This document shows, piece after piece, positions 1 through 64,000 of a stretch of 64,000 nucleotides of DNA (positions are counted from its first letter, which is position 1; each line of letters begins with the position of its first letter). Below the pieces are notes generated by a model. The model ran no database searches. It saw only the letters and a list, made by a program, of their open reading frames with translations, and was not told the DNA's origin. Made by a program: the position numbers and the translations under genes. Source of the stretch: an uncultured Clostridia bacterium (GTDB lineage Bacteria; Bacillota; Clostridia; TANB77; CAG-508); assembly GCA_944389425.1 (NCBI GenBank), contig CALXMH010000004.1, positions 32,001 to 96,000 on the forward strand, written 5' to 3'.

Positions 1-2
1 AC

Positions 3-1808
3 AAGCAGAAGAATATTAGAAATTTTAGCATTATTGCACATATTGACCATGGTAAATCTACCTTAGCAGATAGATTAATTGAGATGACTGGTGTTTTGTC
101 TGAAAGAGAGATGGAAAGCCAAGTTTTGGATAATATGGATATTGAAAGAGAAAGAGGTATTACTATTAAGGCTCAGGCTGTTAGGATGCTTTATAAGGCA
201 AAGGATGGGGAGGAGTATATTTTGAATTTGATAGATACTCCTGGACATGTTGATTTTAATTATGAAGTTTCTAGAAGTTTGGCTGCTTGTGAGGGGGCTA
301 TTTTGGTTGTGGATAGTAGCCAGGGGATAGAGGCTCAGACTCTTGCTAATGTTTATTTGGCATTGGATAATAATTTGGAGATTTTGCCTGTTATTAATAA
401 AGTGGATTTGCCTAATGCGAGACCAGATGAGGTTAAAAAGGAAATTGAGGATGTTATTGGTATTCCGGCAGAGGATGCTCCTTGTATTTCTGCTAAGTCT
501 GGACTTAATGTTGAGCAAGTTTTAGAGAGAATTATTACGGATTTTCCATGCCCTAAGGGAGATATTAACGGCAAGCTTCAAGCTCTTATTTTTGATTCTT
601 TTTATGATAATTATAAAGGGGCAGTTAGCCATGTTAGAATTAAAAATGGAACTGTAAAAGAAGGAGACGAAGTTTTGTTTATGGCAACAAATAAAAAGTT
701 TGTTGTTACAGAAGTAGGTTATTTTGGAGCTGGTAGATATATTCCTTGCAAAGAACTTTCAGCAGGTGAAGTTGGTTATATTGCTGCAAGTGTAAAAAAT
801 GTTACAGATGTACATGTTGGTGATACTATAACAGGAGCATTAAACCCAGCAGATAAGCCACTTCCAGGTTACAAAAAAGCTAATCCTATGGTGTATTGTG
901 GGCTATATCCAATAGATGGAAGCGAATATGATAATTTAAAAGTTGCACTTGAAAAGTTAAAATTAAATGATGCTGCACTAGAATATGAACCAGAAACATC
1001 AATAGCTCTTGGCTTTGGATTTAGATGTGGCTTTTTAGGACTTTTACATTTAGAAATAATACAAGAGAGATTAGATAGAGAGTTTGATTTAGGATTAATA
1101 ACAACAGCACCATCTGTTATATATAAAGTACATAAAACAGATGGAGAAATAATTGAACTTTATAATCCAACCGATTTACCATCAACTCAGGAAGTTAAAT
1201 TTATAGAAGAACCAATTGTAAAAGCTGAAATTATGCTTCCAAAAGAATTTGTTGGGAATGTAATGGAAATTTGCCAACAAAGAAGAGGTACATATATAGA
1301 TATGAAATATTTAGATACTTCAAGAGTTATCTTAGAATACGATTTGCCTTTAAATGAAATTATATATGACTTTTTTGATACATTAAAATCAAAAACAAAG
1401 GGATATGCTTCTTTTGATTATGATTTTAAAGAATATAGAAAGTCTGATTTAGTAAAATTAGATATCCATATAAATAATGAACCTGTTGATGCGCTTTCAT
1501 TTATAGTACATAAAGATACTGCATATACAAGAGGCAGAAAGATGATAGAAAAATTGAAAACAGTAATACCTAGGCAATTATTCGAAATACCTCTTCAAGC
1601 TGTTATTGGAGGAAAAATAATTGCAAGAGAGACTATATCTGCCATGAGAAAAGACGTTTTGGCAAAATGCTATGGTGGAGATATAACAAGAAAGAAAAAG
1701 TTACTAGAAAAACAGAAAAAAGGTAAAAAGAAAATGAGACAAATAGGTAATGTAGAAATTCCACAAGAGGCATTTTTAAGTGTACTTAAACTTGATGATG
1801 AAAATTAA
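3..1808 (+). CDS. lepA: Elongation factor 4 (LepA), 5' end outside window
   Basis: Ribosomal back-translocating GTPase. Reading from base 3 gives the G1 motif region (AHIDHGKST), then the DTPGHVDF G3 motif and NKVDLP (G4), followed by EF-G-like domains and the LepA C-terminal domain ([40 protein letters not shown]). Only the first few residues are missing upstream of the window. The first ~600 bases use many T- and G-ending codons, while the rest uses A-ending codons. No in-frame CGG occurs. The next gene starts 24 bases downstream, so co-transcription is likely. Confidence 0.97.
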
Positions 1809-1831
1809 AAATTAAAGGAGTATAAGTATAT

Positions 1832-2588
1832 ATGAAAGAAAATAAAAAGGAAAAAGTTTACGAAGATAAAGTCGAAGGAAGAAATAGTGTTCTAGAACTT
1901 TTAAATTCAGACAGAGATATTAATAAATTATACATACAAAAAGGAGAAAAGCATGGCTCTATTAACAAAATTATTGCTATTGCTAAGGAAAAAAGAATTG
2001 TAATTGCAGAAATGGATAAAAATAAAATGGACGCTATGTCTGAAACACATAATCATCAAGGAGTAATTGCAGTTGTACCGCCATTTAATTATTGTGAAGT
2101 AGAAGATATTTTAGATTATGCAAAAAGCAAAAATGAAAAAGTATTTATTCTAATTTTAGATGGAATAGAAGATGTTCACAATCTTGGTTCTATTATTAGA
2201 ACAGCAGAAACGGCAGGTGTACATGGAATAATTATTCCTAAAAGAAGAGCTGCACGGAGTAAATGCAACAGTAAGTAAAACATCAGCTGGGGCAGTGGAA
2301 TACATGAAAATAGCAAGAGTAAATAATTTAGCAGAAACCATAAGAAATCTAAAAGAAGAGGGATTATGGATAATAGGCACAGATATGGAAACAGAAGTAG
2401 AGTATGATAAACAAGACTATACAGGAGATATAGCAATTGTAATTGGAAGTGAAGGCTTTGGAATGAGCAAAATAGTAAAAGATAATTGTGATTTTCTAAT
2501 AAAAATTCCAATGAAAGGTAAAATAACTTCACTTAATGCTTCTGTATCAGCTGGAATTGTAATTTATGAAGCATTAAAGCAAAGATAA
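1832..2588 (+). CDS. rlmB: RlmB/TrmH-type 23S rRNA 2'-O-methyltransferase, read through a CGG +1 frameshift
   Basis: SPOUT-family SAM-dependent methyltransferase acting on 23S rRNA. An N-terminal substrate-binding domain (EGRNSVLELL) is followed by the SpoU motifs DGIEDVHNLGSIIRTAE, IGSEGFGMS and the knot motif SLNASVSAGIVIYE. The zero frame stops seven codons after CGG at 2255-2257. Reading GGA at 2256-2258 as Gly joins KRRAA to GVNATVSKTSAGA, exactly the family sequence, giving 251 residues, the normal length. All catalytic motifs except the first lie after the shift, so the zero-frame product would be inactive. The gene starts 24 bases after lepA and ends before a bidirectional terminator. 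Confidence 0.9.
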
Positions 2589-2590
2589 AA

Positions 2591-2622
2591 TAAAAGGATG
2601 TATTTTTAAAATACATCCTTTT
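2591..2622. terminator. Bidirectional terminator between rlmB and tyrS
   Basis: A near-perfect inverted repeat (AAAAGGATGTATT / AATACATCCTTTT) with A and T runs on both sides sits between two convergent genes. Confidence 0.85.
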
Positions 2623-2625
2623 ATT

Positions 2626-3840
2626 TTATAGTTCCAACTTATGATAAGTTTTCTTTCCTTTTTTTATAATAGCAGAACCATCTTTAAAATCGCTATCATT
2701 TAAAACATATCCAATATCTAAAACTTTTTCATCATTTAAAGTAATTCCACCTTGCAGAATTAATGTTTTGGCTTGCCCTTTTGAAGGAGCTATACCTGTT
2801 TTTACTAATGCATCTAAAATAGAAATGTTGCTATTTTCTATCTTAGTAGAAGGCATGTTTTCAGCTATGCCTTGACCATTAAATAAAGCTATTGCTGCTT
2901 CTTCAGCTTTTCTTGCTTCTTCTTCACCATGAATTAATTTGGTGATTTCAAAAGCTGCTATTTTTTTTGCTTCATTAATTTGTTCACCAGGTAAATTACT
3001 TAATCTTTTTACCTCATCCATAGGTAAGAAAGTAAGAAGAGAAAGCACTTTATATACATCAGCATCATCTATATTTCTCCAATATTGATAAAATTCATAT
3101 GGAGAAGTTTTGCTAGCATCTAGCCATAATGCACCTTTTTCAGTTTTACCCATTTTTTTACCTTCTTTGGTTGTAAGAAGTTTAAATGTTAAACCAAATG
3201 CATCATCTTTTCCAATTTTCCTAATTAACTCTACACCACCTATAATATTAGACCATTGGTCATTACCGCCAAGCTGTAATTTACATCCATATGTTTCATA
3301 TAGATGTAAAAAGTCATAAGATTGCATAAGCATATAGCTAAGCTCAAAAAATGTTAGACCTTGTTCCATTCTTTGCTTATAACATTCAGCTGCAAGCATT
3401 CTATTTACAGAAAAATGTACACCAATATTACGCATAAAATCTATAAAATTTAAATTTAAAAGCCAATCTGCATTATTAACAATAATAGCAGCATTTTCAC
3501 CTTCGAAACTTAAAAACCTAGAAAATTGTTTTTTAAATTGCTCAACATTGTGGTCAATTTCTTCGCGACTCATCATTCTTCTCATGTCAGTCTTCCCAGA
3601 AGGGTCACCTATTGTTGCAGTACCACCACCAACTAATAAAATTGGCTTGTGACCAGCTTTTTGCATATGTGAAGCAACCATAAGGGAAATAAAATGACCC
3701 ACATGTAAACTATCAGCAGTAGGGTCAAATCCTATATAAAAAGGAACGCTTTCTTTTGCAAATAATTCTTTTACTTCTTTTTCATGAGTAATTTGTTCAA
3801 CAAATCCTCTTTCTTCTAGTATTTTAAAAACATCTGTCAT
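2626..3840 (-). CDS. tyrS: Tyrosyl-tRNA synthetase
   Basis: Class I aminoacyl-tRNA synthetase charging tRNA-Tyr, 404 residues. The HIGH signature appears as HVGH ([11 protein letters not shown], about residue 45) and the KMSKS loop as KMGKT. The C-terminal S4-like RNA-binding domain ([21 protein letters not shown]) is complete. It starts with ATG behind AGGAGG. Only 14 bases separate it from the small upstream gene, so there is no T-box leader and the two probably share a transcript. Confidence 0.97.
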
Positions 3841-3854
3841 AATATCCTCCTAAA

Positions 3855-4133
3855 TTATAAAGAAATACTTATATTATTAAATCCTTTTGCCAAGGAATTT
3901 TTATTTAAATTTTTATACACATTTTTGAATTCATCAGAAGAGATGTGCCTTGCCAAGTTAGCTTGTGTAATTCCTATATTACTAGAAATTTCATCTAATG
4001 AATATACTTCATTATTGTCTAAATAATTTCTAAGTTTAATTATTTCACTATTATCTTTTAATTCGCATTTTGGACAAACATCATTAGTAGAAACAAAAAA
4101 ACAACCACATCTTTTACATCTTTTACAGTCCAT
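3855..4133 (-). CDS. Small zinc-ribbon/HTH protein, YvyF-like
   Basis: A 92-residue protein with an N-terminal zinc ribbon (CKRCKRCGCFF ... CPKC) and a helix-turn-helix-like segment (SLDEISSNIGITQANLARHI). This layout matches the YvyF/TIGR03826 small proteins often found near flagellar genes, but no flagellar genes are seen here. It probably forms a two-gene unit with tyrS downstream. The function is unknown. Confidence 0.7.
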   Translation of the reverse strand: MDCKRCKRCGCFFVSTNDVCPKCELKDNSEIIKLRNYLDNNEVYSLDEISSNIGITQANLARHISSDEFKNVYKNLNKNSLAKGFNNISISL

Positions 4134-4363
4134 TTAAATTCCCCCTATTTTTTATTATTCTAATTATTCTATCATAATATAAAGAAAAATAAAATAAAAT
4201 TTTGCTAAAAAACTAAAAAAATATCAAAAATATAAAAATTAGTACTAAATAATTTAAAATAACATTATATTAGTATATTTATAAATAAAAAAGAAGGGAA
4301 AAAATCGATGATACAGAAATATTAAAAGGAGATAAATAAAAATAAGTAAGAAAAGGGGTAAAT

Positions 4364-5542
4364 ATGAAAAAATTTGGAATTGGATTATTAGTTGTAATTT
4401 TATTAGTATTAGGAGGTATTGAAACTGGAATCTGGCTGAAAGATAATAGTAACTTAAATAATATACACCAAAATTCCAATATAGAAAATAAGGAAAATAT
4501 TAATGAAATCAATAACAATACAGAAAATGAGATTGAAGAGACAAAATCACAGGCAGAATTAATATTAGAAAAAATGACACTAGAAGAAAAAGTTGGACAA
4601 ATGTTTATTGTAAGGTGTCCAGAAGAGGATGCTATTAGTAAAGTTTCAGAATATAAGATAGGTGGATACATTTTATTTGGAAGAGATTTTGAAGGTGAAA
4701 CAAAAACAAGTTTAACTCAAACAATTGAAAATTATCAAAATGAAGCTAAAATACCTTTATTAATAGGTGTAGATGAAGAAGGTGGAACGGTAAATAGGGT
4801 AAGTAAATACAAGGCTTTTCGAAACACACCATTTAAATCTCCACAAGAACTATATAAAGAAGGTGGAATGGATTTAATAATAAGTGATACAGAAGAAAAG
4901 TGTGAATTACTAAAAAGCTTAGGTATAAATGTAAATTTTGCACCTGTTTGCGATATATCTACAAATTCAAAAGATTATATGTATAAAAGAAGTTTTGGTA
5001 AAAATGCTGAAAAAACAGCTGAATATGTAGAAAACGTAGTATCTACAATGAAAGAAAATAAAGTGGCATCAGTATTAAAACATTTCCCTGGATATGGCAA
5101 TAATGTAGATACACATACTGGAATATCTTATGATAAAAGAGAATACAATCAATTTGTATCATCCGATTTTATACCATTTGAATCAGGAATAGAAGCGGGG
5201 GCAGATATAGTACTTGTATCACATAATATAGTAGAATGCATGGATGAAAAATATCCAGCTTCATTATCTGAAAAAGTACACAAAATTTTAAGAGAGGAGT
5301 TAAATTTTGGTGGAATAATAATAACAGATGATTTATATATGGATGCAATAAAAGAATTTTCAAATGACGAAGCGGCAATATTAGCAGTGCAAGCTGGAAA
5401 TGATTTATTATGCTGTACAGATTTTGAAATTCAAATTCCGGCAGTAATAAATGCTGTAAAAGATGGAAAAATAAGTGAAGAAAGAATAAATGAATCAGTA
5501 CTTAGAATATTAAATTTGAAAATAAATTTAGGAATATTATAA
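4364..5542 (+). CDS. nagZ: Glycoside hydrolase family 3 beta-N-acetylhexosaminidase (NagZ-like)
   Basis: Secreted or membrane-anchored GH3 enzyme that removes GlcNAc from peptidoglycan fragments. A single N-terminal hydrophobic segment (residues ~5-25) and a low-complexity Asn/Glu linker precede the catalytic domain. Visible motifs are GVDEEGG, KHFPGYGN with the following D-x-H (VDTHTG), and the nucleophile region ITDDLYMDA. The 392-residue length is typical of the anchored Gram-positive form. It is preceded by ~230 AT-rich bases and followed by a hairpin that probably terminates it. Confidence 0.9.
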   Translation: MKKFGIGLLVVILLVLGGIETGIWLKDNSNLNNIHQNSNIENKENINEINNNTENEIEETKSQAELILEKMTLEEKVGQMFIVRCPEEDAISKVSEYKIGGYILFGRDFEGETKTSLTQTIENYQNEAKIPLLIGVDEEGGTVNRVSKYKAFRNTPFKSPQELYKEGGMDLIISDTEEKCELLKSLGINVNFAPVCDISTNSKDYMYKRSFGKNAEKTAEYVENVVSTMKENKVASVLKHFPGYGNNVDTHTGISYDKREYNQFVSSDFIPFESGIEAGADIVLVSHNIVECMDEKYPASLSEKVHKILREELNFGGIIITDDLYMDAIKEFSNDEAAILAVQAGNDLLCCTDFEIQIPAVINAVKDGKISEERINESVLRILNLKINLGIL

Positions 5543-5571
5543 AATTAAAATTGATAACTTGAACCAAAAAT

Positions 5572-5610
5572 AACCCCTTTTCATATTATATAAAAATATG
5601 AAAGGGGTTT
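5572..5610 (+). terminator. Hairpin after nagZ that includes the peroxiredoxin SD
   Basis: Arms AACCCCTTTTCATA and TATGAAAGGGGTT pair with one bulged base. The 3' arm contains the AAAGGGG Shine-Dalgarno of the following gene (ATG at 5617). The hairpin can therefore act as a terminator and also hide the ribosome site. Confidence 0.6.
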
Positions 5611-5616
5611 GATTTT

Positions 5617-5778
5617 ATGGATTATGAAGTTATGATGAATGGCAATGTAAAAATAGGACAATTTGCACCAGATTTTGAAGCAAATACTACAATGGGGAAT
5701 ATAAAATTAAGTGATTACAAAGGAAAGTGGGTTATACTTTTTTCTCACCCAGGAGATTTTACTCCTGTAAAGTCTTAA
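5617..5778 (+). pseudogene. Peroxiredoxin, N-terminal fragment interrupted by the element
   Basis: Encodes the first ~51 residues of an AhpC/Prx6-type peroxiredoxin ([39 protein letters not shown]), then leaves homology and stops after two further codons (K-S). The peroxidatic Cys of the DFTPVC motif lies on the other side of the insertion, at 10105. Joining the halves across a GT dinucleotide restores one continuous frame, so this is a split gene, not a decayed one. Excision of the element would repair it. Confidence 0.9.
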
Positions 5779-5889
5779 TCTTTGGATGAATATAAAAAAT
5801 GCCTGATATTGCCTATAATTTTCGATGTAGATAAGTTAATCAAATTTTGCTTTTAAGTGGCACAGAATCGATTGTGGAGCGATTGACCA

Positions 5890-5916
5890 GAAAAAATGGA
5901 GCCTTTTTAAGGCTCC
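5890..5916 (-). terminator. Terminator of the KH-domain gene
   Basis: GGAGCC/GGCTCC stem followed on the minus strand by ATTTTTT, just beyond the stop codon of the minus-strand gene. Confidence 0.8.
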
Positions 5917-5926
5917 GAAATTTCTA

Positions 5927-6616
5927 TCAAATTACATTTATTCTTTTAGCATTGATTAATTTGGCGATTCTTTTGATGTTTTCTCCTCCCTTTCCTATAA
6001 CAAGACCTTTATACAAATCATGAACTTTAATTGTAACTACTTTTCCTTTGGCATCCATTTTTTTAATAAATACAACATTATGCCTGTTATGTGTAAATGG
6101 TAGGTTTTTCTCACAAACCTTAATATATCCTGTAGGAATATACTGTTCATAACAGCGATTAGGTTCATAGTCAGGAATTGAAAATGTTGTTATTAAGGAA
6201 GAAATTCCATCATCAAGAGATTTTGCCTTAAATTCTTTTTCAAAAACCTTTGCTTGTTCTGTAGCAACTTCTTGGCAACACCGGAAATAAATAGATTTGA
6301 CTAATTCATATTCATCCGGATTACGTACTTCCTCTGTATACGATTTAGATATGAGTACATAATCTCCAATTTTCAAATCGAATTCATATAAAGGTGCTGT
6401 AATTTCAACAACTTTCGTATCAACAGCTGTTAAAACATATCGACAAGGTTCGAAAAATCCATCACCTTCCAAGTAAGAATCAATGCCATTTTCCTCAAGT
6501 TTTTTCATAAGTAAAGAATCAATTTCATTTACCTCAAAACTAGAAACTGAAGAAAAATCTTCTTTACGAAGTTCTGCATACATATCGTCCAATTTGACCC
6601 ATTTGTAATTTGACAT
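5927..6616 (-). CDS. KH-domain protein of unknown function (element cargo)
   Basis: 229 residues. The C-terminus is a KH RNA-binding domain with a clear GxxG loop (VIGKGGENIKRIAKLINAKRINVI). The N-terminal ~150 residues are not recognised. It has ATG behind AAAGGAGG. Unlike its neighbours it uses CGT/CGA Arg codons and contains an in-frame CGG (Phe-Arg-Cys-Cys, near base 6283) without any frame change. It probably came from a donor with standard CGG decoding. It could be an RNA-binding partner of the element's ncRNA, but nothing in the sequence shows that. Confidence 0.75.
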   Translation of the reverse strand: MSNYKWVKLDDMYAELRKEDFSSVSSFEVNEIDSLLMKKLEENGIDSYLEGDGFFEPCRYVLTAVDTKVVEITAPLYEFDLKIGDYVLISKSYTEEVRNPDEYELVKSIYFRCCQEVATEQAKVFEKEFKAKSLDDGISSLITTFSIPDYEPNRCYEQYIPTGYIKVCEKNLPFTHNRHNVVFIKKMDAKGKVVTIKVHDLYKGLVIGKGGENIKRIAKLINAKRINVI

Positions 6617-6954
6617 ATAAAATACCTCCTTTTAATTGTATCGGAGGTTTCCCTCCGAAAGTTTATTTGTTTCGAAGAGAATTACTCTTATATATTAAAA
6701 GTATAGCATAATTTACATAAAAAAGCAAATTGAAGTTTTTATGAATCAAAAGTAATTTATTTCATACAGTTATTGGTCTAAAATTAGAGACCTACAAAAG
6801 CCTACTCCATTTTTAAAGAGCACCCTGCTAAAAGCCACGCTTTTAGGCAGTTAGAGGGATACGAGACGTCTCCCTGATCCTGCAAGCAAAAGATGAATAA
6901 ATTTTATAGAAATAAATACACTAATGTTAGTAGGTAGAAAATTTAATGTTTTGC
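6617..6954. other. Gene-free stretch with strong hairpins
   Basis: No ORF is supported. CTGCTAAAAGC (6825-6835) pairs with GCTTTTAGGCAG (6839-6850) with one bulge. It is followed by AGGGATACGAGACGTCTCCCT (6855-6875), which contains the palindrome GAGACGTCTC. This may be a 5' leader of the minus-strand KH gene or a second small RNA. Confidence 0.45.
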
Positions 6955-6984
6955 TTGACAAAATCAAGTATAAGATGTTATACT
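6955..6984 (+). promoter_or_regulatory. Strong promoter for the abiF-associated RNA
   Basis: TTGACA (6955-6960), an 18-base spacer, then TATACT (6979-6984). This is one of the best sigma-A-type promoters in the window and fires directly into the structured RNA. Confidence 0.85.
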
Positions 6985-6990
6985 ATCTAC

Positions 6991-7075
6991 AGTAGATCAG
7001 TACTTCAGCAATCCTACGGGACTGAAGTCGGAATAGATTAGTACCTCGTGTAACCTTAGGTTCCGAGGTCTTTTC
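6991..7075 (+). ncRNA. Structured ncRNA upstream of abiF
   Basis: The predicted transcript has no ORF. Stem 1 is ACTTCAG/CTGAAGT (around 7012-7027). Stem 2 is ACCTCG (7043-7048) with CGAGGT (7064-7069) enclosing a second helix AACCT/AGGTT, followed by a T-rich tract (7071-7075) typical of an intrinsic terminator. AbiF-family HEPN proteins are known to be encoded next to small structured RNAs that act as antitoxins. Position, promoter and terminator here fit that arrangement. Confidence 0.7.
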
Positions 7076-7096
7076 TTACAAGATAGGAGGTAATTA

Positions 7097-8026
7097 TTGG
7101 AAAAAGAATTCAAAACAATAGATGAGCAAATAGAATTATTGCAAAACAGAAACTTACACATAGAAAATGAAAACATTGCTAGAGAAATACTATTAAACAA
7201 TAACTACTATTATTTGATAAATGGATACAAAGATGTATTTTTAAATAAAAATAGTAAAGAAGAAAAATTTGCTAATGGAACTACTCTAGAAGAAATTTAT
7301 AGTTTATACGAATTTGATAGAAAAATAAGAATTATATTTTTAGAATATATCTTATTAGTAGAAAGAAAAATTGATACTTATATAGCATATGATTTCTCAA
7401 AAAATTATGGTCATAAAAATTATTTAATTCCAGAAAATTTTAATAATTCAAATAAAAATAGAGAGTTAATTCTTAAATTTATAAATGATATTAATCTTGA
7501 AATATCCCATCAATATAAAAATTCCAATAAGATGATTATACATTATTTAGATACGTATAAATATATTCCTTTATGGGTATTGATTAGAATTTTATCTTTT
7601 GGAAAAGTTTCAAAATTTTATAGTTTTATGAAGCAAAAAGAACAAAATAATATAAGTAGAAAATTTAATATACAAAGTGAAACGTTAAAAATATATTTAA
7701 TAAACCTAGGCAATGTACGAAATATATGTGCTCATGATGAAAAACTATATGATGTTAGATTAAAAAAGAGAATAAATATTACTGATTATCACAGACAATT
7801 AATGTTAACAAGAAAAGATAATAAAACTGCATATGCAACAAGAGATTTATTTTCTGTAATAATTATATTAAAAATATTGTTAGAAAAAGACGTTTTTAAT
7901 GAATTTTATCATAATATTATTGCAAAAATAGAAAAATTAGAAACTCAACTTTTTACAATAAAAATAGATAAAGTATTATTCAAGATGGGATTTCCTAAAA
8001 ATTATAGAAATTTATTTGAACTATGA
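7097..8026 (+). CDS. AbiF-like (Abi_2 family) HEPN abortive-infection protein
   Basis: 309 residues of the Abi_2/AbiD-AbiF family. The conserved N-terminal block (IDEQIELLQNRNL ... NNNYYYLINGYKDVFL), the core LYEFDRKIRIIFLEYILLVERKID and the C-terminal block PLWVLIRILSFGKVSKFY are present. The HEPN ribonuclease signature Rx4H is RNICAH near residue 212. Start is TTG at 7097 with GGAGG six bases upstream. A structured RNA precedes it with its own promoter and terminator, so the pair probably behaves as an RNA-controlled toxin or phage-defence module. RNase activity is inferred from the motif. Confidence 0.85.
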   Translation: MEKEFKTIDEQIELLQNRNLHIENENIAREILLNNNYYYLINGYKDVFLNKNSKEEKFANGTTLEEIYSLYEFDRKIRIIFLEYILLVERKIDTYIAYDFSKNYGHKNYLIPENFNNSNKNRELILKFINDINLEISHQYKNSNKMIIHYLDTYKYIPLWVLIRILSFGKVSKFYSFMKQKEQNNISRKFNIQSETLKIYLINLGNVRNICAHDEKLYDVRLKKRINITDYHRQLMLTRKDNKTAYATRDLFSVIIILKILLEKDVFNEFYHNIIAKIEKLETQLFTIKIDKVLFKMGFPKNYRNLFEL

Positions 8027-8237
8027 ATAACTTTTTTGCAACATTTATATAAAAAAATTGGACTCCTATTGTCAGAAGGATATATTTTGTGTATCTAAAA
8101 CAGGAGGTGATTTTTTGATTGTAAAGAAAAATTATAGGTATTAGAATTTTGTAAAGTAATTTTAGACTAAAAGAGATATTTGTTTATTTCTTTTTGCATA
8201 ATATTTAGAGAGAAATATTATGGAGGAGTTAAATAAT

Positions 8238-8453
8238 ATGCAAATTACTTCTAATGGAATTTCTAATACAAAATATATGCAAATTTATTTAACTAAAGAG
8301 GAGTTAAAAATTCAAGAAATACAAGATAAAATAAAAGAATATGAGAAACAAAAGTATAAAATAGGAATATTTGTAACAGGAAAAGAAAACTATCCCGAAA
8401 TTCTTAAAAAAATAGTTACAAAACAAGTGGAATTATCAGATAATGTATGTTAA
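8238..8453 (+). CDS. Small hypothetical protein of the element
   Basis: 71 residues from ATG 8238, with GGAGGAG at 8222-8228. The middle is Lys/Glu-rich and probably helical (TKEELKIQEIQDKIKEYEKQKYK). Its position just upstream of the recombinase is where recombination directionality factors or regulators often lie, but no domain is recognised. Confidence 0.6.
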   Translation: MQITSNGISNTKYMQIYLTKEELKIQEIQDKIKEYEKQKYKIGIFVTGKENYPEILKKIVTKQVELSDNVC

Positions 8454-8490
8454 CATAGACCAAGAGCAATATCAGGCAAAAGGAGGAAAA

Positions 8491-10072
8491 ATGACAGTTG
8501 TGCGGATATTGTAGATTGTCTAGAGATGAAGATAAAGAAAATTATTCAAGCATAGAGGAACAAAAAAGAATTATTAAAGAATATGCTTCAACTCGTAATT
8601 GGAATATTGATGACAAAGACTTCTACATAGATGACAATGTTTCGGGATATACCTTTAATAGACCTGAGTTTACAAAGATGTTAGAAAAAGTCAAAGGAGG
8701 AAAAATTGATGTAGTTATAGCAAAAGACTTATCAAGAATAGGAAGAAACAATGGAAAAGTTTTGGTACTTATTGATGAATTTAAAAATATGCAAAAAAAT
8801 TTAATATTAGTTTCTGAAATGGGTGGTTCTTATGATGTATTAAATGACAGAGATGATTGCATAGGAATTACAACTTGGTTTAATGAAAGATATGTAAAAG
8901 ATTGTTCAAGAAAAACAAGAGATCATATGTATTCAAAACAAAAAACAGCAAGGCTTATAATGGGAAATTACTATGGTTATGAAAAAATTTTCAAAGACAA
9001 TATACCAATGTTATATGTTATTGAAGAACTAAAACCAGTTATTAAACTTATATTCAAATTATATGTTGAAGATAGAATGGGTTTTCAAAGAATTAGTCAA
9101 GAATTAAATACAAAATATAATTATCCTACACCATCTAAATATTATAGAGAAAAACATTTAGAAAGGGGCAGAATATATAAGCATAAAGTACAGGAGAAAT
9201 GGACAAAAGATATGGTAAGTAATATTTTGAAAAATGAAATTTATACTGGAACTTTGATTACTCATAAAAAAAGAACTGTAAATATAAGAGGAAAAGCTGT
9301 AAAATTACCTAAAGAGGAACAATTTATATTTGAGAATCATCATGAAGTTATTATTTCAAAAGAAATATTTAATTTAGCACAAGAAATAAGAACTAAAAAA
9401 TCAAAACAAAATACATCAAGCACAAATAAAAAAAGAGACTATTATTTTTCAGGAATGTGTGTATGTAATGATTGTGGCTCTGGTATGTCAGGAATTATGA
9501 TTAAAAGGAAAGTAACTGAAAAAGGTTATGATTGTTCAAAGTATAGGCAATTTGGAACAAAGGCTTGTCATTGTCATGAAGCAAAGGAAAAAGATATTTT
9601 AATTCATTTAAAAGAGTTTTTAAAATTTACAAAACAGAAATATTTAGAAGAAATAAAAAGTATAAAAATTGAAATGAAACAAGATAAAAAAGAAAATAAT
9701 AAATGCAAATTGCAAAATAAATTAAACATTTTAAATCAAGAATATAAAATGCTTGTTAATCAAAAAATAAAAGAATTAGCATCTGCAAACAATGAAATGG
9801 CAAGAAAAATTATTGAGAATACATATAAAGAGTTAGAGAAAGAAAAGATGCAAAGTATATCTTACATACAGACATTATTAGAAAAAGATGAAAAGAAAAA
9901 TTTAGAAGAAAAAGTAAATAAACTAAAAACTTCAATAGAGTATTTTGACGATATTATAAATTCAGACGTACCAAACAAAATGATATTACAAATGATTATT
10001 GATAAAATATATATTGATAGAGATAGAACTATTAAATTTGGATTAAAAGTTGATATTAATAAAATGATTTAA
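8491..10072 (+). CDS. Large serine recombinase (integrase), CGG +1 frameshift at codon 5
   Basis: Site-specific recombinase of the resolvase/invertase class, 526 residues. After the shift: GYCRLSRDE with the active-site Ser, AKDLSRIGRN, the Recombinase domain, a zinc ribbon (CVCNDCGSGM ... CSKYRQFGTKACHCHEA) and a C-terminal coiled coil (residues ~380-490). ATG 8491 follows AAAGGAGG. Its frame reads M-T-V-V then CGG (8503-8505) and stops at TAG. Reading GGA at 8504 gives MTVVGYCRLSRDE, a standard start for this family. A TTG at 8498 could begin directly in the second frame, so this site is less certain than the others. Confidence 0.88.
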
Positions 10073-10103
10073 ACACATCCAAAGATGTGTATTTCACCCC
10101 GGT

Positions 10104-10632
10104 TTGTACAACAGAAATGATTGCTATGACAAGAGCAAATAATAAATTTGAAGAAAAAGGAGCTTGCTTACTTGGATTAAGTGTGGATAGTAATAGTTCT
10201 CATTTGGCATGGGTGTTTGATATATATTGTAAAACAGGAATTAGGATATCATTTCCAATAATAGCAGATAGAAATGGAAGTATTGCAAGAAAATATGGAA
10301 TGATATCTACAAGTATAAGCAATAGTGAAACTGTAAGAAATGTGTACATAATAGATGATAAAGGAGTAATAAGGGCTATTTTAGTATATCCAATGACAAT
10401 AGGAAGATGCATACCAGAAATTTTAAGAATATTAGAAGCGGCACAAGCAGTAGATAAATGTGGAGGAGCAACACCAGCAAACTGGATGCCAAATTGTCCT
10501 ATGATTCAACCAATACCACAAACAATGAATGAATTAAAAGAAAGAATAAAAGAAATAGAAAAACAAAATAACGGAATAGGCTGGTATTTAAGCTTTAAAC
10601 CACAATGCAATGTAAATAATAAAACATGTTAA
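10104..10632 (+). pseudogene. Peroxiredoxin, C-terminal fragment beyond the element
   Basis: Continues the gene begun at 5617: V-C-TTEMIAMTRANNKFEEKGACLLGLSVD ... FPIIADRNGSIARKYGM ... RNVYIIDDKGVIRAILVYP, the AhpC/Prx6 fold with its C-terminal 1-Cys-Prx extension (ATPANWMPNC). The peroxidatic Cys is TGT 10105-10107. The element's right arm also happens to encode Y-F-T-P before it, so a GTG at 10087 could start a fragment that keeps FTPVC but lacks the first beta strands. It is probably non-functional until the element leaves. Confidence 0.85.
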
Positions 10633-10659
10633 AGAAAAAAAGTCGTAGGAAAAATGTGT

Positions 10660-10696
10660 AAGATAATCACAAAAGTCCTTTGACTTTTGTGATATA
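10660..10696 (+). terminator. Terminator after the peroxiredoxin
   Basis: ATCACAAAAGTC / GACTTTTGTGAT inverted repeat with a CTTT loop, about 30 bases after the stop codon. The T-tract is weak. Confidence 0.6.
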
Positions 10697-10727
10697 GTAT
10701 AGAACAAAAATCAACATTAGAAAATCA

Positions 10728-10817
10728 ATGTCGGATTTTAGAGAAGATGATTGGCTTACAAATGTGCCATTATATTGCATTGGAAATATTGAAAAGATTG
10801 TAAAGAATCAAATATGA
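10728..10817 (+). other. Short ORF or gene remnant
   Basis: ATG 10728 opens a 29-codon frame (MSDFREDDWLTNVPLYCIGN...) ending TGA at 10815-10817. No ribosome site precedes it. It looks like a degraded tail of a larger gene. Low support. Confidence 0.2.
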
Positions 10818-10825
10818 AAAAAGTG

Positions 10826-10854
10826 TTGAAAAATTTTGAGAGTTAGAATATAAT
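10826..10854 (+). promoter_or_regulatory. Promoter of the DGR target transcript
   Basis: TTGAAA (10826-10831), 17-base spacer, TATAAT (10849-10854), placed ~35 bases before a leader-peptide start. Confidence 0.8.
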
Positions 10855-10888
10855 AGAAAATAATAAATTTATAAAAGAGGTAGAAAAT

Positions 10889-10942
10889 ATGAACAAAAAC
10901 GCTGTAACCCTTGCTGCTGTATACACACACACACACAGGTAA
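10889..10942 (+). CDS. 17-residue leader peptide ending VYTHTHR
   Basis: ATG 10889 with an AGAGG site; MNKNAVTLAAVYTHTHR then TAA. The ACACAC tract encodes the Thr-His run. A homologous 17-residue peptide, MIKMAESGLGVHTHTHR, occurs at 38661 before the second pilin-like gene. Size, C-terminal sequence and distance to the following hairpin are conserved while the N-terminal halves differ, which argues for translation. It is probably an attenuation leader. Confidence 0.6.
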   Translation: MNKNAVTLAAVYTHTHR

Positions 10943-10983
10943 TTTATTAAAAAAATTAAATAGGAGAAATATATAGAGTTATT

Positions 10984-11028
10984 AGACATATGAACTTAGC
11001 TAAGCAGGCTAGGTTTATATGTCTTTTT
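10984..11028 (+). terminator. 17-bp hairpin plus T-tract (attenuator) before the DGR target
   Basis: AGACATATGAACTTAGC pairs along all 17 positions (including G-T pairs) with GCTAGGTTTATATGTCT, followed by TTTTTG. It lies between the leader peptide and the coding sequence, so it acts as an intrinsic terminator that the target must escape. A covarying copy occurs at 38756-38799. Confidence 0.8.
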
Positions 11029-11050
11029 GTGTTGCTTTTAAAAGTAGCCG

Positions 11051-11082
11051 CCCGAAAACTTAATATATATTAAGTTTTCGGG
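11051..11082. repeat. 32-bp perfect palindrome in the target leader
   Basis: CCCGAAAACTTAATAT followed by its exact reverse complement, flanked by GTAGCCG and CTACTCTACAAAA. The flanks AGCCGCCC and GGGCT-N-CTCTACAAAA recur around a different inverted repeat at 38836-38960. Confidence 0.75.
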
Positions 11083-11115
11083 CTACTCTACAAAATTAAG
11101 GAGGAGAGATTACAT

Positions 11116-13718
11116 ATGAAAAGGAATAGACGGAATAACTTTAATAGCATTAATTATAACTATAATTGTATTATTAATATTGGCAGGAGTGGCAATTTCT
11201 ACTATTTCACGGACAAGGTAATATAATAAAAAATGCCGAAAATGCAGTTGAGCAAAGTAAAATTGCATCAAAGAAAACAGATATAGAACTGGAAATATTG
11301 GATAGAACCATAACAGAGCAAGGTAGCATAAGTATAGAAGATATAATAGAAGAACTAGAAAATGCGGGTATAATAGAACCAGGAGAAGCAAATCCCGATA
11401 ATGGACAGGTAAAAACAGAGCCAGATGGATATGTGTATGAAATAACAGAAGATGGAAATGGAAATTGGAAAGTAGAATATGTAGGAAAAGGAGAAATAGA
11501 AAGACCAGAAATAACAATAAGTATATTTGCAAATCCAACAGGGATAACAAATAAGGTAACATTAACAGTAATATCTAAATCAGAAGCTGGAATAAAAAGT
11601 TTAGTTTCATCAATAGGAGAAACAAAGACATATGGAGATGGAACAAATGAAATAAACGAAAGTTTTGAGATAACAGCAAATGGAACATATACATTTACAG
11701 TAGAAAATAATAATGGAACACAAATAAGTAAAGAAATAACAATAAATAACATACTAGAAGGAATAATACAAATAAGATCAAATACAACAATGCCAACAAA
11801 AGATAATGTGCAAGTAACAATAACATGGCCAGAGGGAAGCGAAAGAGGAATAAAGGAAATAAAAGTAGGAAACAATAGCTGGCAAAGTGCAAGTGGAGAT
11901 ACAAGTGTTGTAGAGGTAATGGAAAATTGTACAGTAGTGGCAAGAGTAAGTAATAATGAAGGAGAAATAACACAAGCAAGTATAACAATAAGCAATATAG
12001 ACAAAACATATCCAAGTATTGTAGCAAATGAAACAGAAGAGATATTATATGGAGAAAAAGTTAATGTAAGTAATTATTTTGAAATAACATCAAATGGGAA
12101 AGCAGAAATTATTAATATAGAATACAGAGATGAAAATAACAATCAAATAGAAAATACTTCCGGCTTGCAAGAAGGAGAACATAAAATAAAATGCACAGTA
12201 ACAAAAGAGACTGGATTATCAGCAGAAAAGACAATAACAATAGCAGTAAAACAAATAGTAAATGAGCCACAATTAACAGAAGGAATGATACCAGTAAAAT
12301 ACAATAAAGAAAGTAAAAAATGGGTAATATGCGAAAAAACAGATAAAGACTGGTATAGCTATACAGAAACGGACAAAAAATGGGCAAATGTAATGTTATG
12401 TGATGGAAAATATAATGAAAGTACACCAGTAGGAACAGAAGTAGAAGAAAAAGATTTAGGAAGTATGTTTGTATGGGTACCAAGATATGCATATAAAATA
12501 ACAAGTGGATACCATAGTACAAGTGGAAGTATAGATGTAAAATTTGTAAATGGAACAGAATATGATTATATAGATGAAGAAGGAATAAGGCAAACAGCCA
12601 AAAGAGGAACAGATAGTGGAGTAATAACAACAAGTGGATATACAGATTATATAGTACACCCAAGTTTTACAAATGGAAATGGAACATATGATTATGGAGA
12701 ATGGGATAAAGAAATAAAAGGAATATGGGTAGCAAAATTCCAAGCAGGAATATATACAACAACAGAAGATACAAACCAAAAAGTAACAATAGGGTCAACA
12801 AGTATATATTATCCAGTATTTAAAGGAAGAAAATTTGCATACAATTATTTAGACGTGTCACAATGCTATAATTTAAGCTTGGCATTAGATGATAGTAATA
12901 ATCCATATGGATTGTCAACAAAAGCAAATAGCCATTTAATGAAGAGTAGTGAATGGGGAGCAGTAGCATATTTATCAATAAGTAAATATGGATATTCAGG
13001 AGGAACAGCAAATGCAAGTACAGAAAAATACAAAAATAATGTAAGCTTAGTAAGTTCAGCAGATATAACCAAAAGCCCAGTAACACATCCAAACAATTCT
13101 TCAAGGAAAATAACAGCAATAACCGGATATAGTGCAAATGGAGGAAAGACAGCACAAAATATAATAAAATCATACACAAATCCAAATAGTAGTTTTACAG
13201 ATGTAATAACAAATACAAGTACATCATATGCATGGAATTATACAGATACAAATAGTGATGTAGGAGCAGGAACAAAATCTAGCACAACAGGAAATATATA
13301 TGGAATATATGATATGGGAGGATGTTTAGCAGATTATGTATCAGCATATATAAAGAATGGAAATACACAAACATATGGAAGTGCATTTGCAACAAATGTA
13401 TCAACAAGATTAGCAACAGCATATCCATCAACAGCATGCACAAGTTCAGGAGTATATGATTTTAATACAGCATATCCAGGATTTAATAGAATGTTTGGAG
13501 ATGCCACATATGAAACATCAGCAAAATGTGGAGACAATTCAGGATGGTTTGGACAAAACCTAGAAGCAGATGTTAACAACTCATCAGGAGACGAAAGTTT
13601 CTTCCCACGTGGTGGTTATTGGAATCATACCGGTAATGTCGGTTTATGCGGACTGAGTGACAATAATGGGACTGCGTATTGGAGTTACGGTTTCCTACCG
13701 GTCCTAGTTGTCGAGTAG
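11116..13718 (+). CDS. DGR target: pilin-like surface protein with C-terminal variable lectin-like domain, two CGG +1 shifts
   Basis: About 866 residues from ATG 11116 (AAGGAGG upstream). CGG at 11131 and at 11210 each break the frame. Reading CGGA as Gly gives MKRNR-G-ITLIALIITIIVLLILAGVAISTIS-G-QGNIIKNAENAV, a type IV prepilin-like signal and helix whose pattern matches the intact paralogue at 39082 (KNGITLIALVITIIVLL, TGQENIIGNAENAV). Repeated Ig-like beta domains follow (residues ~110-330). The C-terminal third is an FGE/C-type-lectin-like fold (IYGIYDMGG ... SFFPRGGYWNH ... YGFLPVLVVE). The last 41 codons are the variable repeat. The first Gly is the expected prepilin cleavage glycine. 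Confidence 0.88.
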
Positions 13719-13722
13719 CACT
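13595..13722 (+). repeat. DGR variable repeat (VR)
   Basis: 128 bases matching the template repeat at 13883-14010 except at 7 positions: 13617 T, 13626 C, 13633 G, 13657 G, 13672 C, 13677 T, 13684 G. Every one is A in the template. They change AAT or GAT codons to TAT, CAT, GGT, AGT, ACT, TAT and AGT. The repeat covers the 3' end of the target including its TAG stop. Confidence 0.97.
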
Positions 13723-13882
13723 TTGAACTTTCCTTGCCCCTAGTCCCCTTTTAAGCTGAGAAAAGCAATCTGGGCAGACTAGAACTTGGAGTTTTGAAAA
13801 GTAGAGTAAAGGATATTATCTAGATTTTTCTAGCACTAATATTAGGGATTAAACTGGCGCAGTCTAAGTGTCGTGTGAAGCT
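13719..13882 (+). other. Spacer between VR and TR, predicted RNA structure
   Basis: No ORF. CTAGT/ACTAG and CTTTT/AAAAG pairings form a hairpin around 13740-13790. TTGCCCCT (13734-13741) after the VR is the reverse complement of AGGGGCAA after the TR. It is probably the VR recognition hairpin plus the 5' part of the template RNA. Confidence 0.45.
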
Positions 13883-14010
13883 AAGTTTCTTCCCACGTGG
13901 TGGTAATTGGAATAATACCGATAATGTCGGTTTATGCGGACTGAATGACAATAATGGGAATGCGAATTGGAATTACGGTTTCCTACCGGTCCTAGTTGTC
14001 GAGTAGCACT
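13883..14010 (+). repeat. DGR template repeat (TR)
   Basis: 128-base non-coding copy of the VR with AAT codons at the variable positions (GGTAATTGGAATAATACC, GAATGACAATAATGGGAATG). All VR differences are adenine-to-N, the signature of DGR mutagenic retrohoming. It has the same orientation as the VR, lies 160 bases beyond it, and is opposite in direction to the RT gene. Confidence 0.97.
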
Positions 14011-14092
14011 CTGATACAATGAATAAATAAATTATTCAAATAAGTCGAGAGGGGCAAATGTTCAAGGACTTTGCCGGGTGATATTGTATCAA
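14011..14092 (+). ncRNA. Structured 3' part of the DGR template RNA
   Basis: Directly after the TR, GATACAAT (14012-14019) pairs with ATTGTATC (14084-14091). Inside, GGCAAA pairs with TTTGCC. RNA 3' of the TR is known to be needed for DGR cDNA priming, and this closed structure fits that role. Confidence 0.6.
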
Positions 14093-14186
14093 AGAAGTTT
14101 AATTCCTTTAACATAATTTAAATGTTATAAACACATAAACAGCATGTTTCGTTTTAGTAGTAAAATGGCGAAATTCCGAAATTGCG

Positions 14187-14221
14187 AAAACCCGAAGTAT
14201 ATACTTTATACTTCGGGTTTT
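14187..14221. terminator. Bidirectional terminator at the 3' end of the DGR RT gene
   Basis: AAAACCCGAAGTATA / TATACTTCGGGTTTT inverted repeat. The RT stop codon (14206-14208) lies in its loop. Confidence 0.8.
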
Positions 14222-15328
14222 ATATTTTTCATATCTTCAACTAATTGATTTTGAATTTTAGAAAAAGCAGAATTATTATATAAAAAATCACACTTTCCTA
14301 AAACTTTTTGTTGCAATGTATAAGAATTACAATATGAAGAATGACCAAGCCAGGAATTAATTCTTTGCACGGTAAGTGGAATATTAAGAGTACGATTTTT
14401 ATAAGATTTGTTCCATTTTTTAACATGTCTTTTAATGCGCTTTTTTGACGAGTTTCTAAGTAGCCTATGTGTTGCAAATATTCTATATCCGCAAAAATCA
14501 ACACCCATTTTATTTGGATAATACTTAGATTTGTGGTTTAATTCTAAATGCAAATTTTCCTTTAAAAAATTAGAAATATTTTCTTTAATTAAAATACAAG
14601 ATTCTTTATCCTTTAAAAGTAATATAAAATCATCCATATACCTAACATATTCATGAATATGTAGTTCTCTTTTAATATATTGATCAAGTTCATTTAAATA
14701 TATATTTGCAAAATATTGGCTTGAATAATTTCCAATTGGAATACCGTACTGAACTTTCATTTATGTAAAATGGATTGTTTTCATATATAATTTTTTTGCT
14801 AAAATTAAGCAATGCTTTATCTGTTATATATTTTTTTAATATATTAAATAATATATTTGGGTCTATACTATTAAAATATTTTTTTATATCACATTTTAAA
14901 ATATAAAAATCAGGATATTTTTTCTTGTAAGTTCTTATCATTTTTTCAATTTCTAAGGCAGCTGCATGTGTGCCTTTTTCTGGTAAGCATGCAAAACTTG
15001 TGCTAATAAATTTTGGCATAATATATGGTTTAATAAATTCTTCAACATACCATTGGTGTACAACTCTATCTCTGTATGGAAGAGAATGTATTATTCTTTC
15101 TTTTGGTTCATATACTTTAAAATTTCTATATTTACCAATTTTGTATGTTCCATTTTTAATTTGTGTTATTAGAGAAATAATATTACTTTCTAAATTTAAA
15201 TCAAATTGCATTACTTCGTTTTTATAAGTCTTATTTTTCTTAGCTCTGTTATGAGCTTCAACAAATTTTTTAAATGTTAAGTTCTTGTAAAATACATTTT
15301 TTATCTTTTTTGGCACGATACAATCCAA
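14206..15328 (-). CDS. DGR reverse transcriptase, read through a CGG +1 frameshift
   Basis: Retroelement RT of about 373 residues that copies the TR with adenine infidelity. N-terminal RT blocks (KKTYKNEVMQF, PYRDRVVHQWYVEEFIKPY, CDIKKYFNSIDP with the first catalytic Asp) lie before CGG (minus strand, 14746-14744). Reading GGT at 14745 joins NESSV to GIPIGNYSSQYFANIYL, the DGR-type block 4 motif, then EYVRYMDDF with the catalytic DD pair. The zero frame ends 18 codons after CGG and lacks the YMDD. The 5' end overlaps the Avd gene. TTG 15328 or GTG 15316 are possible starts. Confidence 0.92.
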
Positions 15329-15660
15329 CCTCCAAGCATATTACATATATCTGTAACCATTTGGCTCCAAGTAGCATAGTTTTTGTTTGAAATATAGTGA
15401 TATCTATATGAAAGCCTAATATGTACTTTAAGAAGACTTAAATTAACATCTAATTCACGCAAATATTTTAATTTTTCTTGTGCACCATATGTTTTTATAG
15501 CATACATAAGAACCCTAAGCCCACTATATACAGCACGCTTAATTTCCTCTACAAGTGAGAAACGTTCAGATTTAGGATATTTCCTAACAATATCGTTTGT
15601 ATATAAAATTAATTCCATATACTTTTGATAAATTAATAAATTTTGATTTTGTTTACTCAT
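15301..15660 (-). CDS. avd: DGR accessory variability protein (Avd), four-helix bundle
   Basis: 119 residues, basic and almost wholly helical, of the four-helix-bundle/bAvd family (LVEEIKRAVYSGLRVLMYAIKT, LRELDVNLSLLKVHIRLSYRYHYISNKNYATWSQMVTDI). Avd forms a barrel pentamer that binds RT and RNA during mutagenic homing. It begins at ATG with an AGGAG site, overlaps the RT start by 28 bases and is transcribed with it. Confidence 0.9.
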   Translation of the reverse strand: MSKQNQNLLIYQKYMELILYTNDIVRKYPKSERFSLVEEIKRAVYSGLRVLMYAIKTYGAQEKLKYLRELDVNLSLLKVHIRLSYRYHYISNKNYATWSQMVTDICNMLGGWIVSCQKR

Positions 15661-15825
15661 AAAAATCTCCTAACTATACAATATTTTACATATATTATAA
15701 ACTAACTAAATGTTAAAGGCAATTAAATAAAAATGTGTTTTTTTAAACATTTAAACATTAATAAACTATTGAAAACTAAAAAAAGTTAGTATAAAATAAG
15801 AGGCAATATAGGGGAGGTATTTTGT

Positions 15826-16779
15826 ATGAGAGAAGAGTTTAAAAAAATTGAAGAATTAGAAGGATTTAAGGATTTGAGAATGGTTGATAATTTTTACCAA
15901 ACTTCAAGCTTTTTTCCAATGCCTACTACTGAAATTGGAACATTAAGTGAAAATGGAAAAACTAATATTGGTTCATATTCATTATGTTTTCCATATTACA
16001 TTGCAGGAAAAGATTATTATGCTATGCTTCTTTGTTGTAGAAATAGCTCAAATACCGCAAAAAATATTTTAAGAACAGGAAAATGCTCTATTAATTTTAT
16101 AACAGACAAAAGAAAATACTTTAAAGAAGCAGTGCGTTTAGGTTACCCAGGGGAAACAACAGATGAAAAAATGAAAGATTGTATTTTTACATTAGTTGAT
16201 GGAAAAAGAGCCAGAGAAAAACCAAATGAACAATTTCCTAAAATTATTAAAGAAGCATTTCAAGTTTTTGAATGTACATGGGTAAAAGAATTAGACAATG
16301 CACAAGATGATAAAGTTCAAGACGAGTATTTGCCACCATACCACAATTTTAATGGTATAACAAGTCCACATGGAGCCCATTTTATATTAAAAATAGATAA
16401 TATATTAATAAAAGATAAATATTATAATTCTATTGTAAATGGTGTTACTGCTTCAAGCTTTCCATCTGTTCCTGTTGATTATGGATATAGAGATAGTAAA
16501 AATTTTTGGTATACAAGATTTAAAAGACCAATAGCAGAACCAATACCAGAAACTAAGGGAATAAGCTTAGACACTGTAAAATATGCCGCATCTAGAATTG
16601 ATGATAAAGTTAAATTTACAGATGAAGCATGTATGAAACTTATAAAAGTTCCAAGAGTATTTTTAAATACTGTTTTAAAAGGATGTGTTGCATGGGCAAA
16701 AGAAAATGGTGTTGAATTGATAACTGAAAAAGAAATGGATATAATTAATGATAAAAGGAACAAAGAAAAACAAAGATAA
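15826..16779 (+). CDS. Flavin-reductase-like split-barrel flavoprotein
   Basis: 317 residues of the FMN-binding split-barrel family (TEIGTLSENGKTNIGSYSLCFPYYIAGKDYYAMLLCCRNSSNTAKNILRTGKCSINFI). The substrate is unknown. GGGGAGG lies upstream of ATG 15826. The next gene starts 17 bases downstream, so they are probably co-transcribed. Confidence 0.75.
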   Translation: MREEFKKIEELEGFKDLRMVDNFYQTSSFFPMPTTEIGTLSENGKTNIGSYSLCFPYYIAGKDYYAMLLCCRNSSNTAKNILRTGKCSINFITDKRKYFKEAVRLGYPGETTDEKMKDCIFTLVDGKRAREKPNEQFPKIIKEAFQVFECTWVKELDNAQDDKVQDEYLPPYHNFNGITSPHGAHFILKIDNILIKDKYYNSIVNGVTASSFPSVPVDYGYRDSKNFWYTRFKRPIAEPIPETKGISLDTVKYAASRIDDKVKFTDEACMKLIKVPRVFLNTVLKGCVAWAKENGVELITEKEMDIINDKRNKEKQR

Positions 16780-16796
16780 TAGAAAGAGGAATTAAA

Positions 16797-17690
16797 ATGA
16801 ATATAGAAAAAATATATTTTGAGACACAAGATAATGCAAGATTAGTTGGACTACTACACAAAGGTTCTAAAACAGATAAAGTAATTATATCAGTCCATGG
16901 TATGACAAGCGATTGCTTAAAAAGAAGAGATGATATAATAGCAAGAACTATGACAGAAAATAATATAGACTTTTTTAGTTTTAACAATAGAGGACATGAT
17001 GTAATATCATATCTTACAAAGGAAATGCAAGGAATAAATGCAAAACAAAAAGCAGGAACTGCTTATGAAGATGTTCAAGATTCATATTTTGATATAAAAG
17101 CTGCAATAGATCAAATGTTAGAACTAGGATATAAAGAAATTATTCTACAAGGACATAGTTTGGGATGCACAAAAATAGTTTACACATATAATAAATTTAT
17201 TACTAAGAGTGAAGAAAAATATTTAGATAGCATAAAAGCAGTAATATTACTTTCATTGGTAGATATTCCAAAAGCACAAAAAATTAATCTAGGAGACAAT
17301 TACGATTTTATGATAGAATACGCACAAAAAAGAGAAGAAGATGGAAGAAAATATCATCTAATGCCAAATGAAAGTTTTATACACCCAATAAGTGTAAAAT
17401 CATATCTTAGATATTTTAGAGATAATGAAGAAATAAACTTTGCACAATATAGTAATGAAGAATATGAATATCCAGAATTAAATAATATAAAGGTGCCATT
17501 GTTTATGAGATGGGGAACAGTGTTTGAAATGATAGAACAACCAGCAAGTGAACTTGCTCAAATTTTAAATAAAAAAATTACAAACTCTAAAAAGGATATA
17601 GGCTATATAGAAGGAGCTAACCATGGATATTCACAAAAAGAACAAATTGTAGCAGATGAAATGTTAAGCTTTTTAAATAAAAATATATAA
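16797..17690 (+). CDS. Alpha/beta hydrolase
   Basis: 297 residues. The oxyanion region VHGMTSDCLKRRDD and nucleophile elbow QGHSLGCTK (Ser about residue 121) define an alpha/beta hydrolase; the terminal His is in EGANHGYSQ. It is probably an esterase or acyl hydrolase of unknown substrate, paired with the upstream flavoprotein. Confidence 0.85.
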   Translation: MNIEKIYFETQDNARLVGLLHKGSKTDKVIISVHGMTSDCLKRRDDIIARTMTENNIDFFSFNNRGHDVISYLTKEMQGINAKQKAGTAYEDVQDSYFDIKAAIDQMLELGYKEIILQGHSLGCTKIVYTYNKFITKSEEKYLDSIKAVILLSLVDIPKAQKINLGDNYDFMIEYAQKREEDGRKYHLMPNESFIHPISVKSYLRYFRDNEEINFAQYSNEEYEYPELNNIKVPLFMRWGTVFEMIEQPASELAQILNKKITNSKKDIGYIEGANHGYSQKEQIVADEMLSFLNKNI

Positions 17691-17696
17691 AATAAA

Positions 17697-17736
17697 AAAG
17701 GCATATAAATTTTAAATTATATGTCTTTTAATTTTC
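17697..17736 (+). terminator. Terminator after the hydrolase
   Basis: AGGCATATAA / TTATATGTCTTTT hairpin ending in a T-rich tract. Confidence 0.7.
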
Positions 17737-17782
17737 ACAAAATAAAGATAAAAAACATATTATACTCCTAAGGAGGATAAAA

Positions 17783-18136
17783 ATGTTAGACTTTATTTTA
17801 TTTGGCGTTTTATGGACATTTGCAATTTATGGATTTATTGAAATTATAAAAACAATATATTTTGTTTTAATACATACAAAATTAAAAAGTGATGGAATTT
17901 ATTTAATACTTGCGGTTAAAAATCAAGAGGAAAAAATAGAAGGAGTTTTAAGGAGCATTTTATTTAGGTTTATTTATGGAAGAGAAGAAAATATAAATGA
18001 TATTATTGTAACAGATTTAGGCTCAAAAGATAATACCCCTATAATATTAGAAAAACTTGGAAAGGATTATGATTCGATAGAAATTTTAAGCTGGAAGGAA
18101 TGTAAAGAACTAATTGAAAAATTAAATGAAAAATGA
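17783..18136 (+). CDS. Small membrane-anchored protein resembling a truncated GT2 domain
   Basis: 117 residues with one N-terminal membrane helix (residues ~3-30), then a short alpha/beta segment (LILAVKNQEEKIEGVLRSILFR, DIIVTDLGSKDNTPIILEKLGKDY) resembling the N-terminal strands of glycosyltransferase-2 folds, but with no catalytic part. AAGGAGG precedes the ATG. Function unknown. Confidence 0.65.
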   Translation: MLDFILFGVLWTFAIYGFIEIIKTIYFVLIHTKLKSDGIYLILAVKNQEEKIEGVLRSILFRFIYGREENINDIIVTDLGSKDNTPIILEKLGKDYDSIEILSWKECKELIEKLNEK

Positions 18137-18172
18137 TAAACTAATGTAAGTAATAAAAAAGAGAGGATACAT

Positions 18173-20403
18173 ATGGAGCTAAAGGGAATTGTAGGAGAGT
18201 TTATATATCAAAATGAAGTAAATCGGGTATAGCATTTGTGAATTCTATTTAGATGATGGAGAATTAATTACAGCAGTAGGATATTTGCCATTTATAAACT
18301 CAGGAGATACATTAAAAATCATAGGAAATTATGTAACACACAAAGAATATGGGGAACAATTTAAAATAGAAACATTTGAAAAATGTTTACCAGAGACATT
18401 AGAAGGATTAGAGCACTATTTAGCAGGAGGAGTTATAAAAGGAATAGGCCCTGCAACAGCTAAAAAGATAATTGCTACATTTCAAAATGAAACACTAGAA
18501 GTACTAAGAGGAAACCCACAAAGACTATGCCAAATTAGAGGAATAACATATGAAAGAGCAGAAGATATTGTAAACGAATTTAATGAAAAATGGGAGCTTT
18601 GGCAAATAGTTGGGTTCTTAGAAAAATTTGGCATAAGCACAGCTAATTGCAAAAAGGTATATACAGAATTAGGAGTAAATGCAATAGATGCAATAAAACA
18701 AAATCCATATATTTTGGTAGATATAACATATGGAGTTGATTTTAAAAAGATAGATAAAATGGCATTAGACATTGGAATAGATGTAAATAGTACAAAAAGA
18801 ATAGAAAGTGCAATAAAATATGCACTGAATTTAATTTCTAATAATGGACATACTTGTACTTTAAAACAAAGCCTAATATCATTTGTATCAGAACTATTAA
18901 ATGTTGAAAAAGACAATATAGAAGAAGGAATAATAAATTTAAAAGCAAAAAAAAGTATAGTAGAAGAAACAAGAGAAGACGAAACAACATGGCTATATTT
19001 ATATCCAACATATGTAGCAGAAGAAAATATAGCAGAAAAACTATTAAGGTTACAAAAAGCAAAAAATATAAAGAAAATAAAAAATATAAAAGCAGAAATT
19101 TTAAAACAGGAAAAACAAATAGATATAATACTCTCAGAAGAACAAAAAGAGGCAATTGAACTTGTAAATGAAAATAATGTATGTGTAATAACAGGAGGAC
19201 CTGGAACAGGAAAAACAACAATAATAAAAACAATAATAGATATATTTAAATTACATAAAAAGAAAGCTGTTTTATGTGCTCCAACAGGAAGAGCAGCAAA
19301 AAGAATGCAAGAAACAACAGGAGAAGAAGCAAAAACAATTCATAGATTATTAGAAATAGGAAAATTAGAAGAAGATAGAAATAGAGTAGAGTATGAAGTA
19401 GCACCAATAGATGCAGATGTAATAATTATAGATGAAATGTCAATGGTAGATTTATATATTATGAATTATTTAATGAAAGCAATATATTTAGGTACAAAAT
19501 TAATATTAGTAGGAGATGAAAATCAACTTCCATCTGTTGGACCTCGGTATGATACTTAAAGACATAATACAATCAGAAGAAATTCCAGTAATAAAACTAA
19601 AAAAAATATTTAGACAAGCAGCTCAGAGCCAAATTGTAGTAAATGCACATAATGTAAATAATGGAATTAGTTTTACAAATAAAGAAAAAAATAAAGAAGA
19701 AGGAACAAAAGATGACTTTTTTTATATTAATGATGAAATTCAAGAGAGAATATTATTAAAATTAATATCACTAAGTACTGGCAGAATACAAAAGTATGGA
19801 AATTATGATTTTTTTGAAAATATTCAAATACTAACTCCAACTAAAAAAGGAATGCTGGGAACAAAAGAACTAAACAAACAACTTCAAAAAGCAATAAATC
19901 CAGAAAGCGATTTAAAAAATGAAAAAACATATGGTGAAGTAACATTTAGAGAAGGCGACAGAGTAATGCAAATAAAAAACAATTATGATATATATTGGGA
20001 AAAACAAAAAGGAACAGAAACTGGTGTAGGAGTTTTTAATGGAGAAATAGGAAAAATTATTAAAATAGATAATACAGAAAAATATGTGAAAATAGAATTT
20101 GATGATGAAAAACAAGCTATGTATGCCTTTTCAGAATTGGATCAAATAGAACATGCGTATAGTATAACTATACATAAATCGCAAGGAAGTGAATTTGATG
20201 TTGTAATATTAATTATACCAAGAACTTATCAAATGTTACTTACAAGAAATTTACTATATACAGCATTAACAAGAGCAAAAAAATTACTTGTAGTAATTGG
20301 AGGAAAAGAAACAATAGATTTTATGGTACAAAACACTGATACTAAAAAAAGAAATACAGGATTAGAATATAAAATTAAAAATAATATAATGACAAATTTC
20401 TAA
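18173..20403 (+). CDS. recD2: RecD2-type ATP-dependent DNA helicase, two CGG +1 frameshifts
   Basis: SF1B 5'-3' helicase for DNA repair, about 742 residues. ATG 18173 begins MELKGIVGEFIYQNEVN; CGG 18224 ends this frame at once. Reading GGG gives GYSICEFYLDDGELITAVGYLPF and the OB domain. Later: HhH repeats, Walker A GGPGTGKTT (about residue 340), IIIDEMSMVD and GDENQLPSVGP. There CGG 19545 breaks the frame again and reading GGT gives GMILKDII, which completes motif III. The remaining motifs follow, with the terminal LTRNLLYTALTRAKKLLVV. Without both shifts no helicase could form. Confidence 0.92.
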
Positions 20404-20434
20404 ATTAAGTAGGGGGCAGAATAAGGAGAAGAGT

Positions 20435-21076
20435 TTGTTAGACAAAATATTAGAGATAATATTTCCAAATGTATGTGGAATGTGTGGAAGAATAAACAAA
20501 AACAATTTATGCCCACAATGCAAAATAAAACTAAAAGAAATAACAAAAGCAAATATAATAAAGGTAAAAAATAAGAATTTTACATATCTTGCTTATTTAT
20601 TCAAGTATGATGGAATAATAAGGGAAAAGATATTAAAATATAAATTCAAAGATTCTGCATATTTATATAAAACATTTTCAGAAATTATAATAAAAAATAA
20701 AAAAATGTGTGGATTTATAAAAAAGTATGATATAATAATCCCAGTTCCAATACATAAAAAAAGGTATAAAGAAAGAGGGTATAATCAAAGCGAATTATTA
20801 GCAAAAGAAATTGCAAAAATACTTGAAATACCCATGGAGAAACATGTATTAATAAAAGCACTTAATAATACACCACAGAGCAAACTTTCAAAGCAGGAAA
20901 GAAAAAATAATGCAATAGGTGTATATAAAACAATAAACAATCAAAAAATAATAAATAAAAAAGTTATTTTAGTAGACGACATATATACAACAGGTAGTAC
21001 AGCAAATGAATGTAGCAAAATGCTAAAACAAGCAGGCGCAAATGAAATTGCAGTATTAACAATAGCAAAAGATTAG
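20435..21076 (+). CDS. comFC: ComFC-family phosphoribosyltransferase-like protein
   Basis: 213 residues. An N-terminal zinc finger (CGMCGRINKNNLCPQC) and a C-terminal PRTase fold with the PRPP motif VILVDDIYTTGSTANE. It is involved in natural competence and DNA uptake in relatives. TTG start at 20435 with AAGGAGA. It lies 31 bases after recD2 and 9 before the next gene, so it is operonic. Confidence 0.88.
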   Translation: MLDKILEIIFPNVCGMCGRINKNNLCPQCKIKLKEITKANIIKVKNKNFTYLAYLFKYDGIIREKILKYKFKDSAYLYKTFSEIIIKNKKMCGFIKKYDIIIPVPIHKKRYKERGYNQSELLAKEIAKILEIPMEKHVLIKALNNTPQSKLSKQERKNNAIGVYKTINNQKIINKKVILVDDIYTTGSTANECSKMLKQAGANEIAVLTIAKD

Positions 21077-21085
21077 GAGGAAATA

Positions 21086-23176
21086 ATGGAAGATTTAGTA
21101 GAAAGTATATTAGATTATGTAAGAGCAGATTATACAGATTATGCCATAATGATAAATGGTGAATGGGGAAGCGGAAAGACATACTTTTGGAACAATAAAA
21201 TTAGAAATAAAATAGAATCCTTAGAGCTAAATGGAAAACAATACACAACAATATATATGTCATTATATGGTATATCAAACCTAGAAGATATAAGTAAAAA
21301 AATATTTATAGAAACAACACAATTGATGGATAAAAACTTAAAAAGATATATGAATTTAAATCATCAAACAACAATACCTGAGTATGCAAAAACAGGACTA
21401 GATATGGCAAATTTTTTTGGTGTAACACAAAATGGAGATAGAATAGACTATTCGGAGTTCTTCTCAACAGATGATAAGGTTTTATGTTTTGATGACCTAG
21501 AAAGAGCTAATGTTGATGTTATAGATATATTAGGTTATATAAATAACTTTGTAGAACATGATCATATAAAAACAATAATTATATGTAATGAAAAAGAACT
21601 TTCAACAAAATTAAAAAGTAGCAATATAGAAATGAAAACTTTTATAGCAACATATTTGCTTGATAAAGAAGGAGACTTAGCTAAAACTGACAAGCCAATG
21701 GTTGAAAAAATAAGAGATAAAATTGAATATGTTTTTGATAAAGCAAATGATTATGAAAGAATAAAAGAAAAACTAATAGGTGAAACATTTGAATATGCAC
21801 CAGAATTTACTTATATAATAAATGGATTACTTATGCGTTATGAAATAAATCCAGATTTAATTAGATTTTTAAGAGAAAACACACAACTTATTATTTCAAC
21901 ATTCAATAAAAGTGGTACAAGAAACCTAAGAATCTTAAAACATGCATTAAATGATTTTAGAAAAATATTTGAAATGGTTAATAAATATTATCCAAATACT
22001 AGTCAAAAAGTTTTAAAAACAATGCTTATATTTACAATTGCCGTTTCTTTTGAAATAAAAGCAGGAAAAATAACTAAGGACAAATTTATTAATATTGAAA
22101 GTAATGAAGAATATAAAGCAATACTTGTTTCATCAAGAGTTTTAATGGATAATAGACAATTTTATATTAAAGAATTTGATAACAACTATTATTATAATTT
22201 TAAAGCAGAATATAGATTTTTTAAATTTATTGAAATATATGTACGTACAAGAATTTTTGACATGAAAACATTTAAAAAAGATATGGAAGTAATTATAAAT
22301 ACAATAGATACAGATAAGCTTCCAGGTTATAAAAGACTACTTACAGAAGAATATTGGAAAATTGCAGATGACCAATTTGAATCTGTAATTGATGAAGTAA
22401 TGGAAGATGTTAAGCATGGTAGAATTGAAGTTATAGATATTGTAAAATTATTTGTTTACTTCTGCTACTTTGTGGAAAAAGATTTAATAAAATACGATAT
22501 GAGAACAATAAAAACAACGTTTATTAATGGCATGAATGTATCTGCATTAACTTCTAAATATTGCGATAATGTAGATGAACAACTAGCACAAATAGGTTTA
22601 ACACATATAACACCAGATATGAGAGAAATATTAAACCATTTCCACTTAATTAATCAAACTTTAAAAGATAAAATGTACAAAGAAAAAGCAGAAGACATAT
22701 TCAAATGTATACCTATGAAAATGGAAACATTTTTTGCCAGGTTTGAACAAGAATGTATGGATATACCTATTTTTAAATACTATGATGTATATCAAATGTT
22801 CCAAAGAATTTCTTGTGCTAATAATGAAGATATTGTAACAATTCGTGAAATGCTTATAAAAAGAGTTAACAAATATAAAGATGAAATAGAACCAGAAATG
22901 GATAATATTGCAAAACTAAAACAAGTAGTAGATAACTACACAGAAGGGAAAGACATTGGAATTAAAATTGTAATGCTAAAAGAATTTTCTAAGGATTTGG
23001 GGGTTATATTAGACAAATACAAATATGCCAATGCAAAAATTCAAATGAATAATATAATAGAACATGATGCAATAAATCAAATACAAGATACAACACCTCA
23101 GCTTCAACCAGTAACAGAACATAATATAAATGCTGCAATGGAGGATGTGGTTAGCTTCCCAGACGATAATGAGTAA
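21086..23176 (+). CDS. KAP-family P-loop NTPase
   Basis: 696 residues. Walker A NGEWGSGKTYFWNN (about residues 26-40) and Walker B VLCFDDLERAN near residue 136 are typical of KAP ATPases, followed by a long helical C-terminus. No membrane helices are obvious, unlike many KAP proteins. Some KAP ATPases belong to phage-defence systems. Here it follows recD2-comFC with AGGAGG in the short gap. The role is unknown. Confidence 0.8.
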   Translation: MEDLVESILDYVRADYTDYAIMINGEWGSGKTYFWNNKIRNKIESLELNGKQYTTIYMSLYGISNLEDISKKIFIETTQLMDKNLKRYMNLNHQTTIPEYAKTGLDMANFFGVTQNGDRIDYSEFFSTDDKVLCFDDLERANVDVIDILGYINNFVEHDHIKTIIICNEKELSTKLKSSNIEMKTFIATYLLDKEGDLAKTDKPMVEKIRDKIEYVFDKANDYERIKEKLIGETFEYAPEFTYIINGLLMRYEINPDLIRFLRENTQLIISTFNKSGTRNLRILKHALNDFRKIFEMVNKYYPNTSQKVLKTMLIFTIAVSFEIKAGKITKDKFINIESNEEYKAILVSSRVLMDNRQFYIKEFDNNYYYNFKAEYRFFKFIEIYVRTRIFDMKTFKKDMEVIINTIDTDKLPGYKRLLTEEYWKIADDQFESVIDEVMEDVKHGRIEVIDIVKLFVYFCYFVEKDLIKYDMRTIKTTFINGMNVSALTSKYCDNVDEQLAQIGLTHITPDMREILNHFHLINQTLKDKMYKEKAEDIFKCIPMKMETFFARFEQECMDIPIFKYYDVYQMFQRISCANNEDIVTIREMLIKRVNKYKDEIEPEMDNIAKLKQVVDNYTEGKDIGIKIVMLKEFSKDLGVILDKYKYANAKIQMNNIIEHDAINQIQDTTPQLQPVTEHNINAAMEDVVSFPDDNE

Positions 23177-23182
23177 AAAATG

Positions 23183-23212
23183 TTGACAAAATAGCAGATA
23201 TCATCATATAAT
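23183..23212 (+). promoter_or_regulatory. Promoter of the cysK leader
   Basis: TTGACA (23183-23188), 18-base spacer, TATAAT (23207-23212). Confidence 0.85.
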
Positions 23213-23243
23213 ATAATAAATCCAAAATGAAAGGAAAATTTGT

Positions 23244-23285
23244 ATGAAATATAGAAATATAATCTTTAATTGTTGTTGTATGTAA
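23244..23285 (+). CDS. Cys-rich leader peptide MKYRNIIFNCCCM
   Basis: ATG with AAAGGA upstream and three consecutive TGT Cys codons just before the stop. It lies 140 bases before a cysteine synthase gene, with competing hairpins between. This has the layout of ribosome-mediated attenuation: ribosome stalling at Cys codons under cysteine shortage would change leader folding. Confidence 0.75.
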   Translation: MKYRNIIFNCCCM

Positions 23286-23286
23286 T

Positions 23287-23402
23287 AATACTCTATCTAT
23301 TGTAGATATGAGTATTAGGAAACATGCCTACAATAGAGATTATATTTTAAGTTAAATAAATTATAAGAACTATGTGGGTTAATATATATTCACATAGTTT
23401 TT
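23287..23402 (+). promoter_or_regulatory. Transcription attenuator of cysK
   Basis: Hairpin A: AATACTC-TATCTA (23287-23299) with TAGATA-T-GAGTATT (to 23316). Alternative B: CTATTGTAG (23297-23305) with CTACAATAG (23328-23336), mutually exclusive with A. Terminator: CTATGTG (23370-23376) with CACATAG (23391-23397) followed by TTTTT. The terminator ends 22 bases before the cysK start. Confidence 0.7.
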
Positions 23403-23423
23403 ATTTATATGGAGGGGATTTTT

Positions 23424-24411
23424 ATGTTAAGTAGTATTAGTACAATTGGAAATACACCTATGATTAAAATTAATTATGATTATAATGGAAAAGAAAGATA
23501 TGTTTACACTAAATTGGAGTATTATAATTTAACAGGAAGCATTAAAGATAGGGTGGCTTTTTACATTATCAAAAATGCAATAAAAAACGGAAACTTAAAA
23601 GATCGGAATGCCTATTATTGAAGCTACTAGTGGAAATACTGGAATTGCACTTGCTGCATTAGGAAGTTTATATAATTATCCTGTATACATTTTTATGCCT
23701 GATTGGGCAAGCAAAGAAAGAATTAATCTAATGAAAAATTATGGAGCAACTGTTACTTTATTTTCACGTGAAGAAGGAGGATTTGTAAAATGCGTGGAAG
23801 AAGCTCAAAAAATGGCAAAAGAAAAGAATGGATTTTTAGCTAATCAATTTGCAAATAGAGATAATTTTTTAGCACATTATGAGACAACTGCAAAGGAAAT
23901 ATTAGAACAAATTCCGGAAAAAGTTTATGGCTTTGTTTCTGGTGTTGGAACTGGTGGAACCTTAATGGGGGTTGGAAAAAGATTAAAAGAAGAATTTAAA
24001 GATTTAGAAATTGTAGCAATAGAGCCAGATAAAATGCCAATAATTTCAAAAGGCGAAATAATAGATAATCATAAAATAGAAGGTATTGGAGATGACTTTG
24101 TTCCAGATTTAGTAGATAAAAATGCTATTGATGACATTATTCTAATTAATGATGAAGATGCAATTAATATGGCTAGAATATTAGCAAGAAATTTAGGACT
24201 TGGTGTTGGTATTTCTTCTGGTGCCAATTTAATTGGCAGCATTTTGCTTAGCGAAAAGCTAAATAAACCAGTAGTTACCGTGTTTGCAGATGATAACAAA
24301 AAATATTTATCAACAGATTTATCAAATGATATAGATAAAAACAAAAAATTTATTTCTAATAATATTAATTTTAAAGGGTATGAAATTATTGAAAACAAGA
24401 ACATAAATTGA
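23424..24411 (+). CDS. cysK: Cysteine synthase (O-acetylserine sulfhydrylase), CGG +1 frameshift
   Basis: PLP enzyme making cysteine from O-acetylserine and sulfide, 328 residues. ATG 23424 with GGAGGGG gives SSISTIGNTPMIKI and the PLP-lysine motif TGSIKDRVAFYI. The zero frame ends five codons after CGG 23604. Reading GGA gives NLKD-G-MPIIEATSGNTGIALA, the substrate loop of the family, then SGVGTGGTLMGVG, the phosphate-binding loop. The PLP lysine lies before the shift and the TSGNTG and GTGGT loops after it, so neither fragment is active alone. The Cys leader peptide upstream supports the assignment. Confidence 0.92.
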
Positions 24412-24442
24412 TATAATAAACCTAATTAAGGAGAGTGAAAAA

Positions 24443-25544
24443 ATGTTAGACTTAGAGCAAAATAAATTAGTTTTAAGAGATTTAAAATCAAAATTAGAAA
24501 AGATAGGTGTTTCTCTTTGACTTAGATAATATAAACAACAAAATCAATGAATTAAATAAACAAACATTAGAAAATGGATTCTGGAATGATAGAGAAAATT
24601 CTAGCAAGATTTTAACTGAACTTAAAAGATTAGAAAAAAAGAAAACAGCTTTTTTTAAAGTTAAAGAAGAACTTGAAAATATAATAGAAGTAAACGAAAT
24701 GCTTTTACAAGAAAATGATGAAGAATTAGGTAAGGAACTTGCGGAAAATACAAAGAAACTAGAAAAGACAATAGAAAACATGGAACTAGAGCTTATGTTT
24801 ACAGGAAAATACGATAAGAATAATGCAATAATTACATTACACCCAGGTGCAGGAGGAACAGAATCACAGGACTGGGCTGAAATGCTTTATAGAATGTATA
24901 CAAAATGGGCTATTTCAAATGGATTTACTGTAAAAGAATTAGACTATTTAGAAGGAGATGAAGCAGGAATTAAAAGTGTTACAGCATTAATTTCTGGTGA
25001 AAATGCATATGGATATTTAAAATGTGAAATGGGAGTTCATAGATTAGTTAGAATTTCACCTTTTGATAGTGGAGGAAGGCGCCATACATCCTTTGCTTCT
25101 GTTGAAGTTTTACCTGAAATTACAGAAGACATAGAAATAGAAATTAATCCAGATGATTTAAGAATAGATACTTATAGGTCATCTGGTGCTGGTGGTCAGC
25201 ATATAAATAAAACAGATTCAGCAATAAGAATTACTCATATTCCAACAAACATAGTAGTTAGCTGCCAATCTGAACGTTCGCAAATACAAAACAGAGAAAC
25301 AGCAATGAAAATGCTTAAATCTAAATTATTAGATTTAAAAGAAAAAGAACAAAAAGAAAAAATAGAAGACTTAAAAGGAGTACAAAAAGACATAGCATGG
25401 GGAAGTCAAATTCGCTCATATGTATTTCATCCATACAGTATGGTTAAAGATCATAGAACAGGATATGAAACAGGAAATGTAGAAGCAGTTATGAATGGGG
25501 AGCTAAACGAATTTATGAGAGCATATTTGCTTTGCAGCAAGTAA
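24443..25544 (+). CDS. prfB: Peptide chain release factor 2 with programmed +1 frameshift
   Basis: RF2 terminates at UGA/UAA. ATG 24443 opens 25 codons ending CTT TGA C (24515-24521). The canonical RF2 shift skips the T, and reading continues DLDNINNKINEL. Later the SPF tripeptide (RISPFDSGGRRHTSF) and the peptidyl-hydrolysis GGQ (SSGAGGQHINKTDSAIRITH) are present. The shift is the known autoregulation by RF2 level and is unrelated in sequence to the CGG sites of this window. Confidence 0.97.
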
Positions 25545-25622
25545 CATATTTTAGATTTGAATATTATGTTAAATTGTGATATAATATTTATATTCTAAAT
25601 AAATTATTTGGAGGTGCTTAAA

Positions 25623-26024
25623 ATGAAGGAGCGGATATTAATTGCTGTACTGTTTGTGTTCTTTTTAATTGCTTCTGTAATTTTAGCTTTAAATTTACAG
25701 ACAAATTATTTAGAACAAGGGATTTTAACGTTTTTGGGCTTTTTTGTATTTAACTCATATGCCATTATTAGTCTTGTTGAAGAACAGAGAAAGAATTGGA
25801 AAGATATAGCATATATTTCATATTTGCTTTTGGGTTCAATTATCTTATGGGGAATATTTATCTTATTTATTTTTGAATCCATGGATTGGACAGAAAATTA
25901 TATGGATATGATTTTAAATTATGCTAATTCTTACATTGCGATGCTTCATGTCATAGCAATTGTACTTTCCATGACTATTGGATGGCTTTGCGGCAGTATG
26001 GGGATTTCCGATCAAATTGAATAG
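25623..26024 (+). CDS. Small membrane protein with an in-frame CGG at codon 4
   Basis: 133 residues with four hydrophobic segments (residues ~4-24, 35-50, 62-82, 103-127), unrecognised. ATG 25623 follows TTTGGAGG. CGG 25632-25634 is read in frame as Arg if the protein is made. A +1 shift there would hit a stop within three codons. It is the only apparently native gene with an unshifted CGG and so a useful test case. Confidence 0.75.
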   Translation: MKERILIAVLFVFFLIASVILALNLQTNYLEQGILTFLGFFVFNSYAIISLVEEQRKNWKDIAYISYLLLGSIILWGIFILFIFESMDWTENYMDMILNYANSYIAMLHVIAIVLSMTIGWLCGSMGISDQIE

Positions 26025-26039
26025 TAATTTTAAGCAAAA

Positions 26040-26072
26040 AGAAGACAACCTAAAAATTAGGTGTCTTCTCTT
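26040..26072. terminator. Bidirectional terminator
   Basis: AGAAGACAACCTAA / TTAGGTGTCTTCT hairpin followed by TTTTT, between convergent genes. Confidence 0.8.
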
Positions 26073-26073
26073 T

Positions 26074-27297
26074 TTATATTGTAACTACTGGAGTTGTAAA
26101 ATCCAAGTTACTAAATGATTCATATTCATATCCTAATGTATAAATATTTGTTGCTTGTAAATCTTTTGAAAACAAACTTTTGGCAATTTTATTATTACTA
26201 CTATCCATAAATTTTTTAGGTGACACTATAATGTTTAGCTTTTTTCTAGAAACAATTTCTGAAAGTAGTTTTTTTCCGTCCTCTGTCATCCCAAGAACTC
26301 TTATATAAGGAATTCCTTTTTTAGAATTTTCCATATCTTGTTTTGTAATATCAAGCAAAGCATAAAGCAAAATTCTTTGTATTCTTGTTTGTGTATATCT
26401 TTTGGATTTTACTATACTAATTAAATCCATTATATTATTACAAGAATTAGCAGCATTTTTTATTGCATTTTCTAATCCTTCTGAAACATCGGGAAGATTT
26501 GAAATAAATTGTGTAGAAGATGTTCTAAGTTTGTATAATATTTCTTTTTCATAAGTAGCTAAGCCTTTAATTATTTGTCCATGTTTAATCTTATTATTTA
26601 ATATATCATAGGTTTCTTCTGGCACAACTTTTCTTATTGCATCAAGTTTATTAATATTTTTTCTAATTGCAGTTGAACTTGCTGTTTTTTCTGCAATTGA
26701 TGTGCTATTATAATTTGAACTGGTTCTTTTAACTGTAATAGGTTTTATTTCGGTTTTTGATTTTCTTATGGCTTTTAAATACTCAATTCCTAAAATATTA
26801 TTGGGGTTTGATAGTACATTTGCATATTTTCTAATATCATTTAAATACATTAAAAGAGCTTTTTCACGAGCTTTAGGATATGAAATTCCTTTTGCAAGTT
26901 CATGATTTAAAAGAGAAATATATTCTTTTGGCTCATTACATAAAATTTCAGCAATGGAATCTAAAATTGCCATATCTCCAACTTCACTACCAAAAGAAAT
27001 ATAGTCTACTATTCCAAGTTTATCCAGCAAGCTTATACTTCCATATGCAAAATTTTCGGCACTAGAAATACTGTATACAAGTGGAAGTTCAATAACCAAA
27101 TCCACACCATTTCTAAGTGCTATTTCGGCTCTTGACCATTTATCTATTATAGCTGGTTCTCCACGCTGAACAAAGTTACCACTCATAACACAAATAGTAT
27201 AATCAGCATCAGTACGTCTCTTTGATTCATTTAAATGATACAAATGTCCATTATGAAATGGATTGTATTCTGCGACTATCCCCAATATTTTTTTCAT
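26074..27297 (-). CDS. tmcAL: tRNA(Met) cytidine acetate ligase (TmcAL)
   Basis: 407 residues. Nucleotidyltransferase-like N-terminus (GIVAEYNPFHNGHLYHL, HxGH-type ATP site) and the family core CVMSGNFVQRGEPAIIDKWSRAEIAL. The enzyme forms N4-acetylcytidine at the wobble position of elongator tRNA-Met using acetate and ATP. Full length. AGGGAGA precedes the ATG. Confidence 0.92.
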   Translation of the reverse strand: MKKILGIVAEYNPFHNGHLYHLNESKRRTDADYTICVMSGNFVQRGEPAIIDKWSRAEIALRNGVDLVIELPLVYSISSAENFAYGSISLLDKLGIVDYISFGSEVGDMAILDSIAEILCNEPKEYISLLNHELAKGISYPKAREKALLMYLNDIRKYANVLSNPNNILGIEYLKAIRKSKTEIKPITVKRTSSNYNSTSIAEKTASSTAIRKNINKLDAIRKVVPEETYDILNNKIKHGQIIKGLATYEKEILYKLRTSSTQFISNLPDVSEGLENAIKNAANSCNNIMDLISIVKSKRYTQTRIQRILLYALLDITKQDMENSKKGIPYIRVLGMTEDGKKLLSEIVSRKKLNIIVSPKKFMDSSNNKIAKSLFSKDLQATNIYTLGYEYESFSNLDFTTPVVTI

Positions 27298-27413
27298 TTT
27301 AATCTCCCTTATTTAAATAACAAATATTGTGTTATTTATAAATTATTGATATAATATCACAAAATATGACATTTGACAATAATTAATAATCGAAAAATAG
27401 AAATGGAGAAAAA

Positions 27414-27854
27414 ATGGAAAAGATTTTAATTTACACAGATGGAGCCTGCTCTGGAAACCCTGGACCAGGAGGTTGGGGAGCAATACTTATGTATAAAGAA
27501 TACAAAAAAGAAATTTCTGGTGGAAATAATGATACAACAAATAACATTATGGAGATTACAGCAGTTATAGAGGCACTAAAATTATTAAAAGAACCATGTA
27601 ATTCAGAAGTAGAAGTATATAGCGATAGTGCATATGTGGTAAATGCATTTAATAATGGATGGATTTATAATTGGAAAAAAAATAATTGGAAAACGGCTTC
27701 AAAAGATCCAGTAAAGAATAAAGAATTATGGGAAATTTTATATGAACTTGTAAGAAAATTTAATGTTAAGTTTATAAAGGTAAAAGGACATAGTGATAAT
27801 GAATTTAACAATAGATGTGATGAACTTGCAAGAGGAGAAATTTCGAAGTTATAA
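27414..27854 (+). CDS. rnhA: Ribonuclease HI
   Basis: 146 residues. [18 protein letters not shown] (first Asp), [10 protein letters not shown] (Glu), [12 protein letters not shown] (Asp) and [17 protein letters not shown] (His, Asp) give the complete catalytic set for cutting RNA in RNA-DNA hybrids. Confidence 0.96.
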
Positions 27855-27969
27855 ATGCAAAATATTACAAATATTACATTAATATTACATTTTGATAACA
27901 TTATTGAAAACTCTGTGAATTTGAATTATAATGAAAGAAAAATAAAGAAGCCGTATTGGAGGAAGAAAA

Positions 27970-28509
27970 ATGGAGACCTTTGCTGAATATATTTTAAACG
28001 AAAAGGACTATATGAAAAAGCTTGGTATAATGTATTTCCTAGAAAAAAAGACTAATATTTTCTTTGATAATTCTGTTGTTTTTAAAACAGGGCTTGCTAA
28101 AATGTTTATAGAACAAGCTAAACTTGATGTCGATGAAAATTTAGTGATTACAGCATGTCTTTTGTGTGCATGCAAAAAAAGTGATAACCCACAAGATTTT
28201 TCAAGAGTTAAATCATATGCAAAAGAGAGTGCAGATTATTTAGCTACTCTTGGATTTTCAAAAAGATTTTGCAAAATATGTGAAGAGCAAAACAGATACA
28301 GCGGTAGCGAGCCAAGAGAAAAGGAAAGCGATATTCTAGAACTTGTGGATCAATTTGGAGGAATGTTACTTCATCGCCCAGAAAGAATGGGATTTGCAGT
28401 TGATGAAGCATTAGTACTATTAGAGTATAGAAACTTAAAAGGTAAAGAAAATAGATATTTAGAACAATTTAAGGATTTTGTTAATAAAATGGAGGAAATA
28501 AAGATATGA
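27970..28509 (+). CDS. Hypothetical protein
   Basis: 179 residues, mostly helical, Cys-rich in the middle (ITACLLCACKKSD, FCKICEEQ). No known motif seen. AGGAGG lies directly upstream. The following gene overlaps its last bases (ATG 28506), implying translational coupling. Confidence 0.75.
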   Translation: METFAEYILNEKDYMKKLGIMYFLEKKTNIFFDNSVVFKTGLAKMFIEQAKLDVDENLVITACLLCACKKSDNPQDFSRVKSYAKESADYLATLGFSKRFCKICEEQNRYSGSEPREKESDILELVDQFGGMLLHRPERMGFAVDEALVLLEYRNLKGKENRYLEQFKDFVNKMEEIKI

Positions 28510-28748
28510 ATAGAGTAAGAAGTGGTAAAGGTGTTATAACAGAAGCTAGAAATAGAATTAATTTATGTGACAAAGATAATACAAAAGCTGGAATGGAAAT
28601 TATGCTAGATATTGAAAACCAAATGAAACAAGAGAAAATGAGAAGAGAAATAACTAACCGTTCACAAGTGGTAGAAAATAAAAAAGTTATAGATCCTGTA
28701 AAACTTACAGAGGAATTAAAAGAAATGCAAGCACATGAAGAAAGATAA
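28506..28748 (+). CDS. Small hypothetical protein
   Basis: 80 residues, charged and probably helical (VRSGKGVITEARNRINLCDKDN ... LTEELKEMQAHEER). ATG overlaps the upstream stop codon, with GGAGG inside the upstream gene. Unknown function. Confidence 0.7.
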   Translation: MNRVRSGKGVITEARNRINLCDKDNTKAGMEIMLDIENQMKQEKMRREITNRSQVVENKKVIDPVKLTEELKEMQAHEER

Positions 28749-28751
28749 AAA

Positions 28752-28816
28752 TAAGACAATTTTGATTTATATATTTCAAAATGTAAAAATCAAAATTGTC
28801 TTATTTTCTTTTACTA
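28752..28816. terminator. Terminator before pgi
   Basis: AAGACAATTTTGATTT / AAATCAAAATTGTCTT long stem followed by ATTTTCTTTT. Confidence 0.85.
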
Positions 28817-28894
28817 ATTTTTTTCATTTAATATATTGAAAATAAAATTAATCTGTAATAAAATAAAGGCAAAATTAAAGTTGGAGTGATGTTT

Positions 28895-30208
28895 ATGTCT
28901 AATGTTAAGATTAATTTAGAAAATAGCGGAATTGATGATAAGGAGATTTTGAGTTTTCAATCTAAAGTGCAAGAAATTCACAATAATATGAATTTAATAG
29001 CTGATAACGAAGATGAATTTTTAGGATGGCTTAATTTGCCAGACAATTATGATAAGGCAGAAGTTATTAGAATAAAAAAAGCAGCAGAAAAAATTCAAAA
29101 CAATTCTGATGTTTTTATTGTTATTGGTATTGGTGGCTCTTATTTAGGAGCTAGAGCAGTAATTGAAACTTTAAGTAGCTCTTTTAGTAGTATGCTCTCT
29201 AAGAAAAAAAGAAAAGCTCCTCTTGTTTTATATGCTGGAAACAATATAAGTCCTAATTATTTAAATGAGCTTGTTGAAGCAATAGAAGGAAAGGATTTTT
29301 CTATTAATGTTATTTCTAAATCTGGTACTACTACTGAGCCTGCAATTGCTTTTAGATTATTTAGAGAGATTTTGGAAAACAAATATGGAATAGATGAGGC
29401 TAGAAAAAGAATTTTTGTTACAACAGATAAGGAAAAAGGAGCTTTAAAAAAGCTTTCAGATGAAGAAGGGTATGAAAATTTTGTTATTCCAGATAATATA
29501 GGTGGAAGATATTCTGTTTTAACACCTGTTGGATTATTACCAATTGCAGTTGCTGGTTTTGATATTGATAAATTAATGAAAGGTGCACAAATAGCCCGTG
29601 AAAAATATTTAGATGATAATGTTAAATATAATGAGTGTTATAAATATGCCGTTGCAAGAAATATTTTGTATAAAAATGGAAAGAATATAGAAATATTAGT
29701 AAACTATGAGCCTAAAATGCATTATATTACAGAATGGTGGAAGCAACTATTTGGAGAAAGTGAAGGTAAAGATAACAAAGGAATTTTCCCAGCGGGGGTT
29801 GATTTTACAACAGATTTACATTCTATGGGACAATATATTCAACAAGGAGAAAGAAAATTATTTGAAACTGTTGTTTCGGTAAATGAATCAAAATCAGATA
29901 TAGACATAAAAGCAGAAGAAGATAATGCAGACGGACTAAATTATTTAGCAGGTAAAACATTAGACTATGTAAATAAAAAAGCAATGGAAGGTACAATTGA
30001 AGCTCATGTTTCAGGTGGCTGTCCAAATATTTTAATAGAGATTGGAAAATTAGATGAAGAAACAATTGGTCATTTAATATACTTTTTTGAAAAAGCTTGC
30101 GCTATGTCTGGATATATTTTAGGCATTAACCCATTTAATCAACCAGGTGTAGAAGAATATAAGAAAAATATGTTTAGATTACTTGGAAAACCTGGATATG
30201 AACAATAA
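28895..30208 (+). CDS. pgi: Glucose-6-phosphate isomerase
   Basis: About 437 residues. [31 protein letters not shown], the PGI signature [44 protein letters not shown] (in parts) and the C-terminal [13 protein letters not shown] define the family. The start is placed at ATG 28895, eight bases after GGAG. Followed by pfk, as a glycolytic pair. Confidence 0.96.
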
Positions 30209-30318
30209 TTTGATTATTTTATACAATTATGGTAATATATACTAGATAAAAACATAGGCTAAATTAATAAAAAACATATGAGGTAGATTTTTCTGCCATG
30301 AAAGGAATGAAAAATAAA

Positions 30319-31458
30319 ATGGTAAAAAGAGTAGCAATTCTAGCCAACGGTGGAGATGTTTCAGGATTTAATGCTGTTATTAGAGCTATTGTAAAAACAG
30401 CAGCAAATAATGGAGTTGAATGTTATGGAATTATAGATGGTTACAGAGGATTACTTAATAAAAATTTTGTAAAACTAACATTTAATCCATTAGCAACAGG
30501 AATTTTACAAACAGGAGGATCTATAATAGGTTCTTCAACAAATGCTAATATATTTAATTATAAGGTTGAAGAAAATGGAGAAATTGTATATAAAGACTTA
30601 TCAGAGCAATGTATACAAAATATTAAAGAAGCTGAATTTGATTGCATATTTACATTAGGTGGAGACGGAACTCAAAAATCAGCAAGAGATTTTTCTGTAA
30701 GGGGTGTAAATGTTATAGGTGTTCCAAAAACAATAGATAATGATGTTGCATGTACAGAAATTACTTTTGGATATAACACAGCAGTATCTGTTGCTATGGA
30801 AGCACTAGATAGACTTCATACAACAGGAGCTACTCACCATAGAATAATGGTACTAGAAGTAATGGGAAGATATGCAGGCTGGATTGCACTTGAATCTGCA
30901 ATAGCAGGAGGTGCTGATGTTGCATTAATACCAGAGATACCATATAACATAAAAAGTGTAATTAGAAAAATAAATAACAGAAGAAAAAATGGAAAACCTT
31001 TTAGCGTTGTTGTTGTGTCAGAAGGAGCAGCACCAATAGGTGGGGAACTAACTGTTTTAAATAAAAGAGACAATGGAAAAGGCGTAGATAATACACAACT
31101 TGGAGGAATTGGAAGCAAACTTGCAAAACAATTAGAAGAATTAACAGGTTTAGAAGCTAGAAACACAACACTTGGATATGTACAAAGAGGTGGAACTCCA
31201 ACTGCATTTGATAGAGTACTTTCGACAAAATATGGAGTAGCAGCAATGAATTTGGCATTAGAAGAAAAATTTGGAAGATTAGTAGTAGTTAAGAATGGAA
31301 AAATAGATTCTGTATCACTAGAAGATGTAGTTGGAAATAACAAAGAAATAGGAGCAGTTTCTGGCAATACAGAAACTAGTAATTTAAGGAAAGTAACATT
31401 AGATCATGAACTTGTTAAAACAGCAAGAAGTGTAGGAATATGTTTAGGTGATTATTAG
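30319..31458 (+). CDS. pfkA: 6-phosphofructokinase, group III type
   Basis: About 379 residues. LANGGDVSGFNAVIRA, GGDGTQKSA and the catalytic PKTIDNDV. GGDGT (Gly instead of Asp) suggests ATP use, whereas the Lys in PKTIDND is usual for group III and PPi enzymes, so the donor is not settled. ATG 30298 is an alternative start 21 bases upstream. Neither start has a perfect SD. Confidence 0.9.
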   Translation: MVKRVAILANGGDVSGFNAVIRAIVKTAANNGVECYGIIDGYRGLLNKNFVKLTFNPLATGILQTGGSIIGSSTNANIFNYKVEENGEIVYKDLSEQCIQNIKEAEFDCIFTLGGDGTQKSARDFSVRGVNVIGVPKTIDNDVACTEITFGYNTAVSVAMEALDRLHTTGATHHRIMVLEVMGRYAGWIALESAIAGGADVALIPEIPYNIKSVIRKINNRRKNGKPFSVVVVSEGAAPIGGELTVLNKRDNGKGVDNTQLGGIGSKLAKQLEELTGLEARNTTLGYVQRGGTPTAFDRVLSTKYGVAAMNLALEEKFGRLVVVKNGKIDSVSLEDVVGNNKEIGAVSGNTETSNLRKVTLDHELVKTARSVGICLGDY

Positions 31459-31477
31459 AAAAAAAGAGGAGCAAAAA

Positions 31478-32425
31478 ATGAAAAAAATTGATATCATAAT
31501 ACCAGCATACAATGAAGAAGAAGCATTACCTTTCCTTTTTGAAAGATTAGAAAAGATAATGAAAGAGAACTCAAATTATGAATTTGAAATTTTATTCATA
31601 AACGACGGAAGTAAAGATAAAACACTAGAACTAATAAAAAAACAAAGAGAAATAGATAGCAGAATATCATATGTAGATTTATCTAGAAATTTTGGAAAAG
31701 AAATAGCTATGATAGCTGGACTAGATTATTCTACAGGAGATGCTGTAATATTTATTGATGCAGATTTGCAAGACCCACCAGAGCTAATCCCAGAATTAAT
31801 AAAATACTGGGAAGAAGGATATGATGATGTTTATGCAAGAAGAAAGTCAAGACAAGGTGAAACTTTCTTTAAAAAATTCACATCAAAAATGTACTATAAA
31901 GTACTTCAAAAAATGTCAAAAGTCGAAATACAAATAGACACAGGAGATTTTCGATTATTAGATAGAAGATGTGTAAATGCACTAAAAAAATTAAGAGAAT
32001 CTCAAAGATGCTCAAAGAGTATGTTTAGTTGGATTGGTTATAAAAAGAAGGAAGTTTTATATGATAGAGACCCAAGAGTAGCAGGTAAAACAAAATGGAA
32101 TTACAAAAGACTAGTAGATTTAGCAATAGATGGGATAACATCATTTACAACATCTCCACTTAGACTTTCTACATTTATTGCAATTCCAACATTTGCAGCC
32201 TTGGTAATATATTTTATATATGTAATTATAAAATGTTTTGTAGTTTCACAGCCTATTCAAGCTTATCAGGCTATAATATTATTAATATTATTCTTCTCAG
32301 GAATCCAAATATTACTATTTGGTATAATGGGAGAATATTTAGGAAGAATATTTAACGAAACTAAAAACAGGCCATTATATTTAATTAATGAATATAACAA
32401 TAAAAAAGAAATGAATGACGAGTAG
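31478..32425 (+). CDS. Family 2 glycosyltransferase with two C-terminal membrane helices (GtrB/ArnC-like)
   Basis: About 315 residues. IIIPAYNEEEALPFLFERL, FINDGSKDKT, IDADLQDPPELIPEL (DxD-type metal site) and two hydrophobic helices near residues 225-250 and 262-285. The class moves a sugar from a nucleotide donor to polyprenyl phosphate. ATG 31478 with AGAGGAG. A GtrII-like glycosyltransferase at 61837 could use such a product (inference). Confidence 0.88.
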   Translation: MKKIDIIIPAYNEEEALPFLFERLEKIMKENSNYEFEILFINDGSKDKTLELIKKQREIDSRISYVDLSRNFGKEIAMIAGLDYSTGDAVIFIDADLQDPPELIPELIKYWEEGYDDVYARRKSRQGETFFKKFTSKMYYKVLQKMSKVEIQIDTGDFRLLDRRCVNALKKLRESQRCSKSMFSWIGYKKKEVLYDRDPRVAGKTKWNYKRLVDLAIDGITSFTTSPLRLSTFIAIPTFAALVIYFIYVIIKCFVVSQPIQAYQAIILLILFFSGIQILLFGIMGEYLGRIFNETKNRPLYLINEYNNKKEMNDE

Positions 32426-32439
32426 AAAGGAAATTAAAA

Positions 32440-33531
32440 ATGAAGATTGGTATAGTTGGACTACCTAATGTAGGAAAAAGTACAATGTTTAATGCTATAA
32501 CAAATGCAGGAGCCGAATGTGCAAATTACCCTTTTTGCACAATAGAACCAAATGTGGGGGTTGTTCCAGTTCCAGATTATAGACTAGATGAACTTACAAA
32601 AATGTATAATCCAGAAAAAACAACTCATGCAATAGTAGAGTTTGTTGATATAGCAGGACTAGTAAAAGGTGCAAGTAAGGGAGAAGGCTTAGGTAACAAA
32701 TTTTTATCACACATACGTGAAGTAGATAGCATAGTAGAAGTAGTAAGATGCTTTGAAGATTCAAATATAGTTCATGTGGATGGAAGTATTGACCCAGTAA
32801 GAGATATTGAAACAATAAATTTAGAATTAATATTTGCAGACTTAGAAACAATTGAAAAAAGATTAGAAAAGGCAAAAAAATTATTAAAAGCAGATAAAAA
32901 ATATCAACAAGAAATAGATACTTTTGAAAAAATTAAATCTGTTTTAGAAGAAGGAAAAGCAGCAAGAACAATAGATTTTACAGATGAAGAAGTAGATGTT
33001 GTAAATAGTTGCCTATTACTAACTATGAAACCAATTTTATATGTAGCAAATGTATCAGAAGAACAATTAGCAAATTCAGATAATGACAAAAATGTAAATG
33101 CAGTAAGAAAATATGCAGAAATGGAAAATGCAGAAGTAATACCATTATGTGTAAAAATTGAAGAAGAGCTTACTGTATTAGATGAAGCAGATAAAAAAGA
33201 AATGCTAACAGCTCTTGGACTAAATGAATCTGGTCTAGATAAAGTAATAAAAGCAAGTTATGATTTACTTGGGCTTATGTCATTTTTAACTGCTGGTGAA
33301 CCAGAAGTTAGAGCATGGACAATAAAAAAAGGAACAAAGGCTCCACAAGCTGCAGGAAAAATACATAGTGATATAGAAAGAGGATTTATAAGAGCAGAAA
33401 TTGTTTCATATGATGATTTGATGAAAGAAGGTTCAATGCAAGCTGCAAAAGAAAAAGGCTTAGTAAGGTCAGAAGGCAAAGATTACATAATGCAGGATGG
33501 AGATATAGTTTTATTTAAATTTAATGTATAA
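32440..33531 (+). CDS. ychF: Ribosome-associated P-loop ATPase/GTPase YchF
   Basis: 363 residues. [15 protein letters not shown], the switch region [30 protein letters not shown] and the C-terminal TGS-like domain ([24 protein letters not shown]). Full length, 14 bases after the GT2 gene. Confidence 0.95.
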
Positions 33532-33635
33532 AAATTTAAAAAAACTATTGCAATTTGTAAAATTTTGTAGTATAAATATTGTTAGAATATTTATACTAAT
33601 AATAAGATTATTATTAAGAAAAAGGAGCAAAAGAA

Positions 33636-33998
33636 ATGTTGAAAATTGAAAATGTAAAAAAATTATTAATAGTAGTGTTAGTTGCGATGATATTATTAGC
33701 AATGCAATCATCTGTTATGGCAACTAGTTCTCCAATAGTAATAACAGGAGGAAATAATACAGTACCAACAAATGGACTAACAACAATACCAACAGTTAAT
33801 ACAGTAACTGGTGGAACAACAAATCCAACAAATAATAATAGCAATCCAGTAAATAATTCAAACAATAGCCAATATACTAACGAAAATTTACCACATGCAG
33901 GAATTGACTATTCAGTATTATTTGTAATTGTTGCTTGTGTAATTTCAGGTGTTTATGCTTATATAAAAATAAGAGATTATAATGATATAAAATATTAG
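33636..33998 (+). CDS. Sortase-substrate-like surface protein with LPHAG motif
   Basis: 120 residues. Signal peptide (LLIVVLVAMILLAMQSSVMA), a Thr/Asn/Pro-rich low-complexity middle, then LPHAG (about residues 87-91), a hydrophobic helix and a charged tail (KIRDYNDIKY). This is the cell-wall sorting layout with a non-canonical motif. The sortase at 48231-48918 is the only one in view. AAGGAG precedes the ATG. Confidence 0.75.
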   Translation: MLKIENVKKLLIVVLVAMILLAMQSSVMATSSPIVITGGNNTVPTNGLTTIPTVNTVTGGTTNPTNNNSNPVNNSNNSQYTNENLPHAGIDYSVLFVIVACVISGVYAYIKIRDYNDIKY

Positions 33999-34018
33999 TA
34001 TAAGAATATAAAGGGATT

Positions 34019-34052
34019 TAAAGCCAATAGCAATAGCTATTGGCTTTTTTGC
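34019..34052 (+). terminator. Terminator before the spoIIIA operon
   Basis: AAAGCCAATAGC-AAT-AGCTATTGGCTTTTTT. Confidence 0.9.
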
Positions 34053-34148
34053 GCATTTTTTATTTATATATTTAAATTTTTAGTTCTATTTTTTGTACAA
34101 GCTGAATATATATTATATATACATAAATTAGATGGAGTGGATTTTAAC

Positions 34149-34658
34149 GTGGGAGTAATTAAAAGTTTTTTATTTGTTTTAATTTTTTTATCTTCTACAT
34201 ATATTGGAATGATTATTTCTAGCAAGTATAAAAATAGAGTAAATGATTTAAAAGAACTTAAAAGTATTCTAAATATTATGAATACTAAAATAAGATATAC
34301 ATATGAACCTATTGGAGAAATTTGTGAGGAAATTTCACAAATGAATGAAACTAATGTTGGAAAACTATTTGGTCAGGTAAGCACTAATTTAAAAGAAAAG
34401 CCAATTACAGAAGCTTGGAACTGTGCTATTGATACATATGGTAACAATTTTTCAAAAGAAGATAAACACATTATTAAAACTCTTGGAAAGATGCTTGGAA
34501 AAACAGATATAGATGGACAAGTAAGTGAAATTGAACAAGCTAATGAGTTTTTACATGTTCAAATTGAAAAGGCTGAAAAGGAAAGACAAAAAAATGAGAA
34601 ATTGTACAAATCTCTGGGAATGGTTATAGGGATAGCAATTATTATTATATTAGTATAG
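34149..34658 (+). CDS. spoIIIAB: Stage III sporulation protein AB
   Basis: Membrane protein of the SpoIIIA-SpoIIQ channel between mother cell and forespore. N- and C-terminal hydrophobic helices flank a soluble domain (ELKSILNIMNTKIRYTYEPIGEICEEIS). GTG 34149 with GGAG; GTG 34137 is the alternative start. It is the first gene of the operon here. spoIIIAA is not upstream; a terminator is. Confidence 0.88.
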   Translation: MGVIKSFLFVLIFLSSTYIGMIISSKYKNRVNDLKELKSILNIMNTKIRYTYEPIGEICEEISQMNETNVGKLFGQVSTNLKEKPITEAWNCAIDTYGNNFSKEDKHIIKTLGKMLGKTDIDGQVSEIEQANEFLHVQIEKAEKERQKNEKLYKSLGMVIGIAIIIILV

Positions 34659-34667
34659 GAGGACCAT

Positions 34668-34862
34668 ATGGACGTAAATTTATTGTTTAAAATAGCTGCA
34701 ATAGGAATTTTAATTGCAGTTTTACATCAAGTTTTAGTAAGAGCAGGAAGGGAAGATCAAGCTATGATGACAACTTTGGCGGGGGTAGTTATTGTTTTAA
34801 GTTTAGTAATTAGAGAAATAAGCGATTTATTTACTAATGTTAGAACCATATTTAATCTGTAA
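34668..34862 (+). CDS. spoIIIAC: Stage III sporulation protein AC
   Basis: 64 residues, two membrane helices (FKIAAIGILIAVLHQVLVRAGR ... MMTTLAGVVIVLSLVI), typical SpoIIIAC length. GGAGG before the ATG. Confidence 0.92.
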   Translation: MDVNLLFKIAAIGILIAVLHQVLVRAGREDQAMMTTLAGVVIVLSLVIREISDLFTNVRTIFNL

Positions 34863-34874
34863 ATGGAGGCAAAC

Positions 34875-35261
34875 ATGGATATAGTAAAAATTATAGGTGT
34901 AGGATTAATTGCATTAGTTATTGTTGTACTTTTAAAACAGTACAAGCCAGATTTTGTTATATATGTTTCTTTAATAGCAGGTGTAATTATTTTATTTATG
35001 GTTCTAGATAAATTAACTGGAATAGTTGATTTACTTGCAAATTTATCTAATAAAGCTGGTATTAATAATCAATTTTTAGGGATTCTTTTAAAAATTACAG
35101 GAATAGCTTTTTTAACTGAATTTGCAGTAAGTATATGTAATGATTCAGGAGAAACTGCTATTGCAAATAAAATAGATTTAGGAGGTAAAATAATTATTAT
35201 TGCTATTTCAATACCTATAATTTCTGCATTGTTGGAGCTTATAATTAAAATTTTACCTTAA
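34875..35261 (+). CDS. spoIIIAD: Stage III sporulation protein AD
   Basis: About 128 residues, four hydrophobic helices (IVKIIGVGLIALVIVVLLKQYKPD at the start is the family signature). ATG 34875 has GGAGG upstream. An ATG at 34863 overlaps the AC stop region but has no SD. Confidence 0.92.
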   Translation: MDIVKIIGVGLIALVIVVLLKQYKPDFVIYVSLIAGVIILFMVLDKLTGIVDLLANLSNKAGINNQFLGILLKITGIAFLTEFAVSICNDSGETAIANKIDLGGKIIIIAISIPIISALLELIIKILP

Positions 35262-35274
35262 AGCAGGAGGAAAA

Positions 35275-36424
35275 ATGAAAAAAATTACATGTGTAATTAT
35301 AATTTTAATGTTTTTACTTCTACTTGCTCCTGAGGTTTATGCAATTGATGAATCAATAATAGAATCACAACAATCTATGCTTAATATTTCTGGATTTATT
35401 GAAGAATCTAAAAAATATACAGAAAAAGTTTTCCCAGATATTGAATTATCGGGGCTTTTGGAATCTGCTATTAAAGGAGAAATTAATAATGAAAAATTAT
35501 TAAATGGTATATTTAATTTATTTGGAAGTGAAATTAAGTCAACTATTAGAACACTTGCAAGTATACTTATAATAGTAATTATACATAGCGTGTTTAAAAG
35601 CATAAGCGAAAATTTAGGAAATAAAAGTATTTCTCAAATTACATATTATGTTCAGTACATATTAATTGTAACAATTATAATGTCAAACTTTGTAGATATT
35701 ATAAAAATGACAACATCAGCAATTAATGATTTAGTTGGATTTATGTACATGCTCACACCAATTTTAATAACATTAATGATAACAACAGGAAGTATAGTAT
35801 CTGCAAATGTAATACAACCAGTATTATTATTTGCTATAACTTTTATTGGAAACATAATTGCAAATATAATAATGCCTATAATGTTAATATCTACTGTGTT
35901 TAGTATTGTTTCAAATATATCTAGTAAACTACAAATAGATAAACTTTCAAATTTCTTTAAATCTGGAATTGTATGGGCTCTTCGGTATTATGCTAACAAT
36001 ATTTGTTGGACTTTTATCATTAGAAGGAACTCTAAGTAGCAGTGTAGATGGACTTACAGCAAAAACAGCAAAGGCTGCTGTTTCAAATTTTATTCCAGTG
36101 GTGGGTAAAGTTTTAGGAGATTCCATAGATACAGTACTTGGATGTGCATCAATACTTAAAAATGCAGTTGGAGTTGTAGGTGTTATTATTATAATTGGAA
36201 TTTGTGTTATGCCTATTTTAAAGCTTGCAGCTCTTACAATTATATATCACTTAGGGGCAGCACTCTGCCAGCCAATTGCAGATGAAAAAATAGTTAAATT
36301 ACTAGAACAAATGGGAGGAACTTTTAAAGTTTTGCTTGCAATAACTTGTTCAGTGGCAGTAATGCTTATGATTGGGATAACATTGGTAATTAAAATTTCG
36401 AATAGTGGACTTATGTATAGATAA
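35275..36424 (+). CDS. spoIIIAE: Stage III sporulation protein AE, read through a CGG +1 frameshift
   Basis: Polytopic membrane protein of the SpoIIIA channel, about 382 residues. The signal-like N-terminus, luminal helical domain and first membrane helices lie before CGG 35983-35985 (after residue 236). Reading GGT continues GIVWAL-G-IMLTIFVGLLSLEGTLSSSVDGLTAKTAKAAVSNFIPVVGK, the most conserved SpoIIIAE segment. The zero frame stops 18 codons later. Sporulation should fail unless the shift is efficient. Confidence 0.92.
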
Positions 36425-36438
36425 GGTTGGTGAAAAAT

Positions 36439-37011
36439 GTGAATTGGCTTAATTCGTGGGCAAGTGGAATTGTAGTATCTGTAATTATAGCTACATTAAT
36501 AGAAATGTTGCTACCAGAGTCTAAAAATAAAAAATACATAAAAACTATAATTGGTATATTTGTATTATTTTCAATAATTGCACCAGCAATATCAAATTTT
36601 ACAAATACTAATATAGATTTTGAATCTATTATTGCTAGCAATTCTGAATATGACAATTATTTTGGGGATGTAAATGCAATTGACACAAATAAAACAATTT
36701 TAGATACATATGAGAGTAAATTAAAGGAAGAAATAACTACCAAAATAAGGAATAAGGGTTATGATGTAACAAGTATAAATTTAAATATTGATGATACAGA
36801 AGAAAATTATGGAGTTGTAAATAAAATTGAATTAAAAATTTCAAAAATGGAAAATAATAATTCAGGAGTAGAAGAAATAGAAAAGATAGAAATAGATATA
36901 AATAAAAACGAAGAAGAAAAGCAAACTATATCATTAGAGTCTAAAAATGAGCTTATAGAATATTTAGCAGATGCTTATCAAATAAATAAAGAAAATATAA
37001 TAATTAACTAG
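36439..37011 (+). CDS. spoIIIAF: Stage III sporulation protein AF
   Basis: About 190 residues. Two N-terminal helices (NWLNSWASGIVVSVIIATLIEMLLPES, KKYIKTIIGIFVLFSIIAPAI) then a ring-forming-type soluble domain. GTG 36439 matches the family start better than TTG 36427. Confidence 0.9.
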   Translation: MNWLNSWASGIVVSVIIATLIEMLLPESKNKKYIKTIIGIFVLFSIIAPAISNFTNTNIDFESIIASNSEYDNYFGDVNAIDTNKTILDTYESKLKEEITTKIRNKGYDVTSINLNIDDTEENYGVVNKIELKISKMENNNSGVEEIEKIEIDINKNEEEKQTISLESKNELIEYLADAYQINKENIIIN

Positions 37012-37020
37012 GAGGTTATT

Positions 37021-37635
37021 ATGTTTAAAGAAAAGTTGCAAAATTTAATAAAAACAGGAGATGGTAAGGGAAAAAAGAATATAGAAAATGCAGTTGTATT
37101 TATTATTATACTTATAGTTACAATACTAATTATAAATATGATATGGGGCACATCGGATGAAAAAGCAGATGAAAACACCGTGCATAACACTACTACAACA
37201 AAATTGGTAAATGGAGAAGCACAAGAAAATTCAAACAGTGATGAAGTTGAAAATAGTATTAAGCAAATTTTAAGTAAAATAAATGGAGTAGGTAAAGTTG
37301 ATGTGCTTATTACATATTCTGAAAGTAGTAGGGTTGTAGCACTATATAATGAAAATTCTAAACAGAGTCAAACTCAGGAAGAAGATACTAATGGTGGAAC
37401 AAGGACTATTGAAGAAACAAATAATGATAAAGAGATTATTTTTAAAGAGGAAAATGGAGAGAAAGTTCCAGTTACAGAAAAGATTGTAATGCCAAAAATG
37501 GAAGGTGCTTTAATTGTTGCAGAAGGTGCAAATAATGCAGAAGTAAAAACCAACATAATTCAGGCCGTAGAGGCACTTACTGGATTATCTACTCATAAAA
37601 TACAAGTATTAGAAATGAAATCAGATATTAATTAG
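37021..37635 (+). CDS. spoIIIAG: Stage III sporulation protein AG
   Basis: 204 residues. One membrane helix (VVFIIILIVTILIINMIWG) and the ring-building domain (IKQILSKINGVGKVDVLITYSES ... GALIVAEGANNAEVKTNIIQAVEALTGLSTHKIQVLEM). Confidence 0.93.
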   Translation: MFKEKLQNLIKTGDGKGKKNIENAVVFIIILIVTILIINMIWGTSDEKADENTVHNTTTTKLVNGEAQENSNSDEVENSIKQILSKINGVGKVDVLITYSESSRVVALYNENSKQSQTQEEDTNGGTRTIEETNNDKEIIFKEENGEKVPVTEKIVMPKMEGALIVAEGANNAEVKTNIIQAVEALTGLSTHKIQVLEMKSDIN

Positions 37636-37644
37636 GAGGGAAAA

Positions 37645-38298
37645 ATGAAAATGTTTGTAAAGAAAAATCAAGTTATTGTTTTTGTTTTGGCATTATTACT
37701 GGTAACAGCAGGTTATTTGGGTGCAGGACAAGGAAATACGGAGAATGTGCTAGAAACAAATGCAAATCAAATTACTGAGCTTGGAACTATTAAGGAAGAT
37801 GAAGAAAATGAGACATTAGGTGATGCTACATTAGTTAATGGTGCTGCTTTGGTGCCTAATGAGAACGAAAATAGTATTGCAACAAATAGCAATTCTATAA
37901 CTGAAAATGTAGTTAATAATAATACAGCTAATAATTCTCAAAATACAGTTAAAGATGATTATTTCGCAAGTTCTAAATTGGAAAGAGAAAATATGTATTC
38001 ACAGTCTTTGGAGAGTTATCAAAAGATGATAGATAGTAGTGATATTTCTGCTGAACAAAAGAGTATTGCTCAGAATGAGATTATAAGAATAAATAATGAG
38101 AAGAATGCAATAATGATTATTGAGAATTTGATTATTTCAAAGGGATTTAGTGATGTGGTTGTTTTTATAAATGATAGTAGTGTTAATGTTGTGGTAAAGG
38201 CAGATGCATTAAGTACTGATCAAGTTGCACAAATTCAAAATATTGTTTCTAGGGAGCTTAATACTCAGGTAGAAGATATTCATATTTCTTGTAAATAG
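37645..38298 (+). CDS. spoIIIAH: Stage III sporulation protein AH (SpoIIQ partner)
   Basis: 217 residues. Membrane anchor (VIVFVLALLLVTAGYLGAG), Asn/Glu-rich linker and the EscJ/FliF-like domain (IIENLIISKGFSDVVVFINDSSVNVVVKADALSTDQVAQIQNIV). It binds SpoIIQ across the septum. Last gene of the operon, followed by a terminator. Confidence 0.93.
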   Translation: MKMFVKKNQVIVFVLALLLVTAGYLGAGQGNTENVLETNANQITELGTIKEDEENETLGDATLVNGAALVPNENENSIATNSNSITENVVNNNTANNSQNTVKDDYFASSKLERENMYSQSLESYQKMIDSSDISAEQKSIAQNEIIRINNEKNAIMIIENLIISKGFSDVVVFINDSSVNVVVKADALSTDQVAQIQNIVSRELNTQVEDIHISCK

Positions 38299-38324
38299 TT
38301 TAAACTGTAAATAATAAATAGATG

Positions 38325-38354
38325 AACTGGCAGATAAAATATTAATTGCCAGTT
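38325..38354. terminator. Terminator of the spoIIIA operon
   Basis: AACTGGCA / TGCCAGTT stem. It also covers the 3' end of the small minus-strand gene, so it may work in both directions. Confidence 0.7.
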
Positions 38355-38509
38355 CGGTTGCTATTTTTATGTGGTTTTGTTATTTCTGCTAAGTGTTCGG
38401 CTTGCTTTTTTTGTTCTTCTGGGGGAAGCCATTTGTGGCAGGAACATACGAATTCGCCATATTTGGTGGCGTCTTCTTTTAATTTTAAATGAAATCTATT
38501 TTTTCTCAT
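38342..38509 (-). CDS. Small Cys/His protein, 55 residues
   Basis: Minus-strand ATG at 38509 with AAGGAG upstream; MRKNRFHLKLKEDATKYGEF then VCSCHKWLPPEEQKKQAEHL. The C-x-C-H cluster suggests metal binding. It is convergent with spoIIIAH and its stop lies in the shared hairpin. No function recognised. Confidence 0.5.
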   Translation of the reverse strand: MRKNRFHLKLKEDATKYGEFVCSCHKWLPPEEQKKQAEHLAEITKPHKNSNRTGN

Positions 38510-38594
38510 ATTTTTTTAGTTCTCCTTTTTTATTTGTTATGTGCATTTTTGTAATTTTTATTCGGGGGGAATTAAATTTATTGTAAAATAGGTG

Positions 38595-38623
38595 TAGACA
38601 ATTTTGATTCTTTTGTATATAAT
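38595..38623 (+). promoter_or_regulatory. Promoter of the second pilin-like transcript
   Basis: TAGACA (38595-38600), 17-base spacer, TATAAT (38618-38623), at the same distance from the leader peptide as in the DGR copy. Confidence 0.75.
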
Positions 38624-38660
38624 GTTTGTGTTAGATATAACGAAAGAAGGAGAGAGTTGC

Positions 38661-38714
38661 ATGATAAAAATGGCTGAAAGCGGCTTAGGAGTACACACAC
38701 ACACACACAGGTGA
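38661..38714 (+). CDS. 17-residue leader peptide ending VHTHTHR
   Basis: ATG with AAGGAGA; MIKMAESGLGVHTHTHR then TGA. It is the homologue of the peptide at 10889 with identical length and C-terminal THTHR. The downstream ~45 bases are also conserved between the two copies. Confidence 0.6.
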   Translation: MIKMAESGLGVHTHTHR

Positions 38715-38755
38715 TTTATTAGAGAAAATAAATAGAAGGAATATATAAATTTATA

Positions 38756-38799
38756 AGGCATATGGACTTAGCTTTGTGGCTAGGTTTATGTGTCTTTTT
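38756..38799 (+). terminator. 17-bp hairpin plus T-tract (attenuator), second copy
   Basis: AGGCATATGGACTTAGC pairs with GCTAGGTTTATGTGTCT, followed by TTTTTG. Compared with 10984-11028 several changes keep pairing (A-T to G-T pairs), so the stem is under selection. Confidence 0.8.
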
Positions 38800-38835
38800 G
38801 TTTTGCGTGTGAATAAGTGAGTGTTTTTAGTTATA

Positions 38836-38960
38836 GCCGCCCATGGAGTTCATATATATTATTTTTCGCCTCACATGGCTTCGCGGGTAAAAGCGTACGA
38901 CGTATAACTTCCTCGGACTTCAAAATAATATATATGAACTCCATGGGCTCCTCTACAAAA
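38836..38960. repeat. Inverted repeat with long loop in the leader
   Basis: 26-base arms (38840-38865 and 38922-38947, CCCATGGAGTTCATATATAT... and complement) enclose a GC-richer 56-base loop. Flanks AGCCG and CTCCTCTACAAAA match those of the palindrome at 11051, although the arms differ completely. The loop composition is unlike the neighbourhood and suggests an inserted small element. Confidence 0.65.
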
Positions 38961-39081
38961 AATTATTCACTATTCATTATTCATTAATTTGAGAAAGTAT
39001 CCGTATAGGGTTAGTAGTTTTTGGAGATAATATGATAAGATAGTAAAAATAAAAAAACAAATGAAAGAAGGAATGAAGAAA

Positions 39082-40443
39082 ATGCAAGAAAAGAAATTAA
39101 AATCAAAAATATTAGAAAACAGAAGAAGTAAAAACGGAATAACACTAATAGCATTAGTAATAACGATAATAGTGCTATTAATCTTAGCAGGAGTAGCACT
39201 AGCTACTTTAACAGGGCAAGAAAATATAATAGGAAATGCCGAAAACGCAGTAGGCAAGTACAACAATAGTGTAGCAGGTGAGCAACAATTCTTAAATGAA
39301 ATAGAGAAATACTTTCAAAACTACCTAGAAGGAGGAAACGGAGACAATCCACCAACACCACCAGAACCAACAGGACCAGTAGACTCAAATGGACTAGCTA
39401 AAGAAAACACAACAATAAAGCCAGACAAAAACAGTGATGTGCAAATAATAATACCAGCAGGATTTGCACCAGCAATATTAGCCACAGGAACAACACAAAG
39501 CTTGCCAGGACAAAATGGAAGTGTAAAAGAAATAATGCCATATGAACAATGGAATAGCATAACAGTAGAAGATATAAACAAAGGAATAGTAATAGTAGAC
39601 AATGCCATAACATACGATGGAGGAAATCCAACCGGAACAACACCAGACTTTAACGAATACGTATGGATACCTATACCAGATATTAGCGAGTTCAAAAGAA
39701 TTGCATGGATAACTCCGTCTACATGGGATGGAAATGGAAATTGGATTGATGGGAGTAATACAACGATTAAACATCCAATTTCAGATGAGGAGATAGCAAA
39801 TTATTATTGGGAAGACACAACAACAATAGAATATATGAATATGAAAAATAGTATAGAATATTATAAAGGATTTTATATTGGAAGATACGAAGCAAGCAAC
39901 AATGGTAAAAATATAACACAAAGTAAACGTAATCAATCTCCATGGACAGAAGTTGATTTAACCGCAGCAAAAGAAAGCTGTTCGGATAGCACAATGGACA
40001 ATATACATTTGATGTATGGGGTAGAATGGGATACCACATTAAACTGGTTATTAGAAAGTAAAGCAATTATATCATCATCAATAGAAAAAACAGAAAAAAT
40101 AATTGAATTATCAGACATTCAGACTAATAGCAGTAGTTGGGGAAATTATTATAATTCTATAGGAAATGCGATGACAGAACCATGGGAAGCTAAAAAGGTA
40201 CAAAATACAGGAGCTAGCGAATATTGGAAAGTGAATAATATATATGATTTAGCAGGAAATGTATGGGAATTGACACAAGAAACATATATATCTTGGGTTA
40301 ATAGAGCAGTTATTAGGGCAGGCTCAAGTAATAATGCTGACGAACATCCAGTATCTTACAGAGGCTCAATGTCTCAGAGCTCATCTACAATTGGATTCCG
40401 TTGCAGTTTTTTTATAGCACTGGACACTGGTAGCGATGAATAA
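39082..40443 (+). CDS. Pilin-like protein with FGE/C-type-lectin-like C-terminus (possible second DGR target)
   Basis: About 453 residues. Prepilin-like N-terminus with no frame break (SKNGITLIALVITIIVLLILAGVALATL, TGQENIIGNAENAV), a Pro-rich linker (PPTPPEPTGP), then an FGE-sulfatase-like domain (YVWIPIPDISEF, YKGFYIGRYEAS, NIYDLAGNVWELTQE, RAGSSNNADEHPVSYRG, TIGFRCSFFIAL). The last ~40 residues have the RAGS...GFR layout of DGR variable regions and are rich in Ser at sites where template Asn codons would be expected. The TR at 13883 does not match it. ATG 39082 has AAGGA; ATG 39061 is possible. Confidence 0.8.
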   Translation: MQEKKLKSKILENRRSKNGITLIALVITIIVLLILAGVALATLTGQENIIGNAENAVGKYNNSVAGEQQFLNEIEKYFQNYLEGGNGDNPPTPPEPTGPVDSNGLAKENTTIKPDKNSDVQIIIPAGFAPAILATGTTQSLPGQNGSVKEIMPYEQWNSITVEDINKGIVIVDNAITYDGGNPTGTTPDFNEYVWIPIPDISEFKRIAWITPSTWDGNGNWIDGSNTTIKHPISDEEIANYYWEDTTTIEYMNMKNSIEYYKGFYIGRYEASNNGKNITQSKRNQSPWTEVDLTAAKESCSDSTMDNIHLMYGVEWDTTLNWLLESKAIISSSIEKTEKIIELSDIQTNSSSWGNYYNSIGNAMTEPWEAKKVQNTGASEYWKVNNIYDLAGNVWELTQETYISWVNRAVIRAGSSNNADEHPVSYRGSMSQSSSTIGFRCSFFIALDTGSDE

Positions 40444-40480
40444 GGCAAGACTCTTGCCAGAGTTTATAGATTAATCTGAA

Positions 40481-40528
40481 TAGCGGATAATGGATTTGCG
40501 CGTATGAGTAGCGAAAATTCATTATCCA
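40481..40528 (+). terminator. Terminator after the second pilin-like gene
   Basis: GGATAATGGATTT / AAAATTCATTATCC followed by ATTTTTTT. Confidence 0.85.
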
Positions 40529-40853
40529 TTTTTTTGTATTCTCAATTTATGATAGAATAAAAAAGTTTACACTAATATACAATTTAAAACAAGTACGAAA
40601 AATGTCGAAACTTGCGATGAAAAGTGGGGTTCAAAGTATTTACTTTTGAAAAATTATATAGTAAAATTAAAAGCATATTAATTTCGAAATGCAACTTAGA
40701 GAAGACAGAATTGGTCATTGGCGTATCAGCCAAAATTATCAAATTGATTATAAAAAATAATAACAGGAGGTGATTTTTATACTGTGGGACGAGTATTTGC
40801 AAAAGTATTGATATGAAAGCAATTTTAATGTAAAATAGGAGGTAGAAAAACAA
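40529..40853. other. Mostly gene-free stretch
   Basis: A 49-codon frame opens at GTG 40624 and ends in the AGGAGGTGA at 40766-40773, without its own ribosome site. Support as a gene is weak. Nothing else is clear. Confidence 0.2.
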
Positions 40854-41744
40854 TTGGAACAAGAAGAAAAAATTAATAAACCAAAGAGTGATGTAATATT
40901 TAAGAATTTATTTTCAAAAGTTGGAAATGAAGATTTACTAAAAGAATTTTTAGAAGAGATACTAGGAATGAAAATAAATAAAATAGAAATACAAAAGGAA
41001 GTAGAAGTAAGTAAAAGTCATGAGAAAGAAAAATGTGGAAGATTAGATTTAAGAGTAAAAATAAACGAAAATGAAATAGTAGTAATAGAAATGCAATTAC
41101 AAGACAAATGTAAAATGGATAAAAGAGCAATGTATTATGCAAGCAAAATAATGGCAGGCAGTTTAGAAGTAGGACAAACATATAATCAAATAAAAAATAT
41201 GTATGTAATAAGCATACTAAACTATAACATGCTAGAAACAGAAGAATATAATACAGATACAGTAATAGTAGATAGTAAATACAGAAAATTTATAGTAATA
41301 GATGGAATAAAATTTTATTTTATAGAATTACCAAAATTCAGAGAGCAGGTAAAAGTACCAAAAACGAAATTAGAGGAATGGTTAACATTTATAGATTATG
41401 AAGATAGGGAGATGGTGAATATGGCAATAGCACAAAATAAATTAGTAGAGAAAGCACAAAAAGAATATGAATACTTAACAGGAGATGAAGCAACAAAAAG
41501 GTGGCAATTTTTAAGAGAAAAAGCGATATTAGATGAAAGAGCAGCATACATTAATGGAAAAACAAAAGGGAAGGAAGAAGGCGAAATAGTTGGAGAAGCT
41601 CGTGGAAGAATAATTGGAGAAAAAGATGGAAGAATAAAAACAGCAATAGAGTTGATGAAAAATAATATAAACATTGATATTATAGTAAAGTGTACTGGAT
41701 TAAATAAAAGCGATTTAGAAAAATTGCTTTTGGAAAAAGTATAA
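40854..41744 (+). CDS. Rpn-family PD-(D/E)XK nuclease
   Basis: 296 residues of the PDDEXK_2 / Rpn (recombination-promoting nuclease, YhgA-like) family. KPKSDVIFKNLFSK start, then GRLDLRVKINENEIVVIEMQ holding the D...E-x-Q catalytic core, and a C-terminal Glu/Gly/Arg-rich helix (GKEEGEIVGEARGRIIGEKDGRIK). TTG start 11 bases after GGAGG. Such genes are often mobile or multi-copy. Confidence 0.88.
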   Translation: MEQEEKINKPKSDVIFKNLFSKVGNEDLLKEFLEEILGMKINKIEIQKEVEVSKSHEKEKCGRLDLRVKINENEIVVIEMQLQDKCKMDKRAMYYASKIMAGSLEVGQTYNQIKNMYVISILNYNMLETEEYNTDTVIVDSKYRKFIVIDGIKFYFIELPKFREQVKVPKTKLEEWLTFIDYEDREMVNMAIAQNKLVEKAQKEYEYLTGDEATKRWQFLREKAILDERAAYINGKTKGKEEGEIVGEARGRIIGEKDGRIKTAIELMKNNINIDIIVKCTGLNKSDLEKLLLEKV

Positions 41745-41874
41745 ACAAATTTAATTCCTTTACTTATTTGAGCTTTTTTGTATTTTTTGTTCATATTTTG
41801 TTGACAATATAAATTAATAAATATACAATAATATTAATTTATATTCTAAAGATTAAATAAGGGGGAATTAAAAA

Positions 41875-43461
41875 TTGAAGAGGCAGAGTGGAATTAATAT
41901 GGTTGCGGTTATTATAGGTGTTGTTATTGGACTTATAATAGTTGCGGTTGGTGGATTTTTGATTTTGTCTAATGGGAATGATGAGCCTACTGTGCCACCT
42001 GTAACAGATGAGCAACCTATGGAAGATAATGAGATTACTGAGGATGAAAAATTACCAATTGAAAATTATTTGGAGAAAATTGCTTATGTTGCAATTAATG
42101 GAGAGCTAGCAAATTCTACTGGTGCTACTGGAACAGAGACTAGTACTATTTCACAAGAGCAAGCTATGATTTATATGGCTACTATGGATTTAGAGCCAGA
42201 GGGAATTAGTGGTGGTAATTTAAATAATACTAATACAATTAATAATAATGGAAATAATAATTTGCCAAATATGAATTTGTCAAATGCTAATAATATTACA
42301 AATAATTCACTTTCAAATATACCAGTTACAAATACATTAAATACAAATATTGTAGGAAATACAATAGATAATACATTAACAAATGTAGGAGGAAATACTT
42401 TGACTCCTCAAAATACATGGCCATATTCAGAGGAAACTATACAAGATGCACTTTTTGAGATTTTTGGGCAACAATTAGAAAATTTATCACAAATCTTACA
42501 AACTACACCTATTGAGGACAATATTGTTCTACCAAGGATTATTCAAATAGAAGATATGACCAAAAGCAATGGTATATATACAGTTGTATATACTGCATGT
42601 TTACCAACAGCAGAGGATATACAAAATGGTACAAATATATATGGTTTAACACAATATTCAATTCAAGTTAAGTTTGAAAAAAATGATAATCCATTATACA
42701 GTGATTACAGATTATCAACTATGAATATTGTAAGTGAAACTACACCTATTGCATACCATATATCTTATGTAGACGGAAAATATGGAGTTATAGATAATAA
42801 TGGAATTGTTATTATAGAAGCTAAATATTCAAGAGTTGTGCTTCCAAATAGCTATGTAGGATTATTTATATGCTATACAGATGATGTTACACCACCAGTA
42901 TTTTTAAATGAAAGAGGTGTTACACAATTTAAAGATTATGATAGTGCAAGCCTAATTCAGGCAACATCAGATTCAGAAGCTACATGGAATGAAGATAATA
43001 TAATATTAGTTCAAAAAGATGGATTCTATGGTGCAGTAGATTATAAAGGACAAGTTATATATGATGTAGAATATCAAGCAATAGAACCACTTGGATATGA
43101 AAGAGAAAAACTAGTATTAACAAAAGATGGAGCACAAGCATTAGCAGATACACATGGAAATATTTTATCAGATTTTGCTTATACTGAAATAGGAATTCTA
43201 GGAGTAGATTTTGATTCAACTGTTTTAGTAACACCTACTAGAACTCAAGAACAAGTAATAGAAATGATGCAACAAAATGACTATATAATAGGACAATCAG
43301 CAGCAGGAACATATACAATACTTGAAACAAAAAGTGCAAATGAACCAGTTCCTGCGATCATGAATACAAATGCCAAAGAGTATCAAATGACAATAGGAAC
43401 ATGGCAATTAGCATTATTAGATAATGTAATACCGGTATATGTAAAACAAGTACAACAATAA
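41875..43461 (+). CDS. Membrane-anchored WG-repeat protein
   Basis: 528 residues. One N-terminal membrane helix (AVIIGVVIGLIIVAVGGFLIL), an acidic and then Asn/Thr-rich linker (~residues 30-180), and an extracellular part with WG-type repeats (GKYGVIDNNGIVIIEAKYSRV, DGFYGAVDYKGQVIYDVEYQAI). TTG start with GGGGGA. Function unknown. Confidence 0.75.
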   Translation: MKRQSGINMVAVIIGVVIGLIIVAVGGFLILSNGNDEPTVPPVTDEQPMEDNEITEDEKLPIENYLEKIAYVAINGELANSTGATGTETSTISQEQAMIYMATMDLEPEGISGGNLNNTNTINNNGNNNLPNMNLSNANNITNNSLSNIPVTNTLNTNIVGNTIDNTLTNVGGNTLTPQNTWPYSEETIQDALFEIFGQQLENLSQILQTTPIEDNIVLPRIIQIEDMTKSNGIYTVVYTACLPTAEDIQNGTNIYGLTQYSIQVKFEKNDNPLYSDYRLSTMNIVSETTPIAYHISYVDGKYGVIDNNGIVIIEAKYSRVVLPNSYVGLFICYTDDVTPPVFLNERGVTQFKDYDSASLIQATSDSEATWNEDNIILVQKDGFYGAVDYKGQVIYDVEYQAIEPLGYEREKLVLTKDGAQALADTHGNILSDFAYTEIGILGVDFDSTVLVTPTRTQEQVIEMMQQNDYIIGQSAAGTYTILETKSANEPVPAIMNTNAKEYQMTIGTWQLALLDNVIPVYVKQVQQ

Positions 43462-43474
43462 TAAAAAGAAGGGA

Positions 43475-43515
43475 ACTATTTATATAAAACAAATATAAAT
43501 AGTTCTTTTTTACTT
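43475..43515 (+). terminator. Terminator
   Basis: GAACTATTTATAT / ATATAAATAGTTC followed by TTTTTT. Confidence 0.9.
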
Positions 43516-43655
43516 TAAATAGATATGTAAAGGCTATAAGCATAATTAGAGAGAATGTTCCTTGCAAAAAAATAAAAAACAAAGAGATGTATAGAAAACA
43601 GAAGAAAATAAAGAAAAATGAGGAATAAACACTACAAAATGTTAAAATTTAACGT

Positions 43656-43683
43656 TTGAAAAGTTGGAAAAAGAAGGTATAAT
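43656..43683 (+). promoter_or_regulatory. Promoter of the ctsR operon
   Basis: TTGAAA (43656-43661), 16-base spacer, TATAAT (43678-43683). Confidence 0.8.
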
Positions 43684-43694
43684 AATACACGAAA

Positions 43695-43711
43695 GGTCAA
43701 AGAAAGTCAAA
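43695..43711 (+). promoter_or_regulatory. CtsR operator
   Basis: GGTCAAA-GAA-AGTCAAA, the tandem heptad recognised by CtsR, directly downstream of the -10 box, with a further GTCAAA just after. It indicates autorepression of ctsR-mcsA-mcsB-clpC. Confidence 0.93.
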
Positions 43712-43731
43712 GTCAAAACGAGGTGGTAAAA

Positions 43732-44182
43732 TTGAGAATCTCAGATACAATAGAAGAATTTATTAAAAGCTTATTTAATGATGATGATTTTATAGAAATA
43801 CAAAGGAATGAACTTGCAGAGTATTTTAATTGCGTGCCTTCACAAATTAATTATGTAATATCTACAAGATTTAGCCCAAGTCAGCGGATATTATGTAGAA
43901 AGTAAGAGGGGCGGAGGAGGTTATATTAAAATTAAAAAAATTAATATAACAAAAAGCAATTATTTAATGCATATAATTACTAGTATTGGAGAGAAAATAA
44001 GTAGTAATGAGGTAGATATTTTTATTAGCAATTTTATATCTTATAATATAATTACAGAAAAAGAAGCTAAGCTTTTAAAAGTTGCAACAAGCGATAATGT
44101 GCTTACTCTTAGCACAGATGTTAAAGACAAAATAAGAGCAAATATATTTAAAAATATGCTACTTAATTTAGTAGATGATTAA
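43732..44182 (+). CDS. ctsR: Heat-shock repressor CtsR, CGG +1 frameshift
   Basis: About 149 residues. [14 protein letters not shown] and the HTH region ([27 protein letters not shown]) are followed by CGG 43885-43887. Reading GGA gives [16 protein letters not shown], the invariant winged-helix beta-hairpin of CtsR, then the C-terminal domain to 44182. The zero frame stops seven codons after CGG and would lack the DNA-contacting wing. TTG 43732 follows GAGGTGG. Since CtsR represses its own operon, shift efficiency would set repressor level. Confidence 0.94.
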
Positions 44183-44199
44183 AAAGGAGTTGATTTATT

Positions 44200-44745
44200 A
44201 TGTTATGTCAAAATTGTAATCAAAATGAAGCAAATGTTAGATATACACAAATTATAAATGGGGAAAAAAAGGAAATGTTCCTTTGTGAGGAATGTAGCAG
44301 AAAACTTGGATTAGATAATATGGATTTAAGCTTACCAATTGATTTTTCAAGCTTTTTCGGCGATTTGTTAGGTGAATATGAAAATAGTTTTATGCCATTA
44401 TTACAAGAACCACAAGAATTAAGATGTGATAAGTGTAATATGACATATAGTGAATTTATGAATCTTGGCAAATTTGGATGTGACAATTGCTATAACGCTT
44501 TTTCTGGTAGAATAGATCCTATTTTAAAAAGACTTCAAGGAAGTAATAGATATACTGGAAGAAAAGCACAAATGAATGAAGCAAATGAGCATAAAGTAAG
44601 TGAAGAGAATAAGCCAAAACAAAATCCAAAAAAAGATAAATTATCTAAACTAAAAGCCGAACTTAAACAATTAGTTGCAGAAGAAAAGTATGAAGAAGCA
44701 GCAAAAGTTAGAGACGAAATTAAAAAATTGGAGGTGCAAGAATAA
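44200..44745 (+). CDS. mcsA: McsA, activator of McsB
   Basis: 181 residues. Zinc-binding CxxC pairs (CQNCNQNEA, CEEC, CDKC, CDNC) and a C-terminal UVR motif (LKAELKQLVAEEKYEEAAKVRDEIKKLE). Its stop codon abuts the mcsB start. Confidence 0.93.
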   Translation: MLCQNCNQNEANVRYTQIINGEKKEMFLCEECSRKLGLDNMDLSLPIDFSSFFGDLLGEYENSFMPLLQEPQELRCDKCNMTYSEFMNLGKFGCDNCYNAFSGRIDPILKRLQGSNRYTGRKAQMNEANEHKVSEENKPKQNPKKDKLSKLKAELKQLVAEEKYEEAAKVRDEIKKLEVQE

Positions 44746-45764
44746 TGATAAATTGGTATTTACAATCTGGAAAGGATTCTGATGTAGTAACAAGTACAAG
44801 AATTAGAATTGCAAGAAATATAAAGAATTGTAAATTTGATATTATAGCATCTAAGCAAGAAAAAGAAAACATATTAAATAAAATAGAAGAAATTGCACCT
44901 AAAATAGGATATGGACTAAAATTTATAAGACTAAAAGACATAGATGATTTAACGAAATTAAGCTTAATAGAAAAACATTTAATTAGTCCAGATTTTGCAG
45001 TAGATAAACAAGAGGAAGGAGCTATTTTAATAAATAATGATGAAAATATATGCATAATGATAAATGAAGAAGACCATATACGTTTACAAGTTTTTGCATC
45101 AGGACTAGAATTAGATAATTTATTGAATTTAGCAGAAGAAATTGAAGGTACAATAGGGAAAATTTTAAATTATGCATATAGTGATAAATATGGATATTTA
45201 ACAGAATGTCCAACTAATGTTGGCACAGGTATGAGAGCGTCTGTAATGGTGCATTTACCTGCACTTACAGCAACAGGAAATATAAACAAAGTTTTAGAAG
45301 TTGTTAATGATTTTGGAATGAATATTAGAGGATTATACGGAGAAGGTAGTGATACCCAAGGAAATGTTTATCAAATTTCTAATAAACAATCTCTTGGAAT
45401 CTCTGAAAAAGAAATTGTTAATAATTTAAAATTAATAACAAATAAAATTATTGAACAAGAAAGAACAGCAAGAAAATACCTAGCAAAAAGATCAATAGAA
45501 CTAGAAGATAGACTATATAGAGCATATGGTATTTTAACAAATTGCAGGAAAATTAGTTCAGATGAAGCAAAAAAATTACTATCAGATGTTAAATTAGGTA
45601 CAGATTTGGGAATAATTAAAGAGATGAATGATTTAAAGGTAAATAAACTAGACCTTTATACAAAACCTGCAAATTTACAACTATACCTAGGACAAACATT
45701 AAATGAAAATGAAAGAGATATTGAAAGGGCAGAAGTTATAAAGAAAATAATAAATGAAGATTAA
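44745..45764 (+). CDS. mcsB: Protein arginine kinase McsB
   Basis: 339 residues with the guanido-kinase catalytic domain (VVTSTRIRIARNI, LTECPTNVGTGMRASVMVHLPAL with the active Cys, IRGLYGEGSD). It marks proteins with phospho-arginine for ClpCP. Confidence 0.95.
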   Translation: MINWYLQSGKDSDVVTSTRIRIARNIKNCKFDIIASKQEKENILNKIEEIAPKIGYGLKFIRLKDIDDLTKLSLIEKHLISPDFAVDKQEEGAILINNDENICIMINEEDHIRLQVFASGLELDNLLNLAEEIEGTIGKILNYAYSDKYGYLTECPTNVGTGMRASVMVHLPALTATGNINKVLEVVNDFGMNIRGLYGEGSDTQGNVYQISNKQSLGISEKEIVNNLKLITNKIIEQERTARKYLAKRSIELEDRLYRAYGILTNCRKISSDEAKKLLSDVKLGTDLGIIKEMNDLKVNKLDLYTKPANLQLYLGQTLNENERDIERAEVIKKIINED

Positions 45765-45781
45765 AAAGGAGGTAAATAAAA

Positions 45782-48238
45782 ATGTATTATAAATTCACAA
45801 GTAGAGCACAAAAAGCATTAGAAATGGCCGATGAAATAGCAGTAGAGTTAGGACATAATTACGTTGGAACAGAACATATCTTATATGGTTTAGCCAAAGA
45901 AGGCTCAGGAGTTGCAAGTAAGGTATTAGAAGAACAAAATATTACAGCAGATGATATATTAGTAAAAATCGAAGAACTAATAGGAAGAGAAGAAAACCAA
46001 GGACAAGGAACACTTGGCTTTACACCACGTACAAAAAGAGTTATAGAAAATTCATTTAGAGAGGCTAAAAGATTAGGTTCAGATTATATTGGAACAGAAC
46101 ATTTACTTATAGGACTTTTAAGAGAAGGAGATAGTGTAGCTGTAAGAATATTATTAGATTTAGACTTGAACATAGAAAAACTTTATACAGAAATAATAAA
46201 AGTTTTAAATGAATATGATGGCTCAAATACTAATGAAAAATCTTCAAAAGAAAAAACACATACAAGCTTTAATTCAACACCTACTTTAAATCAATTTGGA
46301 AACGATTTAACAAAACAAGCAGAAGAAGGAAGGTTAGATCCTGTTATAGGAAGAAAGAGTGAAACAGAAAGAGTTGTACAAATTTTATCTAGAAGAACTA
46401 AAAATAATCCTTGTTTAATAGGTGAACCAGGAGTTGGTAAAACAGCAGTTGTTGAAGGATTAGCTGAAAAAATAATATCAGGGAATGTGCCTGAAATACT
46501 TAAAAATAAAAGAGTTGTAAGTATAGATATTTCATCAATGGTGGCAGGAGCAAAATATAGAGGAGATTTTGAGGAAAGAATAAAAAAATCTCTAAATGAA
46601 GCTAAAAAGGCAGGAGATGTAATTCTATTTATAGACGAAATTCATACAATAGTTGGAGCAGGCTCAGCAGAAGGCGCAATAGATGCAGCCAATATTTTAA
46701 AACCGCTTTTGGCAAGAGGTGAAATACAAGTAATTGGTGCAACAACATTAAATGAATACAGAAAATATATAGAAAAAGATAGTGCACTAGAAAGAAGATT
46801 TCAACCAATAATGGTAAGTGAGCCAAGTAGTGAAGATACTATACAAATTTTAAAAGGAATAAGAGATAAATATGAAGCACATCATAATGTTAAAATAAGT
46901 GATGAAGCAATAAAACAAGCAGTTGAACTATCTGTAAGATATATAAATGATAGATTTTTACCAGATAAGGCAATAGATGTAATAGATGAGGCATCATCAA
47001 GAGCAAGACTCGCAAGTTACACTGAGCCAGAAAAATTAAAGAAATTAGAAGAAGATTTGCAAGCAATAGCAAAAGAAAAAGAAGAAGCAATAGCAGTACA
47101 AGATTTTGAAAAAGCAGCAGTATTAAGAGATAAAGAAAGAACAGAAAAAGAAAAGATAGAAAAAGAAAGAGAAAAATGGAAAGAAAAAAGTTCTAAAAAA
47201 GTAATTAATATAACAGAAGAAGATATAGCAAATGTTATATCAAACTGGACAGGAATACCAGCAACTAAAATTAGCCAAACAGAAAATGAAAAACTAAAAA
47301 AACTAGAAGAAACACTTCATAAAAGAGTAATTGGACAAGAAGAAGCAGTTACCGCAGTTTCAAAAGCTATAAGAAGAGGTAGAGTAGGACTAAAAGACCC
47401 AAAAAGACCAATTGGTTCATTCTTGTTTTTAGGACCAACAGGTGTTGGTAAAACAGAACTTTCAAAAGCATTAGCAGAAGCTATGTTTGGAAATGAAGAT
47501 TCTATGATAAGAGTAGATATGTCTGAATTTATGGAAGGACATTCTGTATCTAAACTTATAGGATCACCTCCTGGATATGTTGGATATGATGAAGGAGGAG
47601 GCTTAACAGAAAAAATAAGAAGAAAACCATATTCTGTATTATTATTTGATGAAATAGAAAAAGCACATCCAGATGTTATGAACATATTACTACAAATACT
47701 AGAAGATGGTAGATTAACAGATGCTAGTGGCAGAACAGTAGATTTTAAAAATTCTGTAATTATAATGACATCAAATGTTGGAGCAAGATTAATTGCAGAA
47801 AATAAAACACTAGGATTTGGAGTACCAGATAACAATAAAGAAAAAGAAGAATTAAACAAATATGAAGAAACAAAAAAACAAGTAATGGCGGAATTAAAGA
47901 AAACATTTAGACCAGAATTTATAAACAGAATTGATGAAATAATAGTATTCCATAAATTAACTAAAACAGAAATAGATCAAATTATAGACTTAATGTTAAA
48001 AGAAACCAAAAAAAGATTAGAAGCACAAGGAATAGAAATTTCACTTGATAAATCTGTAAAAGAATTAATAGCTAAAAAAGGAACAGATGAAGCATATGGA
48101 GCAAGACCTTTAAGAAGAGCAATACAAAGCTACTTAGAAGATAAGCTAGCAGAAGCTATACTAGATGGCAAATTAGTAAAAGGTGTAAAAGCAAAAGTTT
48201 TTGCAAAAGATGATACTATTGAAATAAAAACTAAATAA
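45782..48238 (+). CDS. clpC: AAA+ unfoldase ClpC
   Basis: 818 residues. Two N-terminal Clp repeats, first Walker [14 protein letters not shown] and [14 protein letters not shown]-type coiled coil, second Walker [14 protein letters not shown] with [12 protein letters not shown], and the C-terminal D2 domain. Operates with ClpP and McsB-tagged substrates. AAGGAGG before ATG. Confidence 0.97.
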
Positions 48239-48918
48239 CACTCTTTGCCTTTACAATAATCCTTCCACCAGTAAGATTATTACAAGTAAGTAAAGTAAGT
48301 TCCTTATCATTAGGACTAGACGGTAATGTGCAGGAAATATCGTTTATATTGGTTTCATACTTATCAAAAACGATGTATTTCTGCATTATGCCGATTACTA
48401 GAATATAGCTCAATTTCATCATTAATATTTAATTTAGATAAATTACCAAAAAAACGATTATCATTATAATTATGAGCTGCAATACAAAGATTGCCAATTT
48501 CATTAGCAGAAGGACCAGAAAATCTACATGGAGCAATTTTAAGTAATTCATCATCTATTTTAGAAAGTATTGGATAACTAATTTTTATTTTATCTATTTT
48601 AATAATACCAATTATAGAAAAGATATCGTCTTGAACTACTTTATTTTCTTGAATAGTATTGTTTGAGTAAAGTTTAGAAATATCGTAATTATTATATAAA
48701 CTACTATACATGTTAGATTTTTTATAATCTATGTAAGCAGAATAGCTCATATAAATAAAAGAAGAAAAAAGAATAGTTATAGAAACAAAAAACAAAATAA
48801 TAAATATATATTTTTTATTACTTTTTAAATTAGAAGTATTAGAATTTTCTACAACTAATTCATTGGCAATATTAAATTTATCTTTACCATTATACTTTGA
48901 AATTAATATCTGATTCAT
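48231..48918 (-). CDS. Sortase (class D-like), CGG +1 frameshift
   Basis: Membrane-anchored transpeptidase, about 228 residues. N-terminal membrane helix (YIFIILFFVSITILFSSFIYMSYSA, in part), then IGIIKIDKIKISYPIL, catalytic His in CIAAHNYNDNRFFGNL, and ELYSSN. CGG (minus, 48393-48391) follows. Reading GGC gives GIMQKYIVFDKYETNI ... ELTLLTCNNLTGGRIIVKAK with the catalytic Cys (TLLTC) and Arg. Without the shift Cys and Arg are lost. The 3' end overlaps the clpC stop by 8 bases. The LPHAG protein at 33636 is a possible substrate. Confidence 0.9.
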
Positions 48919-49009
48919 AAAAATATTTTTTGCAAAATTCTACAAATATATACATGATTAAATATAATAAAAAAATGTGTTCATTGTGTAAATTTTAGAA
49001 AAAAGGTAT

Positions 49010-49035
49010 TGACAAAAAAGTGTAATGGTTATAAT
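49010..49035 (+). promoter_or_regulatory. Promoter of the hrcA-dnaK operon
   Basis: TTGACA (49010-49015) followed by overlapping TATAAT-like boxes (TTATAATATAAT) at 15-20 base spacing. Confidence 0.7.
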
Positions 49036-49046
49036 ATAATATGCAG

Positions 49047-49073
49047 TTAGCACTCGTAAAAGCAAAGTGCTAA
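49047..49073 (+). promoter_or_regulatory. CIRCE operator
   Basis: TTAGCACTC-N9-aAGTGCTAA, one mismatch from the HrcA-binding consensus, 15 bases before hrcA. Confidence 0.96.
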
Positions 49074-49087
49074 AAGAGGTGATTTAA

Positions 49088-50125
49088 ATGCAGCTTGACG
49101 ATAGAAAAAAAAGAATATTGCAAGCTATAATAGAAGAATATATAGGAACAGCAGAACCAGTAAGTTCATCTACTCTTGTAGACAATTATGGTATGAGTTT
49201 AAGTAGTGCAACAATAAGGAATGAAATGGCAAATTTGGAGCAAAATGGTTATATAGAAAAACCTCACACATCAGCAGGTAGAATTCCATCTGCAAAAGGA
49301 TACAGATTTTATGTTGATGAATTACTAAAAGATGACAACATTAGTTTTGATGAAATACAGTATATAAAAAAATGTCTTCAAACAAATGCAAATGCAATAG
49401 AAGAACTTACTAAAATTGCAACACATACATTATCTGAAATAACACATTATACATCACTTGCTATTGGACCAAAAACAGAAACACATACAATAATAGATAT
49501 TAAATTTGTACTACTTGGTACAAGATTATTAATGGCAGTAATTCTTACAGATACAGGTATTATAAAAGAAACAATAATTAAATTTGATCAAGACATAACA
49601 GACTTACAAGTAGAAAAATTAAACTATGTTTTCAATAGCAAATTAAGAGGAAAAACATTAGGTGAAATAGATATTCCAATGCAAGAATTAATAATGTCTG
49701 AAATGTCTTATGAACTAAAAATAATAAAACCAATAATACAAGAAATAAACAAAGTTGTAAAAGATAATTATGATGTATATCTAGAAGGAAGAGACAAAGT
49801 ATTTAATTTTCCTGAATTTAATGATTTAGATACAGCAAGAAAAGTACTCAATATATTAGATACAAAAGAACTAGTATCTAGCATATTAGATTCAGCAACA
49901 GATAATAATATAGAAGTTTATATAGGAAATGAAAATGAATATGATGAACTTAAAAATTTAAGTGTTATAGTATTTAAAAACACAATAAGAGACAAAAACT
50001 TAGGAGCAATAGGAATAATAGGACCAACAAGAATGGATTATTCAAAAGTAATTTCTGTTATGAAATATATAAATTCAATTTTACATGAAAAGTGGAAAAA
50101 ACTAGATGATGATTATAATTTGTAG
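49088..50125 (+). CDS. hrcA: Heat-inducible transcription repressor HrcA
   Basis: 345 residues. LDDRKKRILQAIIEEYIGTAEPVSS and the winged helix (SSATIRNEMANLEQNGYIEKPHTSAGRIPSAKGYRFYVDEL), then the GAF-like domain. Represses via the CIRCE site; GroE keeps it active in relatives. Confidence 0.96.
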   Translation: MQLDDRKKRILQAIIEEYIGTAEPVSSSTLVDNYGMSLSSATIRNEMANLEQNGYIEKPHTSAGRIPSAKGYRFYVDELLKDDNISFDEIQYIKKCLQTNANAIEELTKIATHTLSEITHYTSLAIGPKTETHTIIDIKFVLLGTRLLMAVILTDTGIIKETIIKFDQDITDLQVEKLNYVFNSKLRGKTLGEIDIPMQELIMSEMSYELKIIKPIIQEINKVVKDNYDVYLEGRDKVFNFPEFNDLDTARKVLNILDTKELVSSILDSATDNNIEVYIGNENEYDELKNLSVIVFKNTIRDKNLGAIGIIGPTRMDYSKVISVMKYINSILHEKWKKLDDDYNL

Positions 50126-50140
50126 AAAGAAGGTATGTAA

Positions 50141-50650
50141 ATGGAAGAAAATCAAAATGTGGAAAATGTACAAGAAACACAAGACACCACGCAGATTCAA
50201 GATGAATCAAAACAAAAAATTGAGGCTCTTGAAAAAGATGTTGAAGAAACAAATGATAGACTAAAAAGAATAATGGCAGAATTTGAAAATTATAAAAAAA
50301 GAAATCTAAAAGAAAAAGAAATGCAATATAACTCAATTCTAGCAGATGTAATAAATTCTTTATTACCAGTTATAGATAACCTAGAAAAAGCAGTGGTTGC
50401 AGAAACCAAAGATCAAAATTATAAACAAGGTGTAGAACTAGTATTAAAGCAATTATTAGATGTACTAGAAGGATTTGGAGTAAAAAAAATAGAAGCAGTA
50501 GGAAAACCATTTGACCCAGAACTTCATGATGCAATAAGCCATGTAGAAGATGAAAGCTTAGGAGAACAGGTCGTAAAAGAAGAGTACAGAACTGGATACA
50601 TAATAGGCGATAAAGTTATAAGACATTCAATGGTTATTGTAGCAAATTAA
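50141..50650 (+). CDS. grpE: Nucleotide exchange factor GrpE
   Basis: 169 residues. Acidic N-terminus, long coiled coil (KIEALEKDVEETNDRLKRIMAEFENYKKRN) and the beta domain (GKPFDPELHDAISHVEDES ... GYIIGDKVIRHSMVIVAN). Confidence 0.95.
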   Translation: MEENQNVENVQETQDTTQIQDESKQKIEALEKDVEETNDRLKRIMAEFENYKKRNLKEKEMQYNSILADVINSLLPVIDNLEKAVVAETKDQNYKQGVELVLKQLLDVLEGFGVKKIEAVGKPFDPELHDAISHVEDESLGEQVVKEEYRTGYIIGDKVIRHSMVIVAN

Positions 50651-50734
50651 AAGTTAACAAATTGTATTAAATAAAAATTAATACAATAAAAATAAATAAA
50701 ACAAAAGAAATAAATTAAGAAAACAAATATGGGA

Positions 50735-50755
50735 GCGGAAGCCAAAACATTCCGC
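50735..50755 (+). other. Hairpin in the dnaK leader
   Basis: GCGGAA-N9-TTCCGC, GC-rich for this region, 20 bases before the dnaK start. May stabilise a processed dnaK mRNA 5' end. Confidence 0.5.
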
Positions 50756-50761
50756 AAATAA

Positions 50762-52639
<1,878 letters not shown>

Positions 52640-52653
52640 ACTTAAAACTATTT

Positions 52654-52689
52654 ATTGTAAGGACGTAATTTAAATTACGTCCTTACAAT
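52654..52689 (+). terminator. Palindromic hairpin between dnaK and dnaJ
   Basis: TTGTAAGGACGTAATTT and its complement form a perfect hairpin. The T-tract is poor, so it may be a partial terminator or mRNA stabiliser that lowers dnaJ relative to dnaK. Confidence 0.6.
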
Positions 52690-52711
52690 AAAATAAAATT
52701 TGGAGGAAACA

Positions 52712-53866
52712 ATGGCTGAAAAAAGAGATTATTATGAAGTACTTGGAGTTGATAGAAATGCAACAGATGAGGAACTAAAAAAAGCATATAGGAAACTTGC
52801 TAAAAAATATCATCCAGATGCCAATCCAGACAACAAAAAAGAAGCAGAAGCCAAATTTAAGGAAGTAAACGAAGCATACGAAACATTATCAGACAAACAA
52901 AAAAGACAAATGTATGATCAATTTGGACATGAAGGACCATCAGCATCAGGTTTTGGCGGATTTAATGGCTTTAATGGTCAAAATGGTTCATATACATACT
53001 CTACAAGTTATGGATTTGATGATGATATCTTTTCTAATATATTTAAAGGTTTTGGATTCGATTTTGGAGGTGGAGCGCAAAGAAATAACAATGGACCAAG
53101 AAAAGGACCGGACTTAAAATATAATTTAGAAATAACATTTGAAGAATCATTTTTGGGAGTACAAAAAGAAATTGTAATATATAGGTACGAAACATGTAAT
53201 ACATGCCATGGAGAAAAAGCAAAACCAGGTACACATCCAGAAACTTGTACAATGTGCCATGGAAGTGGTAAAATAGAACAAATAGTAACAACAATATTTG
53301 GACAGATGAAAACTGCTAAAACATGTTCTGCATGTGGAGGAACAGGTAAAATAATAAAAGAACCATGCCCAGAGTGTAGAGGAAAGGGTAAAGTAAAGAA
53401 ACAAACAAAAATAAAAGTTACAATTCCAGCAGGAATAGATGATGGCCAAACAGTAGTACTAAGAAATGAAGGAGAGCCAGGTAATCAAGGCGGGCCAAAG
53501 GGAGATTTATATATAGTAGTACACATTAAAAGACATAGCATCTATTCAAGAAAGGGAGACGGTATATACTGTGAAGTGCCTATAACATTCACACAAGCAA
53601 CACTAGGTGCAGAACTTAAAATACCAATGGTAGATGGAAGCGAAGAAAAATACAAAATACCAGCAGGTACTCAAACTGGTACAAGATTTATAATAAGAAA
53701 TAAAGGATTTAAAAGTGTAAATGGAAGTCAAAGAGGAGACTTTATATTTACAGTTATAGTTCAAGTACCTAAGAAATTAACATCTGAGCAAAGAGATTTG
53801 TTAACAAGACTTGCTCAAACTATGAATGAGCAACCACCAGTTAAAAAAAGAGGTTTTTTCGGATAA
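52712..53866 (+). CDS. dnaJ: Co-chaperone DnaJ (Hsp40)
   Basis: About 384 residues. J domain with HPD ([10 protein letters not shown]), Gly/Phe-rich linker, four CxxCxGxG-type zinc repeats ([32 protein letters not shown]) and the client-binding C-terminus. ATG 52712 lies 7 bases after GGAGG. Confidence 0.97.
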
Positions 53867-53920
53867 CCATGAATAAAACATACCTTCTTACATAAAATAA
53901 AAAAAGGAGGTATGTTTTTT

Positions 53921-54310
53921 ATGATTAATAAAATGGTAGAGAGTGCTCCAAGAGCTGGTATGGTAATAATAAAAGGCATAGTAATTTCATTTATATTAAC
54001 ACTAATTTCAGTATTTATATTCTCAATAGTGCTTACATACACAAATACCCCGGAATCTACAATATTTCCAGTAATAGCATTTATAACAGCAATAAGTATA
54101 TTAATAGGAAGTTCAGTTAGCACCATAAAAATAAATAAGCGCGGAATTATAAATGGTGGAGCAATTGGGCTTATATATATACTAATACTTTATTTACTTT
54201 CAAGCATAATTACAACAGGATTTATGGTAAACCTAAACACAATCATACTAATTGCAGCAGCCACATTGGCTGGAATGGTTGGCGGAATTGTGGGAGTTAA
54301 TATAAAATAA
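53921..54310 (+). CDS. TIGR04086-like four-helix membrane protein
   Basis: About 129 residues, four hydrophobic helices, with the family-like VESAPRAGMVIIKGIVISFILTL start and INKRGIINGGAIGLIYILILY centre. Role unknown. GGAGG lies upstream of ATG 53921. Confidence 0.75.
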   Translation: MINKMVESAPRAGMVIIKGIVISFILTLISVFIFSIVLTYTNTPESTIFPVIAFITAISILIGSSVSTIKINKRGIINGGAIGLIYILILYLLSSIITTGFMVNLNTIILIAAATLAGMVGGIVGVNIK

Positions 54311-54317
54311 TGAATAG

Positions 54318-54366
54318 TGAATAATGAAAAATGAATAGTGATTTCAAATTATTCATTTTTCATTAT
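54318..54366. terminator. Bidirectional hairpin made of ATGAATA-type repeats
   Basis: AATGAAAAATGAATA / TATTCATTTTTCATT. The sequence ATAATGAATAGTGAATAAT next to it recurs inverted near 38961. Confidence 0.65.
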
Positions 54367-55051
54367 ATATTTTATCTGCTTCTTCTTGGGTTAGGTATCC
54401 GTATTTCACCATGGCGTTTAGTACTTGTTTGTGTCTCTGTTTTGCAAGTTCTGTGTGCCTTGTAGATGAGTAAATGCTTGGGGCGTTTGGTATTCCGGCC
54501 AGGTATGTTGCTTCGTAATCTGTAAGCTCTGTTGGGTATTTCTTGTAAAATCCGTCACATGCTGCTACTAGGCCATAATATCCTTGGCCGTAGTATATTG
54601 TGTTTATGTATAATTCTAGTATATCATCTTTTGAATAATTCTTTTCTAAATCGAAGGCTACAAATAATTCTGCTACTTTTCTTGTAAATCTTTTTTCTTG
54701 TGTAAAATATAAGTTTTTAGCTAGTTGCTGTGTTATTGTGCTGCCACCTTGTGAGAGCTCGCCATCTACTAGGTTTGCAACAACTGCTCTTGCTGTTGCT
54801 ATATAATCTATTCCATCATGATCTCTAAATCTGTGATCTTCTACTGCAACAACTGCGTCTTGATATATTTTAGGTATTTCTTGTAATTTTATATAATCTT
54901 CTTGTGCTTGAATTTCGTTTATTTTATTTTCTAAACTAGATTCAGATACAGCTTCTTTATACATTGAATAACCAGAAAAAACTATATATGCAGTTATACA
55001 AATTGCAATTATTAAAACTATTAAAATTAATCTTCTAATTACTTTCCACAT
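54353..55051 (-). CDS. Monofunctional peptidoglycan glycosyltransferase (GT51)
   Basis: 232 residues. Membrane anchor then the GT51 motifs AVVAVEDHRFRDHDGID (catalytic Glu), GGSTITQQLAKNLYFTQEKRFTRKVAEL, KDDILELYINTIYYGQGYYG and LAGIPNAPSIYS. No transpeptidase domain follows. Polymerises lipid II. Confidence 0.93.
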   Translation of the reverse strand: MWKVIRRLILIVLIIAICITAYIVFSGYSMYKEAVSESSLENKINEIQAQEDYIKLQEIPKIYQDAVVAVEDHRFRDHDGIDYIATARAVVANLVDGELSQGGSTITQQLAKNLYFTQEKRFTRKVAELFVAFDLEKNYSKDDILELYINTIYYGQGYYGLVAACDGFYKKYPTELTDYEATYLAGIPNAPSIYSSTRHTELAKQRHKQVLNAMVKYGYLTQEEADKIYNEK

Positions 55052-55291
55052 AAATATACACCTCTATTCTTTACACTTATCATACTAATAAAAAGTGACT
55101 AAAAAGTGACTTTTTTCTTAATTTTTTCTTATTATATTATACAGCTTAAAAATATTCAAGTTTAAAAAACATACTCAAAAAATAATTTTTTAGTATTTTA
55201 TATAAAAGTATAGAGTAATTTTTCTTTTTATGATATAAATAATATAATTAAAATTAATGAATTCTTGCAGAAAAAGGAGTTTTGATGAAAT

Positions 55292-55966
55292 ATGAAGAAA
55301 ACATTAAAAATTGTTTTAGCTATTGTACTTTCTTTGCTAATTGTATTGCTAATAGATACCATACAGGCTAAGGCTTTTAATAATAGTCCTTTTTTAAAAG
55401 TAACAGAAAATCATAATGGGGGTACATTGTACAAAATAGATAAGGGAATTATTGTAGATACATATACTTGCACAAATGGAGATAAAAAAACCATATTTAA
55501 ATGGGAAAAATACAATTGCCCTAATAATAATGAGAATGAAAATTCTAATGGCAATAATCAAATAAAAGAAATAACATGGGAAGAAATTACAGAAGACGGA
55601 GTTAATGAAGAGTTATTGTTTAATAATGTAGACAAAGAGGTGTTATTTAAAGTTTCAACAGAATTACAAACATTAGTTGATGAGGCCGAAAAAGAAGAAA
55701 GAGAAAATCCTGAAATTTTAATTACTAAGGGATGGGCTAGAGTTCTTGAATATGATAGGTTTAAAGAAGTATTAGATATTGGAACACAAGCTATGAAACC
55801 TTTGTACTTAATTATATATAAAAGCCCTAATAGAGGAGAATATGAATATCTTTGTGCATATGCCTTGTACAAAATATCTGGCTATGACTTCTTTTGGGCA
55901 ACAACGGATGAATTTATTGAAAAGTTTAATAAACAAATATTAGAAGAAAGAGAATTAAAAATGTAA
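55292..55966 (+). CDS. Hypothetical secreted protein
   Basis: 224 residues. Signal peptide (LKIVLAIVLSLLIVLLIDTIQAKA), an Asn-rich stretch near residue 90, then an acidic alpha/beta domain (ELQTLVDEAEKEERENPEILITKGWARVLE). No family recognised. Confidence 0.7.
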   Translation: MKKTLKIVLAIVLSLLIVLLIDTIQAKAFNNSPFLKVTENHNGGTLYKIDKGIIVDTYTCTNGDKKTIFKWEKYNCPNNNENENSNGNNQIKEITWEEITEDGVNEELLFNNVDKEVLFKVSTELQTLVDEAEKEERENPEILITKGWARVLEYDRFKEVLDIGTQAMKPLYLIIYKSPNRGEYEYLCAYALYKISGYDFFWATTDEFIEKFNKQILEERELKM

Positions 55967-56096
55967 AAGGACTGAGTAGAGAAAAGGTAAAAAATAATAA
56001 ACAAATTTATAATATTGCTTGATATTTTACTTGGTTTATTGTATGATATATATTGTAAAAAAAATGAAATTTAGCAAATAAAAAGGGAGGATAAAC

Positions 56097-56510
56097 ATGA
56101 AAAAAGTGCTAGTAGGTTGCATTATTTTGTTTATAATGCTATCAATGGGAACAGTTTATGCAACAAGTGATAATAGTGTAAATACATTACAACAAACAGA
56201 TACTGCAACAGGTGAATTGCAAGAAATGAAGGATAAAACTGAGCAAGAGTTACAGGATTATGTTGAAAGATATGGTTCTGATACATATGGGCTAACTGCA
56301 TTTATTTTAGATAAAGTTAGAATTTATAGTATTCCTTTTTGCTTTGTAGGTATAGCAATAGGTGCTATTTATCAATATGTTATAGGAATTAGAAAAATGG
56401 ATGTAAGAGATAAAGGATTTAATTTGTTAATTGCATTTGTAACAATTCTTATTATTTGCCAAGTACTACCACTTATTTTTGCAATAGTAGTAAAAGGTTG
56501 GAGGGGTTAA
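56097..56510 (+). CDS. Small secreted/membrane protein with two C-terminal helices
   Basis: 137 residues: signal peptide ending VYA, short polar segment, and two membrane helices (IPFCFVGIAIGAIYQYVIGI, GFNLLIAFVTILIICQVLPLIFAIVV). The layout resembles pilin/VirB2-like subunits but homology is not established. It lies 3 bases before the TadZ-like gene and is probably functionally linked. Confidence 0.7.
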   Translation: MKKVLVGCIILFIMLSMGTVYATSDNSVNTLQQTDTATGELQEMKDKTEQELQDYVERYGSDTYGLTAFILDKVRIYSIPFCFVGIAIGAIYQYVIGIRKMDVRDKGFNLLIAFVTILIICQVLPLIFAIVVKGWRG

Positions 56511-56513
56511 CGA

Positions 56514-58868
56514 ATGAAGGTTTTATTTGCAGTAAGTAATGAAGGTATTTCAGAAGCAATTGTTAAGCAATACCAAAAAAATTATAAAGAGATAATATCA
56601 TATAAAAATGTTTATTACTTTAATGCAATTTTAAAAGAAATACAAAAGGATAAATCTTATGATAGAATAGTTATTAGTGAAGACTTAGAGCCTTTTGCTA
56701 ATAATAATTATGACACAATCGACAGATTTTTGTTTGAAAAGTTAGATAGTATTAGTGATGAATCATCAAATACAGAAGGCACAGATATACCTATTATTTT
56801 AATAGCTACAGATAGACGTGCAAAGGGAGAAGCTATTTTACTTAAACTATTTAGCATAGGTATATATAATACAATTATAGGTGCAGATAGAAATATAGAC
56901 GAAGTTTGTAGATTAATTAATAAACCAAGAACAAAAAAAGATGCAAAAATTTATTATAAAATAGAATCTGATGATGCAAATTACCAAGCAGAAAGTGAAG
57001 AAAATGTTAATGAAGTTGAAATACAAAATATTATAACTCATTATAAAAAATTAGGTAAAAATACTGAAAGATATGTGGATAGCTTTAATAATATTGCATC
57101 TCAGTATACAGATCAACAATTAAAGGTTATAATAAGATTTTTACCTTTAAATGTAAAAGCAGTATTAGAGGCAGAATCACCTAAGTACCAAGAATTAATG
57201 ACTTTTAGTGGCAATAAGAAGAAAAAAGCAATTTCTGCTAATCCACGTTCATCATATACACCACTTGGAAATATGGATGATGAAATAGAAAAACCAAAAA
57301 AGAAAGAGAAAAAAGAGAAAAAGAAAAAGGAACCTATATTTAAATCTAAAAAAGAACCTAAATTAGAAGAAGTGAATTTAGACATTTTAGATGACAATAA
57401 AGTAGAAGAAAATACCAATAAAAATTTCATTGTACCAAATGCTTTTAATAGCAAAAATATTAAAAAAATGGGAGATAGTATTCCAACAGTAGAAGAAGCA
57501 GTTAAAAACTTACAAAAAGAGAAAGAAGAAAAAATAGATTTATTTGACTTAGATCAAGAAAACGAGCAAGATAGTGTAGAAAATAGAATTGATGAAGTAG
57601 TAAAAGAGGAAGAACCAACAATAGAACCAGTAGTAGATATAGAACCTATTACAAACGAGGTTGTTCAAGAAGTTCCAAAAAAGAAAAGAGGAAGACCTAA
57701 AAAAGTTCTTACACCAGAACAACAAGCAGAACTAGAAGCAAAACAAGCAGCTCCTAAAAAAGGCAGAGGAAGACCAAAGAAAGTTGTAGAAACACCAGTG
57801 GCAGAAAGCAAACCAGAAGATTCAGTAGATTTATTTGGACTTTCAAATGAACCAGAAGACGAGGTTGTAGATTTATTTAATTTATCTAATGATGAAGAAA
57901 AAGATAATATTATAGATGAAATAGAAGAACAACACGAATCTGAACCAATTAGTAGCTTTAAGCAATCACAAGATGAGGACTTTTTAGTTGATCAAATTCA
58001 AAGACCACAAAGTAATTTATCTAATTTATTTACAAAAGATAGAAAAGTTGTAACCTTTGTTGGAGCTCCAAAAAATGGAACATCTTTCTTAGTAAATAAT
58101 TTAGCAGCTTTATTTTCTGAAAGTGGAATAGATATAGCAATATTAGATTTAACAAAAAATAAAAATGCGTATTACATTTATACAAAAAATGAAGAAAATT
58201 TAAGAAAAATTGCTTATGAGTGTATGAAAAAATTAAGAAATGGAATTGCAGAGGGAATTCCTGTTAATAGAAATTTAACAGTATATACTTCTTTACCAAC
58301 AAATATTGAAGAAGACGATGATGATATAGAAACAATATTACAAACACTTGCAACAAAACATTCTGTAATATTAATAGATGCCGATTTTGAAACACCATCA
58401 AAATATTTTGCATTGTCAACAGAAATATATTTAGTTCAAAGTATGGATATACTAACAATACAACCACTTACTGCATTTTTAAGAGATTTAAAATCAAAAG
58501 GATTATTAAATCCAGATAATTTAAGAATAGTTATAAATAAAGAACTAAAAGTAAGAAGTTTATCTCCAAAAGTTTTAATAGGTGGCATGGCATATTACAA
58601 TGACCCAGCAATGACATTTATGACTGAACTATTTAATAAAGATAAAATTAAATATTGTACAATTCCATTTGAAATAGAAAATTACGCAAAATATTTAGAA
58701 ACATTAGTAGATTGTAATGTTAGTACAAAAGGTTATACTAAAATATTTATGGCAAATTTAAAATCATTATCAAATATGGTATATCCATTATTAAATAAAG
58801 TAAATTATGGGGCAGCTTCTTCAAACTATGGAAAAGAAAATAAGGGTAAAAAAAGATTTGGATTATAG
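56514..58868 (+). CDS. CpaE/TadZ-like ATPase with AT-hook linker
   Basis: 784 residues. Receiver-like N-terminal domain (~1-140), a helical part, a long Lys/Glu-rich linker with two RGRPKK AT-hook-like motifs (near 396 and 420) and repeated DLFxLS motifs (VDLFGLSNE, VDLFNLSND), then a MinD/CpaE-like domain from ~508 (VVTFVGAPKNGTSFLVNNLAALFSESGIDIAILDL; the P-loop Lys is shifted to APKNGTS; ILIDADFETPSKYF). Such proteins position type IV/Tad pili or secretion machinery. Confidence 0.75.
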   Translation: MKVLFAVSNEGISEAIVKQYQKNYKEIISYKNVYYFNAILKEIQKDKSYDRIVISEDLEPFANNNYDTIDRFLFEKLDSISDESSNTEGTDIPIILIATDRRAKGEAILLKLFSIGIYNTIIGADRNIDEVCRLINKPRTKKDAKIYYKIESDDANYQAESEENVNEVEIQNIITHYKKLGKNTERYVDSFNNIASQYTDQQLKVIIRFLPLNVKAVLEAESPKYQELMTFSGNKKKKAISANPRSSYTPLGNMDDEIEKPKKKEKKEKKKKEPIFKSKKEPKLEEVNLDILDDNKVEENTNKNFIVPNAFNSKNIKKMGDSIPTVEEAVKNLQKEKEEKIDLFDLDQENEQDSVENRIDEVVKEEEPTIEPVVDIEPITNEVVQEVPKKKRGRPKKVLTPEQQAELEAKQAAPKKGRGRPKKVVETPVAESKPEDSVDLFGLSNEPEDEVVDLFNLSNDEEKDNIIDEIEEQHESEPISSFKQSQDEDFLVDQIQRPQSNLSNLFTKDRKVVTFVGAPKNGTSFLVNNLAALFSESGIDIAILDLTKNKNAYYIYTKNEENLRKIAYECMKKLRNGIAEGIPVNRNLTVYTSLPTNIEEDDDDIETILQTLATKHSVILIDADFETPSKYFALSTEIYLVQSMDILTIQPLTAFLRDLKSKGLLNPDNLRIVINKELKVRSLSPKVLIGGMAYYNDPAMTFMTELFNKDKIKYCTIPFEIENYAKYLETLVDCNVSTKGYTKIFMANLKSLSNMVYPLLNKVNYGAASSNYGKENKGKKRFGL

Positions 58869-58901
58869 TAAATAAAAATAGAATAAAGGGGTGAAAATAA
58901 G

Positions 58902-60014
58902 TTGGCTTTAATAGCAATATTAATATTAGTAGCTATTGTTGTAGCATTAATGGTATATAATATGTCTATACACAACAAAGTAAAAACATTTAGCGGTATT
59001 AACCAAAAAATAAATAGTTTAAATGTTTTACAAGACTTCATGAATGCCGTTGGAGAAGAAACATCAGTTGAAAATAAAATAAAGAAAGTAAATGAAATAT
59101 TAATAGAAAAATTTGATATAAAATATTCTAGCATAATAGCTTTTGATGGCGCAGAATATGCAATTAAAGCAACAAATGTTGATGAAAAACATTGGGAAAC
59201 ATTAAAAAACATGCATACAGAAGATGTTTTTAAAGACAGTATAGCCAATGCTTCACCTAAATATATAACAATAGAAGGCGATGATGAAAAATTATCATAC
59301 CAAAAGTCTGAATTTGGAAGAGCCAAATCAGCAATGTTCTTCCCGCTATATATAGACAGTGTTTATATTGGATATTGGCTTATAGAAAGTGGAGAAAAAC
59401 ATGCTTTCGATGACCTAGATACTGCTATTTTAGATGTTGTAAAAGATAATATTGTAGCAATATTAAAAACAGTAAATTATCAAAGCACAATGGAAAACAT
59501 AAATAGAACAGATTTATTTACACAATTGCAATCAGCAGAATATTTATATGGAAAAGGTAAAAAAATTATAGATAAATATGTAATTTCAACAGTTTTAATG
59601 TTTAAAATTACAAATCTGCCAGAAATAAACGAAAAATTTGGAAGACTTACAGGAAATAAAATAGTTACAGAAGTAAGTAAGGCTATAAAACCAAGTTTAT
59701 CTAACAATTATGTTTTTGTAAGATATATGGGACCTAAATTTGTAATTGTATTTTCAGGAGTGGAACAGGATTCTGTTTTTCCATTTGTTAAAGATATAAA
59801 AAGTTTTGTAGAAAAAATAAAAGTACCAAAAGTACTTAGCAGTAGTGAAACTAAGAAAAAAACAAAGAAAACCAAAGAGGAAGTAGCAATTCCAAAAATT
59901 AATTGTGTTCTTTCAACATATTACAAAGGAACAGCACTAGATGGAATTACTAAAAAATTAGAAGAATATTTAGATAATGCAGATATTAATGAAAATGAAA
60001 TTAATTATATATAA
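58902..60014 (+). CDS. GAF plus degenerate GGDEF protein
   Basis: 370 residues. One membrane helix, a GAF-like domain ([21 protein letters not shown] ... [19 protein letters not shown]) and a GGDEF-like domain ([12 protein letters not shown] ... [24 protein letters not shown]) in which the GGDEF site reads RYMGPKF, so it is not expected to make c-di-GMP. TTG start with AAGGGG. Operonic with the TadZ-like gene, probably as a signalling or scaffold partner. Confidence 0.8.
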
Positions 60015-60028
60015 AATGGAGGTATTTA

Positions 60029-60283
60029 ATGTCTTTTGATCAAACAATGAGTTTTAGTGTAGAAAAAAACAAACCAGAAAACACACAAGAACTCTTAAAG
60101 GAAGTGTACCAAGCACTAGAGGAAAAAGGATATAATTCTGTAAATCAAATAGTGGGATATATACTATCAGGAGACCCAACATATATTACAAATCATAATG
60201 AAGCAAGACAAAAAATAAGAACTTTAGAAAGAGACGAGCTATTAGAAAAAATGGTCAAATATTATGTAGGAATAGAAAAATAG
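60029..60283 (+). CDS. ireB: IreB family regulatory phosphoprotein
   Basis: 84 residues, UPF0297/Ire[45 protein letters not shown]. The Thr-containing N-terminus is the kinase target in relatives. Standard neighbour of ruvX and DUF1292. Confidence 0.95.
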
Positions 60284-60293
60284 GAGCAGCTGT

Positions 60294-60716
60294 ATGAGAA
60301 TATTAGGAATAGATTATGGAGACAGTAGAGTAGGAGTTGCAATTACAGACCCACTATTAATAACAGCACAAGGATTAGAAACAATTAGCTATAATGGCAA
60401 TGACAAAATATTATTAAAAAGGCTAGAAGAAATTGTAAAAGAATATGAAGTAACAACAATTGTTGTGGGAATGCCACTTAATATGAATGGCACCAAGACA
60501 GAAAGAGTAGAAGTTACAGAAAAATTCATACACAAATTAAAATCTAGATTAGGTAAAATAGAAATTAAAACAGTAGATGAAAGGCTTACAACAGTTGAAG
60601 CACATAAAACCATGAATTTTTTAGATATAAATAAAAAGAAAAAACGTGGTTTAGTAGATACAATTTCAGCAGTATATATATTAGAAACATATATGGGAAG
60701 CTTAAAAAAGGAATAA
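60294..60716 (+). CDS. ruvX: Holliday junction resolvase-like RuvX/YqgF
   Basis: 140 residues, RNase H-like fold: ILGIDYGDSRVGVAITDP, VGMPLNMNGTKTERV, VDERLTTVEAHKTM, DTISAVYILETYM. Also linked to pre-16S rRNA maturation in some bacteria. Confidence 0.95.
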   Translation: MRILGIDYGDSRVGVAITDPLLITAQGLETISYNGNDKILLKRLEEIVKEYEVTTIVVGMPLNMNGTKTERVEVTEKFIHKLKSRLGKIEIKTVDERLTTVEAHKTMNFLDINKKKKRGLVDTISAVYILETYMGSLKKE

Positions 60717-60786
60717 AATAACAAAAAATGATGATAATATTGTAGAAATACAATTTTATTTATAAATTTGAAAGGAGAAAGAAATA

Positions 60787-61107
60787 ATGAATGAAGAAGG
60801 AAAAAATGTTCCAGAAATGGAAGAAGAACTAGACAATGTAATAGTTTTAAATGATGAGGATGGAAATGAGGTTCAATTTGAATTTTTAGATTTAGTTGAA
60901 TTAGATCAAGAAGAATATGTAGTATTATTACCAACAGAGGAAGAAGACTCAGAAGAAGGAGAAGTAGTAATATTAAAAGTAGAAGACACAGATTCAGAAG
61001 ACGAAGAGTCTTATGTAAGTGTTGATGATGAAGAAGTATTAAACAAAGTGTTTGAGAAATTCAAAGAAAAATTTAAAGATGAATTTAACTTCACAGAAGA
61101 AGAATAA
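60787..61107 (+). CDS. DUF1292 acidic protein
   Basis: 106 residues, very acidic: VLNDEDGNEVQFEFLDLVELDQEEYVVLLP, the DUF1292/YrzB signature. Completes the conserved ireB-ruvX-DUF1292 group. Confidence 0.9.
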   Translation: MNEEGKNVPEMEEELDNVIVLNDEDGNEVQFEFLDLVELDQEEYVVLLPTEEEDSEEGEVVILKVEDTDSEDEESYVSVDDEEVLNKVFEKFKEKFKDEFNFTEEE

Positions 61108-61113
61108 ATTCCT

Positions 61114-61146
61114 TAAAGGCTCCATTGTAAGGAGCCTTTAATTTTA
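61114..61146 (+). terminator. Terminator after DUF1292
   Basis: AAAGGCTCC-ATTGTAA-GGAGCCTTT followed by AATTTT. Confidence 0.9.
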
Positions 61147-61230
61147 GAAATAAATAAAAAACATTTGTTGATTTTTTGTGTAAATTCGTGTAAAATAAAT
61201 ATCAGAAAACACAAAGGAGATGTAATTATT

Positions 61231-61698
61231 ATGAAAAAGATGAGTAGTTGGCTATTAACAATTTTTATAGGGATGTTTTGGGTATTTAGACTAATTGTTG
61301 CATTCACATATAATATGGCAATAGATTTTCCAATTAAGCCATTAGACTTTAACATAGAAATGATTTTACTTTTTGTAACTTTCTTTGCTATTTTGTTAAT
61401 TGTAAAAAGGAAATTATTAGGTGGAATTATTTATGTTATAGCAAATGTATACTATTTTGGAGCATATGCATATAATCTAATTTCTGCAAATGCAACATCA
61501 ATGAATATGGACACTATGACTAACTTAGCTGTTGCAGGAGTTGCCTTAATTTTATCAGTAGGAATATTAATAGACTTAGCATTAAATCAAGATAGACATG
61601 AGGGAAAAGACGATAAAAACACATACTGGTTTTATAAAAACGAAAAATTTGATAGAAAATTAGACGAAAGAGCAGATAAAAACCAATATAGATTATAA
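61231..61698 (+). CDS. Hypothetical membrane protein
   Basis: 155 residues with four membrane helices (WLLTIFIGMFWVFRLIVAFTY, MILLFVTFFAILLIVK, GGIIYVIANVYYFGAYAYNL, NLAVAGVALILSVGILIDLAL) and a charged tail. AAGGAGA lies 8 bases before ATG 61231. Confidence 0.75.
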   Translation: MKKMSSWLLTIFIGMFWVFRLIVAFTYNMAIDFPIKPLDFNIEMILLFVTFFAILLIVKRKLLGGIIYVIANVYYFGAYAYNLISANATSMNMDTMTNLAVAGVALILSVGILIDLALNQDRHEGKDDKNTYWFYKNEKFDRKLDERADKNQYRL

Positions 61699-61714
61699 TT
61701 AAATAGTTATATAA

Positions 61715-61756
61715 AAAAGAAACTAATTTACAATAGTAGATTGGTTTCTTTTTCTA
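61715..61756 (+). terminator. Terminator
   Basis: AGAAACTAAT / ATTGGTTTCT hairpin followed by TTTTCT. Confidence 0.7.
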
Positions 61757-61836
61757 TTAGAAAATTTTTACAATAATGGTTGAAATTTTAGAAGTAACAA
61801 TGATAAAATATAGGAAAATAAAAAAGAGGGGATAAA

Positions 61837-63372
61837 ATGCTAAAAAATATATCAATAGATAATCTGCTTAAATCAATTAACAACTGGTTTACCAAAGATA
61901 AAAAGACAGTTTTTTTGGTAACATTAATTATAGGAATATTTACTCATTTTGAACTCATTTCAAAAGAACTATTAGCATACGATGGGTACTGGCATTATGG
62001 AGCTATGCTTGCAAAGGGCTGGGAAATATCACTTGGCAGATTTTTAATACCATTTTCAGATATGCTAAGAGGAACAGTGGTTGTTTCTGTGCTTACAACT
62101 ACATTATCCATAATTACTATTGCATTTGCTGCAATAATGCTAATTGAAACACTAAAAATTAAAAAATTATATTTAAAAATAGCAATAGGCATATTATTAG
62201 CCGTTACTCCAACTATTTCACTTACATTTATGTATGCATATACTGCTTTTGGATATAGTTTAGCATTATTATTTGCAGTACTTGCAGTATATTATTTAAA
62301 CAAAGAAAAAAATATTAAAAATATATTACTATCTATTATTTGCGTAATTGCAACATTAGGATTTTATCAAGCATATTTATGCTATATAACAGCATTATTT
62401 GCAATAACATTTATACTAAAAATAATAGAAGAAAAGAAAATTAATTTTAAAGATTTTTTTGCAAATATACTTATTATAATTGCTGGAATGATTTTATACT
62501 ATATAGGTTTAATAATAATAACAAAGATATTAAATTTAAGTATAAGCAGTTACAGTAATGGAAGTGGAATATTAAGTTTAGAAACCTTTACTAATATATT
62601 TGCTTCAATAAAAAATACGTATATAACATTTTATAATTTTTATTTTACAGATGAAATTATAACAAATTCATCATGGTTTAGAAATATAATGTATATGGCT
62701 ATTTTTGCATTAATTATAATTAATTTTATTTTAATAATAGCAGAAAAGAAATTATATAAATCAGCAACTAAAATGATAACATTATTATCTATTATTTTGC
62801 TATATCCACTGTTTGTATCTTCAATTGAACTAATTGCTCAGTCAAGAAGTATAAATTTACTTATGGCATCAGCATTATATTTACCATTGGCTTTTTTACT
62901 AAAACAAATTGAGTTACTAAAAGAAAAAACAAGAAATAATTTAATTAATATTTTATCTTTTGTGTTATGTATAATAGTTATCTGGACATATATATTATCT
63001 AATAATGCAACATATGTAGCAACAAATTTATATAATAAACAAATGTATTCAATAGGAACAAATATAGTAGAAAGAATTCATGGAAACAGCGAAATAGAAA
63101 AAGGAATGCCAGTAATTATTACAGGAAAGCTAGATTTTTCAATACAAAATGATGAACTCCTTAAATTAACAAATTTTGATGTAACAGATATAAATAATTG
63201 GACATGGCAAGTATTTTTGCAAGACAATTTAGGACTTGGATGGAACATTTGGGAGTATTCAGAAGATATGAGTATAACTCAAACAGAAGAATATACTAAA
63301 ATGCCAGCATATCCAAATGAAGGATATATAGATGTAATAAATGGAACGGTAGTAGTTAAGCTAAGCTATTAG
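61837..63372 (+). CDS. GtrII-like membrane glycosyltransferase
   Basis: 511 residues with about ten membrane helices. The N-terminal loop (LLAYDGYWHYGAMLAKGWEISLGRFLIPFSD) matches GtrII-type polyprenyl-phosphate-sugar transferases, which decorate surface polymers outside the membrane. GGGG site before ATG. It may use a lipid-linked sugar from the GT2 at 31478 (inference). Confidence 0.8.
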   Translation: MLKNISIDNLLKSINNWFTKDKKTVFLVTLIIGIFTHFELISKELLAYDGYWHYGAMLAKGWEISLGRFLIPFSDMLRGTVVVSVLTTTLSIITIAFAAIMLIETLKIKKLYLKIAIGILLAVTPTISLTFMYAYTAFGYSLALLFAVLAVYYLNKEKNIKNILLSIICVIATLGFYQAYLCYITALFAITFILKIIEEKKINFKDFFANILIIIAGMILYYIGLIIITKILNLSISSYSNGSGILSLETFTNIFASIKNTYITFYNFYFTDEIITNSSWFRNIMYMAIFALIIINFILIIAEKKLYKSATKMITLLSIILLYPLFVSSIELIAQSRSINLLMASALYLPLAFLLKQIELLKEKTRNNLINILSFVLCIIVIWTYILSNNATYVATNLYNKQMYSIGTNIVERIHGNSEIEKGMPVIITGKLDFSIQNDELLKLTNFDVTDINNWTWQVFLQDNLGLGWNIWEYSEDMSITQTEEYTKMPAYPNEGYIDVINGTVVVKLSY

Positions 63373-63380
63373 GAGGAATT

Positions 63381-64000
63381 ATGAAAAATAAAAAGAAGTT
63401 AATTTTGCTAATATTTTTATTTGTTGTAATATTGTCAGTGCTGACCTATGAATTATTAACATATAGACATGGATTAATAGAAAATGTGCAAACAAGTAGC
63501 ATAATTAAAGAAATGCAATATAAACACGAAAACTTAGCGATTGGCAAAATTGCAAATATTGTAACAAGTAAATATGAAGAAAAGAAACAGGAAAAAGTAG
63601 AGACTCCAAAACAAGAAAATAAAACAGAAGAAACAAATGTAAAAGAAAATAATACAGAAGTACCAAAACAAACTGTTACTGCAACAAAAATTGTATATGG
63701 AAAATCTGTACAAGGAAGAGATTTAGAAGCTTATATAATAAAAGGGTTAGGAAGCAATTCTAAAACAATTTTTTTAGATTTTGAAGTACATCGGATATGA
63801 AGATGAATATGCAAAAGATGGGCAAGTATTAGTAAATTTGGCAAAAACATTAATAGAATATTATTCAAATAATCCAGAAAATTTAGGGGATTATCAAATG
63901 ATAATAGTACCATCTGCAAATCCAGATGGAGTAATTGCGGGCAAGAATAATTTAAGGGCAGGGAAAAAAGGGGCTTTTGGAAGATGCACAGCAGATGGAG
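63381..64000 (+). CDS. M14 zinc carboxypeptidase, N-terminal part, CGG +1 frameshift; runs off the window
   Basis: Membrane anchor (LILLIFLFVVILSVLTYELL), Glu/Lys/Pro linker, then the M14 domain. VYGKSVQGRDLEAYIIK and FLDFEVH lead to CGG 63792-63794, whose zero frame stops two codons later. Reading GGA restores FEVH-G-YEDEY, the HxxE zinc-binding motif, then MIIVPSANPDGV (the NPDG motif) and AFGRCTADG. The extra C lies within the zinc site itself. Probably a cell-wall peptide carboxypeptidase. AGGAGG precedes the ATG. Confidence 0.9.

Follow-up and report, generated by a model that had tools for sequence, protein, structure and literature searches.

The cysteine synthase gene cysK of an uncultured gut Clostridia bacterium is preceded by a short open reading frame (ORF) containing three cysteine codons and by an RNA with mutually exclusive helices that ends in an intrinsic terminator. 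We conclude that this leader very probably acts as a ribosome-mediated transcription attenuator, adjusting transcription of cysK to the supply of charged tRNA-Cys. Judging by sequence comparison, the RNA core is a module: in relatives the residue run of the peptide is HHH, LVGLLL or RRRR, with a His, branched-chain or Arg gene downstream. Positions given below refer to the window, the whole stretch of 64,000 nt that was analyzed, and all features of the leader lie on its + strand.

Organization of the cysK leader

The leader region (23183-23424) fills the space between the end of the upstream gene (23176) and the cysK start codon (23424). At its 5' end is a sigma-70-type promoter, TTGACA and TATAAT separated by 18 nt (23183..23212), that agrees with the consensus at 12 of 12 positions. 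A promoter with at least 10 of 12 matches is present in the 100 nt 5' of the leader start in 86% of homologous leaders, compared to 9% of shuffles, and typically ends about 31 nt before the leader ATG. The Shine-Dalgarno-like sequence AAAGGAAA (23230..23237) is followed by the leader ORF, whose 13 codons (23244..23285) encode MKYRNIIFNCCCM*; similar Shine-Dalgarno-like sites are found 5' of the leader ATG in nearly all homologues. The three Cys codons are all TGT, at 23271, 23274 and 23277 (23271-23279, segment 1 of the RNA described below).

Downstream, the cysK-family gene occupies 23424..24411. The encoded protein is assigned to the cysteine-synthase (cysK/cysM) family by a match to TIGR01136 (E = 5.6e-74) that was obtained with the single-frame 3' part only and is below the curated cut-off. 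The frame is broken near 23600 in the assembly. This break resembles a single-base frameshift, and genome completeness is 89%; it may be an assembly error or the mark of a decaying gene, and cysK may be mis-assembled or dead here. A recD2-like helicase (18285-20403) carries a second frameshift, its coding sequence lying in two overlapping frames (18285-19559 and 19516-20403), which may point to errors in the assembled sequence. Elsewhere in the window, prfB (release factor 2; 24444-25544) has its usual programmed frameshift site, CTTTGAC, and an RT-14 RNA at 14035-14185 (50.8 bits; cut-off 48.1) is the sole Rfam match.

The RNA at 23220-23412 folds with an energy of -55.4 kcal/mol, compared to -29.4 +/- 3.7 kcal/mol for dinucleotide shuffles (z = -7.1), and none of 200 shuffles was as stable. 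Six segments can be distinguished. Segment 1 (23255..23275), identified from the minimum free energy (MFE) fold and an inverted repeat, is ORF RNA complementary to 23331-23347, and is predicted to pair there in the untranslated state. Segment 2 (AATACTCTATCTA; 23287..23299) begins 1 nt past the stop codon and is paired in the MFE fold with segment 3 (TTGTAGATATGAGTATT; 23300..23316), for which covariation also supports pairing with segment 4 (23323..23337). Segment 4, defined by covariation and duplex energies, holds the switch strand 23326-23336 (GCCTACAATAG), whose partners are segment 3, segment 5 or segment 1. The intrinsic terminator (23363-23406), recognized from the fold and from inverted repeats, consists of arms at 23363-23376 and 23391-23404 followed by a T run; segment 5 (23363..23379) is its 5' arm plus a conserved GGT, and segment 6 (23391..23406) is its 3' arm plus the T run, both supported by covariation. 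In the antiterminator, 23326-23336 pairs with 23370-23379, that is, with part of the terminator 5' arm and the first loop bases. A simple terminator scan of the window did not pick up the terminator at 23363-23406, probably on account of its long loop.

A sequence-only reading of this DNA had pointed to a promoter, a 13-residue peptide with three Cys residues, competing hairpins and a terminator before cysK, and the sequence, the fold and the homologues agree with that description. It had counted two mutually exclusive hairpins. The competition between pairings is borne out; the count is not, as a single strand, segment 4, has three competing pairings: 1:4 in the untranslated MFE structure, 3:4, and the antiterminator 4:5, which that reading had missed.

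Distribution of the leader and correspondence between peptide and gene

Homologues of the leader are found in several families of one bacterial order. A DNA search with the leader retrieved true homologues in two relatives (L002 and L003), one of them before cysK; most of the matches were low-complexity AT-rich sequence, from which the true ones were set apart by peptide and gene context. The other, in another family of the order (L002/L084), precedes cysS and encodes the peptide MKKYIITNCCCCTY. The regions upstream of 30 cysK matches in the family yielded two further leaders. A covariance model built from five leaders, R1, matches 25 of the 390 genomes searched for the family and, at the level of the order, 40 of 385. 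Because the RNAalifold structure of R1 mixed the 1:4 and 3:4 pairings, we built a second model, R2, from the RNA 3' of the leader ORF only, which avoids circularity with the peptide. R2 gave about 110 matches in 85 of the 385 genomes of the order, spanning 25 of 48 genera. Over a 291-genome sample of the class it gave only two matches, both within the order, and none outside it. The genome containing the window has one true R2 copy; R1 and R2 also match the opposite strand there, owing to the nearly symmetrical hairpins.

Cys-run peptides in the same place on the same RNA recur with the hairpins and the associated genes in 39 genomes from at least 13 genera and 3 families, which is more than would be expected by chance; the conserved leaders that the sequence-only reading had suggested looking for in relatives do exist. 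Most cysK-bearing relatives in the family are without the leader. In a named collection, the core sequence occurs in records from uncultured Clostridia (metagenome-assembled genomes), one of which is titled sheep rumen. Five matches with no clear leader run (L204, L080, L079, L077 and L190) were left out of the evidence, and L082 and L161 are one locus. Upstream of cysK in another genome (L037, G051) is a possible degenerate leader that starts with GTG and has two Cys codons (VIRSCCNDLKFYK), with a family-like terminator further upstream; this is perhaps a decaying copy.

Since R2 leaves out the ORF, a match between the leader peptide and the downstream gene is not built into the search. We tallied peptides and genes after removal of duplicates, with gene identities taken from NCBIfam and Pfam on representatives. 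Among 41 Cys-run leaders, 18 are before cysK, 17 before cysS and 5 before cysE, and 1 is at a contig edge, so that the peptide matches the gene in 40 of the 40 readable cases. Leaders of the LVGLLL type (Leu/Val) have ilvB downstream in 8 of 8 cases, and the single RRRR leader has argB downstream. About 63 HHH or His-rich leaders precede hisS/hisZ, hisG, hisC, pepD (beta-Ala-His dipeptidase), an ABC solute-binding protein, and others. One genome (G413) has three kinds of leader: Cys at cysS, Leu at ilvB and His at a DapF-like gene. On the evidence of these peptide sequences, the element before cysK belongs to a family in which other members would read His, Leu/Val or Arg codons.

In two families of the order, hisG is preceded by two His leaders in tandem (L161, 320-683, in G065, and L149, 327-640, in G032), an arrangement that should sharpen the response. 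Genes of unknown role are also found behind HHH or His-rich leaders (for example, L166, L162, L165, L194 and L103), including DapF-like, GNAT, SBP_bac_3, PRTase-like and radical SAM genes, for which the module predicts roles in histidine metabolism or transport.

Covariation and predicted switching

The helices required for switching are conserved by compensatory change. Across 33 aligned leaders, 91% of the alignment cells in the 4:5 helix are paired, with two-sided changes at 5 pairs, compared to 20-51% in slid controls; across 100 leaders, the value is 82%, compared to 16-34% when slid. The 3:4 helix is paired in 90% of cells, with two-sided changes at 6 pairs (slid controls, 24-46%). The terminator is likewise conserved and covarying in relatives, with 98% of cells in the 5:6 helix paired and two-sided changes at 6 pairs. 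Individual leaders illustrate the covariation of strand 4 with strand 5. For example, CATACCT is opposite AGGTATG in L066, GTCTAC is opposite GTAGAC in L061 and L102, and in L078 CTACAATATAG is opposite CTATATGTAG, with an identical two-base insertion on each side. The conserved GG(C/T) 3' of the terminator arm is inside the terminator loop in many members, and is kept there because it is part of the 4:5 pairing. The duplex between a leader's own strands 4 and 5 has an energy of -13.1 kcal/mol, compared to -12.2 kcal/mol with swapped partners (0 of 2000 permutations) and -5.2 kcal/mol with a shuffled strand 4.

In Cys leaders, the stop codon is within a few nucleotides of segment 2; the beginning of segment 2 is therefore covered when the ribosome is at the stop codon and left exposed when it is at the first Cys codon. 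We modeled this by masked folding, in which the RNA covered by the ribosome was masked and the fold was taken just before the terminator 3' arm is made. A ribosome placed at the first sensed codon leaves strand 4 paired with strand 5 in all 111 leaders; one placed at the stop codon leaves it paired with strand 3 in 87 of 111. Both expected states are obtained together in 87 of 111 leaders, compared to 4 of 555 shuffles. For the leader in the window with the ribosome at the stop codon, 3:4 wins at footprints of +15 and +16 and not at +13, +14 or +17 to +20. The minimum-energy structure of its full-length transcript contains the terminator in either ribosome state. Because the terminator is thermodynamically favored in both states, readthrough must be kinetic and decided during transcription, as is the choice in known attenuators.

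Two hallmarks of an attenuator are thus present before cysK: a short ORF led by a Shine-Dalgarno sequence, with a residue run matching the amino acid of the downstream gene, and an intrinsic terminator with a mutually exclusive antiterminator, with covariation in 5:6, 4:5 and 3:4. We infer that the leader is translated, that the ribosome stalls within it and that cysteine starvation results in readthrough. RNA polymerase would start at the 23183-23212 promoter, with a ribosome trailing on the leader ORF. A shortage of Cys-tRNA would stall this ribosome on the Cys codons, where it would cover segment 1 and leave segment 2 free to form 2:3; segment 4, freed in this way, would then capture the terminator 5' arm (4:5), allowing readthrough into cysK. 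With ample Cys-tRNA, the ribosome would reach the stop codon and cover the start of segment 2, such that 3:4 would form, followed by the terminator 5:6, and transcription would end at about 23405. If the leader were not translated, segment 1 or segment 3 could hold segment 4, and the terminator should form too.

Alternative explanations

A strong conserved structure 5' of a biosynthetic gene could also indicate a metabolite-binding riboswitch or a T-box that controls cysK, with the small ORF being incidental, and the related trpB motif has been put forward as a riboswitch candidate (PMC11109978). We consider this explanation extremely unlikely for the leader before cysK, however, because it contains no T-box or other regulatory Rfam family, the sole strongly gene-matched variable is the residue run of the peptide, and one RNA core serves four amino acids, which a single aptamer could not do. 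The T-box model (RF00230) has no match in the window, while the same model finds T-boxes elsewhere in the genome. That T-boxes or CymR are the more usual control in such bacteria, as the sequence-only reading had held, needs qualifying as regards T-boxes: four T-boxes are present in this genome and T-boxes are present in 36 of 37 relatives, indicating that the attenuator coexists with them. Replacement of the leader by a T-box at cysK was considered and rejected, as 0 of 20 leaderless relatives have an Rfam regulator near cysK.

Control at the level of translation or linked to Rho, in which the ORF would tune cysK through coupling or mRNA stability and the hairpin would be the ordinary terminator of the upstream gene, is very unlikely. 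It is favored by the position of the terminator, only about 20 nt 5' of the cysK start codon, and by the translation attenuation described for mycobacterial polycysteine uORFs in work cited in PMC13236596. Yet the promoter sits between the upstream gene and the terminator. In addition, the terminator covaries, and its 5' arm and loop GG(C/T) covary with strand 4, which would be needless in an unregulated terminator. Runs of Cys can bind metals, and the small peptide might itself be functional, for example as a Cys-rich metal-binding peptide, with the RNA structure secondary. This idea is scarcely credible, since sister RNAs carry gene-matched HHH, LVGLLL or RRRR at the same position and the length and flanks of the peptide vary freely among leaders. 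Amino-acid attenuation by a Cys leader, as the sequence-only reading proposed, is the best-supported interpretation, given the recurrence of Cys-run peptides before cysK, cysS and cysE.

Relationship to the trpB motif

The leader belongs to no Rfam family, and when 18 relatives were scanned permissively the only match at a leader was a weak one, to the trpB motif. The trpB motif (RF04312; SRC-39-1) was proposed by its authors to be a riboswitch, with an attenuator not ruled out, and consists of a hairpin, P1, with an antiterminator in its right shoulder, followed by a terminator (PMC11109978). The leader in the window has this same layout. RF04312 itself has no match in the window, and no genome tested in our class and phylum search reaches its 59-bit gathering cut-off. 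In one relative (L154) the trpB-motif match scores 34.6 bits, and sub-threshold matches in other Clostridia families score 38-52 bits against the cut-off of 59. Conversely, R2 finds several trpB-like RNAs at 30-41 bits.

Thirteen of 18 sub-threshold trpB-motif matches have an ORF led by a Shine-Dalgarno sequence with a residue run that ends just before P1 (for example, L213, L215, L222 and L226). These include HHH to HHHHH before hisZ, YYY or YY before amino-acid transporters of the BPD_transp_2 permease or SNF type, and a Phe-rich run, also before an SNF transporter. The same strand-4/strand-5 antiterminator was found in 10 of these 13 by automated pairing and in the other 3 by eye. Five matches with no matching leader run (L216, L219, L220, L221 and L229) were treated as chance matches of the trpB model. 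Recognition by R2 and the shared antiterminator suggest common descent or strong convergence with the trpB motif, and, as a hypothesis drawn from sub-threshold matches, the trpB motif may be an attenuator class. We put at about even the chances that the leaders of this order and the trpB motif, which is found across Bacillota and Fusobacteria, are a single ancient module that serves generally for leader-peptide attenuation and changes specificity when the codon run is swapped. If so, the trpB motif would not be a riboswitch. The module offers a direct test of whether this orphan riboswitch candidate is a leader-peptide attenuator.

Comparison with known attenuators

Leader-peptide attenuation is a classical mechanism. 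The attenuator of the enteric his operon is of a six-segment type, with a run of the sensed residue in the leader peptide, a stop codon adjoining segment 2, and alternates 2:3/4:5 and 3:4/5:6 that end in an intrinsic terminator. The cysK leader shares the residue run, the stop codon by segment 2 and the logic of the alternates. However, the two are unrelated in sequence, and the cysK leader differs in the predicted pairing of segments 1 and 4 when untranslated and in the reuse of its core for Cys, Leu/Val and Arg. The Rfam His_leader model (RF00514) has no match in the window or in the relatives with HHH leaders.

Within Bacillota, leader-peptide transcription attenuation has been described for hisS*/hisZ of bacilli and for his operons in the Bacillus cereus group, Peptostreptococcaceae and Erysipelotrichales (Naville & Gautheret 2010, PMC2965389; Ashniev et al. 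2022, PMC9413887). As far as the accessible text of these sources goes, they deal with histidine only, and describe neither an RNA module that crosses amino acids nor a cysteine case. Cys leaders are known from other phyla. In the uORFC-8-2 motif of Rhodobacterales, a cysS uORF with two tandem Cys codons and a terminator, ribosome-mediated attenuation was proposed (PMC8632094). Compared by description, its gene and codon logic resemble those of the leader in the window; it differs in being alphaproteobacterial, in having its Cys codons within the first stem, at about positions 14-15, in its two-stem model, and in its restriction to cysS. In mycobacteria, runs of Cys codons in short ORFs control cysteine genes (Canestrari et al. 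2020, cited in PMC13236596). As presented there, these actinobacterial uORFs are leaderless and act by translation attenuation, in contrast to the ORF led by a Shine-Dalgarno sequence and the intrinsic terminator found here.

In the open-access literature searched, we found neither a Cys attenuator reported for Bacillota nor a single RNA module common to Cys, His, Leu/Val and Arg leaders. Leader-peptide attenuation and Cys leaders in other phyla are thus known, and a Cys transcription attenuator in Bacillota appears to be described here for the first time. The leader before cysK would represent a reusable RNA module whose choice of sensed amino acid depends on the leader codons alone, such that, in this order, the module may fill a part that T-boxes play elsewhere.
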